Source of the DNA: Thauera humireducens
Lineage (GTDB): Bacteria; Pseudomonadota; Gammaproteobacteria; Burkholderiales; Rhodocyclaceae
Assembly (NCBI RefSeq): GCF_001051995.2
Contig: NZ_CP014646.1
Location: 2,294,001 to 2,358,000, forward strand
Length of the DNA: 64,000 bases
Direction of reading: 5' to 3'
Position 1 is the first letter of the stretch; each line of letters begins with the position of its first letter. Below, piece by piece: positions 1-64,000 of this stretch. The translations under genes were made by a program, and so were the position numbers. A model generated the notes under the pieces. The model ran no database searches and was not told where the DNA came from. It worked only from the letters and a program-made list of their open reading frames with translations.

Positions 1-3000
1 CGATACGCCGTCGATGCTGACGGCCTCGTCCATCCGGCAGCTCGCACGCCCAGCGCCACATCCTTAGCCCCCGAGTCACCAACGCCCCCGCAGACCCTTC
101 GCGACGACTTCGGCCGCATGGTCTGGCTGCACGGTCCGGACAGCGGAACCATCGTGCGCGAGTACGACGAAGCCGACCGGCTGGCCGCCATGCGCGACGC
201 GCGCGGCAACCGCGCCCACTACACCTACGACACCTGGGGGCGCATCCGCTACCAGCGAATCACCGACGCCCGCACCGGCGCCACCGAAGAAACAGAGTGG
301 CGGTATGCCGGGCGTCGTCTGGTCGAGGTCCGCCATCCCACCCAGCACGAACGCTACGAATACGACGCCCGCGGCCTGCGCAGCGCGCACATCGTCACCC
401 TGCCCACCGCCGACGGAGCGCTGACGACGATCACCCGCTACGAGCACGACGACGCCGGTCAACTCGTCGCCACGACGCTGCCCGACGGCAGCCACCTCCG
501 TTACGAACGCAATGGCCAGGGTCAGGTCATCGCGCTCAGGCGCGAATCCGCTGGGGCACCATGGCCAGGCTGGCTCGCGCGCGAGGAACTCATCGCCAGC
601 GAGTTCGAGCGCGACCTCGTCGGCCTACGCCGCTATGTGACGGGCAACGGTATCGAGACCCGCTTCCAGCGGAGCCGCGAAGGCGTGCTCGCACGCGTCG
701 TTCACCGTCATCGTCCACTGCCGCAGCACCGGGTAGCCAACCGCTTGAAGCCCTGGCCGCTCGCCCGCACGCCCGCTGAGGCAGTCGAACAGCTCTTGGG
801 TATCGGCGACGCCCGCGCCCAATCCACCGCGACTGTCACACCTGTGGCTGATATCTCCGCGGAAAGCTCTCTGGCGAATACCGGCAACCTGCCAGGCGCC
901 CTGGGAGATCCTGACGATCCGGCCGCACTGCTCGACCATCGTTACCTCTGGGACGTGCGCGGCAACCTGCTGCACGGCCGCCAGCGTGCCGTCGGCGGAA
1001 ACGCCCAGCCCACGGCAAGCGGCCACGCCTACGATCGCGACAACCGCCTGCTCGCCTCGGTCCGGTGGCGGATGAAGGACGACACCCTCGTCGAACAGGC
1101 CGTCTGGCGATACGCCTACGACCCGTCCCAACGCCGCATCCTGAGCCAGCAGAATGTCGCCTCGCAGCGCGAACTGCAGGCCGGCACCCAGCGCAGCCAT
1201 TTCGAGCCGCTAACCCACCGCGTGCTGGCTTCGCCCGACTCACCTTCACGCTACAGCACCAGCGGCCAACCCGAGCGGCTCGGGCAGCGCGACTACGAGT
1301 GGGATGCCCGCGGCCGGCTCGTTGAAGTCCGCGAGGACAGCACCGTCATCGCCCGCTACGGCTACGACCATCGCGGCCTGCGCAATACCAAGCACGCCGG
1401 CGGCCGCACAACACACACCCTCTACGACGAACACCACCAGCCCCTGGCGGAACTCGACGCGAAGGGCCGCATCCTGCGCCAATACATCTGGCTCGCCGAC
1501 CTGCCAGTTGCCGTGATCGATACCCCGGAGGGCGTCGCCGCCGCCGCAGCCGACGACAGTGCCACCGCCCGTTTCTTCAGTGATCTGCAACGACTTTGGC
1601 GCAACGCCTTCGGCTCGAACGAAGGCGTCGCCTGGCTGCACGGCAACCACCTCGGCGCCCCCGAGCTCGCCACCGACGCAGACGGCCAGGTGCTCTGGCG
1701 GGCCACCTACGCCCCCTTCGGCGCCGCCACCATCGAGTCCCGCACCCTCACCCTCAACCTGCGCCTGCCCGGCCAGTACTTCGACCCCGAAACGGGCCTG
1801 CATTACAACCGCGCGCGCTACTACGACCCGGAACAGGGCCAGTACCTCAGCCCCGACCCACTCGGCACTCCGGATGGGCCGAACCCCTACGCCTACGTCG
1901 CGCACAACCCCCTCCGGTTCATCGATCCGGACGGGCTCATCCTGTTCGCGTTCGACGGTACGGACAACTCCCGTGATCGGCGCGAACTTGAGCGCCTCGG
2001 TGGCTCCCTGACGAACGTCGCGCGGTTTGTGCGACTTTATGACGATGGTCCGCGCCGCTACGTGTCCGGCGTGGGCACGCACCATTTCGAGGATGGAAAC
2101 ACCAACTATCTGGACGATGAATATCTGGACATCCTGCCGAACGGCCTCGGGCCGATCCCTGATCGCGGCGGCAACTTCACCGGACGCGCGCGCATCGACC
2201 GCATGTGGCGCTACTTCATCGACGAGGCCGAGGGCCATCCCGATGACGAGACCATGGACATCGACATCATGGGCTTCAGCCGTGGTGCCGCACAGGCGCG
2301 GGAGTTCGCCAGCCGGCTGGCCGCGGCCAGCATCGTGCACGATGGGGTCCGCTACCTCCGGTACACGGCCATCGACAGAGCCTCGGGCCAGAACGTCACA
2401 CGCTGCCAACCGGTAAACCTGCGCTTCATGGGTTTGTTCGACACCGTCCTGAGCACCGATCTGCCTTGGGGCGCAGCCTATCGCTTGGCGATACCGGCGG
2501 AGTTTGCCCACGTGGCGCACGCCGTGGCACTCAACGAGTACCGCAGCCAGCCCTATTCGTCCGACGTGTTCGGCTACCCCTTGAATGCGGCCTTCTGGAA
2601 TGCGACCCGCCGCAACCTGCCCGACGACCTGCACCAGGGCGGCTTCCCGCTCGAATCCATTGGCGCGAGCCGCTACACCCCCGGACAGGTACGCATCGAG
2701 CGCGGCTTCATCGGCGCGCACGCCGATATCGGCGGCGGCTACGAGGAGGGTGAGAACCAGTTGTCCTTCGTGGCACTGAACTGGATGGTCGAGCAGGCGC
2801 AGAAGGCGGGGGTCAATATGCGTCCCCCAGATGCCGATAGCAGCATTCCCATGGCCAACCCCATCATCCACGACCAGAGCAACACGTTACGCATCGGCGA
2901 CCCGCGCGACACGCCGACGGTCTCACGCGAGGTTCAGCAGGGGGACATGACGTTCATCGAAACGGAGCGCCTGCGCGCCGAAGACCGCGAGGTGCGCGGC

Positions 3001-3258
3001 GCCGTCGGCGGCACTACCCAGCGCGACATGGGCTTTACCGACTTCGGTCCTGACGACCGCAGTCTGACCACGGGCGAGACGCACGACTTCATTGCCTACA
3101 CCGAGCGTCCTGTGACGGGCAATCCAAGTGATACCTGGAATGCGCTCACGGGCAACCGGACAGGGCTGGTGGACATCGCTGCATACATGGGTTGGCTGTG
3201 CCAGCACGGCTATTTCGAGCAAAGCTCGGCACCTTGCGCATCTGGAGTAACACCATGA
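1..3258 (+). CDS. Rhs-repeat protein with C-terminal DUF2235/Tle1-like lipase domain (5' partial)
   Basis: The reading frame is open from base 1, so the gene starts outside the window; the first in-window ATG (118) lies inside an Rhs/YD repeat and is not the start. YD repeats of the form YEYDARG and YEWDARGR run to about 1,700. The Rhs core follows (YFDPETGLHYNRARYYDP, then SPDPLG) and ends at DPDGL (1924-1938), the usual boundary and self-cleavage site between Rhs shell and toxin. The tail is a DUF2235 alpha/beta hydrolase: FAFDGTDNS, then nucleophile motif GFSRG (Ser codon 2278-2280), FDTV (Asp codon 2440-2442) and GAHADIGGGY (His codon 2719-2721), a complete Ser-Asp-His set. DUF2235 includes the type VI secretion phospholipases Tle1, so an antibacterial membrane-lipid toxin is the likely role. 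The stop overlaps the next start (ATGA), which couples it to a probable immunity gene. No secretion genes lie in the window, so the delivery route is inferred. Confidence 0.88.
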   Translation, partial: RYAVDADGLVHPAARTPSATSLAPESPTPPQTLRDDFGRMVWLHGPDSGTIVREYDEADRLAAMRDARGNRAHYTYDTWGRIRYQRITDARTGATEETEWRYAGRRLVEVRHPTQHERYEYDARGLRSAHIVTLPTADGALTTITRYEHDDAGQLVATTLPDGSHLRYERNGQGQVIALRRESAGAPWPGWLAREELIASEFERDLVGLRRYVTGNGIETRFQRSREGVLARVVHRHRPLPQHRVANRLKPWPLARTPAEAVEQLLGIGDARAQSTATVTPVADISAESSLANTGNLPGALGDPDDPAALLDHRYLWDVRGNLLHGRQRAVGGNAQPTASGHAYDRDNRLLASVRWRMKDDTLVEQAVWRYAYDPSQRRILSQQNVASQRELQAGTQRSHFEPLTHRVLASPDSPSRYSTSGQPERLGQRDYEWDARGRLVEVREDSTVIARYGYDHRGLRNTKHAGGRTTHTLYDEHHQPLAELDAKGRILRQYIWLADLPVAVIDTPEGVAAAAADDSATARFFSDLQRLWRNAFGSNEGVAWLHGNHLGAPELATDADGQVLWRATYAPFGAATIESRTLTLNLRLPGQYFDPETGLHYNRARYYDPEQGQYLSPDPLGTPDGPNPYAYVAHNPLRFIDPDGLILFAFDGTDNSRDRRELERLGGSLTNVARFVRLYDDGPRRYVSGVGTHHFEDGNTNYLDDEYLDILPNGLGPIPDRGGNFTGRARIDRMWRYFIDEAEGHPDDETMDIDIMGFSRGAAQAREFASRLAAASIVHDGVRYLRYTAIDRASGQNVTRCQPVNLRFMGLFDTVLSTDLPWGAAYRLAIPAEFAHVAHAVALNEYRSQPYSSDVFGYPLNAAFWNATRRNLPDDLHQGGFPLESIGASRYTPGQVRIERGFIGAHADIGGGYEEGENQLSFVALNWMVEQAQKAGVNMRPPDADSSIPMANPIIHDQSNTLRIGDPRDTPTVSREVQQGDMTFIETERLRAEDREVRGAVGGTTQRDMGFTDFGPDDRSLTTGETHDFIAYTERPVTGNPSDTWNALTGNRTGLVDIAAYMGWLCQHGYFEQSSAPCASGVTP

Positions 3259-3962
3259 CAAAGAGATCACGCTCCCCGCTGCCGTCCTCTTCCCGACGCA
3301 CGCTGCTGGCGCTGAGCGCCGCCTTCCTGGCTGGCTGCCGCGGCAGCGCTCCCAGGCTAGAGCAGGCCCCACGCCCCCCTTTGAGCGCGGAGAACGAGGC
3401 GCTCAAGCGCAAGTTCCGAGGGCTCGAAGGGGGTCAGTTGCGGGTCGATTCGCTGTTCATTGTTCGTGGGTTGAACATCTTCGACGAACATGGGTGGTTG
3501 TTTTTTGCGGCGGCGAGCATGAGCCCCCCCCGCGGTAACTTCATCGGTAGCTATGGTGCGGAGTTTGGCGTGCCGAAGTTCTTGCGGGTGGAGTGGCGAG
3601 ACCGCTACGTCACCGCGTACGATCCGCCGCAACCTCGGCCACCAGGTCATGTGACTGGGGCGTTTTTTGGAGGGACCGTTTTGGGCGACTACACGATCCC
3701 CGTGGCCTCCCGCATCCCCGACGCGCTGCTCGAGGAGAAACGCCGGAACGGCGGCGGGTTCCGGCTGAAGATTCGGATTCACCCCGACGGCCCACTGATT
3801 GGCTGGGATCTGGAGCGCGGGCCGGGAACAGCACCCGATGGTTCGAAGTTCCACCATGCCGGGGGCGATTTCCAGGAGGCCTACATCTACAACGGCAAGG
3901 TCCTCCGGAAGGGCTGGTACACCCACCCCAGGACCGGTGAGCGCATCGAAACGGATTTCTAA
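3255..3962 (+). CDS. Lipoprotein coupled to the Rhs-lipase; probable immunity protein
   Basis: This encodes 235 aa. The start at 3255 is chosen because ATGA overlaps the Rhs stop and because it places a signal peptide with lipobox LAGC (Cys near residue 28) at the N-terminus; an ATG at 3192 would lie inside the Rhs frame. The mature part has no recognisable enzyme motif. Its C-terminal half (IPDALLEEKRR, then FRLKIRIHPDGP, then GGDFQEAYIYNGKV) resembles my recollection of DUF2931-type lipoproteins found beside DUF2235 effectors, but I could not run a profile. Known Tle1 immunity proteins are periplasmic lipoproteins that bind the lipase, so topology and position fit that role. The lipoprotein call is firm; the immunity role is inferred. 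Confidence 0.75.
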   Translation: MTKRSRSPLPSSSRRTLLALSAAFLAGCRGSAPRLEQAPRPPLSAENEALKRKFRGLEGGQLRVDSLFIVRGLNIFDEHGWLFFAAASMSPPRGNFIGSYGAEFGVPKFLRVEWRDRYVTAYDPPQPRPPGHVTGAFFGGTVLGDYTIPVASRIPDALLEEKRRNGGGFRLKIRIHPDGPLIGWDLERGPGTAPDGSKFHHAGGDFQEAYIYNGKVLRKGWYTHPRTGERIETDF

Positions 3963-3975
3963 GCGAGGCAACGAC

Positions 3976-4641
3976 ATGACATCGTCGAAACACGAAGCGA
4001 GGCGAGGCATGCGACTGTCCCTTGTGACGGCAGCAGCGGCGAGCGCCGCGATCGTGCTGGCAGCTTCTGCCCATGCACAGAGCGGGAAATCCGCCGCCCC
4101 CCCGACAACCACGCAGCCTGGGGACGGAGATCACGCAAGCCAGCGCTGGCACCTGATGCCCCAGATGGAGCCGCTGCTGGCTTACCTGCGCTGCGAGGAA
4201 GTCCCGCTAAACCAGTTCGGCGAAGCCGAGCATCCCATCGAGGCGCTGTCGTTTCTCGCCGAACGTTTCCAGGCGCTCAGGGCAGGGCGCGAACTGCCAC
4301 TGATTCCGCTGGAGGTATGGCCTGGCATACGGGCCCAGTTGCAGGTGTTGGCGGGATACGGCTTTTTCGGCGTAGTCCAGTTCTATCCCGCAGAGGACAG
4401 GGAGGGGCTGTTCAAGGCGCTGACGGCCGCCGGATGGGCGTTGGAGCGTGCCCCTTCGGACGACGCGGCACGGCTTCTTCCTGCGCTTGCCCTCGTCCCT
4501 GTGTACCAAGCCTCGAAGCCCATGGGCAAGCTTGTGCGCGACCTGATGTTCATGGACGCACACGTAAACCAGCTCGCAGGAACGGTAGCCGCGAATGGCC
4601 TGACCGTGATCTGCACCTACAGAAGGATGAATGACCGATGA
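3976..4641 (+). CDS. Exported protein of unknown function
   Basis: This encodes 221 aa from ATG 3976, with GAGG nine bases upstream; an internal ATG at 4009 would also keep the signal peptide. The N-terminus is a Sec signal ending near AHA|Q. I do not recognise the mature domain. It begins with an acidic and proline-rich stretch, followed by a mostly helical, leucine-rich region (LLAYLRCEEVPLNQFG, LPLIPLEVWPGIRAQL) and a short C-terminal strand-like segment. The stop codon overlaps the next start as ATGA, so it is translationally coupled to the large exported protein that follows. It may be part of the Rhs-associated cassette or a separate two-gene envelope system. Confidence 0.6.
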   Translation: MTSSKHEARRGMRLSLVTAAAASAAIVLAASAHAQSGKSAAPPTTTQPGDGDHASQRWHLMPQMEPLLAYLRCEEVPLNQFGEAEHPIEALSFLAERFQALRAGRELPLIPLEVWPGIRAQLQVLAGYGFFGVVQFYPAEDREGLFKALTAAGWALERAPSDDAARLLPALALVPVYQASKPMGKLVRDLMFMDAHVNQLAGTVAANGLTVICTYRRMNDR

Positions 4642-6674
4642 TGCGCTTCTGGCCATGTCTTTGGATCTTTGGCATCGCGGTGCTCGCACCGCCAGACGCG
4701 CGCGCGCAACAGGACGCCGCCGCGTTTGAGTGGATTGCCCGCACCAGCGAAGCCGATCCCAATCTTGGGTTGGATCTCAATGCGTCGTTCGAGCCTCGCG
4801 GTGCGGCGCTGCGACAGATCAGGGTTGACCGGAATCTTGTCAAGGTGAGCGACTTGTCGAATGGTCGCTGGGTTACCGTCCGCGCTCTGAGACACCAGAT
4901 GTCGGGCACGTACTACCCTCGTGTCGCTCCGAGTTTCGACCGGCAAGCCGCTTACCTCTGGAGTTTCGACGGCGAACTGCGCATCTTCCAGTTGGGTGAG
5001 CTCGGGAGTCCGGCGCCTTTGCTCTCGCTCCAGGATCCGCGGCTGCGCGATCTCATGTACGCACAAAGTGCCGGGCGGGTGAGTGGCGACGCAGCCCATG
5101 GCTTCTGGGTGACGAACGCTTACGCGGGCAGCGCCTTGTTCATCGAGCCGGGCACGTGGGCGATACGCGAGGTTCCGGGGCTCACCTTGCCACCCGACGG
5201 AGGGAGACATCAAGCCGCCTTCAGAGCGGCGGCGTTGGGCGCAGAGGGATCATTGTGGGTTATGGAGCCGGGCTCAAGAGATATTGTCCGACGCGATTCG
5301 CACGGTGAGGAACTGACCCGGGTATCGTGGCCGTTTGCTGCCGATGTACCGGCCGGCGTGAGTCTCTACGGTGACGGAGCCCTTGAACCATCCAAGGCAG
5401 GCGTACTGGCAATCTCGAACACTCGGCTTGAACTGGCGTCCATCAACAACGCCGGCCAGATTCTATGGCGGTTGGCCGTGTGTCCATCGGGCATCGGAGC
5501 CCGTTGCGCGCAGGAGGCATCCCAGCGCGGTCAACTGTCGACGATCCAACGCGCGGTGGCAGACGAGGCGGGCCATGCCTGGGTCGCCGACAACACCCGG
5601 TCACTGTATGTCCACCGGGGAACAGGGGATCCGGAGCGCCTGTTCGGCAATCTGCCGCCGTGTCTGCCTGAGGGTTCGCCTGCGTCCGCGGGCAAGCAGC
5701 AGAGTCCTCCTTGCGTGGGAGCAAACGACCGCCTGGTTCAACTGGCTGATCACCGGTATCTCATCTACTCCCGGTCCGGCGGTTTCTCGGTGCGCCACAT
5801 GATGCAGATCGAGCCGGGGCAGCCATCACGCATCAGCTTCGAATCGCTGAAAACCGGGGCGGCCGATCTCCCACGGATTGACCGTCAGGCGGTGCTGCAG
5901 AGTCTCGCTGACCAGCGGGTGTGGGGATTCGGTGAAAGGCGAAGCGGGCTGGCGGAACGGTCGGATTCGACCGAAATGGGCGTACCGACCCGTCGCGGCA
6001 TCGCGACCGCCTCAAAGATGATGGGCAAGTACCTGAGCCCGCCGGGAGACGCGATCCGCACGCCAGAAGACGCAACCCTGGCCAAGCTGTTCGAACCAAC
6101 CCGCCCCTTCGACCAAGGTAGCCATTCGATGGCGCGCTTCGGGGAAGACGCGGTGGTGATCAAGGACCGGCGAGTCCCGCCAACGCAACTGGCCCTCTAC
6201 GACATGCGCACAGGTGAACTTCGCCAGGGCATCGAGGTTCGCGGCCTGCCGGCACCGGCGGGCTGCGGGCAAGCGCACACCGTGCTGGAGTACGTCTTCA
6301 ACGACAACGTCGACACGCTGTACATGATGCGGGAATGGTCGGGCGAAATATTCGTCATCGATTCGTCCTTTACGGCAACACGTTTGGCTCGCTTGCCCCA
6401 CGCAAACGCCGGCCGGTCAGCGGCGTGCGGAGCGGTGGTCGACGCCGGTGCGCGCGTTCCGATTGCTGCGCGGACACCGGGGGGAGATCTGGTGATCGCC
6501 ACCGCCAATGGCGTGTTTGTCCAGCGCGGCGAAACGTTCGATCGCGTCGAGGCACCCGCGTCGGTCGTACAGTTGGTCGTTCTGAACGACGCCGAGGCAC
6601 TGGTGGTCGCCAAAGGAGGTTTGGCCAAGCTCAAACTTCCCCCCAAATTTCGTCTTCCAGGAGATGGGGTATAA
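4638..6674 (+). CDS. Large exported protein, possibly beta-propeller-like, unknown function
   Basis: This encodes 678 aa from ATG 4638 (ATG 4641 is an alternative). The signal peptide ends near ARA|QQ. The mature protein has many short strand segments with aromatic/glycine turns, such as HGFWVTNAYAG, GSLWVMEPG, GHAWVADNTRSLYVHR and LAISNTRLELASI. This pattern recalls NHL/PQQ-type propellers, but the repeats are too divergent to number by eye. It contains few cysteines and no enzyme motif that I recognise. The four-base overlap with the preceding gene suggests the two products act together outside the cytoplasm. Confidence 0.6.
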   Translation: MMRFWPCLWIFGIAVLAPPDARAQQDAAAFEWIARTSEADPNLGLDLNASFEPRGAALRQIRVDRNLVKVSDLSNGRWVTVRALRHQMSGTYYPRVAPSFDRQAAYLWSFDGELRIFQLGELGSPAPLLSLQDPRLRDLMYAQSAGRVSGDAAHGFWVTNAYAGSALFIEPGTWAIREVPGLTLPPDGGRHQAAFRAAALGAEGSLWVMEPGSRDIVRRDSHGEELTRVSWPFAADVPAGVSLYGDGALEPSKAGVLAISNTRLELASINNAGQILWRLAVCPSGIGARCAQEASQRGQLSTIQRAVADEAGHAWVADNTRSLYVHRGTGDPERLFGNLPPCLPEGSPASAGKQQSPPCVGANDRLVQLADHRYLIYSRSGGFSVRHMMQIEPGQPSRISFESLKTGAADLPRIDRQAVLQSLADQRVWGFGERRSGLAERSDSTEMGVPTRRGIATASKMMGKYLSPPGDAIRTPEDATLAKLFEPTRPFDQGSHSMARFGEDAVVIKDRRVPPTQLALYDMRTGELRQGIEVRGLPAPAGCGQAHTVLEYVFNDNVDTLYMMREWSGEIFVIDSSFTATRLARLPHANAGRSAACGAVVDAGARVPIAARTPGGDLVIATANGVFVQRGETFDRVEAPASVVQLVVLNDAEALVVAKGGLAKLKLPPKFRLPGDGV

Positions 6675-6912
6675 CGCCCCGGCAAACTGGAAGGAGAAAG
6701 CGAGTTGAAGATGCCGAAACAGGAGTTCACGGCACTGGCGGTGACGCCGGCAGATGCAAGTCGAGCCACGCAGAGATCACTCGGCGACATGAGGGGAAGG
6801 CAGGCGCTGTGAAACGAAGCACGATGCCCGGAATCGACAGCGAATCGATACCCGCCGAGATCAGCTACAAGCCAGAAATTCGATGTGCTTTACGGTTGTT
6901 GACGTACCCGAC
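6675..6912. other. Intergenic stretch between the Rhs-associated genes and ssrA
   Basis: I see no convincing gene here. AAGGAG at 6691-6696 precedes a possible 33-codon reading frame (ATG 6711 to TGA 6812, with a TTG at 6705 better spaced). Its product has no recognisable feature and may be chance. Beyond it the sequence carries no clear promoter or terminator. Confidence 0.3.
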
Positions 6913-6914
6913 GA

Positions 6915-7215
6915 ACGCGGGCCGTAGACGTGACGATGGGGACCGAAGTCCCCACCGGCTTTTCTTTGGTAACAAGGCTCAAGCAGCCTCGGCATAGGCC
7001 TTAAGCGGCCAGTGCGAAACGCTCATCGTTGGCGTTTGTGGTTTTGCGCGGATTACGTCCGTCGCCTCTCGGGTTGCCTGCTCACCTTTGCCCGCCCTGT
7101 CGAAACCAGTACACCCCCACCCAAACGCACTCCCGAATGCCCTTGGGTGGAGGTGAGGGGAATCGAACCCCTGTCCAGAACGCCTCCAGATTGCCGGGAT
7201 TACAACCATGGGCGC
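6915..7215 (-). ncRNA. ssrA: Permuted two-piece tmRNA (betaproteobacterial type)
   Basis: Reading the minus strand, the acceptor half comes first: a T-arm with stem AGGGG/CCCCT and loop TTCGATT, then acceptor 3' strand CACCTCC plus discriminator A at 7148. A 29-nt spacer that can fold into a hairpin follows. The coding half starts at 7118 with acceptor 5' strand GGGGGTG and then TACTGGTTTCGACAGGG. The strands pair as seven base pairs including G3-U, the alanine identity pair. The tag frame GCC...TAA occupies 7033-7001 and encodes ANDERFALAA. A GGGGAC-TTCG-GTCCCC hairpin (6915-6935 region) probably closes the coding half. The order T-arm before tag is the reverse of a normal tmRNA, so processing must remove the spacer and leave two RNAs. 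The CCA end is not encoded as such (the gene reads ACCCA). Outer ends are approximate; the 5' end of the acceptor half could not be fixed. Confidence 0.93.
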
Positions 7216-7219
7216 CATG

Positions 7220-7280
7220 TTACGCACTGACGGGCCGGCATTCAATGCCTTGGGGCACCGAGCCGGCCATTCAGTTGTAA
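7220..7280 (-). other. Long multi-segment stem-loop between the AhpD-like gene and ssrA
   Basis: Five paired blocks are nested: TTAC/GTAA, ACTGA/TCAGT, GGCCGGC/GCCGGCC and AATGCC/GGCACC (with G-U pairs in the RNA), closing on a four-base loop. It lies 26 bases past the stop of the upstream minus-strand gene and just before the acceptor half of ssrA. No U-tract follows. It may be a terminator-like or processing hairpin, or part of the tmRNA precursor leader. Confidence 0.55.
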
Positions 7281-7305
7281 GCAGGTCTGTCGTCCCGCCC
7301 CATGC

Positions 7306-7884
7306 TTAGCGCTTGGGCACGCGGCCCATCAGGTAGAAAGGCTCGTTGGGCGGCGTGCCGGTGAGGTGCACGAGACGGTTGCTCATTGCGAAGAAGGCGG
7401 TGATGGCGCCGATGTCCCAGATGGCCTCGTCGTCGAAGCCGTGTTCGCGCAGCGCGGCGAGATCCCCGTCCTCGATCTCGCCACCGCGCGTGGAGAGCTT
7501 GACGGCGAAGTCGAGCATGGCGCGCTGGCGCGGGGTGATCTCGGCCTTGCGGTAGTTGGTGGCGAGTTGGTCGGCGATGCGCGGGTTCTTGGCGCGGATG
7601 CGCAGCACTGCGCCGTGGGCGATGACGCAGTAGAGGCATTGGCTGGCGGCCGATGTGGCAACGACGATCATCTCGCGCTCGGCCTTGGTGAGGCCGACGT
7701 CCTTCTCCATCAGGGCGTCGTGGTAGTCGAAGAAGGCACGGAACTCCGCCGGCCGGTGAGCCAGCATCAGGAACACATTGGGCACGAATCCGGCCTTTTC
7801 CTGCACGGCGAGGATGCGGCTGCGAACGTCCTCGGGCACGTCGGCGAGGTCGGGAATGGCGAAGCGGCTGATACGGTCGGTCAT
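7306..7884 (-). CDS. AhpD-like / carboxymuconolactone decarboxylase family, peroxidase-related protein
   Basis: This encodes 192 aa; the start at 7884 is preceded by GAGGAG, and the longer frame to 7938 has no support. The motif QCLYCVIAHG carries the CxxC plus histidine of the AhpD fold, in which the cysteine pair reduces a partner peroxidase or its lipoyl or disulfide carrier. The N-terminal VPNVFLMLAHRP and later LDFAVKLSTR are typical of the peroxidase-related (uncharacterised peroxidase) branch. It is probably a cytoplasmic thiol-dependent antioxidant protein; the exact substrate is unknown. It lies just downstream of acuI on the same strand with 68 bases between, so the two could share a transcript. 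Confidence 0.85.
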   Translation of the reverse strand: MTDRISRFAIPDLADVPEDVRSRILAVQEKAGFVPNVFLMLAHRPAEFRAFFDYHDALMEKDVGLTKAEREMIVVATSAASQCLYCVIAHGAVLRIRAKNPRIADQLATNYRKAEITPRQRAMLDFAVKLSTRGGEIEDGDLAALREHGFDDEAIWDIGAITAFFAMSNRLVHLTGTPPNEPFYLMGRVPKR

Positions 7885-7952
7885 GTGAAACGTCTCCTCA
7901 GTGATGTCGATATGCGGCGGCGGGCAGCATGCCGCCACGGAACTGAACTGCG

Positions 7953-8936
7953 TCAGCGATTGACGTCGACCACGACACGACCACGCACCTTGCCTTCGAG
8001 CAGTGCAGCAGCGGTGTCGATGGTCTCGCCCAAGCCGATTTCACGGGTCATCAATGCCAGCTTCGCGGGATCGAGGTCGCGCGCGAGGCGGCTCCAGGCC
8101 TCGATGCGTTCCTCGCGCGGCGCCATCACGCTGTCGATGCCCACCAGTGTCACGCCACGCAGGATGAAAGGCGCGACCGTGGCCGGCAGGTCCATGCCCT
8201 GCGCGAGGCCGCAGGCCGCGACCGTGCCGCGATACCTGGTGCTTGCGCATACGTTGGCGAGCGTGTGGCTGCCGACGGTGTCGACCGCCCCCGCCCAGCG
8301 TTCGCGTGCCAGCGGCTTGCCCGGCGCGGCGAACTGGGCACGATCGAGGATCTCGGTCGCACCGAGCGCCTTGAGGTAATCCGCTTCGTCAGGACGCCCG
8401 GTCGACGCCACGACGGTGTAACCGAGCCCCGCGAGCACCGCCACGGCGACGCTGCCGACACCGCCGTTCGCGCCGGTCACCAGCACCTCGCCCTTGTCGG
8501 GCGTCACGCCCTGGCGCTCGAGCGCCATGACGCACAGCATCGCGGTGTAACCGGCCGTGCCGATGGCCATCGCCTCCCGCGGCGTGAAGGCCGCGGGCAG
8601 GGGTACGAGCCATTCGCCCTTGAGCCGCGCACGTTGCGCCAGGCCGCCCCAGTGGCCCTCGCCCACGCCCCAGCCGTTGAGCAGCACACGATCGCCCACC
8701 GCAATGCCCGGGTGGCTGCTCGCCTCGACCGTGCCCGCGAGGTCGATACCCGGCACCATCGGGAACTTGCGCACGACCGGCCCCTTGCCGGTGATCGCCA
8801 GTCCGTCCTTGTAGTTGAGGGTCGAGTACTCGACCTTCACCGTGACGTCACCCTCGGGCAGCGCCGCATCGTCCAGCTCGCGCAGGCTGGCGCGGTAGCC
8901 GGCATCGTCCTTCTCGATCAAGACCGCATTGAACAT
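7953..8936 (-). CDS. acuI: Acrylyl-CoA reductase AcuI/YhdH family (NADPH quinone-oxidoreductase fold)
   Basis: This encodes 327 aa from ATG 8936, preceded by GGAGGAGG; the extra 61 codons to 9119 overlap the promoter region of the divergent gene and are not used. It is a medium-chain dehydrogenase without the catalytic-zinc cysteine/histidine set, matching the zinc-independent YhdH/AcuI group. Visible marks are [20 protein letters not shown] and the nucleotide-binding loop [12 protein letters not shown]. AcuI reduces acryloyl-CoA to propionyl-CoA with NADPH, which detoxifies acryloyl-CoA during propanoid or dimethylsulfoniopropionate metabolism. Length and motifs fit well; substrate assignment rests on family similarity. 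Confidence 0.85.
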
Positions 8937-9079
8937 CGTGTCCTCCTCCGTGGCCCCGGGGCCGCATGTAAATATTGGCAGGAAGATGGTAACCGATGCG
9001 CGGGACACGAGACGGGACTGGGCCGAAGCCCCCGTCTCGGGTGATAATGGCGGACTGCCGAACTTACGGACTGGAAGTG

Positions 9080-10324
9080 ATGAAGCGCGTTGACGATTTT
9101 CGCCTGAAACTCGGATCACACGAGTTGGTACCGATCATGGTCGGAGGCATGGGTGTCGATATCTCGACCTCCGATCTCGCCCTGGAAGCTGCTCGCCTGG
9201 GCGGCGTCGGGCACATTTCGGACGCAATGCTGCCGACCGTGTCGGACCGTCGCTACAACACCAAGTACGTCAAGAACAAGCTGCAGCAGTACAAGTTCAA
9301 CGTCGCCAACACCGACAAATCGGTGGTGCAGTTCGACCTGGGGCTGATCGCCGAAGCCACGGCCACCCATGTCAGCCGCACGATGGAGCGCAAGCGCGGC
9401 TCGGGCCAGGTGTTCATCAACTGCATGGAAAAGCTGACCATGAACGCCCCGAAGGAGACGCTTCGGGTGCGCCTGCGGGCAGCCATGGACAATGGCATCG
9501 ACGGCATCACGCTCGCCGCGGGCCTGCACCTGGGTTCATTCGCGCTCATCGAGAACCATCCCCGCTTCCGCGACGTCAAGCTCGGCATCATCGTCAGTTC
9601 GCTGCGCGCGCTGCAGCTCTTCCTGAAGAAGAGTGCCCGCACCGGTCGCCTGCCCGACTACGTCGTGGTCGAAGGCCCACTGGCCGGCGGTCACCTGGGC
9701 TTCGGCCTGGACTGGGCGCAGTACGACCTCGCCACCATCGTGGCCGAGATTCGTGACTGGCTGAAGGAACAGCAACTCGACATCCCGTTGATCCCGGCCG
9801 GCGGCATCTTCACCGGCACCGACGCGGTGAATTTCCTCGAAATGGGTGCGGCAGCCGTGCAGGTCGCCACACGCTTCACGGTGGCCGCAGAATGTGGCCT
9901 TCCCGCCGAAGTGCAACAGCATTACTTCAAGGCCAGCGAGAACGAGATCGAGGTCAACCAGATCTCACCGACCGGCTATCCGATGCGGATGCTCAAGAGC
10001 AGCCCGGCGATCGGCAGCGGCATCCGCCCCAACTGCGAGGCCTACGGCTATCTGCTCGACGCCAGCGGTAACTGCCAGTACATCGAGGCCTACAACCGCG
10101 AGGTGGCCGCGCACCCGGACGCCAAGAAGATCAAGGTGTTCGACAAGACCTGCCTGTGCACCCACATGCGCAACTTCGACTGCTGGACCTGTGGGCACTA
10201 CACCTATCGGCTCAAGGACACCACGGTGCGCGAGGAGAACGGCGATTACCGCATCCTGTCGGCTGAGCACATCTTCCGCGACTACCAGTTCAGCACCGAC
10301 AACAAGATCGCTTTGCCGGCCTGA
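9080..10324 (+). CDS. Nitronate monooxygenase-like flavoprotein with cysteine-rich C-terminus
   Basis: This encodes 414 aa from ATG 9080 (GTG 9077 adjacent; an ATG at 8996 lies in the divergent promoter region). The first ~310 residues form an FMN-binding TIM barrel of the 2-nitropropane dioxygenase/NMO family: [13 protein letters not shown] at the N-terminus, [14 protein letters not shown] and [16 protein letters not shown] in the FMN-phosphate region, and [12 protein letters not shown]. The family usually ends near this point. Here about 100 more residues follow, with CLCTHM and [11 protein letters not shown], a cluster of four cysteines that could bind metal. The role may be oxidation of nitronates or a related enoyl/acyl substrate. 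A strong terminator follows directly. Confidence 0.8.
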
Positions 10325-10341
10325 GCACTGCAAAGCAAAAG

Positions 10342-10367
10342 GGCGGCCCCGCGGGGCCGCCTTTTTT
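10342..10367 (+). terminator. Rho-independent terminator, probably bidirectional
   Basis: GGCGGCCCCG/CGGGGCCGCC forms a perfect 10-bp stem followed by six T residues. An A-tract on the other side allows it to serve both the plus-strand flavoprotein gene and the minus-strand gloA that converge here. Confidence 0.92.
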
Positions 10368-10389
10368 CGTCCGTAGCGCGGGGACGCCT

Positions 10390-10779
10390 TCAGAATGTGT
10401 GGCGTTCGATCAGCTCGACCTTGTAGCCGTCCGGGTCCTCGACGAAGGCGATCACCGTGGTGCCATGCTTCATCGGCCCTGCCTCGCGCACGACCTTGCC
10501 GCCCCGCGCACGGATCTCGTCACAGGCCTTCTTCGCGTCCGGCACCTCGAGCGCGACGTGCCCGTAGGCGGTGCCGAGTTCGTACTTGTCCACGCCCCAG
10601 TTGTAGGTCAGCTCCAGCACGGCACCGTCCTGTTCATCCTGATAGCCGACGAAGGCCAGCGTGAACTTGCCGTCCGGATAGTCGTGGCGGCGCAGCAGGC
10701 GCATGCCCAGCACCTCGGTGTAGAACGCGATCGAGCGCTCCAGATCGCCAACACGCAGCATGGTGTGAAGGATTCGCAT
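10390..10779 (-). CDS. gloA: Lactoylglutathione lyase (glyoxalase I)
   Basis: This encodes 129 aa, the usual bacterial GloA size. Two vicinal-oxygen-chelate halves are visible: [20 protein letters not shown] and [19 protein letters not shown], ending in [14 protein letters not shown]. Metal ligands expected are the N-terminal His of ILHTM, Glu in VLELTYN, His in YGHVALEV and Glu in KVELIE; all four are present. The enzyme converts the glutathione hemithioacetal of methylglyoxal to S-lactoylglutathione in the cytoplasm. It is followed on the same strand by nothing coding before the terminator and preceded by the YgjP-like gene 44 bases away. Confidence 0.95.
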
Positions 10780-10823
10780 GGTCAGTCTTCCTTAGTGTTC
10801 GATTCGCCGCCTCCGGCAAATCC

Positions 10824-11606
10824 TCAGTCTTCCGAATCGATGAAACCGGTGTCGGCCGCCTCGGCTGCACCGATCACCGGCAGGGTCAGCGCAGCAGCCC
10901 GCAACTGTGCCCGCGCATCACGCCAGGCCGGGTAGACCGACTCCACCACAGCCCAGAAGCGCGGAGAGTGGTTCATCTCGCGCAGGTGCGCAACCTCATG
11001 CGCGACCACGTAGTCGATCAGCTCCGGCACCAGATGGATCAGCCGCCAGTGCAAGCGAATGCCCGACAGGCTGCTGCAGCTTCCCCAGCGCGTGCGGGCA
11101 CTCGACAACCGGACCGGTGGAACCGGCAGGCCCAGGCGATGGCAGAACTCCTCCACCCGACCGCGATACCAGACCAGTGCGCGCGCCTGCAGGGCCTTGC
11201 GCACCGCTAGCGTGGCATCGACTGCCGACGGCAGATGCAGTTCCTCGACCCCATCCGCCGCAAGCCGCCATTGAGCGCGGCGCGCATCGACGTACCGCAG
11301 GCGCAAGGGCCGACCGAACAGCGGCAGCTCCACCCCGTCGGCCGGCACCAGCGTCGGCGCCTGCGGTCTGGCGGCCGAACGCCGCAAGCGATCGAGCAAC
11401 CACGCCCCGTGCCCGCGCACGAAACGCTCGACCTCGGCGAGCGGCGCACGCAAGGGCACGGATACGCGTGCGCCCCGATGGTCGACCTGCAAGGCGAAGG
11501 AACGTCGCGCCGAGCGCCGCAGCACCAACTGGATCCGCGTGCCCCCGATGTCGACGTGATGCGGCTCCTCGGTCGCCGACGTCCCGGCCCTGCGCACGAG
11601 GCTCAA
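10824..11606 (-). CDS. YgjP-like (DUF45) zinc metallopeptidase
   Basis: This encodes about 260 aa. The start is uncertain: TTG 11606 overlaps the stop of the upstream gene (TTGA) and has a purine-rich AGGAAAAGG before it; GTG 11597 is the next choice. The frame is open to 11906, but that part lies inside the neighbouring coding sequence. The C-terminal half has RWGSCSS and YVVAHEVAHLREMNHSPRFW, the zinc-binding HExxH and downstream His of the YgjP/M48-like group. The N-terminal half is arginine-rich and basic. The biological substrate of this family is not known. It lies in a tightly packed minus-strand run with the CinA-like and EI24 genes. Confidence 0.85.
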   Translation of the reverse strand: MSLVRRAGTSATEEPHHVDIGGTRIQLVLRRSARRSFALQVDHRGARVSVPLRAPLAEVERFVRGHGAWLLDRLRRSAARPQAPTLVPADGVELPLFGRPLRLRYVDARRAQWRLAADGVEELHLPSAVDATLAVRKALQARALVWYRGRVEEFCHRLGLPVPPVRLSSARTRWGSCSSLSGIRLHWRLIHLVPELIDYVVAHEVAHLREMNHSPRFWAVVESVYPAWRDARAQLRAAALTLPVIGAAEAADTGFIDSED

Positions 11607-12352
11607 GCCTTTTCCTGCCACTCCAGGCCACGCACATCCATGTCGGCCCGGATTCGCGCCATGGCCTCGGCCACGCGCGCGGCCTTGCCCTTCACGCCCA
11701 ACTCCAACGACCGGCGCTGCCCTTCGGTCGCCAGCGTGGGCAGGCTGAAGAGCGTGGTGTCCGGAAAATCCGCCGTAATCTGGCGCATCAGTCCGATCAG
11801 CTGACCTTCGTAGGCATCCCATACGGTGATGGCCTGCTCGACGTAATCCTCGGCGTGATGCAGGTGCGCGTACTTCGTGTCGAGCACCCATTCCACCATC
11901 GGCCACGCCATGACCGGAAAGCCGGGCGTGAAGTAATGCTGTTGGATGGAGAAACCCGGGATGCGGTTGTAGCTGTTCGGGATGATCTCGCTGCCGACCG
12001 GGTAGACGCCCATCTGCAAGCGCTCGGGGGTGATCTCGTCACCGAAGCGGGCCCGGATCTCGGCCTCTGCCTCGGGGTGCAGCGCCAGTTCGAGACCGAG
12101 CGCCGCACCGGCCGCCTCGCGCGTCCGATCGTCCGGCGTGGCACCGATGCCGCCGAAGCTGAAGACAACGTCGTCAGTGGCGAAGGTCTGGCGCAAGGTC
12201 TCGGTCAGGCTTCGAAAATCATCACCGCAGTATCGCGCCCACGAGAGCTTGAGACCGCGTGCGCCCAGCAGTTCGATGAGCTTGACGAGATGTTTGTCGC
12301 TGCGGCGGCCGGACAGGATCTCGTCGCCGATGATCAGGGCACCAAAGTTCAT
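11603..12352 (-). CDS. CinA-like molybdopterin-binding domain protein
   Basis: This encodes 249 aa. The N-terminal MoCF_biosynth fold is marked by IIGDEILSGRRSDKH and FSFGGIGATPDDRT, the loop that binds molybdopterin or a nucleotide in MoaB/MogA/CinA proteins. The C-terminal nicotinamide-deamidase domain of full CinA is absent, which fits the short stand-alone form common in betaproteobacteria. It starts with an ATGA overlap on the EI24 gene and ends in an overlap with the YgjP-like gene, so these three are probably one operon. Activity cannot be stated beyond the fold. Confidence 0.85.
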   Translation of the reverse strand: MNFGALIIGDEILSGRRSDKHLVKLIELLGARGLKLSWARYCGDDFRSLTETLRQTFATDDVVFSFGGIGATPDDRTREAAGAALGLELALHPEAEAEIRARFGDEITPERLQMGVYPVGSEIIPNSYNRIPGFSIQQHYFTPGFPVMAWPMVEWVLDTKYAHLHHAEDYVEQAITVWDAYEGQLIGLMRQITADFPDTTLFSLPTLATEGQRRSLELGVKGKAARVAEAMARIRADMDVRGLEWQEKA

Positions 12353-13125
12353 TGGGTCGTCTGCGGAGGGTTGCGAGGCTCGGCATCGAGCAGCGTCACG
12401 CCACGCACCTGACGGTCGTGGCGCAGGCGCTCGAGGAGGTAATGGACGAACGCCAGGCCCGCATAGGCTGGCGCGACGAGATTGACCACCGGCACGTAGG
12501 CGAGCAGTGCGCTACCACCGCCCAGCAGCAGCATCTGCGGACGCCAGTCGCGACGCAGGCGGTTCAGCTCCTCTGGATCGGCGTGGAGCATAAGTGCGTC
12601 GTAGCCGAAGGCGCGCTGGTTCAGCCAGCCGGTCAGCACGACCGAAGCAAGCAAGCCCACGCCGGGGATCAACCAGAAAGGCAGTGACAGGATCAGGAGA
12701 ACGATGAAGAGCACGCCCGCCACGACCGAGTTCAGCGCGCTGCCCAGGTTCGATCCGCCACGCCGCTGCACCAGGTCCGCATAATCACTCCGCCCCACCC
12801 GTTCGAGCATCAGTGGCAGCGCAATCGCCGCGACGATGAGCGCAGCCGTGACGTAGACCAGGGGCACGAAAGCCAGCGCAACGGCGATCTTGATCAGCAC
12901 CAGGGTAACCGCGGCAGCGGCGTCCGACGTCGAAATCCAACTGCCGACGAAACTCCATCCCCCTACCCAGGCGAAGATCCAGTCGGTGACCGGCACCCAA
13001 GCCACGATGGCGACGACTGTCCACACCAACATCGACACCAGACCTGGCCATACCAGATGCCAGAAGATGTCGCGGCGGAAAAGACTTCGCGTGGCACGAC
13101 CAAAGGCAACGAGGATGTCCTTCAT
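12349..13125 (-). CDS. EI24 / CysZ-like membrane protein
   Basis: This encodes 258 aa with about four to six hydrophobic segments (for example VSMLVWTVVAIVAWVPV, TLVLIKIAVALAFVPLVYV, FIVLLILSLPFWLIPGVGLL). The PFWLIPGVGLLASVVLTGWL and LNQRAFGYDALMLHA stretch is typical of EI24-domain proteins, the family that includes the sulfate permease CysZ. It sits in the inner membrane; a role in sulfate uptake is possible but not shown, since no sulfur genes are nearby. ATGA overlap with the CinA-like gene indicates translational coupling, and ffh ends 13 bases upstream on the same strand. Confidence 0.8.
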   Translation of the reverse strand: MKDILVAFGRATRSLFRRDIFWHLVWPGLVSMLVWTVVAIVAWVPVTDWIFAWVGGWSFVGSWISTSDAAAAVTLVLIKIAVALAFVPLVYVTAALIVAAIALPLMLERVGRSDYADLVQRRGGSNLGSALNSVVAGVLFIVLLILSLPFWLIPGVGLLASVVLTGWLNQRAFGYDALMLHADPEELNRLRRDWRPQMLLLGGGSALLAYVPVVNLVAPAYAGLAFVHYLLERLRHDRQVRGVTLLDAEPRNPPQTTQ

Positions 13126-13138
13126 CGCGGGCGCAAGC

Positions 13139-14509
13139 TCAACGCGGCATGCCGGGCAGGCCGCCCGGCATCATGCCCTTCATCGCACGCATCATCTTGT
13201 GCATGCCCCCCTTCGAGAACTGCTTCATGACCTTCTGCGTCTGCTCGAACTGGTTCAGCAGGCGATTGACTTCCTGCACGGTCACGCCCGCGCCGGCGGC
13301 AATCCGCCGCTTGCGGCTGGCCTTCAGGAGTTCGGGCTTGGCACGCTCGAGCGGCGTCATCGAGTTGATGATGCCCTCGATGCGGCCGATGGCCTTCTCT
13401 TCGGCGCCCCCCTGCAGCTGGCCGGCCGCCTGGGCAAACTGGGCCGGCAGCTTGTCCATCATCGACGCGAGGCCACCCATCTTGCGCATCTGGGCAATCT
13501 GCTCCTTGAAGTCGTTGAGGTCGAAGCCCTTGCCACTCTTGAGCTTCTGCGCGAAAACCCGCGCCTTCTCCTCATCGACCCCCCGACGCGCCTCCTCCAC
13601 CAGGCCCAGAATGTCACCCATGCCCAGGATGCGGCTGGCCATGCGGTCGGGGTGGAAGGGCTCGAGCCCGGACAGCTTCTCGCCGACACCGGCGAACTTC
13701 AGCGGTTTTCCGGTGACATGACGCACAGACAGCGCCGCACCGCCGCGCGAGTCGCCGTCGAGCTTGGTCAGCACCACGCCGGTCAGCGGCAGTGCGTCAT
13801 TGAAGGCACGCGCCGTATTCACCGCATCCTGACCCAGCATCGCATCGACCACGAACAGGGTCTCGATCGGCGCCACCGCGGCGTGCAGGTTCTTGATCTC
13901 GGCCATCATCGCTTCGTCGATGGCAAGACGGCCCGCGGTGTCGACCAGCAGCACATCGACGTGGTGCTTCCGCGCATAGTCCAGCGCCGCCCGCGCGATA
14001 TCGACCGGCTGCTGACCGACTGCGGACGGGAAGAACTCCACGCCCGCCTGCGCCGCCACCGTCTTCAACTGCTCGATTGCCGCCGGCCGATACACGTCGG
14101 TCGAGACCACCAGTACCTTCTTCTTCTGCTGCTCGTGCAGCAGTTTGGCGAGCTTGCCCGTGGTGGTGGTCTTGCCCGCGCCCTGCAGGCCGGCCATCAG
14201 CACGACGGCCGGCGGCTGGGTGGCGAGGTTCAGTCCCTCATGGACCGTGCCCATCAGGTTTCGCAGTTCGTCGTGCACCACGCCGACCAGCGCCTGTCCC
14301 GGGGTCAGCGAGCCAATGACCTCCTGGCCGACGGCCTTCTCCTTGACCCTGGCGATGAAATCCTTCACCACCGGCAAGGCAACGTCAGCCTCCAGCAGCG
14401 CCATGCGCACCTCGCGCATCGCCTCCTGGATATTGTCTTCCGTCAGGCGCGCCTGACCGCGCAAGGTCTTGACGACCTTCGACAGGCGCTGGGTGAGATT
14501 ATCGAGCAT
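13139..14509 (-). CDS. ffh: Signal recognition particle protein Ffh
   Basis: This encodes 456 aa, the normal Ffh length. The N domain begins MLDNLTQRLSKVVKTLRG. The G domain has G1 GLQGAGKTTTTGKL, DTAGRL (G3), TKLDGDSRGG (G4) and GVGEKLSGLEPFHPDR. The methionine-rich M domain at the end (KQFSKGGMHKMMRAMKGMM) binds 4.5S RNA and signal sequences. Ffh targets nascent membrane proteins to FtsY and the Sec translocon. It is divergent from the CcsA-like gene with 51 bases between starts. Confidence 0.98.
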   Translation of the reverse strand: MLDNLTQRLSKVVKTLRGQARLTEDNIQEAMREVRMALLEADVALPVVKDFIARVKEKAVGQEVIGSLTPGQALVGVVHDELRNLMGTVHEGLNLATQPPAVVLMAGLQGAGKTTTTGKLAKLLHEQQKKKVLVVSTDVYRPAAIEQLKTVAAQAGVEFFPSAVGQQPVDIARAALDYARKHHVDVLLVDTAGRLAIDEAMMAEIKNLHAAVAPIETLFVVDAMLGQDAVNTARAFNDALPLTGVVLTKLDGDSRGGAALSVRHVTGKPLKFAGVGEKLSGLEPFHPDRMASRILGMGDILGLVEEARRGVDEEKARVFAQKLKSGKGFDLNDFKEQIAQMRKMGGLASMMDKLPAQFAQAAGQLQGGAEEKAIGRIEGIINSMTPLERAKPELLKASRKRRIAAGAGVTVQEVNRLLNQFEQTQKVMKQFSKGGMHKMMRAMKGMMPGGLPGMPR

Positions 14510-14560
14510 GTGCGAGAGAGCCTTCGTCGGGTGATGACTTGGAGTAAACTTCTGTTCTGT

Positions 14561-15391
14561 ATGCGCACAATTCTACTTCATCTGCTTCCCGCCTCGCTTT
14601 ACGCCGCACTCGGCGTAGCCTTCTGGCGCAGTTGCATCGCGCGCCCCGCAGGCGCGACACGGGCGAACTGCATGGCCAGGCGGGAGCGCCTCGTCCTGCT
14701 CGTTGCCATGCTCGCGCACGGCATCGCGCTGCATGCGTCCATCTTCCCCGCCGACCAGATGCGCTTCGGGTTCGGGGTGGCGGTATCTCTGATGGTCTGG
14801 CTGGCGATTTGCTTCTACTGGGTGGAAACCCTCTATACCCGTCTCGAAGGGCTGCATGCAGTCGTGATGCCTGCCGGCGCGCTCGCCAGCCTGCTGCCGC
14901 TGTTCTTCCCCGGCGAACACGTGCTCGCCAACGCAACGTCGCCTGCCTTCCGCGCCCACTTCGTCATCGCCATGCTGGCGTACAGCCTGTTCACCCTCGC
15001 TGCGCTGCATGCAATGCTCATGTCGGTGGCAGGCCGCCAGTTGCACAATGCGCGCTTCAGCCGTCTGCTGGCCGGCCTGCCGCCCTTGCTGACCATGGAA
15101 GCGCTGCTGTTCCGCCTCATCGGCATCGCCTTCATCCTGCTGACTATGACCCTGATCAGTGGCGTGGCGTTCTCCGAAACCCTGTTCGGTCAAGCTTTCC
15201 GCCTCGAGCACAAGACGCTCTTCGCATTCATTTCCTGGCTGCTTTTCGGCGCCCTCCTCGTCGGGCGCCACCTGTGGGGCTGGCGAGGCCGCGTCGCACT
15301 GCGCTGGACGCTTGCAGGCTTCATCGCACTGATGCTGGCCTACGTTGGCAGCCGATTCGTCATCGAGGTCGTCCTGCAGCGCGTAGGCTGA
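14561..15391 (+). CDS. CcsA/YpjD-like cytochrome c assembly membrane protein
   Basis: This encodes 276 aa from ATG 14561; ATG 14534 in the same frame is possible, and the frame is open far upstream only because it mirrors ffh. About eight transmembrane segments are visible, as in HemX/YpjD relatives of CcsA. Conserved histidines occur in FRAHFVIAMLAYSLFTLAALHAMLM and EHKTLFAFISWLLFGALLVGRH; such residues contact haem in the cytochrome c assembly family, though I do not see a full WWD motif. It is commonly found divergent from ffh in betaproteobacteria. The precise role is not established. Confidence 0.82.
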   Translation: MRTILLHLLPASLYAALGVAFWRSCIARPAGATRANCMARRERLVLLVAMLAHGIALHASIFPADQMRFGFGVAVSLMVWLAICFYWVETLYTRLEGLHAVVMPAGALASLLPLFFPGEHVLANATSPAFRAHFVIAMLAYSLFTLAALHAMLMSVAGRQLHNARFSRLLAGLPPLLTMEALLFRLIGIAFILLTMTLISGVAFSETLFGQAFRLEHKTLFAFISWLLFGALLVGRHLWGWRGRVALRWTLAGFIALMLAYVGSRFVIEVVLQRVG

Positions 15392-15414
15392 TGCCGGAAG
15401 GGTACTTGCCCACA

Positions 15415-15442
15415 CCGCCGGCGTCATGAATATGACCGGCGG
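15415..15442 (+). other. Stem-loop between the CcsA-like gene and pilB
   Basis: CCGCCGG...TCAT pairs with ATGA...CCGGCGG with a two-base bulge and a GAAT loop. It lies 24 bases after the stop of the CcsA-like gene and about 70 bases before pilB. No T-run follows, so it may be a weak terminator or mRNA-end hairpin. Confidence 0.45.
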
Positions 15443-15508
15443 CCGGCAAGGTCTTTACAAGGTTTTACGCGGCGGGCAACATCGACGCACTTCAGTCCAA
15501 GGCAAGGC

Positions 15509-17221
15509 ATGGCGGCGAATCCCCAACCTGCCCTGAGCGGTTTCGCTCGGGCCCTCATCCAGCATGGACGGCTGTCCGAAGCAGACGCACTCGCGTGTAC
15601 CGCGCAGGCCAGCGACGGCACCAATGCATTCATCCTGGAGGTCGCGGCACGCGGCCTGATGTCGACGGCGGCCATCGCACGTTTTGCGGCCGACACTTTC
15701 GGCTACCCCCTGCTCGACATCGCCGCATTCGACAAGTCGATGTTCGCCAGCGATGCGGTCGACCGCAAGCTGATGCACAAGCACCAGGCGCTCGCGCTCG
15801 CCAAGCGCCAGAACCGTGTCACGCTTGCCATCGCCGATCCCTCCAACATGCGCGCGCTGGACGAGATCCGCTTCCAGACCGGCATGCAGCTCGACCTCGT
15901 GATCGCCGAGGCCGACAAGCTCAAGCGCGTTGCCGATGCACAGAACGAGTCGACCGAGCAGACCCTGAAGGAGCTGACGGGCGACGAGTTCGACATGGAC
16001 CTGCTCAAGGAAGAGGCGCCTTCGGAGCACAAGGAAGAGGACACCAGCGACGTCGACGACGCTCCGGTGGTCAAGTTCATCCAGAAGGTGCTGATCGACG
16101 CGATCAATGAAGGTGCGTCCGACATCCACTTCGAACCTTACGAGAAGTATTACCGCATCCGGGTACGGACCGACGGCGTGCTGCGTGAGATCGCGCAGCC
16201 GCCGCTGGTACTGAAGGAAAAGATCGCCGCACGGATCAAGGTCATCTCGCGCCTCGACATTTCGGAGAAACGTGTCCCGCAAGACGGACGCATGAAGCTC
16301 GTGCTGTCGAAGAACAAGGCGATCGACTTCCGTGTCTCGACGCTTCCGACCCTGCACGGCGAGAAGATCGTGATGCGTATTCTCGACCCGAGTTCGGCGA
16401 TGCTCGGTATCGATGCCCTGGGTTACGAGCCTGACCAGCGCAAGGCGCTGATGGAAGCGGTCGAGCGCCCCTACGGCATGATCCTGGTCACCGGCCCGAC
16501 CGGCTCCGGCAAGACGGTGTCGCTCTACACCTGCCTCAATATCCTCAACAAGGCGGGCGTCAATATCTCGACCGCGGAAGATCCGGCCGAAATCAACCTG
16601 CCCGGCATCAACCAGGTCAACGTCAACGAAAAGGCCGGCCTCACCTTCTCGGCGGCGCTGCGTGCCTTCCTGCGCCAGGATCCGGACGTGATCATGGTGG
16701 GTGAAATCCGCGACCTCGACACGGCCGAGATCTCGGTCAAGGCGGCGCAGACGGGCCACCTGGTGCTGTCGACCCTGCACACCAACGACGCACCGACCAC
16801 CCTCGAGCGCCTCAAGAACATGGGTGTCGCGCCGTTCAACATCGCGTCATCGGTGATACTGATCACGGCCCAGCGTCTGGCGCGCCGGTTATGCTCGTGC
16901 AAGAAGCCGGCCGACATACCGCTCGAAGCCCTGCTCGAGGCGGGCTTCAGCCCGGATGAACTCGATGGCAGCTGGCAGCCCTACGCGCCCGGCGGCTGCG
17001 ACCGCTGCAAGGGCAGCGGGTACAAGGGCCGCGTGGGTATTTACCAGGTGATGCCTATTACGGAAGAGATTGCGCATATCATAATGACCGGTGGCAATTC
17101 GATGGACATTGCCGCCCAGGCAGAAAGCGAGGGCGTGCGCGACCTGCGCAAGTCCGGCCTGCTCAAGGTCAAACAAGGCGTGACCTCGCTAGAGGAAGTG
17201 CTGGCGACAACCAACGAATAA
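15509..17221 (+). CDS. pilB: Type IV pilus assembly ATPase PilB
   Basis: This encodes 570 aa, the usual PilB length. An N-terminal MshEN-like domain (residues ~1-150) leads into the ATPase domain: Walker A GPTGSGKTVS, an Asp box near DIHFEPYEKYYRIRVRTDG, Walker B-type region DPDVIMVGEIRDLDTAEI and a His box GHLVLSTLHTNDA. A zinc site of four cysteines (CSCKKP...CDRCKGSGYKGRVG) lies near the C-terminus. PilB powers pilus extension at the inner-membrane base. It starts the pilBCD run and is followed by pilC after 20 bases. Confidence 0.97.
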   Translation: MAANPQPALSGFARALIQHGRLSEADALACTAQASDGTNAFILEVAARGLMSTAAIARFAADTFGYPLLDIAAFDKSMFASDAVDRKLMHKHQALALAKRQNRVTLAIADPSNMRALDEIRFQTGMQLDLVIAEADKLKRVADAQNESTEQTLKELTGDEFDMDLLKEEAPSEHKEEDTSDVDDAPVVKFIQKVLIDAINEGASDIHFEPYEKYYRIRVRTDGVLREIAQPPLVLKEKIAARIKVISRLDISEKRVPQDGRMKLVLSKNKAIDFRVSTLPTLHGEKIVMRILDPSSAMLGIDALGYEPDQRKALMEAVERPYGMILVTGPTGSGKTVSLYTCLNILNKAGVNISTAEDPAEINLPGINQVNVNEKAGLTFSAALRAFLRQDPDVIMVGEIRDLDTAEISVKAAQTGHLVLSTLHTNDAPTTLERLKNMGVAPFNIASSVILITAQRLARRLCSCKKPADIPLEALLEAGFSPDELDGSWQPYAPGGCDRCKGSGYKGRVGIYQVMPITEEIAHIIMTGGNSMDIAAQAESEGVRDLRKSGLLKVKQGVTSLEEVLATTNE

Positions 17222-17241
17222 GGCAAAGGAAGCTCGATCAC

Positions 17242-18471
17242 ATGGCAACGGCTAGCCGCGCAATGCGCCCCGCAGGCCCCCAGGAGGATCTGTACAACTG
17301 GGAAGGCAAGGACAAGTCCGGCAAGATCGTGCGCGGCGAGATCAGGGCTTCCGGTGACGCGGTCGTCAAGGCCATGCTCCGCCGCCAGGGCATCCTGGTC
17401 ACCAAGGTCAAGAAACAGAAGCTGTCGCGTGGCGGCAAGATCAGCGAGAAGGACATCGCGCTCTTCACCCGCCAGCTGGCGACAATGATGAAATCCGGCG
17501 TGCCGCTGCTTCAGGCCTTCGACATCGGCATCAAGGGTTCTGGCAACCCTGCGCTGGCACGCCTGCTGAACGAAGTCCGGAACGACGTCGAAACCGGCTC
17601 GAGCCTGTCGCAGGCCTTCGCCAAGCACCCCGTGCATTTCGATCGTCTGTTCACCAACCTGGTCGCCGCCGGCGAACAGGCCGGCATCCTGGACAGCCTG
17701 CTGGACCGGATCGCCACCTACAAGGAAAAGATCCTTGCCATAAAGGGCAAGATCAAGTCGGCGCTGTTCTATCCGATCGCGGTCGTCGTGGTGGCCGCAC
17801 TGGTGATCTCGGTGATGATGCTGTTCGTCATTCCCGAGTTCAAGAGTGTCTTCTCCGGGTTCGGAGCCGAACTGCCGGCGCCGACCATGATCGTCATCGG
17901 AATTTCCGACTTCTTTGTCGAGTTCTGGTACATCGTGCTCGGCATCCCCATTGTCGCGATCATGGCCATCAGCTGGATCTACAAACGCTCCGTCGCCATG
18001 CAGATCGCGATCGATCGCCTCGTACTCAAGCTGCCCGTCGTCGGCGACATCATCCGCAAGGCGACGGTGGCACGCTGGACCCGTACGCTGTCGACCATGT
18101 TCGCAGCCGGCGTCCCCCTTGTCGAAGCGCTGGATTCGGTCGGCGGCGCCTCCGGCAACCACATCTATCTGACTGCGACCCGCCAGATCCAGAGCGACGT
18201 GAGCACCGGCACGAGCCTGACCGTCGCCATGCAGAACGCCAACGTGTTCCCGACCATGGTGGTGCAGATGGTGTCGATCGGCGAGGAGTCCGGTCAGCTG
18301 GATGCCATGCTCGGCAAGGTGGCGGACTTCTTCGAGCAGGAAGTCGACGAGGCCGTATCCGGGCTGTCGCAGCTGCTCGAGCCGATCATCATGGTCTTCC
18401 TCGGCACCGTTATCGGCGGCCTGGTGATCGCGATGTATCTTCCGATCTTCAAGCTCGGCTCGATCGTCTGA
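17242..18471 (+). CDS. pilC: Type IV pilus inner-membrane platform protein PilC
   Basis: This encodes 409 aa. The layout is that of GspF/PilC: an N-terminal soluble segment (YNWEGKDKSGKIVRGEI), two cytoplasmic GspF domains (FTRQLATMMKSGVPLLQAF near residue 80, WTRTLSTMFAAGVPLVEAL near 280) and three transmembrane segments (IAVVVVAALVISVMMLFVI, EFWYIVLGIPIVAIMAI, and the C-terminal PIIMVFLGTVIGGLVIAMYL). PilC couples the PilB and PilT motors to pilin addition and removal. It lies between pilB and pilD in a compact operon. Confidence 0.97.
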   Translation: MATASRAMRPAGPQEDLYNWEGKDKSGKIVRGEIRASGDAVVKAMLRRQGILVTKVKKQKLSRGGKISEKDIALFTRQLATMMKSGVPLLQAFDIGIKGSGNPALARLLNEVRNDVETGSSLSQAFAKHPVHFDRLFTNLVAAGEQAGILDSLLDRIATYKEKILAIKGKIKSALFYPIAVVVVAALVISVMMLFVIPEFKSVFSGFGAELPAPTMIVIGISDFFVEFWYIVLGIPIVAIMAISWIYKRSVAMQIAIDRLVLKLPVVGDIIRKATVARWTRTLSTMFAAGVPLVEALDSVGGASGNHIYLTATRQIQSDVSTGTSLTVAMQNANVFPTMVVQMVSIGEESGQLDAMLGKVADFFEQEVDEAVSGLSQLLEPIIMVFLGTVIGGLVIAMYLPIFKLGSIV

Positions 18472-18474
18472 TTC

Positions 18475-19326
18475 ATGCTGGCGCTCTTGCAAGACCCGCT
18501 CGCCTTCACCGGCGTGGGCGCCCTGCTGGGATTGTTCGTCGGCAGCTTCCTGAACGTCGTGATCCACCGCCTGCCAAGGATGATGGAGCGTGACTGGCAT
18601 GTACAAGCTGCCGAGTTGAGGGGCGAGGAGGTCCAGCCGACCGAGCGCTTCAATCTCGCGACGCCGCGGTCGCGCTGCCCGCACTGCGGGCACCTCATCG
18701 GCGCGCTCGAGAACATCCCGGTCCTGAGCTACCTCGTGCTGCGGGGGCGCTGCGGCCACTGCGGCGCCCGGATCAGCCTGCGCTACCCGATCGTCGAGGC
18801 GTTCACCGCCCTGCTCTCGGGCTACGCTGCCTGGCATTTCGGTTTCGGGCTCGCGGCTGCCGGCGCCCTGCTGTTCATCTGGACGATGGTGGCGCTGGCC
18901 TTCATCGACATCGATACGCAGCTGCTGCCCGACGATCTGACGCTTCCTCTGCTTTGGCTTGGCCTGCTCTTCAACCTGGGCGACACCTTTACCGATCTGC
19001 CCAGTGCAGTGATCGGCGCCATGGCAGGGTATCTTGCGTTGTGGTCAGTGTATTGGCTGTTCAAGCTCGTCACCGGCAAGGAAGGCATGGGCTATGGCGA
19101 CTTCAAGCTGCTGGCAGCCATTGGCGCCTGGCTGGGCTGGTCGCTGCTGCCGCTGACGATCCTGCTCTCGTCGCTCGTCGGCGCGGTCGTCGGCATCACC
19201 CTCATCGTCCTTGCCCGCCACGGTCGCAACGTGCCGATCCCCTTTGGCCCCTACCTGGCCGCAGCGGGCATCATCGCCCTGTTCTGGGGCGAGACCCTGA
19301 CGTCCCGCTACCTCGGTCTGCTCTGA
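18475..19326 (+). CDS. pilD: Prepilin peptidase / N-methyltransferase PilD
   Basis: This encodes 283 aa. The N-terminal region has FVGSFLNVVIHRLPRMMERDW and a cytoplasmic zinc-binding loop with two CxxC pairs (CPHCGH and CGHCGA). The catalytic aspartates of the aspartyl protease are in FIDIDTQLLPDDLTLPL and GYGDFKLLAAIGAWLG. Eight or so membrane helices follow the usual plan. The enzyme cleaves and N-methylates prepilins. It begins 3 bases after pilC. In many relatives pilD is followed by coaE; here a terminator and an FmdB-like gene follow instead. Confidence 0.97.
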   Translation: MLALLQDPLAFTGVGALLGLFVGSFLNVVIHRLPRMMERDWHVQAAELRGEEVQPTERFNLATPRSRCPHCGHLIGALENIPVLSYLVLRGRCGHCGARISLRYPIVEAFTALLSGYAAWHFGFGLAAAGALLFIWTMVALAFIDIDTQLLPDDLTLPLLWLGLLFNLGDTFTDLPSAVIGAMAGYLALWSVYWLFKLVTGKEGMGYGDFKLLAAIGAWLGWSLLPLTILLSSLVGAVVGITLIVLARHGRNVPIPFGPYLAAAGIIALFWGETLTSRYLGLL

Positions 19327-19394
19327 CGCGTCAGCCTTGCAGGCCAGGCACCGCCGGCTTGAACTCGATTGGGCTCAGCCCCATATATGCTTGG

Positions 19395-19422
19395 GGCGCG
19401 CCGTCTGGGTACGCGCCTTTTT
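19395..19422 (+). terminator. Rho-independent terminator after pilBCD
   Basis: GGCGCG pairs with CGCGCC across an 11-base loop, followed by five T residues. It separates the pilus operon from the FmdB-like gene 50 bases downstream. Confidence 0.7.
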
Positions 19423-19472
19423 CCTTATGCTGCATTGCGTTAGACTTGCGCACTTGTTTTCGGGAGCTTGTC

Positions 19473-19736
19473 ATGCCCATCTACGAATATCGTTGCCCGA
19501 GCTGCGGTTTCCAGAAGGAACACCTGCAGAAAATGAGCGATGAACCCCTGTCGTCCTGCCCGTCCTGCGGTGCCACCGGCTACGCCAAACTGCTGTCGGC
19601 CGCCGGCTTCCAGCTGAAGGGCACCGGCTGGTACGCCACCGACTTCAAGGGTGGCAGCACCGCCTCTTCGCCCTCTACCGACAGCAGCCCATCGTCCGCC
19701 CCCGCTTGCGCCGGCGGCGGCTGCGCCTGTCACTGA
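19473..19736 (+). CDS. FmdB-family zinc-ribbon protein
   Basis: This encodes 87 aa; the start [13 protein letters not shown] is the family hallmark, so the longer frame upstream (inside pilD in another frame) is dropped. Cysteine pairs CPSCGF and CPSCGA form a putative regulatory zinc ribbon. The tail is serine-rich and ends CAGGGCACH, adding three more cysteines and a histidine. The function is unknown; FmdB was named from the formamidase locus. The neighbouring order (zinc ribbon, DUF502, aspS) is widely kept in betaproteobacteria. Confidence 0.92.
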
Positions 19737-19793
19737 GGCCGCTGCACGCGCCATCGTCCGGCCTGCCCCGTGCAGGCCCTGCAAGAAGATTCC

Positions 19794-20417
19794 GTGAAGA
19801 AATACTTCATCACCGGCCTGCTGATCTGGATTCCGCTGGCGATCACCTTCATGGTGCTCGCGTGGATCGTCAACACGCTCGATCAGATCCTGCTCTGGCT
19901 GCCCAATGGCGCACAGCCGCAGACCGTTCTCGGATTCAACATCCCGGGCATTGGCGTGCTGATGGCCCTGGCCATCGTGCTGGCGACCGGTCTCGTGGCC
20001 GCGAACGTGCTCGGCCAGAAGATCGTTGCCCTCTGGGAGGCCGTCCTCGCCCGCATCCCGGTGGTGAAGTCGATCTACTACAGTGTCAAGCAGGTATCGG
20101 ACACCTTGTTCTCGAGCAGCGGCCAGGCCTTCCGCAAGGCCCTGCTCGTGCAATACCCGCGCCAGGGCGCGTGGACCATCGCCTTCCTCACCGGCAAGCC
20201 CGGCGGAGACGCCGCCCACCACCTCGCCGGCGACTACGTCAGTGTCTATGTTCCGACCACGCCCAACCCGACCTCCGGCTTCTTTCTGATGATGCCGCGG
20301 GACGACGTGATCGAGCTCGACATGAGCGTCGACGAAGCGTTGAAGTACATCATTTCGATGGGCGTCGTCGCGCCCCCCAGCCGCCGTGCCGAGCGCCCGG
20401 CGCTGCTAAACGAATAA
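19794..20417 (+). CDS. DUF502 membrane protein
   Basis: This encodes 207 aa from GTG 19794 (family N-terminus [17 protein letters not shown]); GTG 19770 would add eight residues. Two transmembrane segments occupy residues ~5-30 and ~50-75, followed by a cytoplasmic domain with [19 protein letters not shown] and [17 protein letters not shown], both diagnostic for DUF502. The function is unknown. It lies between the FmdB-like gene and aspS and is probably transcribed with them. Confidence 0.9.
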
Positions 20418-20485
20418 GCCAGCCCACTTTCAAGACCGAAGCGCGGCGTATCGTCGTCGCCCACCAGACCTGCCGGAACCCTGAC

Positions 20486-22285
20486 ATGCGAACTCACTAT
20501 TGCGGACAAGTCACCGCCGCCGACCTCGACCAGATCGTCACCATTTGTGGCTGGGTACATCGTCGCCGCGACCACGGCGGCGTGATCTTCATCGACCTGC
20601 GCGACCGTGAAGGCCTGGTTCAGGTCGTATGCGACCCCGACCGTGCCGAGATGTTCAGGCTCGCCGAGTCGGTGCGCAGCGAGTTCGTCCTGAAGATGAG
20701 CGGCAAGGTCCGCCGCCGCCCGGCGGGGACCGAGAACGCCAACCTGACGTCCGGCGAGATCGAGATCCTGTGCCACGAGATCGAGGTGCTGAACGCGGCG
20801 GCGACGCCCCCGTTCCAGGTGGATGACGAGAACCTGTCCGAGACGGTGCGTCTGACCAACCGCGTCATCGACCTGCGCCGCCCGCAGATGCAGAAGAACC
20901 TGATGCTGCGCTACAAGACCACGATGGCCTTCCGCCGCTTCCTCGACGGCGCCGGCTTCATCGACGTCGAGACGCCGATGCTGACCAAGAGCACACCTGA
21001 AGGCGCACGCGACTACCTGGTACCCTCACGCGTGCACCCGGGCCAGTTCTTCGCCCTGCCTCAGTCGCCCCAGCTCTTCAAGCAGTTGCTGATGGTCGCC
21101 GGCTACGACCGCTACTACCAGATCGTCAAGTGCTTCCGCGACGAGGACCTGCGCGCCGACCGCCAGCCCGAGTTCACCCAGGTCGACCTCGAGACCTCGT
21201 TCATGAACGAGCACGAGATCACCGCGCTGGTCGAGGAGATGATCCGCTTCGTGTTCAAGGAGGCGATGGCGGTCGAGCTGCCCGCGCCCTTCCCGCGCAT
21301 GACCTACGCCGAGGCGATGCGCCGTTACGGCTCGGACAAACCCGACCTGCGCGTCACGCTGGAACTCACCGACGTCACCGACGCTGTGCAGGACGTCGCC
21401 TTCAAGGTCTTCAGCGGCCCCGCCACCTCGGGCGGCCGGGTCGCCGCGATGCGCGTGCCCGGCGGCAACAGCCTGACCCGCGGCGAGATCGACGAGTACA
21501 CCAAGTTCGTCGGCATCTACGGCGCCAAGGGCCTGGCCTACATCAAGGTCAACGACGTCACCCAGCCCAACGAACAGGGCCTGCAGTCGCCGATCGTCAA
21601 GAACCTGCACGAGACGGCGCTGCGCACCATCCTCGAGCGCACCGGCGCGCAATCGGGCGACCTGATCTTCTTCGGCGCCGACAAGACCAAGGTGGTCAAC
21701 GACGCCATGGGCGCACTGCGCATCAAGCTCGGCCACGAGAAGGGCTATGTTACGGGCGAGGCATGGTGCCCGCTGTGGGTGGTCGACTTCCCGATGTTCG
21801 AGTACGACGAGGACGACAAGCGCTGGGTCGCCTGCCACCACCCCTTCACCAGCCCGAAGGACGAACACCTCGACCTGCTGACGACCAACCCGGGCGAGTG
21901 CCTCGCCAAGGCGTACGATCTGGCACTGAACGGCTGGGAAATCGGCGGCGGCTCGGTGCGTATCCACCGCGCCGACGTGCAGGCCAAGGTGTTCGACGCG
22001 CTCAACATCGGCCCCGAGGAGCAGCAGGTGAAGTTCGGCTTCCTGCTCGACGCACTGAAGTATGGCGCCCCGCCGCACGGCGGCCTGGCTTTCGGCCTCG
22101 ACCGCATCGTCACCATGATGACCGGTGCCGAGTCGATCCGCGACGTCATTGCCTTCCCCAAGACCCAGCGTGCGCAGTGCCTGCTGACCAACGCCCCGGG
22201 CGAAGTGGATGAAAAGCAGCTGCGCGAACTGCACATCCGCCTGCGCCAGAAGGTCGAAACCCAGGTCGAAGTCGGCAAGACCTGA
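20486..22285 (+). CDS. aspS: Aspartyl-tRNA synthetase
   Basis: This encodes 599 aa from ATG 20486 ([16 protein letters not shown]); the frame upstream overlaps other genes. An OB-fold anticodon domain at the N-terminus ([23 protein letters not shown]) precedes the class II core: motif 2 region [23 protein letters not shown], the bacterial GAD insertion and motif 3 [15 protein letters not shown]. It charges tRNA-Asp. I cannot tell by eye whether it is discriminating or also charges tRNA-Asn. It ends the DUF502-aspS run. Confidence 0.98.
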
Positions 22286-22452
22286 GCTTGCCGCACAGCC
22301 CCCCAGCGGGCTCCACCGCGCCCTGTATCCCCTGAGGATGCCCGGCGTCGTGGAGCCCGTCTCCGTTTGCGTCGACGACCGACCGAACACCGCCCTTTCA
22401 GATTTCGACAGGGATGCCGTAATCTTCTCCTGAAGCACGCCCCTGCGTGCAC

Positions 22453-24117
22453 ATGGCGCCATTACAGATGCTCCTGCCGAACGAGCTCGAAGTCCTCGTC
22501 GTCGAAAGCCAGCCCAACATGCGTGCGCAGCTGCGCACGATGCTGTCGTCGATCGGCATCGAGAACGCCCAGTACGCGGTTTCCGCAACGGCCGCGATGA
22601 AGCGGCTGCGCGAACATCGCTACGACCTGATCCTGTGCGAATACAACCTCGGCGAAGGCCAGGACGGCCAGCACCTGCTCGAGGACCTGCACGCCCACGG
22701 CATCATCCCGCTCGACACCGTGTTCGTCATGATCACCGGCGAACGCAATTACGAACGCGTCACCAGCGCGTGCGAGCTCTCCCCCAACGACTACATCCTC
22801 AAGCCGCTCAACGCCGAGACGCTGCGCGTGCGGCTGCTGCGAGCCTTCCAGAAACGCGACATCTTCCTGCCGGCATGGCAGTTGATGCGACTTGGCGATC
22901 CGGTTGGTGCCATCGAGTACTGCCGCATCGCACGCGACGAGAACCCGCAACACCTCACTGACCTGCTGCGACTGCAGGCGCAGTTGCACGCCAGCATCGG
23001 CCAGCTCGACGAAGCCGAGTCGCTCTATCGCGAGATCCTCGGCTCGCGCAGCATCCCATGGGCCGAACTCGGACTTGCCCGACTGCTGGTACTCAAGAAG
23101 CGCTACGTCGAGGCCGAGGACATCCTGACAGGCCTGATTGCGCGCCATGACCGCTTCATCGCCGCCTACGAACTGCTCGCCCAGCTCCGCGAAGAAACCG
23201 GTCGTCCGGACGAGGCCTGCGCCACCCTGAACGCTGCCGCGGAGAAGTCGCCGCACCGCGTCGCGCGCCTGCGGCACCTCGGCACGCTGTCACTCGCCAT
23301 CGGAAATCCGGCGGGCGCGGAAGAGGCGCTTGCAGAGGTTGTCCGCAAGGGCAAGTACTCCGAATTCCGCGATCCGGAGGACCACGTCCGCCTCGTCCAG
23401 GCACAGCTTGCCCAAGCCAAGGTGCAGGATGCCCAAGGCACCATCGCAGACCTCGACCGCAGCATGGGACGACAACCCAAGGGTGAGGTCTGCAAGGCCG
23501 TGTGCACGGCGCTGGTGCATGCCCACAACAACGATCGCGCTCGAGCGCAGGCTGCGCTGAAGGCCGCAGCGCTAGCCGGCGGCACCGTGCGCGAGCTGTC
23601 GGTCGGGCTGCGGCAGGACCTGATCAGGGCCTGCTTCGACCAGGACATGCAGGAGCAGGCCAGCGAACTCGTCACCGACCTGTTGCGCAGCTCGGCCGAC
23701 GAACGCACCATCGAGACCACGCGCGCGGTACTCGACCAGCGCGGACTCGGGCACCTGTCACAGGAGATCGAGGCGCGCATCCAGACCGAGGTCAAGTCGC
23801 TCGTCACCACGGGCGCGGAGAAAGCACGCGCAGGCGACTTCGACGGCGCCGTGGCCGAGATGATGAGCGCGGCGCGCAAGCTGCCGGGCAATCCCCATGT
23901 GCTGTTCAACGCCGCCCTCGCACTGCTGCGCCACATCGAGAACCGCGGTTGGAACGATGCCTTCGCCACCCAGGCGCGCGGCCTCATCCAGCGCGCCCAG
24001 CGCCTGTCCCCCGCCAATCCACGGCTGGCTGCGATCACCGAGTTCATGCACGCGCTCATCAAGCGCTACGGCATCCGGCCGGAAAAGGTCTTGGGCCGCC
24101 CGGCACGAACCTTCTGA
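22453..24117 (+). CDS. Receiver-like domain fused to TPR repeats; phosphorylation site degenerate
   Basis: This encodes 554 aa from ATG 22453 (GTG 22447 and ATG 22468 are possible). Residues ~10-130 form a CheY-like receiver: VLVVESQPNMR, LILCEYNLGEGQDG, FVMITGE and NDYILKPLNAETL. The acceptor Asp is replaced by Glu63 (codon GAA at 22639), and the acidic pair is reduced to Glu18-Ser19; Thr95 and Lys117 remain. Ordinary phosphorelay control is therefore unlikely. From ~140 on, helical TPR-type repeats (AQLHASIGQLDEAESLYREIL and similar) make a protein-interaction scaffold. No kinase gene is adjacent. The partner is unknown. Confidence 0.85.
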   Translation: MAPLQMLLPNELEVLVVESQPNMRAQLRTMLSSIGIENAQYAVSATAAMKRLREHRYDLILCEYNLGEGQDGQHLLEDLHAHGIIPLDTVFVMITGERNYERVTSACELSPNDYILKPLNAETLRVRLLRAFQKRDIFLPAWQLMRLGDPVGAIEYCRIARDENPQHLTDLLRLQAQLHASIGQLDEAESLYREILGSRSIPWAELGLARLLVLKKRYVEAEDILTGLIARHDRFIAAYELLAQLREETGRPDEACATLNAAAEKSPHRVARLRHLGTLSLAIGNPAGAEEALAEVVRKGKYSEFRDPEDHVRLVQAQLAQAKVQDAQGTIADLDRSMGRQPKGEVCKAVCTALVHAHNNDRARAQAALKAAALAGGTVRELSVGLRQDLIRACFDQDMQEQASELVTDLLRSSADERTIETTRAVLDQRGLGHLSQEIEARIQTEVKSLVTTGAEKARAGDFDGAVAEMMSAARKLPGNPHVLFNAALALLRHIENRGWNDAFATQARGLIQRAQRLSPANPRLAAITEFMHALIKRYGIRPEKVLGRPARTF

Positions 24118-24135
24118 ACACCGCCGACTGCTGCA

Positions 24136-24492
24136 ATGTTCCGCACGCTGCTGCTCCGCCTCGCGCTCCTCCTCGTCCTGCTTGCAGGCTGCACGCCGAC
24201 CGGCCCGGACCGCGACACGCTCGCCGGCCTGCCGCAGGAGGCGGTCGAGACCATCAGCCTGATCCAGAAGGGCGGCCCCTTCCCCTACCGCAAGGACGGC
24301 ACCGTGTTCCAGAACCGTGAGGGCCTGCTGCCACAGAAACCGCGCGGCTACTACCGCGAATTCACGGTGCCGACGCCCGGCTCACGCGACCGCGGCGCAC
24401 GCCGCATCGTCACCGGCGGCAATCCGCCCGAGGTCTTCTACTACACCCACGACCACTACCGGAGCTTCCGCCAGGTGGAGCCGCGCCCATGA
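24136..24492 (+). CDS. Barnase-family ribonuclease, predicted lipoprotein
   Basis: This encodes 118 aa. The N-terminus is a hydrophobic signal with lipobox LLAGC (Cys near 19). The C-terminal ~85 residues match guanyl-specific ribonucleases of the barnase/N1 type: LPQEAVETISLIQKGGPFPY, YYREFTV with catalytic Glu75, RRIVTGG with Arg89/90 and YYTHDHYRSF with His107. These correspond to barnase Glu73, Arg87 and His102, so the active site looks complete. The enzyme cleaves RNA after guanosine. The next gene is its inhibitor, joined by an ATGA overlap. A membrane-anchored form is less usual than free secretion. Confidence 0.9.
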   Translation: MFRTLLLRLALLLVLLAGCTPTGPDRDTLAGLPQEAVETISLIQKGGPFPYRKDGTVFQNREGLLPQKPRGYYREFTVPTPGSRDRGARRIVTGGNPPEVFYYTHDHYRSFRQVEPRP

Positions 24493-24857
24493 TTCCCTCT
24501 CCTTCCGACTCACCTTTGGACGTGCGCGTCGAACTCGCCGACTGCACGGACAAGGCTGGACTGCTCAGGCGTTTCGCCGAGGCCTTCCGCTTTCCGGACT
24601 GGTTCGGACACAACTGGGACGCCCTGGCCGACTGCCTCACGGACCTGTCGTGGCTGCCCGCACCGGCCTACCGCGTGGTCCTGTGCAACTCCTCGACCCT
24701 GCGCACGACGCACCCCGACGTGCTGGCCACCACATTCGACATCCTTGACGACACGACGCGCTGCTGGGCTGAGGCCGGCATCGCGTTCAGCGTCGAGGTC
24801 ATGGAAGACGACGCCCCTTCCGCTAGCGCCCGCCCGCCGCACGACGCGCCTCGATAA
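24489..24857 (+). CDS. Barstar-family ribonuclease inhibitor
   Basis: This encodes 122 aa, starting inside the stop of the ribonuclease gene (ATGA). The barstar core is seen in FPDWFGHNWDALADCLTDLSWL, the helix and loop that plug the barnase active site through acidic residues (the two Asp in DALAD and CLTDL). No signal peptide is present, so it acts in the cytoplasm and protects the cell before export of the enzyme. The last ~15 residues (SASARPPHDAPR) are a low-complexity tail, and the 3' end overlaps the CWC gene on the other strand by 35 bases. Confidence 0.9.
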   Translation: MIPSPSDSPLDVRVELADCTDKAGLLRRFAEAFRFPDWFGHNWDALADCLTDLSWLPAPAYRVVLCNSSTLRTTHPDVLATTFDILDDTTRCWAEAGIAFSVEVMEDDAPSASARPPHDAPR

Positions 24858-25047
24858 GCTCGGCGAGACACCTCGGACAGTAACAGGCGCCGGTCTCGGG
24901 TACGGATTCCGGCGCTGGCACGGCAAAAGCGGCCGGGTAGGCCGCACACCAGCAGGCCGCCTCGCCCGCGCGCATGCCACAGGTGAAACGCGCGCCGCAA
25001 CGCGGACAGAGGTTACTCGGCGTCGAGTCTGGCACTGAGGGGTTCAT
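24823..25047 (-). CDS. Cysteine-rich CWC-family small protein
   Basis: This encodes 74 aa. Cysteines are arranged as CPRCGARFTC, a central CWC and CYCPRCL, the pattern of the cysteine-rich CWC family, probably binding zinc. The function is unknown. It is convergent with the barstar gene, with a 35-base tail overlap, and its start faces the hsp20 promoter region. Confidence 0.8.
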   Translation of the reverse strand: MNPSVPDSTPSNLCPRCGARFTCGMRAGEAACWCAAYPAAFAVPAPESVPETGACYCPRCLAELIEARRAAGGR

Positions 25048-25086
25048 GATGAATCGGTTTCCTTGAATGCACCGCCCGAATGATAG

Positions 25087-26700
<1,614 letters not shown>

Positions 26701-26713
26701 GCACGAAGTGAAC

Positions 26714-26739
26714 CGCCCCCGCCGCCTGGTGCGGGGGCG
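26714..26739. terminator. Terminator-like hairpin between convergent argB and epimerase genes
   Basis: CGCCCCCGC pairs perfectly with GCGGGGGCG across an eight-base loop. No T-run follows on either side, so termination would be weak or Rho-assisted. Confidence 0.5.
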
Positions 26740-26748
26740 CCTCTGTAC

Positions 26749-27756
26749 TCAGACGCGGTAGTAGTCGCGATACCAGGCAACGAAGCGGGCGACGCCGTCC
26801 TTCACGCTGGTCGCCGGCGCAAAGCCGGTCCAGGCGTTCAGCGCCTCGGTATCGGCGTAGGTCGCCGGCACGTCGCCATCCTGCAGCGGCATGAAGTTCT
26901 TCTGTGCGGTCACGCCCAGGGTTTCCTCGATCGCCGACACGAAGGCCATCAGCTCCACCGGGTTGTGGTTGCCGATGTTGAACACGCGGTACGGGGCGTT
27001 GCTGCGGCCAGGGTCCGGGTTGTCCGAATCGAAGGCGGCATCCGCCGCCGCCGTTCGGTCGAGCGTACGGATCACGCCCTCGACGATGTCATCCACGTAG
27101 GTGAAGTCGCGCTTCATCTTGCCGTGGTTGAAGACGTCGATCGGACGTCCTTCGAGGATGGCCTTGGTGAACAGGAACAACGCCATGTCCGGGCGCCCCC
27201 ACGGACCATAGACGGTGAAGAAGCGCAGGCCGGTCGTCGGCAGGCCGTAGAGATGGCTGTAGGTATGCGCCATCAGTTCGTTCGCCTTCTTGGTCGCGGC
27301 GTAGATGCTCACCGGATGATCGACGCTGTCGCGCTCCGAGAACGGCATCTTGGTATTGCCGCCATAGACGCTGGAACTCGACGCATACACCAGATGCTGC
27401 ACCTTCGCATGCCGGCAGCCCTCCAGGATGTTCATGAAGCCAACCAGGTTGCTGTCGATGTAGGCATGCGGGTTCTGCAGCGAGTAGCGCACCCCGGCCT
27501 GCGCCGCGAGGTGGATCACACGATCGAACTTCTCCTCGGCGAACAGGCGCTCCATGCCGGCACGGTCGGCCACGTCCATCTTCACGAAGCGGAACCCCGC
27601 GTGCGGCGTCAGCCTAGCCAGGCGCGCCTCCTTCAGCGTCGGGTCGTAATAGTCGTTGAGATTGTCGAGTCCGACCACCTGGTCCCCGCGCGCGAGGAGA
27701 CGTTGGGACGCATGCATGCCGATGAAGCCGGCGGCACCAGTGACGAGGATTTTCAT
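26749..27756 (-). CDS. NAD-dependent sugar-nucleotide epimerase (UDP-glucuronate 4-epimerase type)
   Basis: This encodes 335 aa from ATG 27756 ([15 protein letters not shown]); the longer frame to 28248 mirrors waaA and is dropped. It is an extended short-chain dehydrogenase: TGAAGFIG for [30 protein letters not shown] and the YAATK catalytic Tyr/Lys pair. The sequence around residues 90-150 and the 335-aa length match UDP-glucuronate 4-epimerases, which make UDP-galacturonate for surface polysaccharides. It is divergent from waaA, consistent with an envelope role. Substrate is inferred from similarity. Confidence 0.88.
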
Positions 27757-27879
27757 GACGATGTCGGGTTGGGAGAATCGAAGACGCTGGATTATCGCAT
27801 GCGCGCACGGGCGGCGTATGACAGTCCCACCCCCTGGATCCTTGCTTATACTTGCGCGGTCGTCTGCTGATCCGCCTTG

Positions 27880-29157
27880 ATGCTCACCCGCCTGCCTTAC
27901 ACCCTGCTGTGGATCCTCGCCCTGCCCCTGGTCGTGTTGCGCCTGCTGTGGCGCGGACGACGCCAGCCGGGTTACCTGAAACACCTCGGTGAGCGCTTCG
28001 GCCGCTACCGGATGCGCGCACCAGTGCGCGTCATCTGGGTGCATGCCGTGTCCGTGGGCGAAACCCGCGCCGCCGAACCGCTGGTCAGGGCCCTGCTGAA
28101 ACGCTGGCCCGAACACACGGTCCTGCTGACGCACATGACGCCCACCGGCCGCGAGACCTCGAAAGCACTGTTCAACGGCGACTCCCGCGTACTGCGCTGC
28201 TACCTGCCCTACGACCTCAGCTGCTTCGCGGGCGCCTTCCTGCGCCACTTCCGCCCGCAGTTCGGAGTGATCATGGAGACCGAGCTGTGGCCGAATCTGC
28301 TCGCAGCCTGCCGCCGGCGCAGCGTGCCGGTGATCCTGGCCAATGCCCGCCTGTCGGAACGCTCGGCGCGACGCTATGCCCGCCTGCCGGCCTTGAGCGC
28401 CCTGACGATGGGCGCGCTGAGCGCGATCGGTGCGCAGACCGCGGCCGACGCCGCCCGGCTGTCGGCGCTCGGCGCCCGCCGGGTAATGGTCACGGGCAAC
28501 ATCAAGTTCGACATCTCGCCCCCCGAGAACACCAAGGCCCTCGCCAGCCTCTTCCGCGCACGCATCGGCTCACGCCAGGTGCTGCTTGCCGCCAGCACGC
28601 GCGACGGCGAAGAGGCCCTGCTGCTCGACGCCTTCGCCCGCCTCGCGCCGCCCGAGATCCTGCTCGCCCTGGTGCCTCGCCACCCCCAGCGCTTCGACGA
28701 GGTGGCCAGGCTCGCCGCGGCACGTGGCCTCGCGCTTCAGCGCCGCTCGGAGGATCAGCCGGTCGCGGCGCAAACCCGCGTCTGGCTCGGAGATTCGATG
28801 GGAGAAATGTTCGCCTACTACGCCAGTGCGGACGTCGCGCTGATCGGCGGCAGCTGGCTGCCCTTCGGCGGCCAGAACCTGATCGAGGCCTGCGCGGTCG
28901 GCACGCCGGTGGTCGTCGGCCCCCACACCTTCAACTTTGCTGCAGTGGCCGAACAAGCCATCGCGACGGGTGCGGCCCTGCGAATCGAGACGGCCGATGC
29001 GGGCGTCAACGCCGCCCTGGAACTGCTGAAAGAAGCGCGTCGCCGTGGCGACATGGCCGAGGCCGGTTTGCGCTTTGCCGCGGCAGACCGCGGCGCCACC
29101 GCGCGTACGCTGGAACTGCTGGAAGGCGTCGCGCTCAGGGCGCCAGCAGCGCGTTGA
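27880..29157 (+). CDS. waaA: 3-deoxy-D-manno-octulosonic acid transferase
   Basis: This encodes 425 aa from ATG 27880 (TTG 27877 is adjacent). An N-terminal membrane anchor ([16 protein letters not shown]) precedes the GT30 fold: [53 protein letters not shown] and [19 protein letters not shown]. It adds Kdo to lipid A precursor on the cytoplasmic face of the inner membrane. It is convergent with the TolC-like gene, with a 23-base tail overlap. Confidence 0.96.
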
Positions 29158-30442
29158 TCTCGCGCACGTCGTCCTCGCCGAGCGTACCGGCAGCAGCCTT
29201 CAGGCGCAGTTGGGCGAGCAGGGTGTCGTAGCGCGCACGCGACAGTTGCTGAAGCGTATCGGCCAGTTGCGTCTGGGCGTTGAGCACGTCGATGTTGATG
29301 CGCACGCCCACTTCGTAGCCGAGCTTGTTGGCTTCGAGCGCGGAGGTCGACGACACCTTCGCGGCTTCCAGCGCCCTCACCTGCGCCATGCCGCTGGTCA
29401 CGCCCAGCCATGACTGGCGCGCGGCCAGCGCAGCATTGCGGCGCGCATCCTCGAGATCGGCATCGGCCTTCATTCGCAGCGCCGCCGCTTCGCGCGACAC
29501 GGACGACACCCGCCCGCCGGCATACAGCGGCAGATTGAGCTGCAGCCCGATCGTCGTCGCCTCGCTGCGCTCGGTCGACACCTGCGGCCGGTTGTTAACG
29601 CCATGGGTTGCGACGATATCCACCGTCGGCAGGTGCCCGGCGCGTGCGCGCTCGACCTCACGCGCGGCGATCTCGCGCACGAGTTGCTGCGCCTGCACGC
29701 CGAAACTGCCCGCCTCGGCCGCGGTGACCCAGTCCGCGATGTTGTCGGGTTGCGGACGCTGCAGTTGCACGCCCTCTCGCAGACCGGCCAGAGCCTCGGG
29801 CTGCTTGCCGATGATCTGCGCCAGCGTCTGGCGCGCGACCTCGAGCTGGTTCTGTGCAGCGATCTCCTGCGCCGAGGCCAGGTCGAAGCGCGACTGCGCC
29901 TCGTGGACGTCGGTGATCGTGACCGTGCCGACCTCGAAGCTGGTCTTCGCCAGATCGAGCTGTTCGCCCGCCGCCGTACGCAACTGCGTCACCGCGGCAA
30001 GCGCATCCTGCGCATTGAGAACGTTGAAGTAGGCCTCGGAGACCCGCAGCACCAGGTCCTGCCGCGCCACGCCGAACTGCGCCTCGGTCAGCGCGGTCTG
30101 CAATTCGCCCTGCTTGAACTGCACCCAGTTCTGCCAGCGGAACAGCGGCTGGGTCAGCTGCACACCGTAGCCGTTGCTGTTGTAGGAGTAGTCCATTGCC
30201 CGCGGACTCGAACTCGTGCGCAGCTCGGCGTCGTTCCAGCGCGTTTCCGCGTTCAGTCCGATCTGCGGCAGCAGGCCGGAACGCCCCTGCACGACCTTCT
30301 CCTGTCCGGCCTCGAACTCGGCCCGTGCCGCGGAGAACTTCGCATCATTCGCGAGCGCCTCCTGATAGACCTGCATGAGGTCGGCGGCCCACGCGCCGCT
30401 CGAGAACAGGCCTGCCACACAGAGTGCTATCGCTCGCTTCAT
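29135..30442 (-). CDS. TolC-family outer-membrane channel protein
   Basis: This encodes 435 aa from ATG 30442; signal peptide MKRAIALCVAGLFSSGAWA|A. The OEP repeats of TolC are visible: DLMQVYQEALANDAKF near the start, a second copy after residue 220, and the YEVGVRINIDVLNAQTQL / FEVGTVTITDVHEAQSR pair. These features build the trimeric beta-barrel and periplasmic tunnel of type I secretion and efflux systems. No pump gene is adjacent; the MacA/MacB-like exporter at 43.5-47.8 kb may use it, but this is only a guess. Confidence 0.94.
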   Translation of the reverse strand: MKRAIALCVAGLFSSGAWAADLMQVYQEALANDAKFSAARAEFEAGQEKVVQGRSGLLPQIGLNAETRWNDAELRTSSSPRAMDYSYNSNGYGVQLTQPLFRWQNWVQFKQGELQTALTEAQFGVARQDLVLRVSEAYFNVLNAQDALAAVTQLRTAAGEQLDLAKTSFEVGTVTITDVHEAQSRFDLASAQEIAAQNQLEVARQTLAQIIGKQPEALAGLREGVQLQRPQPDNIADWVTAAEAGSFGVQAQQLVREIAAREVERARAGHLPTVDIVATHGVNNRPQVSTERSEATTIGLQLNLPLYAGGRVSSVSREAAALRMKADADLEDARRNAALAARQSWLGVTSGMAQVRALEAAKVSSTSALEANKLGYEVGVRINIDVLNAQTQLADTLQQLSRARYDTLLAQLRLKAAAGTLGEDDVREINALLAP

Positions 30443-30468
30443 TACGTCCTCCGGAAAATGCTGCCGCG

Positions 30469-30792
30469 TCAGTACTGCGGCATCTTCGGGTCGACCTGCG
30501 CCGCCCAGCCAGCGACACCGCCAGCCAGATTGATCACGTTGCCGAAGCCCTGATGCTCGAGGAACATGCACACCTGCGCGCTGCGCCCGCCGTGGTGGCA
30601 GACCACCACGATCTCAGCGTCACGGTCGAGCTCGGCAAAACGTGCGGGCACGCTGCCCATGGGCATCGGCACGGAACCCTCGATGTGACAGATCCCGAAT
30701 TCCCAGGGTTCGCGCACATCGAGCAGCAGGGGCTTGTCGTCCCCCGCATCGCTCAGGCGGTCGGCAAGTTCGCGCGGGCTGATCTGACGCAT
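30469..30792 (-). CDS. Single-domain rhodanese-like sulfurtransferase
   Basis: This encodes 107 aa. LLLDVREPWEF and the active-site loop CHHGGRS (Cys near residue 65) define a GlpE-like single rhodanese domain, with the closing GGVAGWAAQVDP. It probably carries persulfide sulfur in the cytoplasm. It lies 10 bases after pcm and 26 bases before the TolC-like gene on the same strand, an order kept in many betaproteobacteria. Confidence 0.94.
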   Translation of the reverse strand: MRQISPRELADRLSDAGDDKPLLLDVREPWEFGICHIEGSVPMPMGSVPARFAELDRDAEIVVVCHHGGRSAQVCMFLEHQGFGNVINLAGGVAGWAAQVDPKMPQY

Positions 30793-30802
30793 GGTGTCGT
30801 AC

Positions 30803-31456
30803 TCAGAAGCTGAAGGCGTCGTGGCGCGGCGCGTTGCGCAGCATGGGCACGACGGTCTCGAAGATGTCCTCGGTGCGGAAACGCCCCTCGGCCTCGCAGG
30901 TGATCAGGCGTCCCTTCATGACCGGCGCCTCGCCCACGAACGCGAACAGGCGGCCACCCACCTTGAGCTGCTCGAGCAGCGCCTGCGGCACGAAGGACAC
31001 GCCGCCCGATACCACGATGACATCGTAGGGGGCACGCTCGGCCCAGCCCGCCATGCCGTCGCCCTGCGCCACCACGACGTTCTCGACACCGTTGCGGGCG
31101 AGGTTGTCCGAGGCGAACTTCACCAGCTCGGGCTCGATTTCCAGGGTGCGCACCCACTCCGCGCGCGCCGCCAGCAGTGCGGCGAAAAACCCGGAACCGG
31201 TACCGATCTCCAGAACCGAGTCGGATTTCGCCAGTTGCAGCGCCTGCAGCACCTTGCCCTCGATGACCGGCTTCAGCATCACCTGGCCGCAGCCGATCGG
31301 GATCTCCACGTCGGCGAAAGCCAGCGACCGCGCGCTCGCGGGCACGAACTCCTCGCGCTTGACCGTCATCAGGAGGTCGAGCACGTTCTGATCCAGCACC
31401 TCCCAGGGGCGGATCTGTTGCTCGACCATGTTGAAGCGCGCTTTCTCGAAATTCAT
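30803..31456 (-). CDS. pcm: Protein-L-isoaspartate O-methyltransferase family protein
   Basis: This encodes 217 aa from ATG 31456, preceded by AGGAG; the frame to 31483 adds no supported start. The class I methyltransferase motif VLEIGTGSGFFAALLA binds SAM, and MVEQQIRPWEVLDQNVLDLL with VPASARSLAFAD matches the PIMT family N-terminus. PIMT repairs isoaspartyl residues in damaged proteins. This betaproteobacterial version lacks the exact THIS-type catalytic motif of classical Pcm at the position I would expect, so the substrate is less certain than the fold. Confidence 0.85.
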   Translation of the reverse strand: MNFEKARFNMVEQQIRPWEVLDQNVLDLLMTVKREEFVPASARSLAFADVEIPIGCGQVMLKPVIEGKVLQALQLAKSDSVLEIGTGSGFFAALLAARAEWVRTLEIEPELVKFASDNLARNGVENVVVAQGDGMAGWAERAPYDVIVVSGGVSFVPQALLEQLKVGGRLFAFVGEAPVMKGRLITCEAEGRFRTEDIFETVVPMLRNAPRHDAFSF

Positions 31457-31476
31457 CAGGAACTCCTGGCGAAATA

Positions 31477-31499
31477 TTAGCACACGCTAATTAATAGCG
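31477..31499 (-). promoter_or_regulatory. Overlapping palindromes upstream of pcm (candidate operator)
   Basis: TTAGC-ACAC-GCTAA (31477-31490) overlaps CGCTA-ATTAA-TAGCG (31485-31499). Three TAGC/GCTA half-sites stand about 20-45 bases before the pcm start, over an A+T-rich TAATAT that could be its -10 element. Confidence 0.4.
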
Positions 31500-31678
31500 T
31501 CGTCCGTTACGGCAAAACCGCATCATTCTAGCGCAGTTGCTGCGCTGCGATGGGGCGACGCGGCGCCCGTCAAGCAAGGGCAGTGACGATGGACAAGGCC
31601 CGCGGTCCCGGGCGCAAACCGCATGCTGGCCCGGGTCTCGCGCCTGGCGGCGAGCCGGGTCGTGCGGACGTTCCGGGA

Positions 31679-33331
31679 TCAACGCGACTCGAGCACCAGG
31701 CGACCATTGGCCGGCTGGATCGGGCGGGTGTTGCGCGGGTAGAGGCGCCCGAACACGGCCAACTGGTCGTCAGCCATCGGCATCGGCGTCTTCATCACCA
31801 CCCAGATGACGTCTTCGGTGCAGGGCGGCACGGGCAGCGAGCCGAGATAGAGGAAGTGCGCGGGATTCTCGGGGACGAAACCATTGAGGTCGATCACGGC
31901 ATCCGGCACGAACTCGCGCCCGCGATCGAGTGGCAGGTTGTTCCACAAGGTCTGCAGCAAGGCGTTCGGCGCGCCGCCCGCCTCGAGCAGGATCGACACG
32001 ATCGCCGTGCGACCGTCGGCGCTGCGGTGCTCGAGATAGGCGGCCATGTCATAGGCCATGCCGCCGACACGCTCCTGCGACGGGCGATGCAGGGTGAAAC
32101 GCTCGAGCGCGTAGCGCGTGCCGCGGATCTCGACCCCCATGCCTTCGCCAACGTCCACCTGCAGCGTGTTGCCGGTGTCGCGGATGCGAAAACCGGTGCT
32201 GCGGTAGTGGAACTTGACCGGTGCCAGATCCACCGCCACGCCGTCACGCAGGTCGATCGGCGACTGGCGCGTGCCCTCGCTGCACAGACGCCAGTCGGGA
32301 CGCAGGCGCCCCCACGCCTCCGGACCCAATTCCCCCTCGTAGCGCCAGCCGGGATCGAAGGCGTTGTCGCGCTGGGCACGCAGCAGCACCTCGACCGGGT
32401 CGGGCGGCGCCGGGGTCGCCGGCACCGACGGGGCCTTGACCTGCGGTCGCGCCAGGGCAACGGGCGCCGGAGTCTGCGGACGGGGCGTCTCACGCACCTC
32501 CGCGCGTGACGGCTCCGGCCTGCGCTCCGCGCCCGGCCGCGCCGGCGGAGCCGACTTCTCGGCCTTGCGCACCGTCTCGGCGGTCGCAGGCTTGGGTGCC
32601 TCGCGCTCGACCCTCTCGGGATCGGGCTTGGCGGGCCGGATGTTTGGCAGCGGCGGCAGGATCAGCTTCTTGTCGCCCTGATCCACCGCACCGTTCGGGG
32701 GCGCCGCCTCGACCGCCTTGGGCGGTTCAGCGGCACGCAAGGCCTGCGCCGTCGTCGTAGCGGTTTCGATCGGCGCCGCGCGGGCGGGCTGGGCCGTCGC
32801 CGGCTTCGCGGACCGCCCGGCCTTTGCGGGGGCCGGCGCGGACGCCTTGGGTGCTGCGGGCGCAGCGGCTTCCAGCCTCGGCTGCATCGAATCGGCCAGC
32901 TTCTGCACCTCGTCCGCCACCCTCTGCAGGTCGGCAACCGACGGCGGGCCGCACACCTCGCGCCACATGCGCTCGTCGACCGAGCTCGGCGTCACCCGCA
33001 GCGGCGTCTGGTCCTCGACATTCTCCTCGCGCACCAGGTTGTCATCGGCGTCGAGATACACGCGCTTGATGGTGGAGAAGGTCCGGTTCTGGCAGTCATA
33101 CCGGTTCAGGGCCTTGATCGTCGCATATCCCGCCGCCGCGACCTCGTTGTTGGCCAACACCACCCGCCCCCACGACACCTTGGTGCCACGATCCGAAGTC
33201 AGGATGCTGCCGCGGTCGATCTCCACCCGGCGGTTGCGATCACTCAGCACCAGCTGCCAGTCGGCGGCGAGCGCGACCTGCAGCGGGCTGGCGATCATCA
33301 GGGCCACGAGGGCCAGGCGGGAGAGTTTCAT
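31679..33331 (-). CDS. Exported protein: surface-adhesin-E-like N-terminus and degenerate alpha-carbonic-anhydrase domain
   Basis: This encodes 550 aa from ATG 33331 with signal peptide ending LALAA|D; frames further upstream run into the TPP riboswitch region. Residues ~22-140 (WQLVLSDRNRRVEIDRGSI, NRTFSTIKRVYLDADDNLVR) resemble the surface-adhesin-E fold. A long Pro/Ala/Lys linker (~150-340) follows. The last ~200 residues are alpha-carbonic-anhydrase-like (RQSPIDLRDG, HYRSTGFRI, YLGSLPVPPCTEDVIWVV). Two zinc ligands are lost: the QFHFH-type strand reads RFTLHRPSQ with Thr413 for the first His and His415 kept, and the third His is Tyr432. It is unlikely to hydrate CO2 and may bind a ligand or the cell surface. 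Confidence 0.82.
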   Translation of the reverse strand: MKLSRLALVALMIASPLQVALAADWQLVLSDRNRRVEIDRGSILTSDRGTKVSWGRVVLANNEVAAAGYATIKALNRYDCQNRTFSTIKRVYLDADDNLVREENVEDQTPLRVTPSSVDERMWREVCGPPSVADLQRVADEVQKLADSMQPRLEAAAPAAPKASAPAPAKAGRSAKPATAQPARAAPIETATTTAQALRAAEPPKAVEAAPPNGAVDQGDKKLILPPLPNIRPAKPDPERVEREAPKPATAETVRKAEKSAPPARPGAERRPEPSRAEVRETPRPQTPAPVALARPQVKAPSVPATPAPPDPVEVLLRAQRDNAFDPGWRYEGELGPEAWGRLRPDWRLCSEGTRQSPIDLRDGVAVDLAPVKFHYRSTGFRIRDTGNTLQVDVGEGMGVEIRGTRYALERFTLHRPSQERVGGMAYDMAAYLEHRSADGRTAIVSILLEAGGAPNALLQTLWNNLPLDRGREFVPDAVIDLNGFVPENPAHFLYLGSLPVPPCTEDVIWVVMKTPMPMADDQLAVFGRLYPRNTRPIQPANGRLVLESR

Positions 33332-33429
33332 CGATGCGGAGAACGGGCAGTAATGCAATCCTATACGGCGTGCGCACCGAAATCTTGAGCACCTTGCCAC
33401 ACACGAGGGCATACAGTATCGTCCGCAGT

Positions 33430-33511
33430 TCTCGTTGGGGGTGCCCGCTGCGCACGGGCTGAGAAACACCCTTGGAACCTGATCCGGCTCGCACCGGCGT
33501 AGGGAAACGTC
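33430..33511 (+). promoter_or_regulatory. TPP riboswitch (THI element)
   Basis: The conserved GGGGGTGCCC, CTGAGAAACACCC (33459 on), GGAACCTGATCCGG and GCGTAGGGAAACGTC blocks appear in order. The last block contains the Shine-Dalgarno AGGGA, nine bases before the thiD start, so TPP binding probably blocks translation of thiD and hence thiC. Confidence 0.96.
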
Positions 33512-33514
33512 AAT

Positions 33515-34402
33515 ATGCGTTCGTCCGCTTCATCCGCCGCTGCAACCAGCAGCGCGTCCCGTATTTCCAATGTGGTCTCGATCGCCGGCGTGGACCCGAG
33601 TGGGGGCGCCGGCGTGCTTGCCGACCTCAAGGCCTTCTCGGCGCTCGGCGCCTATGGCTGCGGCGTCATCGCTGCGCTGACGGCACAGAACACCCAGTGC
33701 GTGACCGGCGTGCATGTACCGCCGACCGACTTCCTGCGCCTGCAGATCGACACCCTGTTCGCCGACGTCGCGATCCACGCGACCAAGATCGGCATGCTCG
33801 GCAGCGCCGAGGTCACCGCCACCGTGGCCGACCGCCTTGCCCACTGGCAGGCCGCCAACGTCGTGCTCGACCCGGTCATGGTCGCCAAGAGTGGCGACAG
33901 CCTGCTGGCCAGGAGCGCGATCGCGATGATGCGCGAGGCGCTGTTCCCGCAAGCCTTCCTGATCACCCCCAACCTGCCCGAGGCGGGCGTGCTGCTCGAA
34001 CAGCGTGCGCCGGAAACGGTCAAGGAGATGTACCGCGCCGCCGAGCGCCTGCGCGAACTGCTGCCAGTCTCGAGCGAGCGCTGGGTGCTGCTCAAGGGCG
34101 GCCACCTGCCCGGCAACGACCTCGTCGACCTGCTGTTCGACGGTGACCGCATGGTCGAACTGCCCGCGCCGCGCATCGAGACCAAGAACACGCACGGCAC
34201 CGGCTGCAGCCTCTCGTCCGCCATCGCCGCCCTGCTGCCGCAGCGGGCAGGCGGATTCAGGCCGGTGGAGTCGGCCGTGCGCGAGGCACGCCAGTGGCTG
34301 CTGGGCGCCATCGCACATTCGGGCGAGCTCGGCGTCGGCAGCGGACATGGTCCGGTCCATCACTTCCACGCACTCTGGCGCAGGAACGCAGTTCCGCACT
34401 GA
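33515..34402 (+). CDS. thiD: Hydroxymethylpyrimidine/phosphomethylpyrimidine kinase
   Basis: This encodes 295 aa. After a 17-residue Ser/Ala-rich extension the ribokinase fold starts: VVSIAGVDPSGGAGVLADLKAF, KIGMLGSAE, LDPVMVAKSGD, LITPNLPEAGVLL, GGHLPG and the ATP/anion-hole motif THGTGCSLSSAIA. It phosphorylates HMP and HMP-P in thiamine synthesis. The TPP riboswitch precedes it and thiC follows after 103 bases, so both are likely under the same control. Confidence 0.97.
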   Translation: MRSSASSAAATSSASRISNVVSIAGVDPSGGAGVLADLKAFSALGAYGCGVIAALTAQNTQCVTGVHVPPTDFLRLQIDTLFADVAIHATKIGMLGSAEVTATVADRLAHWQAANVVLDPVMVAKSGDSLLARSAIAMMREALFPQAFLITPNLPEAGVLLEQRAPETVKEMYRAAERLRELLPVSSERWVLLKGGHLPGNDLVDLLFDGDRMVELPAPRIETKNTHGTGCSLSSAIAALLPQRAGGFRPVESAVREARQWLLGAIAHSGELGVGSGHGPVHHFHALWRRNAVPH

Positions 34403-34484
34403 AGCGGCCTCGCCCGCTGATCCCTGCCCGATCGTCGATTGCTCGCGCGGACGCCCAGCCGCGCGCCCTTACACAACACCATAG

Positions 34485-36422
<1,938 letters not shown>

Positions 36423-36431
36423 CCTGGCTTA

Positions 36432-36466
36432 CGGGCGGGGTCGCGGCCGGCAAGCGGCCCCGCCCG
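36432..36466 (+). terminator. GC-rich stem-loop after thiC
   Basis: CGGGCGGGGTCGC pairs with GCGGCCCCGCCCG with one G-U pair across a nine-base loop. There is no T-run, so it may be a Rho-assisted terminator or a 3'-end stabilising hairpin. Confidence 0.5.
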
Positions 36467-36476
36467 TGCGCCGGGT

Positions 36477-36490
36477 TCGACCCAGATCAA
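36477..36490 (+). promoter_or_regulatory. Weak FNR/ANR-like box upstream of the alcohol dehydrogenase gene
   Basis: TCGAC-CCAG-ATCAA matches 8 of 10 defined positions of the FNR consensus TTGAT-N4-ATCAA, about 90 bases before the start of the dehydrogenase. Oxygen-linked control would fit, but the match may be chance. Confidence 0.25.
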
Positions 36491-36577
36491 GGTCGCGGAC
36501 GTCATCATGGTCCATAGTCTACCTGGCTGTTCGCATCGGTTTTCGCGGACCCACCTTCCCCTACCAGGAGACGCCTC

Positions 36578-37678
36578 ATGACTGCCATGATGAAAGCGAC
36601 GGTCTTCGTCGCCCCCGGCCGCATCGAACTGGTCGACAAGCCGATCCCCGCGATCGGCCCGAACGACGCCCTGATCCGCATTACCACGACCACGATCTGC
36701 GGCACCGACGTCCATATCCTGAAAGGCGAATACCCGGTCGTGCCGGGCCTGACCATCGGCCACGAGCCGGTCGGCGTGATCGAGAAGCTCGGCAGCGCGG
36801 TGCAGGGCTACCGCGAAGGCCAGCGCGTCATCGCCGGGGCGATCTGCCCCAACTTCAACTCCTATGCCGCGCAGGACGGCGCCGCCTCGCAGGACGGCAG
36901 CTACCTGATCCCCTCCGGCCACTGCGGCGGCCACGGCTACAAGGCCACCGCCGGCTGGCGCTTCGGCAACCTGATCGACGGCACCCAGGCCGAGTACGTG
37001 CTGGTACCGGATGCCCAGGCCAACCTCGCGCCGATTCCCGACGGGCTGACCGACGAGCAGGTGCTGATGTGCCCCGACATCATGTCCACCGGCTTCAAGG
37101 GCGCCGAGAACGCCAACATCAAGCTCGGCGATACGGTGGTGGTGTTCGCCCAGGGACCGATCGGCCTGTGCGCCACCGCCGGCGCCCGGCTGATGGGCGC
37201 GACCACGGTGATCGCGGTCGACGGCAACGATCACCGCCTCGGCATCTCGAAGGTCATGGGCGCCGACGTGACGCTGAACTTCCGCAACTGCGACGTCGTC
37301 GGCGAAATCATGAAGCTCACCGGCGGGCGCGGCGCCGACTCCGCGATCGAAGCCCTGGGCACCCAGGCCACCTTCGAGCAGGCGCTGCGCGTGCTCAAGC
37401 CCGGCGGCACCTTGTCCAGCCTCGGGGTGTATTCGAGCGACCTGACGATTCCGCTGTCGGCCTTCGCCGCCGGCCTGGGTGACCACCGCATCAACACCGC
37501 GCTGTGCCCGGGCGGCAAGGAACGCATGCGCCGGCTGATGAACGTGGTCGCATCGAACCGCGTCGATCTCGGCGTACTCGTCACCCACACTTACAAACTC
37601 GACGACATCGTCGCCGCCTACGAGCTGTTCGCCAACCAGCGCGACGGCGTGCTGAAGGTGGCGATCAAGCCGAACTGA
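36578..37678 (+). CDS. Zinc-dependent medium-chain alcohol dehydrogenase
   Basis: This encodes 366 aa preceded by AGGAG. The catalytic zinc ligands are ICGTD (Cys), GHEPVG (His) and CPDIMSTG (Asp), as in the tetrameric secondary-alcohol dehydrogenases of the Clostridium/Thermoanaerobacter type. The four-cysteine structural zinc lobe of other alcohol dehydrogenases is absent. The coenzyme loop is VVVFAQGPIGLCATAG, and the Asp in IAVDGNDH favours NAD over NADP. It probably oxidises short-chain alcohols. A strong terminator follows. Confidence 0.9.
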   Translation: MTAMMKATVFVAPGRIELVDKPIPAIGPNDALIRITTTTICGTDVHILKGEYPVVPGLTIGHEPVGVIEKLGSAVQGYREGQRVIAGAICPNFNSYAAQDGAASQDGSYLIPSGHCGGHGYKATAGWRFGNLIDGTQAEYVLVPDAQANLAPIPDGLTDEQVLMCPDIMSTGFKGAENANIKLGDTVVVFAQGPIGLCATAGARLMGATTVIAVDGNDHRLGISKVMGADVTLNFRNCDVVGEIMKLTGGRGADSAIEALGTQATFEQALRVLKPGGTLSSLGVYSSDLTIPLSAFAAGLGDHRINTALCPGGKERMRRLMNVVASNRVDLGVLVTHTYKLDDIVAAYELFANQRDGVLKVAIKPN

Positions 37679-37704
37679 TGCACCGCTGAACACGGCAACG
37701 AAAA

Positions 37705-37726
37705 GGGCGCCCGCGGGCGCCCTTTT
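37705..37726. terminator. Bidirectional terminator between the dehydrogenase and OmpA-like genes
   Basis: GGGCGCC-CGCG-GGCGCCC is followed by TTTT and preceded by AAAA, so it can stop both converging transcripts. Confidence 0.9.
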
Positions 37727-37750
37727 CGATCCGCCGCGACGCGGCCCGGA

Positions 37751-38416
37751 TCAACGCGCCGTTTCGGCGACGAAGATCTCCACGCGGCGATTCATCGCAC
37801 GACCCGACGCCGTCGCGTTGTCGGCGATCGGCTGGCGCGAGCCGCGACCGTCGATCGCGATGCGCTGCGACGACACGCCGCGCGCCACCAGATAGTCGCG
37901 CACCGCGGCGGCACGGTTGACCGACAGCGGGTTGTTGATGGCGTCGGTGCCGGTGCTGTCGGTGTGGCCGACGATGGAGATGGTCGTGACCGGATGCTGG
38001 TTCAGGCTGTTCGCCAGGCTGTCGAGCACCGGGCGCATGTTCGGCTTGATGTCGTAGCGGCCGGTATCGAAGGAGATGTCGCTCGGGATATCGACCTTCA
38101 ACTGGTTGTCGGCGGTCTGGCTGACGCCGATGCCGGTGCCCGCCGTCGCCTGCTCCATCTCGGCCTTCTGCTTCTGCATGTTCTGCGACCACAGGTAGCC
38201 GCCCGCCGCACCAATCGCGGCACCGACGGCAGCGCCCGTCGCCGTGCTCTTGGTCTTGTTGCCGCCCGCGGTCGCGCGGCCGATGACCGCACCGGTCACG
38301 GCACCGATGCCTGCGCCGATGCTCGTGTCGCGCTGGGTCTCGCTCATGTTCGCGCAGCCCACCAGCCCGCTCGCGGCAACGGTGAGCGCAGTCAGGGAAA
38401 CGACGATCTTGTTCAT
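37751..38416 (-). CDS. OmpA-family lipoprotein with glycine-zipper segment
   Basis: This encodes 221 aa. The lipobox is LVGC (Cys near 21). Residues ~30-75 are a glycine zipper (GAGIGAVTGAVIGRATAGG and GAAVGAAIGAAGGYLW). The C-terminal OmpA domain (~110-215) has ISFDTGRYDIKPNMRPVLDSL, SIVGHTDSTG, NPLSVNRAAAVRDYL and RGSRQPIADN, the peptidoglycan-binding pattern. It probably tethers outer membrane to cell wall. It converges on the dehydrogenase gene at a shared terminator. Confidence 0.93.
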   Translation of the reverse strand: MNKIVVSLTALTVAASGLVGCANMSETQRDTSIGAGIGAVTGAVIGRATAGGNKTKSTATGAAVGAAIGAAGGYLWSQNMQKQKAEMEQATAGTGIGVSQTADNQLKVDIPSDISFDTGRYDIKPNMRPVLDSLANSLNQHPVTTISIVGHTDSTGTDAINNPLSVNRAAAVRDYLVARGVSSQRIAIDGRGSRQPIADNATASGRAMNRRVEIFVAETAR

Positions 38417-38530
38417 GGTTCTCAGCCTCCGGATTTGTAACAGGCCAGTCGATTATGGGCGCGAGCCCCGACTCCACGCCTGTGGCAGTGTGCAACAAAG
38501 CATGACGACGGCCGATCAGGGATAACGCGA

Positions 38531-38926
38531 TCAGCCGCGCAGCGCGTTGAAGATCGAGTAACCCGCCCAGGTCATCAACACCGATCCGCCGACATGCAGC
38601 GCGAGATGCAGCGCCAGCCAACCCGCAGCACCCCGCTGCAACAGGTGGAAGGCCTCCGCCGAGAACGTGGAGAAGGTCGTCAGCCCCCCCAGCAGGCCGG
38701 TCGTCAGCAGCAGTTTCAGGGCCGGGCTCATCGCCGGCCACGCCTGGACGAGCCCGAGCGCCACGCCCATCAACAGGCCGCCCACCAGGTTGGCCACCAG
38801 CGTGCCGAGCGGCACGAGGGTGAAGAGCGGATTGAGCCAGAGACCCAGCCCCCAGCGCAGCCACGCGCCGCACGCAGCCCCCAGGCCCACGGCAAAGAAT
38901 GCAGCCGTCCCCATCGCTCCTGCCAT
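38531..38926 (-). CDS. crcB: Fluoride exporter CrcB/Fluc
   Basis: This encodes 131 aa with four transmembrane helices. GAWLRWGLGLW near the start, GTLVANLVGGLLMGV and GLLGGLTTFSTFSAE are the Fluc signatures, including the Asn and the TFSTFS fluoride-coordinating helix break. It works as a dual-topology dimer that leaks fluoride out of the cell. I saw no crcB (fluoride) riboswitch in the 90 bases before it. Confidence 0.96.
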   Translation of the reverse strand: MAGAMGTAAFFAVGLGAACGAWLRWGLGLWLNPLFTLVPLGTLVANLVGGLLMGVALGLVQAWPAMSPALKLLLTTGLLGGLTTFSTFSAEAFHLLQRGAAGWLALHLALHVGGSVLMTWAGYSIFNALRG

Positions 38927-39018
38927 CCCCTTGTCCCCCGTCCCGCCGACAAACCGCCGGCATGGGCCGCAGTTTACCCAAGCGCGGGACCGAGGGGCGG
39001 GATCGGCGCCCGAGGCAC

Positions 39019-40275
39019 TCAGATGTCTGCCACCGCCGCCAGGTGGCTACCTGCCGCACGCATGTCGGCACCGCTCGGATGCTGGAACACGCGCAAGCCG
39101 AACTCCGGGATGATGGCGAACAGATGGTCGAAGATGTCGGACTGGGTCCCCTCGTATTCAGCCCAAACGGTCGTGTTGGCAAAGCAATACACCTCCAGCG
39201 GCAGACCGTCGGCCGTCGGTGCCAGTTGCCTCACCATCAGGGTCATGCCCTGATGCACGCCGGGGTGGCGACGCAGGTAACGCTCGACATAGGCACGGAA
39301 GGTGCCGATGTTGGTCACCCGCCGGCGGTTGACCACGTCGCGCTCGGCGCGCGGCAGCGTCGCATTCCAGGCCTCGAGTTCGGCCTCCTTCGCCGGCAGG
39401 TAGCCGTCGAGCAATGCGAAGCGATCCAGCCGGCGGCGCTCCTCGTCGGTCAGGAAACGCACGCTGTGCTGGTCGACGTAGAGACTGCGCTTGATCCGTC
39501 GCCCGCCCGCTTCGCGCATGCCACGCCAGTTGCGGAAGGAATCCGAGATCAGCTTCTTGGTCGGGATCGTCGTGATGGTCTTGTCGAAGTTCTGCACCTT
39601 CACCGTGTGCAGGGCGATGTCGATCACGTCGCCATCGGCGTTGAGCTGCGGCATCTCGATCCAGTCGCCCACCCGCACCATGTCGTTGGAACTGAGCTGC
39701 ACACTCGCCACCAGCGACAGCAGCGTGTCCTGGAAGATCAGCATCAGCACCGCTGCCATGGCGCCCAGGCCGGACAGCAGGATCAGCGGCGAACGGTCGA
39801 TCAGGCTCGCCACGATGAGGATCGCGGCGACGAGGTAGATGGCGATCTTGAGCACCTCGATATAGCCCTTGATCGGCCGCAGGTGTGCATCAGGGCGACG
39901 CCGGTAGAGCGCGTTCAGCAGATTGAGCGCCTCCGCCAGGGCCAGCGCCACCGTCAGCACGATGAAGGCGCTCGACACGTTCTCGACCACGGCAACCAGT
40001 GCCGCCGGCAAGGCCGGCACGGCGCGTATGCCAAGCATCAGCACCAGCGCGGGCACCACGTTCGACAGCCGCGACACCACGCGCAGGGGCGTCAGTTCGA
40101 GATCGTTCGCGACCACCACCGCGCTCAGCAGACGGCGCAGGCCGCGCAACAGGATGTGCTTCGTCATCCAGTTCGCAAGCCAGGCCACGAGTACCAACCC
40201 GACCACCACGACCACGGCATAGGCGGGCGGATGCTGTTCCAGCCAGCCGATGGCGACTGCCATGTCCTGCGTCAT
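39019..40275 (-). CDS. MscS-family mechanosensitive channel (YbdG-like)
   Basis: This encodes 418 aa from ATG 40275, preceded by AGGGAG. Several N-terminal membrane helices precede the MscS core: GLGAMAAVLMLIFQDTLLSLVASVQL (pore-lining TM3 region), then DMVRVGDWIEMP and VQNFDKTITTIPTKKLISDSFRNW, the YbdG-type beta domain. The long C-terminal part with RGMREAGGRRIKRSLYVDQ is also YbdG-like. It releases solutes on osmotic downshock. It is divergent from glnS across about 160 bases that must hold both promoters. Confidence 0.93.
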   Translation of the reverse strand: MTQDMAVAIGWLEQHPPAYAVVVVVGLVLVAWLANWMTKHILLRGLRRLLSAVVVANDLELTPLRVVSRLSNVVPALVLMLGIRAVPALPAALVAVVENVSSAFIVLTVALALAEALNLLNALYRRRPDAHLRPIKGYIEVLKIAIYLVAAILIVASLIDRSPLILLSGLGAMAAVLMLIFQDTLLSLVASVQLSSNDMVRVGDWIEMPQLNADGDVIDIALHTVKVQNFDKTITTIPTKKLISDSFRNWRGMREAGGRRIKRSLYVDQHSVRFLTDEERRRLDRFALLDGYLPAKEAELEAWNATLPRAERDVVNRRRVTNIGTFRAYVERYLRRHPGVHQGMTLMVRQLAPTADGLPLEVYCFANTTVWAEYEGTQSDIFDHLFAIIPEFGLRVFQHPSGADMRAAGSHLAAVADI

Positions 40276-40438
40276 GCACACTCCCTGAAAGGCCGCCAAG
40301 GGCCAAAAAAACACATTCCGACCAAACAGCACGCACCGTGTTCCCCAGACGCGTCCCGCATCACGGCCGCCAGCCCCGTCGCGACAGGGGGATCGGCTAC
40401 AATCCTGCGATTCCGTCTTTCAGTTCGCATTGCATCCG

Positions 40439-42175
<1,737 letters not shown>

Positions 42176-42318
42176 GTCAGGTCGGAAAGGAGAGCGAGGA
42201 TGGCAACGAAGGGTTCGACCGATACGATAGCCGCCTCGCTCGTGCGCCGTTGCAGCCGCCCTGCTCGGGTCCAGGAGCATGCTTTTGCCACTCTCGGCAC
42301 GAGGATCCCGCCGGTACC
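42176..42318. other. Start of the glnS-mrr gap: no gene seen
   Basis: The gap between glnS and mrr runs from 42176 to 42604. This first part has GAGCGAGG (42191-42198) and CCTCGCTC (42233-42240), a weak inverted repeat of uncertain meaning. The rest of the gap is taken up by the two palindromic repeats and short spacers. Confidence 0.4.
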
Positions 42319-42400
42319 GTGCGGGGTATTCCTTCTGCAGGCTGCGGAACTCGCCCTTCGGGCTCGGACAGTCCTCGCCTGCGCCAGGAACACCCCGCAC
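42319..42400. repeat. Palindromic repeat unit 1 upstream of mrr
   Basis: Outer arms GTGCGGGGT and ACCCCGCAC are perfect and extend to 15 bp with one mismatch. Inside lies a core with GGCTGCGGAACTCGC, a TTCG turn and CTCGGACAGTCCTCGCCT, plus a GCAGGC/GCCTGC helix. The same core recurs in inverted orientation in unit 2. Confidence 0.8.
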
Positions 42401-42488
42401 CGCCCCTGCCCGCGCTTCCGGGTTTCGTCGGCCCAGCACAACCTCCTGTCGGCGTCCCCCCTGAGTTTCGGACGGCGCAAGCGGTTCC

Positions 42489-42578
42489 GGGATGCGTACG
42501 TGGTGTTCGTGGAGAGGCGAGGACTGTCCGAGCGAAGCGAGTTCCGCAGCCTCGTAAGGAACATCACGTACGCATCCC
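42489..42578. repeat. Palindromic repeat unit 2 upstream of mrr
   Basis: Arms GGGATGCGTACGTG and CACGTACGCATCCC are perfect (14 bp), extending to about 20 bp. The core is the reverse complement of that in unit 1 (AGGCGAGGACTGTCCGAG then CGAGTTCCGCAGCCT), while the arms differ completely. It ends 26 bases before mrr. Confidence 0.8.
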
Positions 42579-42604
42579 GCGCACAAGCCTGAGGCATCAC
42601 CACA

Positions 42605-43498
42605 ATGAGCGTCCCGAAGTACCACGAACTCATTCGCCCCCTGCTCGATCTCGTCGCCGATGGACGTCCTCGCAACCTGCGAGAAGCGTCGCAAGAGCTT
42701 GCAGAGCAACTGCAACTTACCGACGACGACCTGGCTGAAACCCTCCCCAGCGGTTACCCGCGATACCTGAACCGCGTCGGCTGGGCGAAAAGCGATCTCA
42801 ATAAGACAGGTCTCATCGAGAGCTGTGGTCGCGGCTTGTTCCGGATCTCGGCAAAAGGTCGTGCTGCGCTCCCTGAACTCCCGGGCCAACTCGATCGAAA
42901 GTACTTCGAGGCCCGCGGGATGGGGAGTTGGAAAGCCGTCATAGCTCAGAATGCGCCCGATGCAGCACCAGAAGCACGCGCCGACGAGACCCTGACCCCG
43001 GAAGAGCAGATCGACGAAACGCTGACTGAACTCCAGGACACGCTTGAACAGGAGGTCCTCGCGCAGCTTCGGTCAATCAGCCCGGCGAGCTTCGAGCGCT
43101 TCGTCGTGCGTCTGCTGGCGGCCATGGGTTATGGCGTCGGTGAAGTGACGGGCCGTTCCGGAGACGGTGGAATCGATGGCGTGATCTACGAGGACCGGCT
43201 GAAACTGGACCGGATATATTTGCAGGCGAAGCGTTGGGCCGATGCGCCGGTCGGTGGGCCGGAGATCAACGGTTTCCTCGGTGCCTTGGCCAAACATGGT
43301 GCCGATCGCGGGGTGTTCGTGACCACCAGTAGATTCACTCAAGACGCCAGACGAGCGGCAGAGCTTCCGCATCTGCGACTCGTCCTCATCGATGGAGAGG
43401 AGCTTGCCCGGCTCGCTGTGGAACACAACGTCGGCGTGTCGATCAAGCGCAAGATCGAATTGAAACGCCTGGACACAGACTTCTTCGACGACCTCTGA
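42605..43498 (+). CDS. mrr: Mrr-type restriction endonuclease
   Basis: This encodes 297 aa, close to E. coli Mrr. The N-terminal winged-helix domain (residues ~1-90) contains LRPLLD-type and YPRYLNRVGWAKSDLNKTGL segments. The C-terminal PD-(D/E)xK nuclease has FERFVVRLLAAMGY, SGDGGIDGVI (Asp) and IYLQAKRW (QxK), then GVFVTTSRFTQDAR. Mrr-type enzymes cut DNA carrying certain methylated bases and need no partner methylase; none is present. The gene follows the palindrome pair and precedes the exporter genes by 12 bases. Confidence 0.92.
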   Translation: MSVPKYHELIRPLLDLVADGRPRNLREASQELAEQLQLTDDDLAETLPSGYPRYLNRVGWAKSDLNKTGLIESCGRGLFRISAKGRAALPELPGQLDRKYFEARGMGSWKAVIAQNAPDAAPEARADETLTPEEQIDETLTELQDTLEQEVLAQLRSISPASFERFVVRLLAAMGYGVGEVTGRSGDGGIDGVIYEDRLKLDRIYLQAKRWADAPVGGPEINGFLGALAKHGADRGVFVTTSRFTQDARRAAELPHLRLVLIDGEELARLAVEHNVGVSIKRKIELKRLDTDFFDDL

Positions 43499-43510
43499 TA
43501 CCGCTCCGCC

Positions 43511-44656
43511 ATGAAAACCCTCCGCCGCCTGGTTCCTCTCATGATCGCGATCGCACTCATCGGCGCGGCAGGCTGGTGGCTCACCCGTCCGAAGCCGGTT
43601 GCGGTCGTGGTGCATGAGGTCGGCCGCGGACTGGTCGAGGCGACGCTGTCGAACACCCGCGCCGGCGAGATCGAAGCCTGCCAGCGCACCAAGATGGCGA
43701 CCATCGTGGGCGGGCGCATCGATTACCTGGGGGTGAAGGAAGGCGACCGGGTCGAGGCCGGGCAGGTGCTGATGCGGCTGTGGCATGGCGATCTGGACGC
43801 GCGCCTGGCGATCAACCAGGCGCAGCGCGCCACCGCGCGCCAGCGCGTGCAGGAGGCCTGCACCGTGGCCGACAACGCCGAACGCGAGGCCGCGCGCCAG
43901 GCGCAGCTCGTCAAGCGCGGCTTCGTGTCCGCCAGCGCCGAGGAGAAGGCCCGCACCGAGGCCCGCGCGCGCCGCGCGGCCTGCGACACCGCGCGTGCGG
44001 ATGTCGCCACCGCGCAGGCCCAGCTCACCGCCACCGAGACCGAGCGCCAGCGCCTGGTGCTGGTCGCGCCCTTTGCCGGCACCGTGGCCAAGATCAGCGG
44101 CGAACTGGGCGAGATCTCCATCCCCTCCCCGCCCGGCGTGCCGACGCCGCCGGCCATCGACCTGATCGACGACTCTTGCCTGTACGTGAAGGCGCCGATG
44201 GACGAGATCGACGCACCCAAGATCCGCCCCGGCCAACCGGTGCGCATCACCCTGGAGGCGATGGCGGGCACGGTGTTCGAAGGCCGGGTCAAGCGCGTCG
44301 CGCCCTACATCACCGCGGTCGAGAAGCAGGCCCGCACCGTCGAGGTGGACGTCGACTTCGCACGCCCGGACGAGGCCCGTGGCATGCTGGTCGGCTACAG
44401 CGCGGACGTCGAGATCGTGCTCGACACCCGGCCGGACGTGCTGCGCATCCCGACCGCCGCGCTGCGCGAAGGCCGGCGCGTGCTGGTCGAGCAGAACGGC
44501 GTGCTGGTCGAGCGCAGCCTGCGCACCGGCCTGTCGAACTGGGAACAGACCGAGGTCGTCGAGGGCCTGCAGGCCGGCGAGCGCATCGTCACCTCGCTCG
44601 AGCGCACGGGCGTTGCGCCCGGCGCACGCGTCAGCGTCGAATCCGTCACCCGCTAG
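43511..44656 (+). CDS. MacA/HlyD-family periplasmic adaptor of an ABC exporter
   Basis: This encodes 381 aa with one N-terminal membrane anchor (LVPLMIAIALIGAAGWWL). The biotinyl-lipoyl halves flank a coiled-coil hairpin (residues ~85-175, rich in Ala/Arg/Glu/Gln: AERQA, EEKARTEARARRAA). GVKEGDRVEAGQVLMRL and LVAPFAGTVAKI are typical of membrane fusion proteins. It should join the ATPase and permeases that follow to an outer-membrane channel. The cargo is unknown. Confidence 0.88.
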   Translation: MKTLRRLVPLMIAIALIGAAGWWLTRPKPVAVVVHEVGRGLVEATLSNTRAGEIEACQRTKMATIVGGRIDYLGVKEGDRVEAGQVLMRLWHGDLDARLAINQAQRATARQRVQEACTVADNAEREAARQAQLVKRGFVSASAEEKARTEARARRAACDTARADVATAQAQLTATETERQRLVLVAPFAGTVAKISGELGEISIPSPPGVPTPPAIDLIDDSCLYVKAPMDEIDAPKIRPGQPVRITLEAMAGTVFEGRVKRVAPYITAVEKQARTVEVDVDFARPDEARGMLVGYSADVEIVLDTRPDVLRIPTAALREGRRVLVEQNGVLVERSLRTGLSNWEQTEVVEGLQAGERIVTSLERTGVAPGARVSVESVTR

Positions 44657-44683
44657 CGCACAGCCACCGGATCGCGGGCAGAC

Positions 44684-45375
<692 letters not shown>

Positions 45376-45379
<4 letters not shown>

Positions 45380-46584
45380 GCCCGGCCGACACGCTGCGCT
45401 TCGCCAGCCGCGCCGCGCTCGGCTACCCGCTGCGCACCGCGCTGATGGTGCTGGCGATGTCGATCGGCGTGGCGGCGGTGGTGATGCTCACGGCGCTCGG
45501 CGACGGCGCCCGCCGCTACGTCGTCGAGGAATTCTCCGCACTCGGCGCCAACCTGCTGATCGTACTGCCGGGCCGCACCGAGACCGGTGGCGTCAATCCG
45601 GGCAGCTTCGTCAGCAGCACGCCGCGCGATCTCACCAACGACGATGCCGCGGCCCTGCTGCGCGTGCCGCTGGTGCAGCGCGTCGCGCCGCTCACCGTGG
45701 GCAACTCCGAGATCTCGGTCGGCGGCCGCCTGCGCGAGGTCATGGTGGTCGGCACCACTGCCGACTACCTCGACATCCGCGGTTTCGGCGTGGCCGGCGG
45801 TCAGTTCCTGCCGCGCGAGGACTTCGGTCGCGCCACGGCGGTGGCGGTGATCGGCGAGACGATCCGGGCCGAGCTGTTCGGCAACCAGAACGCCATCGGT
45901 CGCATGATCCGCCTCGGCGATCGCCGCCTGCGCGTGATCGGCATCATGGGGCCGGCAGGCCGCGGGCTAGGCATGAACTCCGACGAGCTGGTGCTGGTGC
46001 CGGTCGCCACCGCACAGGCGATGTTCAACACCAACGCCCTGTTCCGCATCATGGTCGAGACCCGTGGCCGCGAGGCGCTGGCGCCGGCCCAGCGCCAGGT
46101 GGAGGACCTGCTGCGCGCCCGGCGCGACGGCGAGCTCGACTTCACCGTCATCACCCAGGACGCGGTGCTCGGCACCTTCGACCGCATCCTCGGTGCGTTG
46201 ACGCTGGGTGTCGCCGGCATCGCCGCGATCAGCCTGGCGGTGGCCGGCATCCTGGTCATGAACGTGATGCTGGTGGCCGTCACCCAGCGCACCGGCGAAA
46301 TCGGCCTGCTGAAGGCGCTCGGTGCCAGCGCACGCGCAATCCGTCTCGCCTTCCTCGCCGAGGCCGGGCTGCTGTCGCTGGCCGGCGCGCTGACCGGGTT
46401 CGCGCTCGGTCACGCGGGGGCGTGGGCCATACGGCTGGCCTTTCCCGCCCTGCCGGCCTGGCCGCCCGACTGGGCCGTGGCCGCGGCGGTGGGCACGGCG
46501 CTCGCCACCGGGCTGCTGTTCGGGGTGATGCCCGCACGCCTCGCGGCTGCACTGGATCCGGTGCAGGCGCTGATGAAGCGGTGA
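45376..46584 (+). CDS. MacB-like ABC permease, first copy
   Basis: This encodes 402 aa from ATG 45376 (ATGA overlap with the ATPase stop). It has one N-terminal membrane helix (ALMVLAMSIGVAAVVMLTAL), a large periplasmic MacB_PCD domain (FSALGANLLIVLPG) and three C-terminal helices of the FtsX fold with TQRTGEIGLLKALGAS, the coupling-helix region. The nucleotide-binding domain is separate, unlike MacB proper. It pairs with a second, different permease directly downstream. Confidence 0.92.
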
Positions 46585-46589
46585 GCGCG

Positions 46590-47789
46590 ATGCGCTGGAT
46601 CGACTTCCTGCACCTCGCCCTGCGCTCGGTCACCGCGCACCGCATGCGCAGCGGCCTGACGCTCGGCGGTATCGCCGTCGGCATCGCCGCGGTGATCCTG
46701 CTGACCTCGATCGGCGAGGGCCTGCACCGCTTCGTGCTGCAGGAGTTCGGCCAGTTCGGCACCAACGTCATCGAGATCAACCCCGGCCGCCAGGGCCCCC
46801 GCGGCGGCCCGCCCGGCCTGCCGTCCACCGCGCGCGACCTCACCCTCGACGACGTCGCCGCCCTGGCCCGCCTGCCGCATGTGCGCCACGTCACCGGCAA
46901 CGTCAGCGGCAACGCCGAGGTGCGCGCCAACGGCCGTGTGCGGCGCACGATGGTGCTCGGCGTCGGCCCCGACATGCAAGCGGTGTACGCGATGCGGGTG
47001 CGCGTCGGCCAGTTCCTGCCGCCCGACGACAGCGACAGCCCGCGCGCCTTCGTGGTGCTGGGGCCCAAGCTCAAACGCGAGCTGTTCGATGCCGGCAATG
47101 CGCTCGGCGAGCGGGTGCAGATCGGCGACGAGCGCTACCGGGTCATCGGCATCATGGAGGAGAAGGGCCAGTTCCTCGGCATCGACCTCGACGACACCGC
47201 CTTCATCCCCACCGCACGCGGCCTTGCCCTGTTCAATCGCGATGGCCTGATGGAGATCGGCCTCGACTACGAAGAGAACGTTCCTGCCGCCCGCGTGGTC
47301 GAGCTCGTCAAGGGCAGCCTGACCGCCCGCCACGGCCGCGAGGACTTCACCATCCGCACCCAGGAGGACATGCTCGCCACGCTGTCCAACATTCTCGGAA
47401 TACTCACCGCGGCAGTCGGTGCCCTTGGCGGTATCTCGCTGCTGGTGGGTGGGGTCGGCATCGTCACCATCATGACCATCGCAGTGTCCGAGCGCACCAA
47501 CGAGATCGGCCTGCTGGTGGCACTCGGGGCGCGCCGGCGGACCATCCTCGGGCTCTTCCTGGGCGAAGCGGTGGTGCTGGCTGCGGCCGGTGGCGCGGTC
47601 GGCCTCGCGATCGGCGCCGGACTTGCCCATCTGCTCGGGCTGATGGTGCCGGCGCTGCCGGTGAGCACGCCGTGGAGCTTCGTCGTGGCGGCCGAACTGC
47701 TGGCCGTGTCGATCGGACTCGCGGCCGGGGTTCTGCCCGCACGCCGCGCAGCCCGCCTGGACCCGGTGGAGGCCCTGCGTGCAGAGTGA
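46590..47789 (+). CDS. MacB-like ABC permease, second copy
   Basis: This encodes 399 aa from ATG 46590; GTG 46581 in the same frame would overlap the first permease's stop (GTGA) and is an equally good choice. The layout is as in copy one: an N-terminal helix (LTLGGIAVGIAAVILLTSI), a MacB_PCD domain (FGQFGTNVIEINPGR), and an FtsX-type C-terminus with SERTNEIGLLVALGARRRT. The two permeases are clearly paralogous but not close, so they probably form a heterodimer. Confidence 0.92.
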   Translation: MRWIDFLHLALRSVTAHRMRSGLTLGGIAVGIAAVILLTSIGEGLHRFVLQEFGQFGTNVIEINPGRQGPRGGPPGLPSTARDLTLDDVAALARLPHVRHVTGNVSGNAEVRANGRVRRTMVLGVGPDMQAVYAMRVRVGQFLPPDDSDSPRAFVVLGPKLKRELFDAGNALGERVQIGDERYRVIGIMEEKGQFLGIDLDDTAFIPTARGLALFNRDGLMEIGLDYEENVPAARVVELVKGSLTARHGREDFTIRTQEDMLATLSNILGILTAAVGALGGISLLVGGVGIVTIMTIAVSERTNEIGLLVALGARRRTILGLFLGEAVVLAAAGGAVGLAIGAGLAHLLGLMVPALPVSTPWSFVVAAELLAVSIGLAAGVLPARRAARLDPVEALRAE

Positions 47790-48096
47790 GCCTCGCCGCC
47801 ACACCGCCGCCGTCCGCCTTGCACGGGCGGCGACGCTGGTGCTCGGCCTGCACGCACCCGCCGCCATGGCCGCCCCCGCCCCTTGGTACGTCTGGATCAG
47901 CAGGATCGATGGACGCCCGTTCTGCACCCAGTCCGACCCGGGCCCCGGATGGACACGGAGCCGCGGCCCCTATCGCGACAGCCAGTGCCACATGCCGCAC
48001 GAGACGCAGCCACGGCCGCCCGGTGCCCGCCCGCCAGCCCTTGACGCAGGTCAACCTTCGACCATTTCACCCGGCACCCCACGCACCAGCGACTAG
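47779..48096 (+). CDS. Small secreted protein of unknown function
   Basis: This encodes 105 aa from GTG 47779, inside the end of the permease gene (11-base overlap). A signal peptide ending AAMA|A is followed by a short conserved-looking core PWYVWISRIDGRPFC and QSDPGPGWTRSRGPYRD, then a proline-rich tail. Two cysteines may form a disulfide. The overlap suggests it is translated with the exporter, perhaps as cargo or accessory factor. Confidence 0.6.
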   Translation: MQSEPRRHTAAVRLARAATLVLGLHAPAAMAAPAPWYVWISRIDGRPFCTQSDPGPGWTRSRGPYRDSQCHMPHETQPRPPGARPPALDAGQPSTISPGTPRTSD

Positions 48097-48112
48097 ACTG
48101 GAATCAGTTGGC

Positions 48113-48178
48113 GTCCGTGAATTTCGTCACGAACATGCGGCGATACAGGCAATACACGCCATAAACGAACTCACGGAC
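48113..48178. promoter_or_regulatory. Inverted repeat upstream of the small cysteine-rich gene
   Basis: GTCCGTGA (48113-48120) and TCACGGAC (48171-48178) are perfect arms 50 bases apart; the arms continue with TTTCGT and ACGAA. Inside the left arm is a separate perfect palindrome TTCGT-C-ACGAA. The pair could be an operator; it ends 27 bases before the start codon. Confidence 0.35.
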
Positions 48179-48205
48179 CGTTCTGCACCATTGAAGGAGA
48201 CTGCC

Positions 48206-48439
48206 ATGAGCATCATCGACTCCCCGATCGGGCGCTGCGAAGCCGTCCACGAGATGGTCCTGCTGGACGAGACGCAACAGGAATGCGCCTGCGAGCACGG
48301 ATGTCCGCCTGGGTTCGACTGCCCGCTGGCCGGCTACTTCGCCGAGGTCAGCGGACTGAGCGAAGTGGACGCCGAAGTGATGAAGCATGCGGGCACCTGC
48401 ATGAAGATTCCAAAGGAACGCGCCCGCATCGCCGCCTGA
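48206..48439 (+). CDS. Small cysteine-rich cytoplasmic protein, unknown function
   Basis: This encodes 77 aa preceded by AAGGAG. It has six cysteines at positions 11, 27, 29, 33, 39 and 65, in the cluster ECACEHGCPPGFDCP. There is no signal peptide. The pattern suggests metal binding or redox activity, but I do not recognise the family. It stands alone between the exporter genes and the antiporter operon. Confidence 0.65.
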   Translation: MSIIDSPIGRCEAVHEMVLLDETQQECACEHGCPPGFDCPLAGYFAEVSGLSEVDAEVMKHAGTCMKIPKERARIAA

Positions 48440-48459
48440 GGCGGCCCACCGTTTCACCC

Positions 48460-48516
48460 TGCGCCCGGCTTACGGGGTCGCGCAACGCAAGGCGCGCACC
48501 CGGTAAGCCGGGCGCA
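48460..48516. repeat. Inverted repeat between the cysteine-rich gene and mrpA
   Basis: TGCGCCCGGCTTAC and GTAAGCCGGGCGCA are perfect 14-bp arms around a 29-base loop that holds a GCGC-rich stretch. No T-run follows. It could be a REP-like element or a Rho-assisted terminator for the small gene. Confidence 0.55.
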
Positions 48517-48653
48517 GTCACGTCGCGCGGGTCCGCCTTCGGGAACCTCGCAAGCGCGCGTCCTGTCACTTTCCCACCAACACGAATAATGCGGGCCGGC
48601 AACAACGGCACGCGCCGCTCACAGGGGGAGACGACAGACATGCTGCTCGGGGA

Positions 48654-51461
48654 ATGCACGCCATGCTGATCAGCATCAGCCTGGTCGCACTGACGATGCT
48701 GCTCGCACCCTTGCTGACGCGCTGGCTCGGCGAGCGCGCGGCGTGGGTGCTCGCGCTCGCACCACTGGTCGTGTTCGGCCACTTCGTGTCGCTGACACCG
48801 GAGATCGCCGCGGGCGGCGTCATCATGGAGCACCACGCGTGGGTGCCTGCGCTCGATATCGCCCTCGCCTTCCGCCTGGACGGACTGTCGCTGCTGTTCG
48901 CGCTGCTGATCAGCGGCATCGGCACGCTGATCGTGCTCTACGCCGGCAGCTACCTGTCGGACCACCATCACCTCGGACGCTTCCATGCGTACCTGCTGGG
49001 CTTCATGGCGGCCATGCTGGGCATGGTGCTGGCGGACGACCTGATCGCGATGTTCGTGTTCTGGGAGCTGACCAGCGTCGCGTCCTTCCTGCTGATCAGC
49101 TTCCAGCACGACAAGCCTGAGTCGCGCCGGGCCGCGCTGCAGGCGCTGCTGATCACCGGCGGCGGCGGGCTCGCCCTGCTCGCCGGGCTCATCCTGCTCG
49201 GCAGCGCCGGTGGAGGCTGGCAATTCTCGACCCTGTCGGCGAGCGCCCTCGAGGGGCACGCGCTGTATCCGGCGATCCTGCTGCTGGTCCTTGCCGGCGC
49301 CTTCACCAAGTCGGCGCAACTGCCCTTCCACCTGTGGCTGCCCAACGCCATGGCGGCGCCGACGCCGGTCTCGGCCTACCTGCACTCGGCCACCATGGTG
49401 AAGGCCGGGGTCTATCTGCTTGCCCGTCTCAATCCGGTGCTCGGCGGCTCGACGGGCTGGAGCACGATCCTGATCATCATCGGCGCCGCCACGGCGCTGG
49501 TGGGTGCGGTGCTGGCGATTCGCCAGACCGACCTGAAGCGGGTGCTCGCCTACACGACCGTGACCGTGCTCGGCCAGCTGACCATGCTCCTCGGGACGAA
49601 CACCCGCTACGGGCTGCAGGCCTTCGCCATCTATCTCGTGGCGCATGCCCTCTACAAGGCGGCGCTGTTCATGGCGGTGGGCGCCGTCGACCACGCCACC
49701 GGCACACGCCAGATCTCGCGCCTGGGCGGCCTGATCCGCTACATGCCGCTCACCGGCTTCGCTGTGGCCCTGGCAGCCTTCTCGAACGCCGGCCTGCCGC
49801 CCTTCTTCGGCTTCATCGCCAAGGAGTTCAAGTACGCCGGCCTCATCGAACTGGGCGTCGCCGGCTGGATCACCACCGCGGTCATGATCCTCACCAACGC
49901 CTTGCTCCTCGCCGCCGCCGGTCTCGTCTTCGTGCGCACCTTCCTCGGCCGCGAGGGGCGTTATCCGCTTCATCCGCACGAGGTCAGCCTGCCGATGTGG
50001 ATCGGGCCTATGTTGCTCGCCTGCGGCGGCTTCGTATTCGGTGCGTTCAACAACATCGCCGAAATCTGGCTCATCGACGCCGCGGTTCAGGCCGTGGCGC
50101 GCGACGCGGTCAACGTGCGTCTGTACCTGTGGGGCGGACTCACGCCGGCGGTGGTGGCCAGCGTGCTGACGGTGGCCCTGGGCGTTTTCTTCTACCTGCA
50201 GCGCACGCGCGTGCGCCGCCGCCTGTCGCTGTGGCGGGTGCTGTGGCGCGTCAGCGGCGACATGCTCTGGGATCGTCTGCTCAAGCGCATCTTCGCCTTC
50301 GCCACCCGGATCGCGGACCGCTTCCAGCATGGCTCCCTGCGCCAGCACATCAGCCTGCTGGTGCTGGCGATCGCAGGCTTCACGCTGGTCGGCGTGATCT
50401 CCGCGCTCGCCGCCGGCGGCGGTATCCGCTGGCCGATCCCCACCAGCCCGCTATCCGTCGCCGGCACCGTCGGCTGCGTGCTCGCGGTGGCCGGCGCCGC
50501 AGCGGCGGCGGTGATGCGCGGCCGGGTCGCGCTGGTCGCCACGCTGGGCACCAGCGGCCTGGGCCTGGCGCTGTTCTTCCTTGCCGCCAACGCGCCGGAC
50601 GTCGCCATCACGCAACTGATGGTCGAGACCTTGACGGTGATCTTCCTCGCGCTGGTGCTGCGCAAGCTGCCGCCCCTGTCCGGCGTCGGCTCGCGCAACC
50701 CGGCGGCCAAGCGCTTCCATGCGATCGTCGCGGCCGTGCTCGGCACCATCGTCACCGCGCTGCTGCTGATCTCGATCAGCGAACCGCTGCCCGGCAACAT
50801 CGCGCGCTGGTACCTCGACAACAGCCTGCCCGCGGGGCACGGGGCCAATGTGGTCAACGTGATCCTGGTCGACTTCCGCGCGCTCGACACGCTGGGCGAG
50901 ATCCTCGTCGTGGCGCTCGCCGGCCTCGCCGCCGCCTCCCTGCTCGGCACCGGCCGGAAACGGGCGGCGCCGACGTCCCGCGCCGCGGCCGCCACGGGCA
51001 GCACGGAGTTCGGCTCGGTACTGCTGCTACATGGACTGAAGCCGCTGTCCGCCTTGCTGCTGCTGATGTCGCTGGTGCTCCTGTGGCGCGGCCACAACCT
51101 GCCCGGCGGCGGCTTCATCGGCGGGCTGGTCGCGGCCTGCGCGGTCGTGCTGCTGGCGCTGGGCGACGGCGCGGAGCAGGCGCGCCGGATGCTGCGCGTG
51201 CCACCCGCCATCGTCGCCGCCATCGGGCTGGCGGTGGCTGCTGGCGCCGGCGTCATCGGTCTGCTGCGGGGCGAGGCCTTCCTGGCCGGTAGCTGGATCT
51301 TCCCCGGCGGCCTGCCGCTGGGCTCGCCGCTGCTGTTCGATGCCGGCGTGTTCCTGACCGTACTCGGCGCCGTGCTGCACATGCTGCTGCGCCTGGTCGA
51401 ACGCGAGCAGGCAGACGACGGGATGCGCCAGGGGGCCGCAAGCCGGCCCACGGAGGGCTGA
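48654..51461 (+). CDS. mrpA: Monovalent cation/H+ antiporter subunit A (A-B fusion), plus-strand operon
   Basis: This encodes 935 aa from ATG 48654 (ATG 48663 is better spaced from GGGGA). The antiporter core resembles respiratory complex I subunit NuoL: FWELTSVASFLLISF, PTPVSAYLHSATMVKAGVYLL and DHATGTRQISRLGGLIRYM. After extra C-terminal helices the last ~130 residues (LLLLMSLVLLWRGHNLPGGG on) are an MrpB domain, so A and B are fused. The Mrp complex exchanges cytoplasmic Na+ (or K+) for H+. It heads the order (AB)CDEFG; subunit C starts one base after its stop. A possible leader peptide overlaps its start. Confidence 0.95.
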   Translation: MHAMLISISLVALTMLLAPLLTRWLGERAAWVLALAPLVVFGHFVSLTPEIAAGGVIMEHHAWVPALDIALAFRLDGLSLLFALLISGIGTLIVLYAGSYLSDHHHLGRFHAYLLGFMAAMLGMVLADDLIAMFVFWELTSVASFLLISFQHDKPESRRAALQALLITGGGGLALLAGLILLGSAGGGWQFSTLSASALEGHALYPAILLLVLAGAFTKSAQLPFHLWLPNAMAAPTPVSAYLHSATMVKAGVYLLARLNPVLGGSTGWSTILIIIGAATALVGAVLAIRQTDLKRVLAYTTVTVLGQLTMLLGTNTRYGLQAFAIYLVAHALYKAALFMAVGAVDHATGTRQISRLGGLIRYMPLTGFAVALAAFSNAGLPPFFGFIAKEFKYAGLIELGVAGWITTAVMILTNALLLAAAGLVFVRTFLGREGRYPLHPHEVSLPMWIGPMLLACGGFVFGAFNNIAEIWLIDAAVQAVARDAVNVRLYLWGGLTPAVVASVLTVALGVFFYLQRTRVRRRLSLWRVLWRVSGDMLWDRLLKRIFAFATRIADRFQHGSLRQHISLLVLAIAGFTLVGVISALAAGGGIRWPIPTSPLSVAGTVGCVLAVAGAAAAAVMRGRVALVATLGTSGLGLALFFLAANAPDVAITQLMVETLTVIFLALVLRKLPPLSGVGSRNPAAKRFHAIVAAVLGTIVTALLLISISEPLPGNIARWYLDNSLPAGHGANVVNVILVDFRALDTLGEILVVALAGLAAASLLGTGRKRAAPTSRAAAATGSTEFGSVLLLHGLKPLSALLLLMSLVLLWRGHNLPGGGFIGGLVAACAVVLLALGDGAEQARRMLRVPPAIVAAIGLAVAAGAGVIGLLRGEAFLAGSWIFPGGLPLGSPLLFDAGVFLTVLGAVLHMLLRLVEREQADDGMRQGAASRPTEG

Positions 51462-51462
51462 C

Positions 51463-51876
51463 ATGGAAATCGTCGCATCGGTCACGGCCGGCCTGCTCGT
51501 CGCCATCGGCATCTGGATGCTGCTCGACCGCAGCCTGCTGCGCGTGGTGCTCGGCGTCGTCGTGCTGGGCAATGGCGTCAACCTCGCCGTGGTACTGGGC
51601 GGACGGCTGGGCGGCAGTGTCGCCGCCTTCGTCGATGGGGGCCTCAGCGCCGGCATCGGCGACGCCATGGTCAATCCACTGCCTCAGGCCCTCGTGCTGA
51701 CGGCGATCGTGATCGGCTTCGCGCTGTTCGTCTTCGCCCTCGCGGTACTCAAGCGCACCTGGGAACTGCACGGCAACATCGAGACCGACCGCATCACCGC
51801 GGTGGCCGAGGAGCCGGCGCCCGACCTGCCGGACGAGCCCCCGCCCGCAACGGAATCACGCGAGGCGCGCCGATGA
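51463..51876 (+). CDS. mrpC: Antiporter subunit C, plus-strand operon
   Basis: This encodes 137 aa with three transmembrane helices, the NuoK-like fold: IGIWMLLDRSLLRVVLGVVVL, NGVNLAVVLGG and the end DAMVNPLPQALVLTAIVIGFALF. The PLPQALVLTAIVI motif is diagnostic for MrpC/MnhC. It begins one base after mrpA behind GGAGGG and ends in an ATGA overlap with mrpD. The tail past the last helix is acidic and proline-rich. Confidence 0.95.
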   Translation: MEIVASVTAGLLVAIGIWMLLDRSLLRVVLGVVVLGNGVNLAVVLGGRLGGSVAAFVDGGLSAGIGDAMVNPLPQALVLTAIVIGFALFVFALAVLKRTWELHGNIETDRITAVAEEPAPDLPDEPPPATESREARR

Positions 51877-53366
51877 ACACCCTGCTCGTCTCGCCCTTGC
51901 TGATTCCCCTCGCCACGCTGGTGTTGTGCCTGCTCGCGCGGCGCTCGCCGAGGCTGGTCGGCGCGCTCAGCCTGATGGGCAGCGCCGCGCTCACCGCGGC
52001 GGGGCTGGCGCTGGTCAGCATCGCCGCCGGCGGCGAGATCATCGCCGGCCAGGCGGGCGGCTGGGCCGCCCCCTACGGCATCACCCTGGTCATCGACCGG
52101 CTGTCGGCGGTCATGGTCGCCATCACCGGCATCGTCGGCCTCGCCACCGTCCTCGTGGCGCAGGCGCGCGACACCGACCCCGCGCGCGGACGCGACTTCC
52201 ACCCGCTGCTGCACGGTCTGCTGGTCGGCGTGTGCGGTGCCTTCATCACCGGAGACGTATTCAACCTCTACGTGTGGTTCGAGGTGCTGCTGGTCGGCTC
52301 CTTCGCGCTGATCGTGCTTGGCGGCGGCCGCCGGCGCCTGTCGGGCACCGTCGTGTATGTGGTGCTGAACCTGGTCGCGACGATGATGTTCCTGCTCGCC
52401 GCCGGCCTGCTCTACGGCGCCAGCGGCAGCCTGAACATGGCCGAACTCGCGCACCTGTTCGCCTCCGGCGAGGTGCCGGCCACCGCCAATGCCGCGGTCG
52501 GGCTGATGCTGGTCGCGTTCTCGATCAAGGCCGCGTTGTTCCCGGTGTTCGGCTGGTTGCCGGCCTCCTATCACCTCGCCTGGACGCCGATCTCGGCGCT
52601 GTTCGCCGGCCTGCTGACCAAGGTCGGCGTGTATGCGCTGATCCGGCTCGTGACGCTGCTGTGGCCCGACTCCGGCATCGCCCACGAGGTATTGCTGTGG
52701 GTCGCGTGCGCGACCATGCTGATCGGCGTGCTCGGCGCGGCGGCGCAGACCGAGGTGCGCCGCATCCTGTCCTTTCACATCGTCAGCCAGGTCGGCTACA
52801 TGATCCTCGGCCTCGCGCTCGCCACGCCGCTGGCGCTGGCCGGCGCAGTGTTCTACCTGATCCACCACATCGTGGTGAAGGCCAACCTGTTCTTCATCGG
52901 CGGCATCGCGGCGCGCCTGACGGGCGCCGAGCGCCTGGCCGCGATGGGCGGCCTGTATGCGCACGCACCGTGGCTGGCGATCCTGTTCGCGATACCGGCG
53001 CTGTCGCTCGCCGGCATTCCGCCGCTGTCGGGTTTCTGGGCCAAGTTCGTGCTGGTGAAGGCCAGCCTCGACGCGAGCGCCTGGATTGCCGCCACCGTGG
53101 CGCTGCTCACCGGCATCTTCACCCTGCTGTCGATGAGCAAGATCTGGAACGAGGCCTTCCTGAAACCCTACCCCGGGGGCGAGGGCGCGCTGCGCCGCGT
53201 GGCGGGCCTGCGGCCGGCCCTGTGGGCGATTTCGGCACTGGCGGCGATGACCCTGGCGATCGGCCTGCTGGCCGGCCCCGTGATGGACTACGCCAGTGCC
53301 GCCGCCGAGCAGCTGGCCGCGCCGCAGGGCTACATCGACGCCGTGCTGGGCACGCCGGCCCGTTAG
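51873..53366 (+). CDS. mrpD: Antiporter subunit D, plus-strand operon
   Basis: This encodes 497 aa with about 14 helices, the NuoM/N-like proton-translocating fold. VFNLYVWFEVLLVGSFALIV, LNMAELAHLF, PAWTPISALFAGLLTKVG-type segments and SHIVSQVGYMILGLA-like segments follow the MrpD plan, with Glu in WFEV and Lys in LLTKVG likely on the ion path. It overlaps mrpC by four bases and is followed by mrpE after 11 bases with GGAGG. Confidence 0.95.
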   Translation: MNTLLVSPLLIPLATLVLCLLARRSPRLVGALSLMGSAALTAAGLALVSIAAGGEIIAGQAGGWAAPYGITLVIDRLSAVMVAITGIVGLATVLVAQARDTDPARGRDFHPLLHGLLVGVCGAFITGDVFNLYVWFEVLLVGSFALIVLGGGRRRLSGTVVYVVLNLVATMMFLLAAGLLYGASGSLNMAELAHLFASGEVPATANAAVGLMLVAFSIKAALFPVFGWLPASYHLAWTPISALFAGLLTKVGVYALIRLVTLLWPDSGIAHEVLLWVACATMLIGVLGAAAQTEVRRILSFHIVSQVGYMILGLALATPLALAGAVFYLIHHIVVKANLFFIGGIAARLTGAERLAAMGGLYAHAPWLAILFAIPALSLAGIPPLSGFWAKFVLVKASLDASAWIAATVALLTGIFTLLSMSKIWNEAFLKPYPGGEGALRRVAGLRPALWAISALAAMTLAIGLLAGPVMDYASAAAEQLAAPQGYIDAVLGTPAR

Positions 53367-53377
53367 CGGAGGACACC

Positions 53378-53884
53378 ATGCTCGGACTTCACATCCTCGT
53401 CGCCATCGGCCTCGCCGCCTTCGCCAAGACACTGACGCCGCTCGGTGTGCTCGCGGCCTTCGCGCTGGCGCATCTCGCGCTGCGCCTTGGCGCCGACCTG
53501 CTCGGGCTGCGCCGCTACGTGCGCCGGCTGGAGCTGGGCGTGCTGTTCGGCGGGTGGTTCGCGCTGGAGGTGATCAAGGCGAGCCTCGACGTCGCGCGCA
53601 TCGTGCTCGCGCCACGCGTCGATCCACAACCGGCCGTGGTCGCGCTGCAGCTGCGCGAACCGGACGAACGTATCGCCACGCTGCTCGGCTGCCTGCTGAC
53701 ACTGACGCCCGGCACCCTGGCGCTCGACTACGCGGCCGACACCGGCACGATGTTCATCCACGCCATCGATGCACAGGATGCGGACGACATCCGCGATGGC
53801 GTGCGCGAGATCGAATCGCGCCTGCTTGCCTGGCTGCACGCGGGCGATCCGGCCCGGACACCTGTGGGAGGAAGCGAAGCATGA
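53378..53884 (+). CDS. mrpE: Antiporter subunit E, plus-strand operon
   Basis: This encodes 168 aa from ATG 53378; the long upstream frame mirrors mrpD. Two N-terminal helices and a cytoplasmic domain carry LLTLTPGTLALDYAADTGTM and the FIHAIDA strand, the MrpE signature of TPGT plus a later H-x-I/L-D. MrpE is needed for assembly of the Mrp complex. It ends in an ATGA overlap with mrpF. Confidence 0.94.
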   Translation: MLGLHILVAIGLAAFAKTLTPLGVLAAFALAHLALRLGADLLGLRRYVRRLELGVLFGGWFALEVIKASLDVARIVLAPRVDPQPAVVALQLREPDERIATLLGCLLTLTPGTLALDYAADTGTMFIHAIDAQDADDIRDGVREIESRLLAWLHAGDPARTPVGGSEA

Positions 53885-54207
53885 ATGTCGAATTCGCCGG
53901 AGCCGGCTGGGTGCTGCCGCTGGTGTTCGCGCTGCAGGGCCTGTCCGCAGCGCTGATCGTAGTCCGCCTGCTGCGCGGGCCGCGCGCCACCGACCGCGTG
54001 GTGGCCATCGACGCGCTGACCCTGCTGGGCATCGGCGTGGTCGCGCTGATCGCGCTCACCACCGCGCAGCCGGTGCTGCTCGACGCCGCGGTGGTGCTGG
54101 CGCTGGTGTCCTTCCTCGGCACCGCTGCCTACATGCTGATGTTCCGCCGCCACGGCCGCACGCCGGAGACGGCCGGCGAGGACGACGGCGGGGAGCGCGC
54201 ATCGTGA
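53881..54207 (+). CDS. mrpF: Antiporter subunit F, plus-strand operon
   Basis: This encodes 108 aa with three helices. VVRLLRGPRATDRVVAIDAL is the conserved MrpF loop, followed by VVALIALTTAQPVLLDAAVV. The conserved Asp of TDRVVAID lies in the membrane region. It begins with an ATGA overlap on mrpE and ends in a GTGA overlap with mrpG. Confidence 0.94.
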   Translation: MNVEFAGAGWVLPLVFALQGLSAALIVVRLLRGPRATDRVVAIDALTLLGIGVVALIALTTAQPVLLDAAVVLALVSFLGTAAYMLMFRRHGRTPETAGEDDGGERAS

Positions 54208-54569
54208 GCGGCGGCGTGCTGCCCTGGCTGGCGTCGGCGCTATTGCTGGCGGGCGCGCTGATCGGACTGGTCGGCGCCATCGGCGTGCTGCGCCTGCCCG
54301 ACAGCTACACGCGCATGCATGCAGCGAGCAAGGCCGGTGCGCTCGGCGCCGTACTGGTGCTGGCCGGCGTCGCCGCGGCGAGCGAAGGCGCGGTGTCGCT
54401 GGAGGCCCTGTTCGCGATCGCCGTACTGCTGGCGACCACGCCGCTGGCCGCGCACGCGGTGTCGCGCGCCGCCTACCGCGCCGGCATCCTGCCGCGCACC
54501 GGGCCGGTGGGCGACGCGATGGCGCAGGCCGGGGCCAGCGATCAGAAGGATTCGTCCTCGCGCAGATAG
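54204..54569 (+). CDS. mrpG: Antiporter subunit G, plus-strand operon
   Basis: This encodes 121 aa from GTG 54204 (GTGA overlap with mrpF). Three helices; [29 protein letters not shown] is split here as [19 protein letters not shown], the MrpG hallmark. It closes the plus-strand operon. Its 3' end overlaps the pseudouridine synthase gene on the other strand by 28 bases, so the two transcripts collide tail to tail. Confidence 0.94.
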
Positions 54570-55720
54570 CGCCACTGACCAAGTGGCAGGTCGCCCAGCT
54601 TGACCTTGCCAATGCGCACGCGCTTGAGGCCCACGACCTTCAGCCCCACGAGTTCGCACATGCGCCGGATCTGGCGCTTGCGGCCTTCGCGCAGCTGAAA
54701 GCGCAGCTGGTCGTCATTGATCCACTCGACCTTGGCCGGGCGCAGCGTCACGCCGTCCAGCTCGAGGCCATGGTTGAGCAAGGCCAGTCCGTCGGGCTGC
54801 AGCGTGCCCTCGACGCGCACCAGGTACTCCTTCTCGACCTTGGAGTCGTCGCCGATCAACTGGCGCGCGACGCGACCATCCTGGGTGAGCACGAGCAGGC
54901 CGGTGGAGTCGATGTCGAGCCGCCCGGCCGGCGCGAGGTTCTTCAGCTGGCTCGGATGGAAGCGCTGCGCGGTGTCGCGGTCGAACTGGTTGTCAGCGCC
55001 GATCAGGCTCACCGCGGGCGCGTAGCCCGGCTCGGGCTGGCCCGAGACATAACCGACGGGCTTGTGCAGCAGGATGGTGACGCGCTGGCGCTGCGTGCGG
55101 GTCGCCTCGGGCGCCAGATCGATGCGGGCGTCGGGGTCGATGCGGATGCCGAGCTCCGACACCCGCTTGCCGTCAACGAACACCCAGCCGCGCTCGATGA
55201 ACTCGTCCGCCTCGCGGCGCGAGCAGATGCCGCGCTCGGCCATCACCTTGGACAGGCGTACGCCCTCCGGAGCCGGTGCGGCGCCGTCGGATGCGGGCCG
55301 GGCATGCGCGCCCTGCGCCGGTGCAGGCGCCGGCTTGCGGGCCTGCCTCACGGGTTCGGTACGCGAGGCACGCCCCGCCCCGGAAGGCGCAGGCCCGGAC
55401 GGCTTCGAGCGGGCGCCGGACGCCGGGCGCGCGGGCCTGCCCGCATCGGCGGACTGCGCCGGCCGCGCAGGCCGTGTCGCCGGTTTGGTCGCCGGTTTGG
55501 TCGCCGGTTTGGTCGCTGGCTTCTGGTCCGCCTTGGCAACGGGTCGGGCAGCCGCTTCGGGCGCCTGTTCGCCTGCGTCAGGCGCCACGGCCTCGTCGTC
55601 GGCCTTGCGCGACCTGAGTCGGAGTGTGCCGCTGACGCGCTGCGGCGCAGGAATGGGAGGCTTTCTGCGAACGGTGTTCAAGGCAATGTCCGGTGAGATC
55701 AGGCGCGCATTATCGCCCAT
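54542..55720 (-). CDS. RsuA/RluB/RluF-family pseudouridine synthase with long basic N-terminal tail
   Basis: This encodes 392 aa from ATG 55720 (GTG 55726 possible). Residues ~1-150 are low complexity, rich in Pro, Ala, Lys and Arg, including KPAT repeats. An S4 RNA-binding domain follows ([23 protein letters not shown]), then the catalytic domain with [29 protein letters not shown] (Asp of GRLD is catalytic) and [16 protein letters not shown]. It converts a uridine of rRNA to pseudouridine; the site cannot be assigned by eye. It lies between the two antiporter operons, 39 bases downstream of the minus-strand subunit G gene. Confidence 0.9.
55476..55523. repeat. 12-bp tandem repeat in the pseudouridine synthase gene
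   Basis: Three perfect copies and one degenerate copy of GTCGCCGGTTTG follow one another in frame. On the minus strand they encode KPAT-type repeats in the basic tail. Copy number could vary by slippage without changing the frame. Confidence 0.85.
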
Positions 55721-55759
55721 TCTCACCTACTCACGCCGCCCGGCGCGTCAGCGCCGTTC

Positions 55760-56185
55760 TCAGTGATGCGCCGCCTTGTGGTCGTCGCCCTCGCCCTCCT
55801 CCTCGGTCGCCGGCAGGCCGTCGAAGGTACTCCAGCCCCGGGGCCGCCCCGTGGGCGGCAACTGCTCGCGTAGATCGGCCGCATGCTCATGCAGGTGCGC
55901 CTTGGCAATGAAATGGGCACTGATCGGCGCGGTGAGGAACAGGAAACCGGTGATCAGCAGCTCGTGGATCGTCAGGGAGCCCTCGAACACGGCGAAGAAC
56001 AGCATCGACGCGGCCAGCGCGCCGCCAACACCCAGCGTGGTCGCCTTGGTCGGCGCATGCAGCCGGGTCAGCAGGTCGGGCAGCTTGACCAGGCCGATCG
56101 ACCCCACCACCGAGAAGAAGCCGCCCAGCACGATGAGGACGGACACGATCATTTCGAAGACGAAATCCATGCTGCCCCCGCTCAT
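55760..56185 (-). CDS. phaG: Antiporter subunit G, minus-strand operon
   Basis: This encodes 141 aa from ATG 56185 (ATGA overlap with the F gene); ATG 56170 is internal. Three helices with GSIGLVKLPDLLTRLHAPTKA, the subunit G pattern with TRLHAPTKA where the plus-strand copy has TRMHAASKA. The C-terminus ends with an acidic His-rich tail (EEEGEGDDHKAAHH), which the plus-strand subunit lacks. It ends the minus-strand operon 39 bases before the pseudouridine synthase gene. Confidence 0.92.
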   Translation of the reverse strand: MSGGSMDFVFEMIVSVLIVLGGFFSVVGSIGLVKLPDLLTRLHAPTKATTLGVGGALAASMLFFAVFEGSLTIHELLITGFLFLTAPISAHFIAKAHLHEHAADLREQLPPTGRPRGWSTFDGLPATEEEGEGDDHKAAHH

Positions 56186-56451
56186 TCGATGACGTCGCCG
56201 CGCAGGATGAAGCGGCAGTAGGCGACGGTGGAAATGAAGCCGAACATCGCGAACAGCAGCGCACCCTCGAAGAAGATGGTGGTGCGCTGCTGGATGCCGA
56301 ACAGGATGATCAGCGCGATGGCATTGATGACCATCGTATCGACCGCGAGCACACGGTCCATCAGCGAAGGGCCGCGCACCAGCCGCCACAGGTTGAGCAG
56401 CAGCGCGAGCGAGACCGCACAGAATCCGAACATCAGCGCATATTCGATCAC
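56182..56451 (-). CDS. phaF: Antiporter subunit F, minus-strand operon
   Basis: This encodes 89 aa from GTG 56451 (GTGA overlap with subunit E). Three helices with LWRLVRGPSLMDRVLAVDTM, the subunit F motif, and FEGALLFAMFGFISTVAYCRF. It is shorter than the plus-strand copy, which has a longer C-terminus. The frame open to 56886 mirrors subunit E. Confidence 0.92.
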   Translation of the reverse strand: MIEYALMFGFCAVSLALLLNLWRLVRGPSLMDRVLAVDTMVINAIALIILFGIQQRTTIFFEGALLFAMFGFISTVAYCRFILRGDVIE

Positions 56452-56975
56452 GGGAAGATCTCCATGAGACGGGCCTCGTAGCGTTCCTTCATCTGGCGCA
56501 CGGCCTCCTCCGCATCCGGTGCGTCGAGGCAATGCACCAGCAGGCTGCGGCCATCGGCCGAGAGGTCGCAGGACACGGTGCCGGGCGTCATCGTGATGGT
56601 GCCTGCCAGCACGGTGATCGCCTCGGGCGAGCGCAACTCGATCGGCAGCGTGACCCAGCGTACGTGGAGCTGGTCGGTGCGGCGGAAGAGGATCAGCCGC
56701 GTGACATGCAGGTTGGCGACGACCACGTCCCAGAGCACCAGCCCCATGTAGACGAACGCCTTGCCGTAGGCCCGGATCGGCGGCCGCTCCGGCCAGAAAG
56801 TGCTCGTGACGCGCGGGATCACGATGCCGAGCACGGCCCCCATCAGCAGCCCGCCCACGCTGAAAGCGTTCAGCAGCAGTATCCACAGCACGATCAGGAG
56901 CAGCGTCAGCATCGGATGCGGCAGCCAGCGCTGCACGAAGGTGCGCTTGTCGAGCGCTTCGGTCTTGCCACCCAT
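56448..56975 (-). CDS. phaE: Antiporter subunit E, minus-strand operon
   Basis: This encodes 175 aa. Two N-terminal helices (LTLLLIVLWILLLNAFSVGGLL) precede the conserved part: ITVLAGTITMTPGTVSCDLS and SLLVHCLDAPDAEEAVRQMK, the form usual for PhaE/K+-type antiporters of proteobacteria. This distinguishes it from the plus-strand E, which lacks the CDLSADG segment. It starts with a one-base overlap on the subunit D stop. Confidence 0.93.
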   Translation of the reverse strand: MGGKTEALDKRTFVQRWLPHPMLTLLLIVLWILLLNAFSVGGLLMGAVLGIVIPRVTSTFWPERPPIRAYGKAFVYMGLVLWDVVVANLHVTRLILFRRTDQLHVRWVTLPIELRSPEAITVLAGTITMTPGTVSCDLSADGRSLLVHCLDAPDAEEAVRQMKERYEARLMEIFP

Positions 56976-58495
56976 CAGCGGACCTCCTGCAGCGTGCCCA
57001 TCACCGCCTCGATATACCCGGCGGGCGCGAATAACTGCGCTGCCGCCGCCTCCAGCCAGGCATGCGCCGGCCCTGCGAACACCGTCAGCGCCACCAGGCA
57101 GGCCAGCAGCCCCCCGACGGCGACGAAGGGCGCTGCACCAGGCCGATGCGCCGAGGGCGTCGCCGGCGGCAGCGCATGACTCTTCCAGAACACCAGGCTG
57201 CCACCGCGCGAGAAGCCAACGATCGCGATCAGCGAGGTCGACAGGATCAGCGTCCAGAACCAGGCCGCATGTGCCGAATCACGCACGCCATCGAGGATCA
57301 GCAGCTTGCCGATGAAGCCCGACAGCGGCGGCATGCCGGTGACGCCGATCGCGGCGACGAAGAACATCGCGGAGATCAGCCCGACCTGGGCGAACCGCGG
57401 CGCCGCGACGAAGCGGTCGCGCTGCACGCCGCGGCGCTCGGCGACGAGGTCGGCAATCAGGAACAGCGCACCCGCGGCAAAGGTGGAATGGATGAGGTAG
57501 TACAGGGCAGCGCCGATGGCCTGCTGGGTGAACACCGACACGGTGGCGAGCAGCATGCCCATCGAGCCGATCACGGCGAAGCTGGCCATCTGCCCCAGGC
57601 TGCGCGCGGCGAGCACGCCGGTCATGCCCAGCACCAGCGTCAGCAGGCTCGCCGGCAGCAGCCAGGGCGCGGCCAGCCAGGCTGCGTCGCCCGCCTCGGC
57701 GCCGAAGGCAAGCACGTACATGCGGATGATCGAGTACGCCCCCACCTTGGTCATGATCGCGAACAGCGCGGCGACCGGCCCGGGCGCATTGGCGTAGGTT
57801 CCGGGCAGCCAGAAATGCAGCGGCACCAGCGCCGCCTTCACCGCGAACACCAGCAGCAGGAGCACCGCACCGGTCTGCAGCAAGGCCTGGTCGCCCGCCG
57901 GCACCTGCGGCACCTTCAGCGCCAGATCGGCCATGTTGAGCGTGCCGGTGACGCTGTAGATGAGGCCGACCGCGATCAGGAACACCGAGGAGCCGACGAG
58001 GTTGGTGACCACGTACTGCACGCCCGCCTTCACCCGCAGCCCGCCGCCGCCATGCACCATCAGGCCGTAGGAGGCGATCAGCAGGATCTCGAAGAACACG
58101 AACAGGTTGAAGAAATCGCCGGTCAGGAAGGCGCCGTTGAGCCCCATCAGCTGGAACTGGAACAGCGGGTGGAAATGCTTGCCGCGCAGGTCCCAGCCGC
58201 CCACGGCGTACAGCAGCACGCCGAGGCCGAGGAGCGCATTGAGCACCAGCATCAGCGCGGCGAGGCGGTCGAGCACCAGCACGATACCGAAGGGCGCCGG
58301 CCATGCGCCCAGCGCGTAGGTGCGCACGCTGTCGTCGCTGGCTATCGCGAACAGCGCCAGCGCCACGCCCAGCAGCAGCACCGCCGACGCTAGCGAGAAG
58401 GTCCGCGCCAGCACCTTGTCGTAGCGCGCCGCCATCACCAGCAGCGCGCCGACCACGGCCGGCAGCAGGATGGGCAGGATCAGCACATGGTTCAT
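56975..58495 (-). CDS. phaD: Antiporter subunit D, minus-strand operon
   Basis: This encodes 506 aa, NuoM/N-like with about 14 helices. FNLFVFFEILLIASYGLMVHGGGGLRVKAGVQY, in part, and LWLPGTYANAPGPVAALFAIMTKVGAYSI are typical of this subunit; GMPPLSGFIGKLLILDG lies near the end. It overlaps subunit C by four bases and subunit E by one base, so the operon is almost free of spacers. Confidence 0.94.
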   Translation of the reverse strand: MNHVLILPILLPAVVGALLVMAARYDKVLARTFSLASAVLLLGVALALFAIASDDSVRTYALGAWPAPFGIVLVLDRLAALMLVLNALLGLGVLLYAVGGWDLRGKHFHPLFQFQLMGLNGAFLTGDFFNLFVFFEILLIASYGLMVHGGGGLRVKAGVQYVVTNLVGSSVFLIAVGLIYSVTGTLNMADLALKVPQVPAGDQALLQTGAVLLLLVFAVKAALVPLHFWLPGTYANAPGPVAALFAIMTKVGAYSIIRMYVLAFGAEAGDAAWLAAPWLLPASLLTLVLGMTGVLAARSLGQMASFAVIGSMGMLLATVSVFTQQAIGAALYYLIHSTFAAGALFLIADLVAERRGVQRDRFVAAPRFAQVGLISAMFFVAAIGVTGMPPLSGFIGKLLILDGVRDSAHAAWFWTLILSTSLIAIVGFSRGGSLVFWKSHALPPATPSAHRPGAAPFVAVGGLLACLVALTVFAGPAHAWLEAAAAQLFAPAGYIEAVMGTLQEVR

Positions 58496-58905
58496 GGCCG
58501 CGCTCCGCCGCCGGTTGCCGATGCGGGCGCCTGCTTGCGGCCGCGCAGCTTCCAGTCGTCCTCGCTCGCCTCGGGCGAGGCATCGCCGGGCAGGTCGACG
58601 TGGTCGTTGCCGGTCTCCAGATAGGCGCGCAGCGCCATCACGACCACCACCGCGGTCATGCCGAAGGAGATCACGATGGCGGTCAGCACCAGCGCCTGCG
58701 GCAAGGGGTCGACATAAGTGCCGGCGGTCGCGCCGATCACCGGCGGCTGGTTGACCGCGAGCCGACCGGTGGCGAACAGGAACAGGTTGGTGGCGTAGGT
58801 CAGCAGCGACAGGCCGATCACCACCGGGAAGGTGCGGGCGCGCAGGACCATGTAGATGCCTGCGGCGGTCATCACCCCGATCGCACTGGCGACGAGAAAC
58901 TCCAT
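58492..58905 (-). CDS. phaC: Antiporter subunit C, minus-strand operon
   Basis: This encodes 137 aa with three helices: IGVMTAAGIYMVLRARTFPVV, LTYATNLFLFATGRL and DPLPQALVLTAIVISFGMT. The PLPQALVLTAIVI motif identifies MrpC/MnhC. A hydrophilic tail follows. The start codon shares one base with the stop of the A-B fusion, and its stop overlaps subunit D. Despite the symbol it is unrelated to polyhydroxyalkanoate synthase. Confidence 0.93.
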   Translation of the reverse strand: MEFLVASAIGVMTAAGIYMVLRARTFPVVIGLSLLTYATNLFLFATGRLAVNQPPVIGATAGTYVDPLPQALVLTAIVISFGMTAVVVVMALRAYLETGNDHVDLPGDASPEASEDDWKLRGRKQAPASATGGGARP

Positions 58906-61766
58906 CAGTTGGGCTCCTTTGCGCTGACGGCGCTGGGATCGACGTCCATCGCGCTCTGGTTGACCGGCAGCTGGGCCGTGCGGCGGCCCATGCGCGACAG
59001 GTTGGCCAGCGCCAGCATCACGGCGCCGACGACGGTGAGGAAGACGCCGGTGTCGAAGGCCATCGCGCTGGCGATCTCGACCTCGCCGACCAGCGGCAGG
59101 TGGACGTGGGCGAAGGTCGAGGTCAGGAAAGGCTGCTCCATCACCATGGCGCCGATGCCGGTGGCCGCCGCGACCAGCACGCCCGCGCCGATCATGGCGT
59201 GGTAATTCACCCTGACGCGCTGCGCAGCCCAGCCGAAGCCGCTCGCCATGTACTGCATGATCAGCGCAATCGACACCACCAGCGCGGCGATGAAGCCGCC
59301 ACCCGGCTGGTTGTGGCCGCGCAGGAAGATGTAGGCGCCCACCAGCATCGCCAGCGGCAGCATCACGCGCGTGGCCACAACCATGATCATCGGATGGCGG
59401 TCCACCGACTGCGGCAGGTCGGGCGTCCAGGTGCTCAGGCGGCGACCGACGCGGCCGAACAGCGAGCCATCGAGCAAGGCGTAGATCGCCAGCGCGGCGA
59501 TGCCCAGCACGGTGATCTCGCCGAAGGTATCGAAACCGCGGAAGTCGACCAGGATGACGTTGACGACGTTGGTGCCGCCACCTTCGGACACCGAGTTCTC
59601 GAGGTAGTAGCGCGACAGCGAAGTGCCGTCGCGGGTCAGCATCGCCCAGCTCGCCCCTCCCATGCCGAGGCCGGCGACGATCGCCAGCACCGCATCGCGC
59701 AGGTGGCGCATCGGGTCGGCCCTGACGCTGGAGCTGTGCGGCCCTTGCTTGGGCAGGAAGTACAGCGCAAGCAGGATCAGGATCACCGTGGTCACCTCGA
59801 CCGAGATCTGGGTCAGCGCCAGGTCGGGCGCGGACAGGTAGATGAACGCGACGCAGACGATCAGGCCCACGGTGCCGGCAACCAGCACCGCCAGCAGGCG
59901 GCGGCGGAACAGGAAGACCGTCAGCCCGCAGCCGCCGACGAGCAGCAGCCAGGCCACGATCGCCACCGGCTCGGCCGGCAGCAGCGGGCGCGTGCCCGGC
60001 GCATGCGAGGTGCCGAAGAAGGCGGCGAAGCCCGCCGCCGTGACGGCGGTGATCGCGAACGCGAGATAGCGCTGCAGCGAACCGTTATGCAGGCCGTGGG
60101 TGACACGCTGCGCGAGCGCCACGAGCGCCGCGAGGACGGTCTCGAACATCGCCTTCGCCTCCGGATGCGGCCCGGCCGCCCACGCCGCGCGCACCCGCGG
60201 GTAGAAGCGCAGCAGCGTCAGGCCGACCGCTACCGCCACCACGCTCAGACCGAGCGCCGGCGTGATGCCGTGCCACAGCGCGAGGTGGTAGTCCATCAAC
60301 TGGCCGCCCGTTACGGCCCGCGACACCACCGCCACCAGCGGGCCGGCAACGGCATCGGGGAAGAGGCCGATCAGCACCACCAGCACCACCAGCAGCGCGG
60401 GCGGCAGCCACATGCCGGCCGGCGGGTCATGCGGCTTGCCGGGCAGGCGGGTGCGCGTGCGGCCGAAGAAGACATGCACGATGTAGCGGAAGGAGTACGC
60501 CACCGAGAAGCAGGCCGCCAGCGTCGCCAGCGCTGCGATGAGCCAGCCCGAGCCGAGCCACTCGGCGGCCACGGCCTCGTGCAGCATCATCTCCTTGGAG
60601 ATGAAGCCGTTGAGCGGCGGCAGCCCCGCCATCGAAGCGCCCGCAACCATCGCCAGCGTGGCCGTGATCGGCATCACGTGGAGCAGGCCGCCCAAGTGCG
60701 GGATGTGGCGGGTGCCGGTCTCGTGGTCGACGATGCCGGCGTTCATGAACAGCGCGGCCTTGAAGGTGGCGTGGTTGAGGATGTGGAACACCGCCGCGAC
60801 CGCCGCCAGCGGCGTGCCGAAGCCGAGCAGCATCGTCACCAGGCCGAGGTGGCTCACGGTGGAGAAGGCCAGCAGGCCCTTCAGGTCGTCCTTGAACAAG
60901 GCGATCACCGCGCCCACCAGCATCGTCACCAGGCCGGTCGTGGCGACGATGTAGAACCACTCCGTCGTCCCGGCCAGCACCGGCCACATGCGTGCCATCA
61001 GGAAGATGCCCGCCTTCACCATCGTCGCCGAGTGCAGGTAGGCCGACACCGGCGTGGGCGCCGCCATCGCGTGCGGCAGCCAGAAATGGAAGGGGAACTG
61101 CGCGCTCTTGGTGAAGCAGCCGACGAGGATCAGCAGCAGGGCCGGCAGGTACAGCGGCGACGCCTGGATCGCCTCGCGCGCCAGCAGGATGTCCGACAGG
61201 TTATAGGAGCCGGCGATCTCGCCCAGCAGCAGCATGCCGGCGATCATCGCCAGGCCGCCGGCACCGGTGACCGTCAGCGCCATGCGGGCGCCCTGGCGGC
61301 CTTCGGGCAGGTGCTTCCAGTAGCCGATCAGCAGGAAGGACGACAGGCTGGTCAATTCCCAGAACACCAGCAGCAACAGGATGTTGTCCGACAGCACGAT
61401 GCCCACCATCGCGCCCTGGAAGAGCAGCAGATAGGTGTAGAAACTGCCCATCGGGTCGTCTTTCGACAGGTAGAAGCGGGCGTAGGTGATGATCAGCAGG
61501 CCGATGCCCAGGATCAGCCCGGCGAAAAAGAAGCCCAGGCCGTCGAGGAAGAAGCTGGCATTGAGACCAAGGCCGGGCAGCCAGTCCCAGCTGACGCGCA
61601 CCACCTCGCCGTCGAACACGGCTGGCGCGTGCGACAGCAGCAGCGCAAAGGCAAGCAGGGAAAACGTGAAGGTCGTCGTCGCGCATGCCGTGCGCCCGGC
61701 ACGGATCATCAGCGCCGGAAAGAGGGCGCCGAGGAAAGGCAACAGCACGATCAGCAGAAGACTCAT
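58905..61766 (-). CDS. phaAB: Antiporter subunit A (A-B fusion), minus-strand operon
   Basis: This encodes 953 aa from ATG 61766, preceded by CGGAG; the 24-base extension to 61790 has no start support. The NuoL-like core contains FWELTSLSSFLLIGYW, PTPVSAYLHSATMVKAGIFLM and DHETGTRHIPHLGGLLHVM. The last ~145 residues (AMLVGAYIFLRGHNQPGGGF on) are a subunit B domain. It heads the minus-strand (AB)CDEFG set. Overall similarity to the plus-strand copy is clear, but the two diverge enough to suggest different ion preference or conditions. Confidence 0.94.
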   Translation of the reverse strand: MSLLLIVLLPFLGALFPALMIRAGRTACATTTFTFSLLAFALLLSHAPAVFDGEVVRVSWDWLPGLGLNASFFLDGLGFFFAGLILGIGLLIITYARFYLSKDDPMGSFYTYLLLFQGAMVGIVLSDNILLLLVFWELTSLSSFLLIGYWKHLPEGRQGARMALTVTGAGGLAMIAGMLLLGEIAGSYNLSDILLAREAIQASPLYLPALLLILVGCFTKSAQFPFHFWLPHAMAAPTPVSAYLHSATMVKAGIFLMARMWPVLAGTTEWFYIVATTGLVTMLVGAVIALFKDDLKGLLAFSTVSHLGLVTMLLGFGTPLAAVAAVFHILNHATFKAALFMNAGIVDHETGTRHIPHLGGLLHVMPITATLAMVAGASMAGLPPLNGFISKEMMLHEAVAAEWLGSGWLIAALATLAACFSVAYSFRYIVHVFFGRTRTRLPGKPHDPPAGMWLPPALLVVLVVLIGLFPDAVAGPLVAVVSRAVTGGQLMDYHLALWHGITPALGLSVVAVAVGLTLLRFYPRVRAAWAAGPHPEAKAMFETVLAALVALAQRVTHGLHNGSLQRYLAFAITAVTAAGFAAFFGTSHAPGTRPLLPAEPVAIVAWLLLVGGCGLTVFLFRRRLLAVLVAGTVGLIVCVAFIYLSAPDLALTQISVEVTTVILILLALYFLPKQGPHSSSVRADPMRHLRDAVLAIVAGLGMGGASWAMLTRDGTSLSRYYLENSVSEGGGTNVVNVILVDFRGFDTFGEITVLGIAALAIYALLDGSLFGRVGRRLSTWTPDLPQSVDRHPMIMVVATRVMLPLAMLVGAYIFLRGHNQPGGGFIAALVVSIALIMQYMASGFGWAAQRVRVNYHAMIGAGVLVAAATGIGAMVMEQPFLTSTFAHVHLPLVGEVEIASAMAFDTGVFLTVVGAVMLALANLSRMGRRTAQLPVNQSAMDVDPSAVSAKEPN

Positions 61767-61833
61767 CGGCGACTCCGGGCCAGCCTGCACACCCCTCGCG
61801 CAGGGGCAACCGTATCGCAGGCTACTGTCAAGT

Positions 61834-61859
61834 AAAAACGCCCGGACCGGATCCGGGCG
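61834..61859 (-). terminator. Rho-independent terminator upstream of the minus-strand antiporter operon
   Basis: Read on the minus strand, CGCCCGGA-TCCGG-TCCGGGCG is followed by five T residues. It lies 68 bases before the phaAB start, with a TTGACA (61831-61826) right after it. It could shield the operon from transcription entering from beyond or act as an attenuator if the promoter lies upstream. Confidence 0.75.
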
Positions 61860-61916
61860 CAGTGTGTTGCGGCCAAAGTATAAGCCCCTGGCTCGCCTTC
61901 ACGGAACGGCACTCCA

Positions 61917-61931
61917 TTTCACTAGGCGAAA
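61917..61931 (+). promoter_or_regulatory. Candidate IclR-type operator
   Basis: TTTC-ACTAGGC-GAAA is an interrupted palindrome about 37 bases before the iclR-family gene, inside the divergent promoter region. IclR proteins often bind such sites near their own gene. Confidence 0.35.
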
Positions 61932-61967
61932 TCGGACCAGACGAGTAACATTTGAGTTCCGCAATCC

Positions 61968-62789
61968 ATGCTCATATCGAGCGTTACCGTGTCCGCCAAG
62001 AAGATCGACCCCGCGCCCGCCACCGAGGGCAAGAACCCCATCCAGGTCATCGATCGCATGATGAAGCTGCTGGACGTGCTTGCCCAACACCCCGACCCCG
62101 TGCCGCTCAAGCAGCTTGCGCTGGAAACCGGGCTGCACCCGTCGACGGCGCACCGCATCCTCGGTGCGATGACGCAGAGCGGCTTCGTGGACCGTTCCGA
62201 AGCCGGCATCTACCGCCTCGGCATCCGCCTGCTGGAGTTGGGGAGCCTGGTGAAGTCGCGCATCTCGCTGCGCGACACAGCCATGCCGCTGATGCTCAAG
62301 CTGCATGGCGCGACTGGCGAGAGCGTGAACCTGGGCATCCGCGCCGGGGACGAGATCGTCTATGTGGATCGCACCTCGAGCGGCCGCTCCTCGGTACGGG
62401 TCGTGCATATCGTCGGCGCGCGTGCGCCGCTGCACACCACCGCCACCGGCAAGCTGTTCCTGGTCGAGGACGGGCTCGAGCGCATTCGCGACTACGCGCG
62501 CCGCACCGGCCTGCCGCCGTCCACGCCCGCTTCGATCACCACCCTGCCCGCGCTGGAGAAGGAACTCGACCGCGTGCGCCGTCATGGCGTGGCCTTCGAC
62601 CTGGATGAAGTGGAAGCCGGCGTGCGCTGCATCGCCGCAGGCATCCGCAACGACGGCGGCGAACTCGTTGCGGGTCTGTCACTGTCGACGCCGTCCGAGC
62701 GCTTCAACCCGGACTGGGCACCACTGGTGCGTGAAACCGCCGACGAGATTTCGCGCCTGCTCGGCCACACGCCCGCACGCAGCGCCTGA
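61968..62789 (+). CDS. IclR-family transcriptional regulator
   Basis: This encodes 273 aa from ATG 61968; GTG 61989 is an alternative. The N-terminal winged helix-turn-helix (VIDRMMKLLDVLAQHPDPVP, LKQLALETGLHPSTAHRIL) is followed by the IclR effector domain with GESVNLGIRAGDEIVYVDR, LHTTATGKLFL and AGIRNDGGELVAGLSLS. The ligand is unknown. It is divergent from the minus-strand antiporter operon across about 200 bases and convergent with pbpG 6 bases downstream, so the antiporter operon is the most likely target besides itself. Confidence 0.93.
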   Translation: MLISSVTVSAKKIDPAPATEGKNPIQVIDRMMKLLDVLAQHPDPVPLKQLALETGLHPSTAHRILGAMTQSGFVDRSEAGIYRLGIRLLELGSLVKSRISLRDTAMPLMLKLHGATGESVNLGIRAGDEIVYVDRTSSGRSSVRVVHIVGARAPLHTTATGKLFLVEDGLERIRDYARRTGLPPSTPASITTLPALEKELDRVRRHGVAFDLDEVEAGVRCIAAGIRNDGGELVAGLSLSTPSERFNPDWAPLVRETADEISRLLGHTPARSA

Positions 62790-62795
62790 GGCCGC

Positions 62796-63902
62796 TCAAC
62801 CCTCGCGCCGGATCGGCGCAGCCGCAACGCGATGGGCGGCGGCCTGCTCCAGCCACTTGCGTACCCGCTTGGCGTCGGCCGTGCGCGTGTAGCGCCCGGT
62901 AGAATCCATCAGCACCATCACCACCGGCTGCTGGTGCAGCCAGGTCTGCATCACCAGGCAACGCCCCGCCTCGGAGATATAGCCGGTCTTGGACACGCTG
63001 ATCGACCATTCCGGGCTCTTGACCAGTCCGTTGGTATTGCCGAAGCGGGTCATGCGGCCCCGGACATCGACGTAGCGCTCCTGCGCAGTCGAGAACTCGC
63101 GGATCAGCGGATAGGACGCCGAGGCTGACACCATCTTCGCCAGGTCGCGCGGGCTCGACACATTGGCCGGATTGAGACCGGTGCTGTCATGGAAGCGGGT
63201 GTTCCACAAGCCCAGCAGTCGGGCCTTGACGTTCATCGCCTCGATGAATGCCTGTTCGCCGCCCGGGTAATGGCGTGCCAGCGCCGACGCGGCGCGGTTC
63301 TCGGACGACATCAGCGCCAGATGCAGCATCTCTTCGCGCGTCAGCGTGGTACCGATGGCCAGACGCGAACCGGTGCCCTTCAGCGTGTCGATGTCGCCAT
63401 TGGAAATGGTCAGCGGCTCGGACAGGCTCTGACCGGCATCGAGCACGACCATCGCCGTCATCAGCTTGGTGATCGAGGCAATCGGCACCACGGACGTGGC
63501 GTTGCGCTCCAGCAGCACTTCGCCGCTGGCCGGGTTGACCACGTAGAAGGCGCTGGAACCCAGTTCCGGCAAGCCGTTGGCGTCAAGCGCGAGCGGCAGG
63601 TCGTCGGCCTCGGCCGACGGCGCCATCAGCGCAGTCGTCGCAGCGGCGGCGGGCGCCATGCGCACGGCTACGCGCTGCACGTTCTTGGCCGCCGGCTTGG
63701 CGCGGGTCTTCGAGACCGCCTTGCGTGGCGCAGACTTGGCAGCAAGCTTCTTCTTTGCGCTGCTCTTGGCCACGGCCTTCTTTGGCGCAGGCTTCGCACT
63801 TGCCTTCGTCACCTTGGCGGTGGACGCCTCGGCGAGGTTGGAAACCGGCTGCAACATGAAAAGGCCGAGTACGGCGGCGGCAAGCAGGGAGCGTGGTTTC
63901 AT
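62796..63902 (-). CDS. pbpG: D-alanyl-D-alanine endopeptidase/carboxypeptidase with Lys/Ala-rich N-terminus
   Basis: This encodes 368 aa. A signal peptide (MKPRSLLAAAVLGLFML) is followed by ~55 residues rich in Lys and Ala (KKAVAKSSAKKKLAAKSAP), reminiscent of histone tails. The low-molecular-weight penicillin-binding domain follows: SITKL (SxxK, nucleophile Ser), SSEN (SxN) and KTGY (KTG). It trims or cuts peptidoglycan cross-links in the periplasm. The basic tail may bind cell wall or outer-membrane polyanions. Its stop is 6 bases from that of the convergent IclR-family gene. Confidence 0.94.
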   Translation of the reverse strand: MKPRSLLAAAVLGLFMLQPVSNLAEASTAKVTKASAKPAPKKAVAKSSAKKKLAAKSAPRKAVSKTRAKPAAKNVQRVAVRMAPAAAATTALMAPSAEADDLPLALDANGLPELGSSAFYVVNPASGEVLLERNATSVVPIASITKLMTAMVVLDAGQSLSEPLTISNGDIDTLKGTGSRLAIGTTLTREEMLHLALMSSENRAASALARHYPGGEQAFIEAMNVKARLLGLWNTRFHDSTGLNPANVSSPRDLAKMVSASASYPLIREFSTAQERYVDVRGRMTRFGNTNGLVKSPEWSISVSKTGYISEAGRCLVMQTWLHQQPVVMVLMDSTGRYTRTADAKRVRKWLEQAAAHRVAAAPIRREG

Positions 63903-64000
63903 GGCGGGCTAGTGCTACGTGAGATGTACCTAGCTTGAATCTGTAACAAAAATAAGCAGATAGCAAGACTTTTTGAAGCTGATTCGCGGAATGCTGAGAA

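Follow-up and report, generated by a model that had tools for sequence, protein, structure and literature searches.

The window, the whole 64,000-nucleotide stretch of Thauera humireducens DNA that was analyzed, carries on its minus strand a permuted tmRNA (ssrA) gene that extends over 6931..7258 in the Rfam model. tmRNA is the RNA that frees stuck ribosomes. When the window sequence was read along the minus strand, the order of the parts was T-arm, acceptor 3' strand, discriminator, spacer, acceptor 5' strand and tag frame, which agrees with the claim of an earlier note, made from the letters alone, that the T-arm/acceptor half is encoded before the tag half. ARAGORN reported a permuted tmRNA at 6910-7237 with the tag ANDERFALAA. 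The cmscan search gave 309.1 bits for RF01850 (beta_tmRNA; E 8.9e-100, gathering score 84, 7258-6931 on the minus strand, model positions 1-331 of 331) and 172.6 bits for RF04321 (tmRNA_permuted; 7207-7001, minus strand), and these scores exclude a chance match. The standard model, RF00023, reached 34.3 and 7.5 bits at the locus against a cut-off of 47. Thus, the check with covariance models that the note had suggested came out in favor of the beta type. The range it had given, 6915-7215, covers the locus but overshoots the gene slightly downstream and misses upstream bases included in the Rfam model, and its warning that such a locus could be missed did not hold, as ARAGORN and Rfam detected the permuted gene at once.

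Parts of the gene and its neighborhood

All parts lie on the minus strand and were assigned from the sequence and the Rfam alignment. The acceptor piece (7148..7207, with predicted mature ends; RF04321 starts at 7207) consists of the 3' half of the tRNA-like domain with the T-arm (7156..7172; a 5 bp stem and the loop UUCGAUU), the acceptor 3' strand CACCUCC (7149..7155) and the discriminator A7148. The coding piece (6935..7118, mature ends likewise predicted) runs from the acceptor 5' strand GGGGGUG (7112..7118) through the tag reading frame with its stop (7001..7033) to a final stem-loop (6935..6956; 9 bp stem, UUCG loop, no T run after it), which was not listed in a terminator scan. All seven pairs of the acceptor stem form, and the third, G7116-U7151, is a G3-U, the alanine identity pair. 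The tag frame, GCC7033...UAA7001, was found in the sequence and by ARAGORN; it encodes ANDERFALAA and ends in a hydrophobic degradation signal. Both the seven-pair acceptor stem with its G3-U and the tag at 7033-7001 had been described correctly in the note. The discriminator is followed by CCC (ACCC), so CCA is not encoded in the window gene; it is encoded in the permuted genes of some relatives, e.g. G001.

Upstream of the gene, the promoter-like hexamers TTGAAT (7245-7240) and TAACAT (7222-7217), separated by 17 bases (7217..7245), were recognized by eye, as were similar hexamers in relatives. They match the consensus at 8 of 12 positions, and a promoter scan with a threshold of 9 gave nothing at these sites. 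The nearest upstream gene (7306..7938, minus strand; PF02627, 50.5 bits), of the carboxymuconolactone decarboxylase family, is given as context only. When ten neighboring proteins were scanned with profiles, six matched ordinary families (carboxymuconolactone decarboxylase, zinc-binding dehydrogenase, nitronate monooxygenase, glyoxalase, molybdopterin-binding and Ffh), three had no match, and one was an RHS-repeat protein with a Tle1-like phospholipase domain (PF09994, 77 bits; 118-3258, plus strand, ~3.7 kb from the tmRNA). None of the ten belongs to an integrase or virion family, so these neighbors give no sign that the window gene is borne by a phage or island. A TPP riboswitch (RF00059, 70.7 bits) lies at 33427-33522 (plus strand) of the window.

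The genome (a single contig of 4,171,754 bases, 100% complete) contains exactly one gene above the beta_tmRNA cut-off. A one-piece tmRNA elsewhere, which the note had named beforehand as the finding that would speak against it, was searched for with RF00023 across the complete genome and not found: there was no match at the cut-off of 47, the best one scored 36.4 bits, and most matches were of tRNA length. Thus, the permuted ssrA of the window is the only tmRNA found in the genome. It shares its gene order, tRNA-like domain, tag and final stem-loop with RF01850 and RF04321, and nothing in it is different in kind. The locus alone is one more member of a curated RNA family; its setting matters more.

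The spacer hairpin and the proposed processing

The segment 7155-7112 folds into a single long hairpin (-32.5 kcal/mol), and the same was seen in most relatives, whereas the printed structure of Rfam beta_tmRNA leaves the spacer stretch (7119..7147, minus strand) unpaired. To examine covariation, we tried 66 permuted sequences, of which 64 were kept (two plasmid copies failed the motif search); a further two did not match the acceptor motif, which left 62 sequences with 46 distinct segments, 43 of which were used. The first 11 spacer pairs were standard in 91.3% of cases, while 1000 partner shuffles averaged 77.1% and never exceeded 83.9%. Cells changed on both sides numbered 66; the shuffles had 17.4 on average and at most 41. 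These figures are to be read with the caveat that kinship alone can lift related sequences above partner shuffles without structure. Entire paired blocks also differ between spacers (CCCAAG, CCUAAG and CCAGAAG), each with a fitting partner. Judged from these sequence comparisons, the spacer is a helix that extends the acceptor stem and is maintained by paired changes. Three of the 46 distinct segments (G070, G175 and G064) have a spacer of only 8 nt and no spacer helix. The 8-nt spacers of g43 and g37 (L174, L175 and L177) include an encoded CCA, and the hairpin is absent there.

We propose that one precursor is transcribed from the promoter just upstream of ssrA, and that its acceptor halves pair, with the intervening spacer folded into a hairpin that stacks on the acceptor stem. 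An RNase P cut before G7118 and a 3' nuclease acting after A7148 would then excise the spacer, and the hairpin may in addition be opened by a nuclease specific for double strands. The hairpin would thus provide a concrete substrate for the precursor-cutting step in the betaproteobacterial permuted lineage. Since CCA is not encoded after the discriminator, it would have to be added post-transcriptionally. The acceptor RNA and the coding RNA would remain paired and accept alanine, and, together with SmpB, the two-piece tmRNA would tag stalled proteins with ANDERFALAA. The cleavage sites, the two RNA pieces and the function are predicted here by homology; in the available text of PMC11915505 and PMC3985003, permuted tmRNA precursors are cleaved into two pieces that stay paired. 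A precursor that is left uncut and works as a single unbroken RNA, spacer hairpin included, appears very unlikely: a helix as stable as that of most relatives would tolerate retention of the spacer, but charging needs a free 3' end at the discriminator, and cleavage into two pieces is what those sources describe for permuted tmRNAs. We are highly confident that the window holds the sole ssrA of the genome, that it is of the permuted betaproteobacterial type, and that it is processed as proposed. This judgement leaves the history of the gene aside; the gene order, helices, tag, single copy and spacer covariation were observed, and the cuts, pieces and function are predicted.

Permuted and one-piece genes among related genomes

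In the following, P denotes the permuted and S the one-piece tmRNA, and Thauera is g1. Among 29 Thauera genomes, 27 exceeded the beta_tmRNA cut-off (G026 with a part cut by the contig end), G017 had a standard tmRNA (RF00023, 198.7 bits), and neither form was found in G027, which is 81% complete. S has the same function by homology and is present in the same genus, but it differs from P in its unpermuted order and, as shown below, in its address, and it was not found in the genome of the window. Across 395 genomes drawn from the family, 163 were above the permuted and 193 above the standard cut-off; by our comparison of the two result tables, only G064 and G175 exceeded both and 41 exceeded neither. 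Both forms were found within 12 of the 68 sampled genera (g1, g7, g42, g45, g52, g54, g56, g69, g76, g83, g86 and g91), of which g7 is included because of a single weaker P match, in the fragmented assembly of G231 (5% contamination). The note had fitted the locus to a betaproteobacterial lineage, and RF01850 supports the betaproteobacterial type; a single clean lineage was not seen, as P and S alternate inside genera. When 60 loci were tried with ARAGORN, the expected form was reported at all of them; the tags of G009 and G242 were odd, and G014 and G225 each had an additional, spurious call.

Contaminated or misbinned assemblies could in principle produce such mixtures, and several of the mixed cases are indeed fragmented assemblies. 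The S gene of G175, considered as that of a transitional double carrier, was rejected: it lies on a 3.5 kb contig with 19.8% GC, has the tag DNEYNYEY and is clearly foreign. We nevertheless give hardly any credence to artefact as the source of the mixture within genera, because single-contig genomes disagree within g86 (P in G162, G323, G375, G402 and G417; S in G196 and G268) and within g69 (P in G187; S in G096, G294 and G340), which excludes misbinning there, and because the S contig of G017 is collinear with Thauera. It is doubtful that G064 carries both forms. Its S gene adjoins the sole ubiG found there. In tetranucleotide composition, the S contig correlates with the P contig at 0.59 and with the rpoB contig at 0.67; the P and rpoB contigs correlate at only 0.69, and all three are short.

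A tree of the shared part of 32 P and 27 S genes separated P from S by a branch of ~1.0 substitutions per site (bootstrap 100). On this sequence evidence, P and S are two separate gene lineages, and it follows that the form would not have changed in place in the sampled genera; rather, one lineage took over from the other. An on-the-spot change of form was thus rejected for these genera. A repeated origin of P from S within each mixed genus, through a tandem duplication whose outer halves were then lost, has in its favor that this route is proposed for permuted tmRNA in general in the part of PMC3978253 accessible to us, and that P of G072 occupies the exact site of S in G132, with the upstream side collinear to within ~100 bp of the gene. 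It is scarcely credible in view of the tree, where 32 of 32 P genes stand on one side of the long branch and none groups with the S genes of its genus.

The species background was examined with an rpoB tree (FastTree), for which 52 of 60 genomes had a match and 51 were used, the split rpoB of G028 being omitted. In this Thauera genome, the match to the rpoB family is divided over L208 and L209, perhaps by a frameshift or an assembly error. G017, with its S gene, is nested among permuted Thauera, beside G001. That S gene is closest to those of g69 and g91 (91-93% identity), both of which adjoin Thauera in the rpoB tree, and its sequence fits retention or a short-range transfer. P and S distances tracked rpoB about equally (rho 0.375 and 0.407), and a greater mobility of P than of S was not seen from this comparison. 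Parsimony gave 15 changes of form among the 51 genomes, where shuffling gave 17.1 on average; this count is no rate, since the genomes were chosen to cover mixed genera. A single Thauera P clade was not rejected by the AU test (p-AU 0.44). The 26 Thauera P genes examined have four different upstream contexts (19, 5, 1 and 1 genes), which would suggest several P gains within the genus, but this AU result does not bear such gains out.

The two forms were also found at different addresses; ubiG, tonB-like and similar names come from our reading of translations. The ubiG gene lies directly upstream of S in 19 of 27 S loci, and five of the other eight belong to g86, where S has an address of its own near a tonB-like gene. 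P was beside ubiG in three of 32 loci, in the S orientation in G072 and G036 and reversed in G129; it is also beside ubiG, reversed, in G134, which is outside the 32-locus comparison. In g86, P is at the tonB side in the orientation opposite to S. Other P loci lie, by eye, among ordinary genes. A search for S near ubiG in 30 permuted genomes gave no match in 28 (27 over 1.5 kb downstream, and G138 over ~0.5 kb to the contig end), a result that says little for three members of g86, where the S address differs; of the remaining two, G134 has P at ubiG and G064 has the doubtful S. Three permuted Thauera (G014, G003 and G001) are collinear with G017 on both sides of its S site, with 42, 32 and 249 bp in place of the ~565 bp that hold S in G017, and no trace of S was found at this site in any of the three. 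At the P site of G001, no insertion scar was readable; relatives without P match the upstream side only.

Phage and plasmid copies and the history of the gene

An exact P-type pattern was found in four IMG/VR contigs, three of which have full permuted genes (269-298 bits), while the fourth gene is cut by the contig end. These copies are of the betaproteobacterial type (RF01850). Two further viral patterns were searched; one gave three of the same IMG/VR contigs and the other none. In INPHARED, 25 records matched, none of which covers 80% of the query. Profiles on the IMG/VR contigs that were scanned showed a large terminase in two, a portal in one, a primase in two and a ParB-like methylase in one. 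The remaining contigs have similar genes by eye and align with the profiled ones. The four are related phage contigs, and in all of them the tmRNA lies tail to tail with the 3' end of the ParB-like methylase gene. The three full phage tmRNAs group separately, with G251 (bootstrap 98), G036 (100) and G138 (97), and a single group of the three was rejected (p-AU 2.8e-5, for a grouping tested after the tree had been seen). When the phage and chromosome stretches were compared by blastn, the homology was confined to the gene itself, with identities of 94.8% over 348 bp (G036), 94.3% over 297 bp (G251) and 89.0% over 308 bp (G138); a phage copy and the window's own gene were 92.5% identical over 280 bp. 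Six plasmid records match as well, and three were examined: those of Cupriavidus sp. USMAHM13 (231.7 bits), of Cupriavidus sp. KK10 (284.1 bits; with 1.67 Mb, this record is possibly a second chromosome) and of Pandoraea oxalativorans (131.6 bits). The Pandoraea oxalativorans plasmid tmRNA (L323, 9968-10302, plus strand) was called with an unusual tag, GKNDAFYYEAA, and lies next to a trfA/parAB region. A piece of a group II intron (RF02003, 55.5 bits; L324, 6670-6790, plus strand) was found ~1.2 kb from the KK10 permuted tmRNA.

We consider it fairly probable that P was not made from the local S but belongs to a lineage of its own, which travels among chromosomes, plasmids and phages as a unit of gene size, and that the carriers of P lose the resident S. 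In favor of this history are the deep split between P and S, the mixed genera, the contrast in ubiG address, the traceless absence of S, and the phage and plasmid homology that is confined to the gene; against it are the equal tracking of rpoB, the Thauera clade that was not rejected, and the rarity of phage carriers (four IMG/VR contigs by the exact pattern). An old coexistence, with both forms in the family ancestor followed by differential loss and no recent transfer, appears unlikely, though it deserves attention. The deep split and the similar tracking of rpoB distances by both forms are compatible with it, and G064 may carry both. However, only G064 and G175 of 395 genomes exceeded both cut-offs, one with a doubtful and the other with a clearly foreign contig; P has many addresses; and the phage copies, which occupy one site in related phages, group with P of three genera, for which loss alone is insufficient. 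Judged from the sequences, exchange of a gene-sized unit, with phages and plasmids as putative vehicles and loss of S where P settles, is likely the simplest account. Even chances would be our estimate for the more specific reading that the betaproteobacterial permuted tmRNA is a mobile gene of ~300 bp, spread by phages and plasmids, with alleles swapped between phage and chromosome and S repeatedly displaced within genera. Such a swap could be eased by the P unit bringing its own start, end structure and self-folding spacer.

The kind of gene is already known: the betaproteobacterial permuted tmRNA, phage-borne ssrA and extra plasmid alleles are all described in the available text of PMC11915505, PMC9004378 and PMC4131195. 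The marine phage Melnitz likewise carries a permuted tmRNA, but of the alphaproteobacterial type, and its authors place this two-piece tmRNA gene nearest to SAR11 genes (PMC9004378, as far as its text was available); the phage copies of the present analysis belong to the betaproteobacterial type, and the copy in the window lies on the chromosome. What is unexpected is the alternation of P and S between related species together with the close phage copies. In the literature covered, which included few subscription papers, we found no account of P/S replacement within a genus, and none of betaproteobacterial-type copies in phages. If a near-universal rescue RNA is indeed exchanged for a differently built one inside genera, with phages as carriers of the new form, the old question of why two-piece tmRNAs originate and are kept opens to experiment.

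In G251, whose P copy is one of the chromosomal relatives of the phage copies, an integrase-bearing stretch starts at a tRNA-Val gene, and the P copy lies ~1.8 kb beyond the capsid-like gene of this stretch (24.8 bits, with a cut-off of 24.2). No direct repeat bounding an island around the G251 copy was found. The stretch near this tmRNA, L173 95-8064, with an integrase, Toprim, DUF3987 and the capsid-like gene after the tRNA-Val, is probably a small integrated element.
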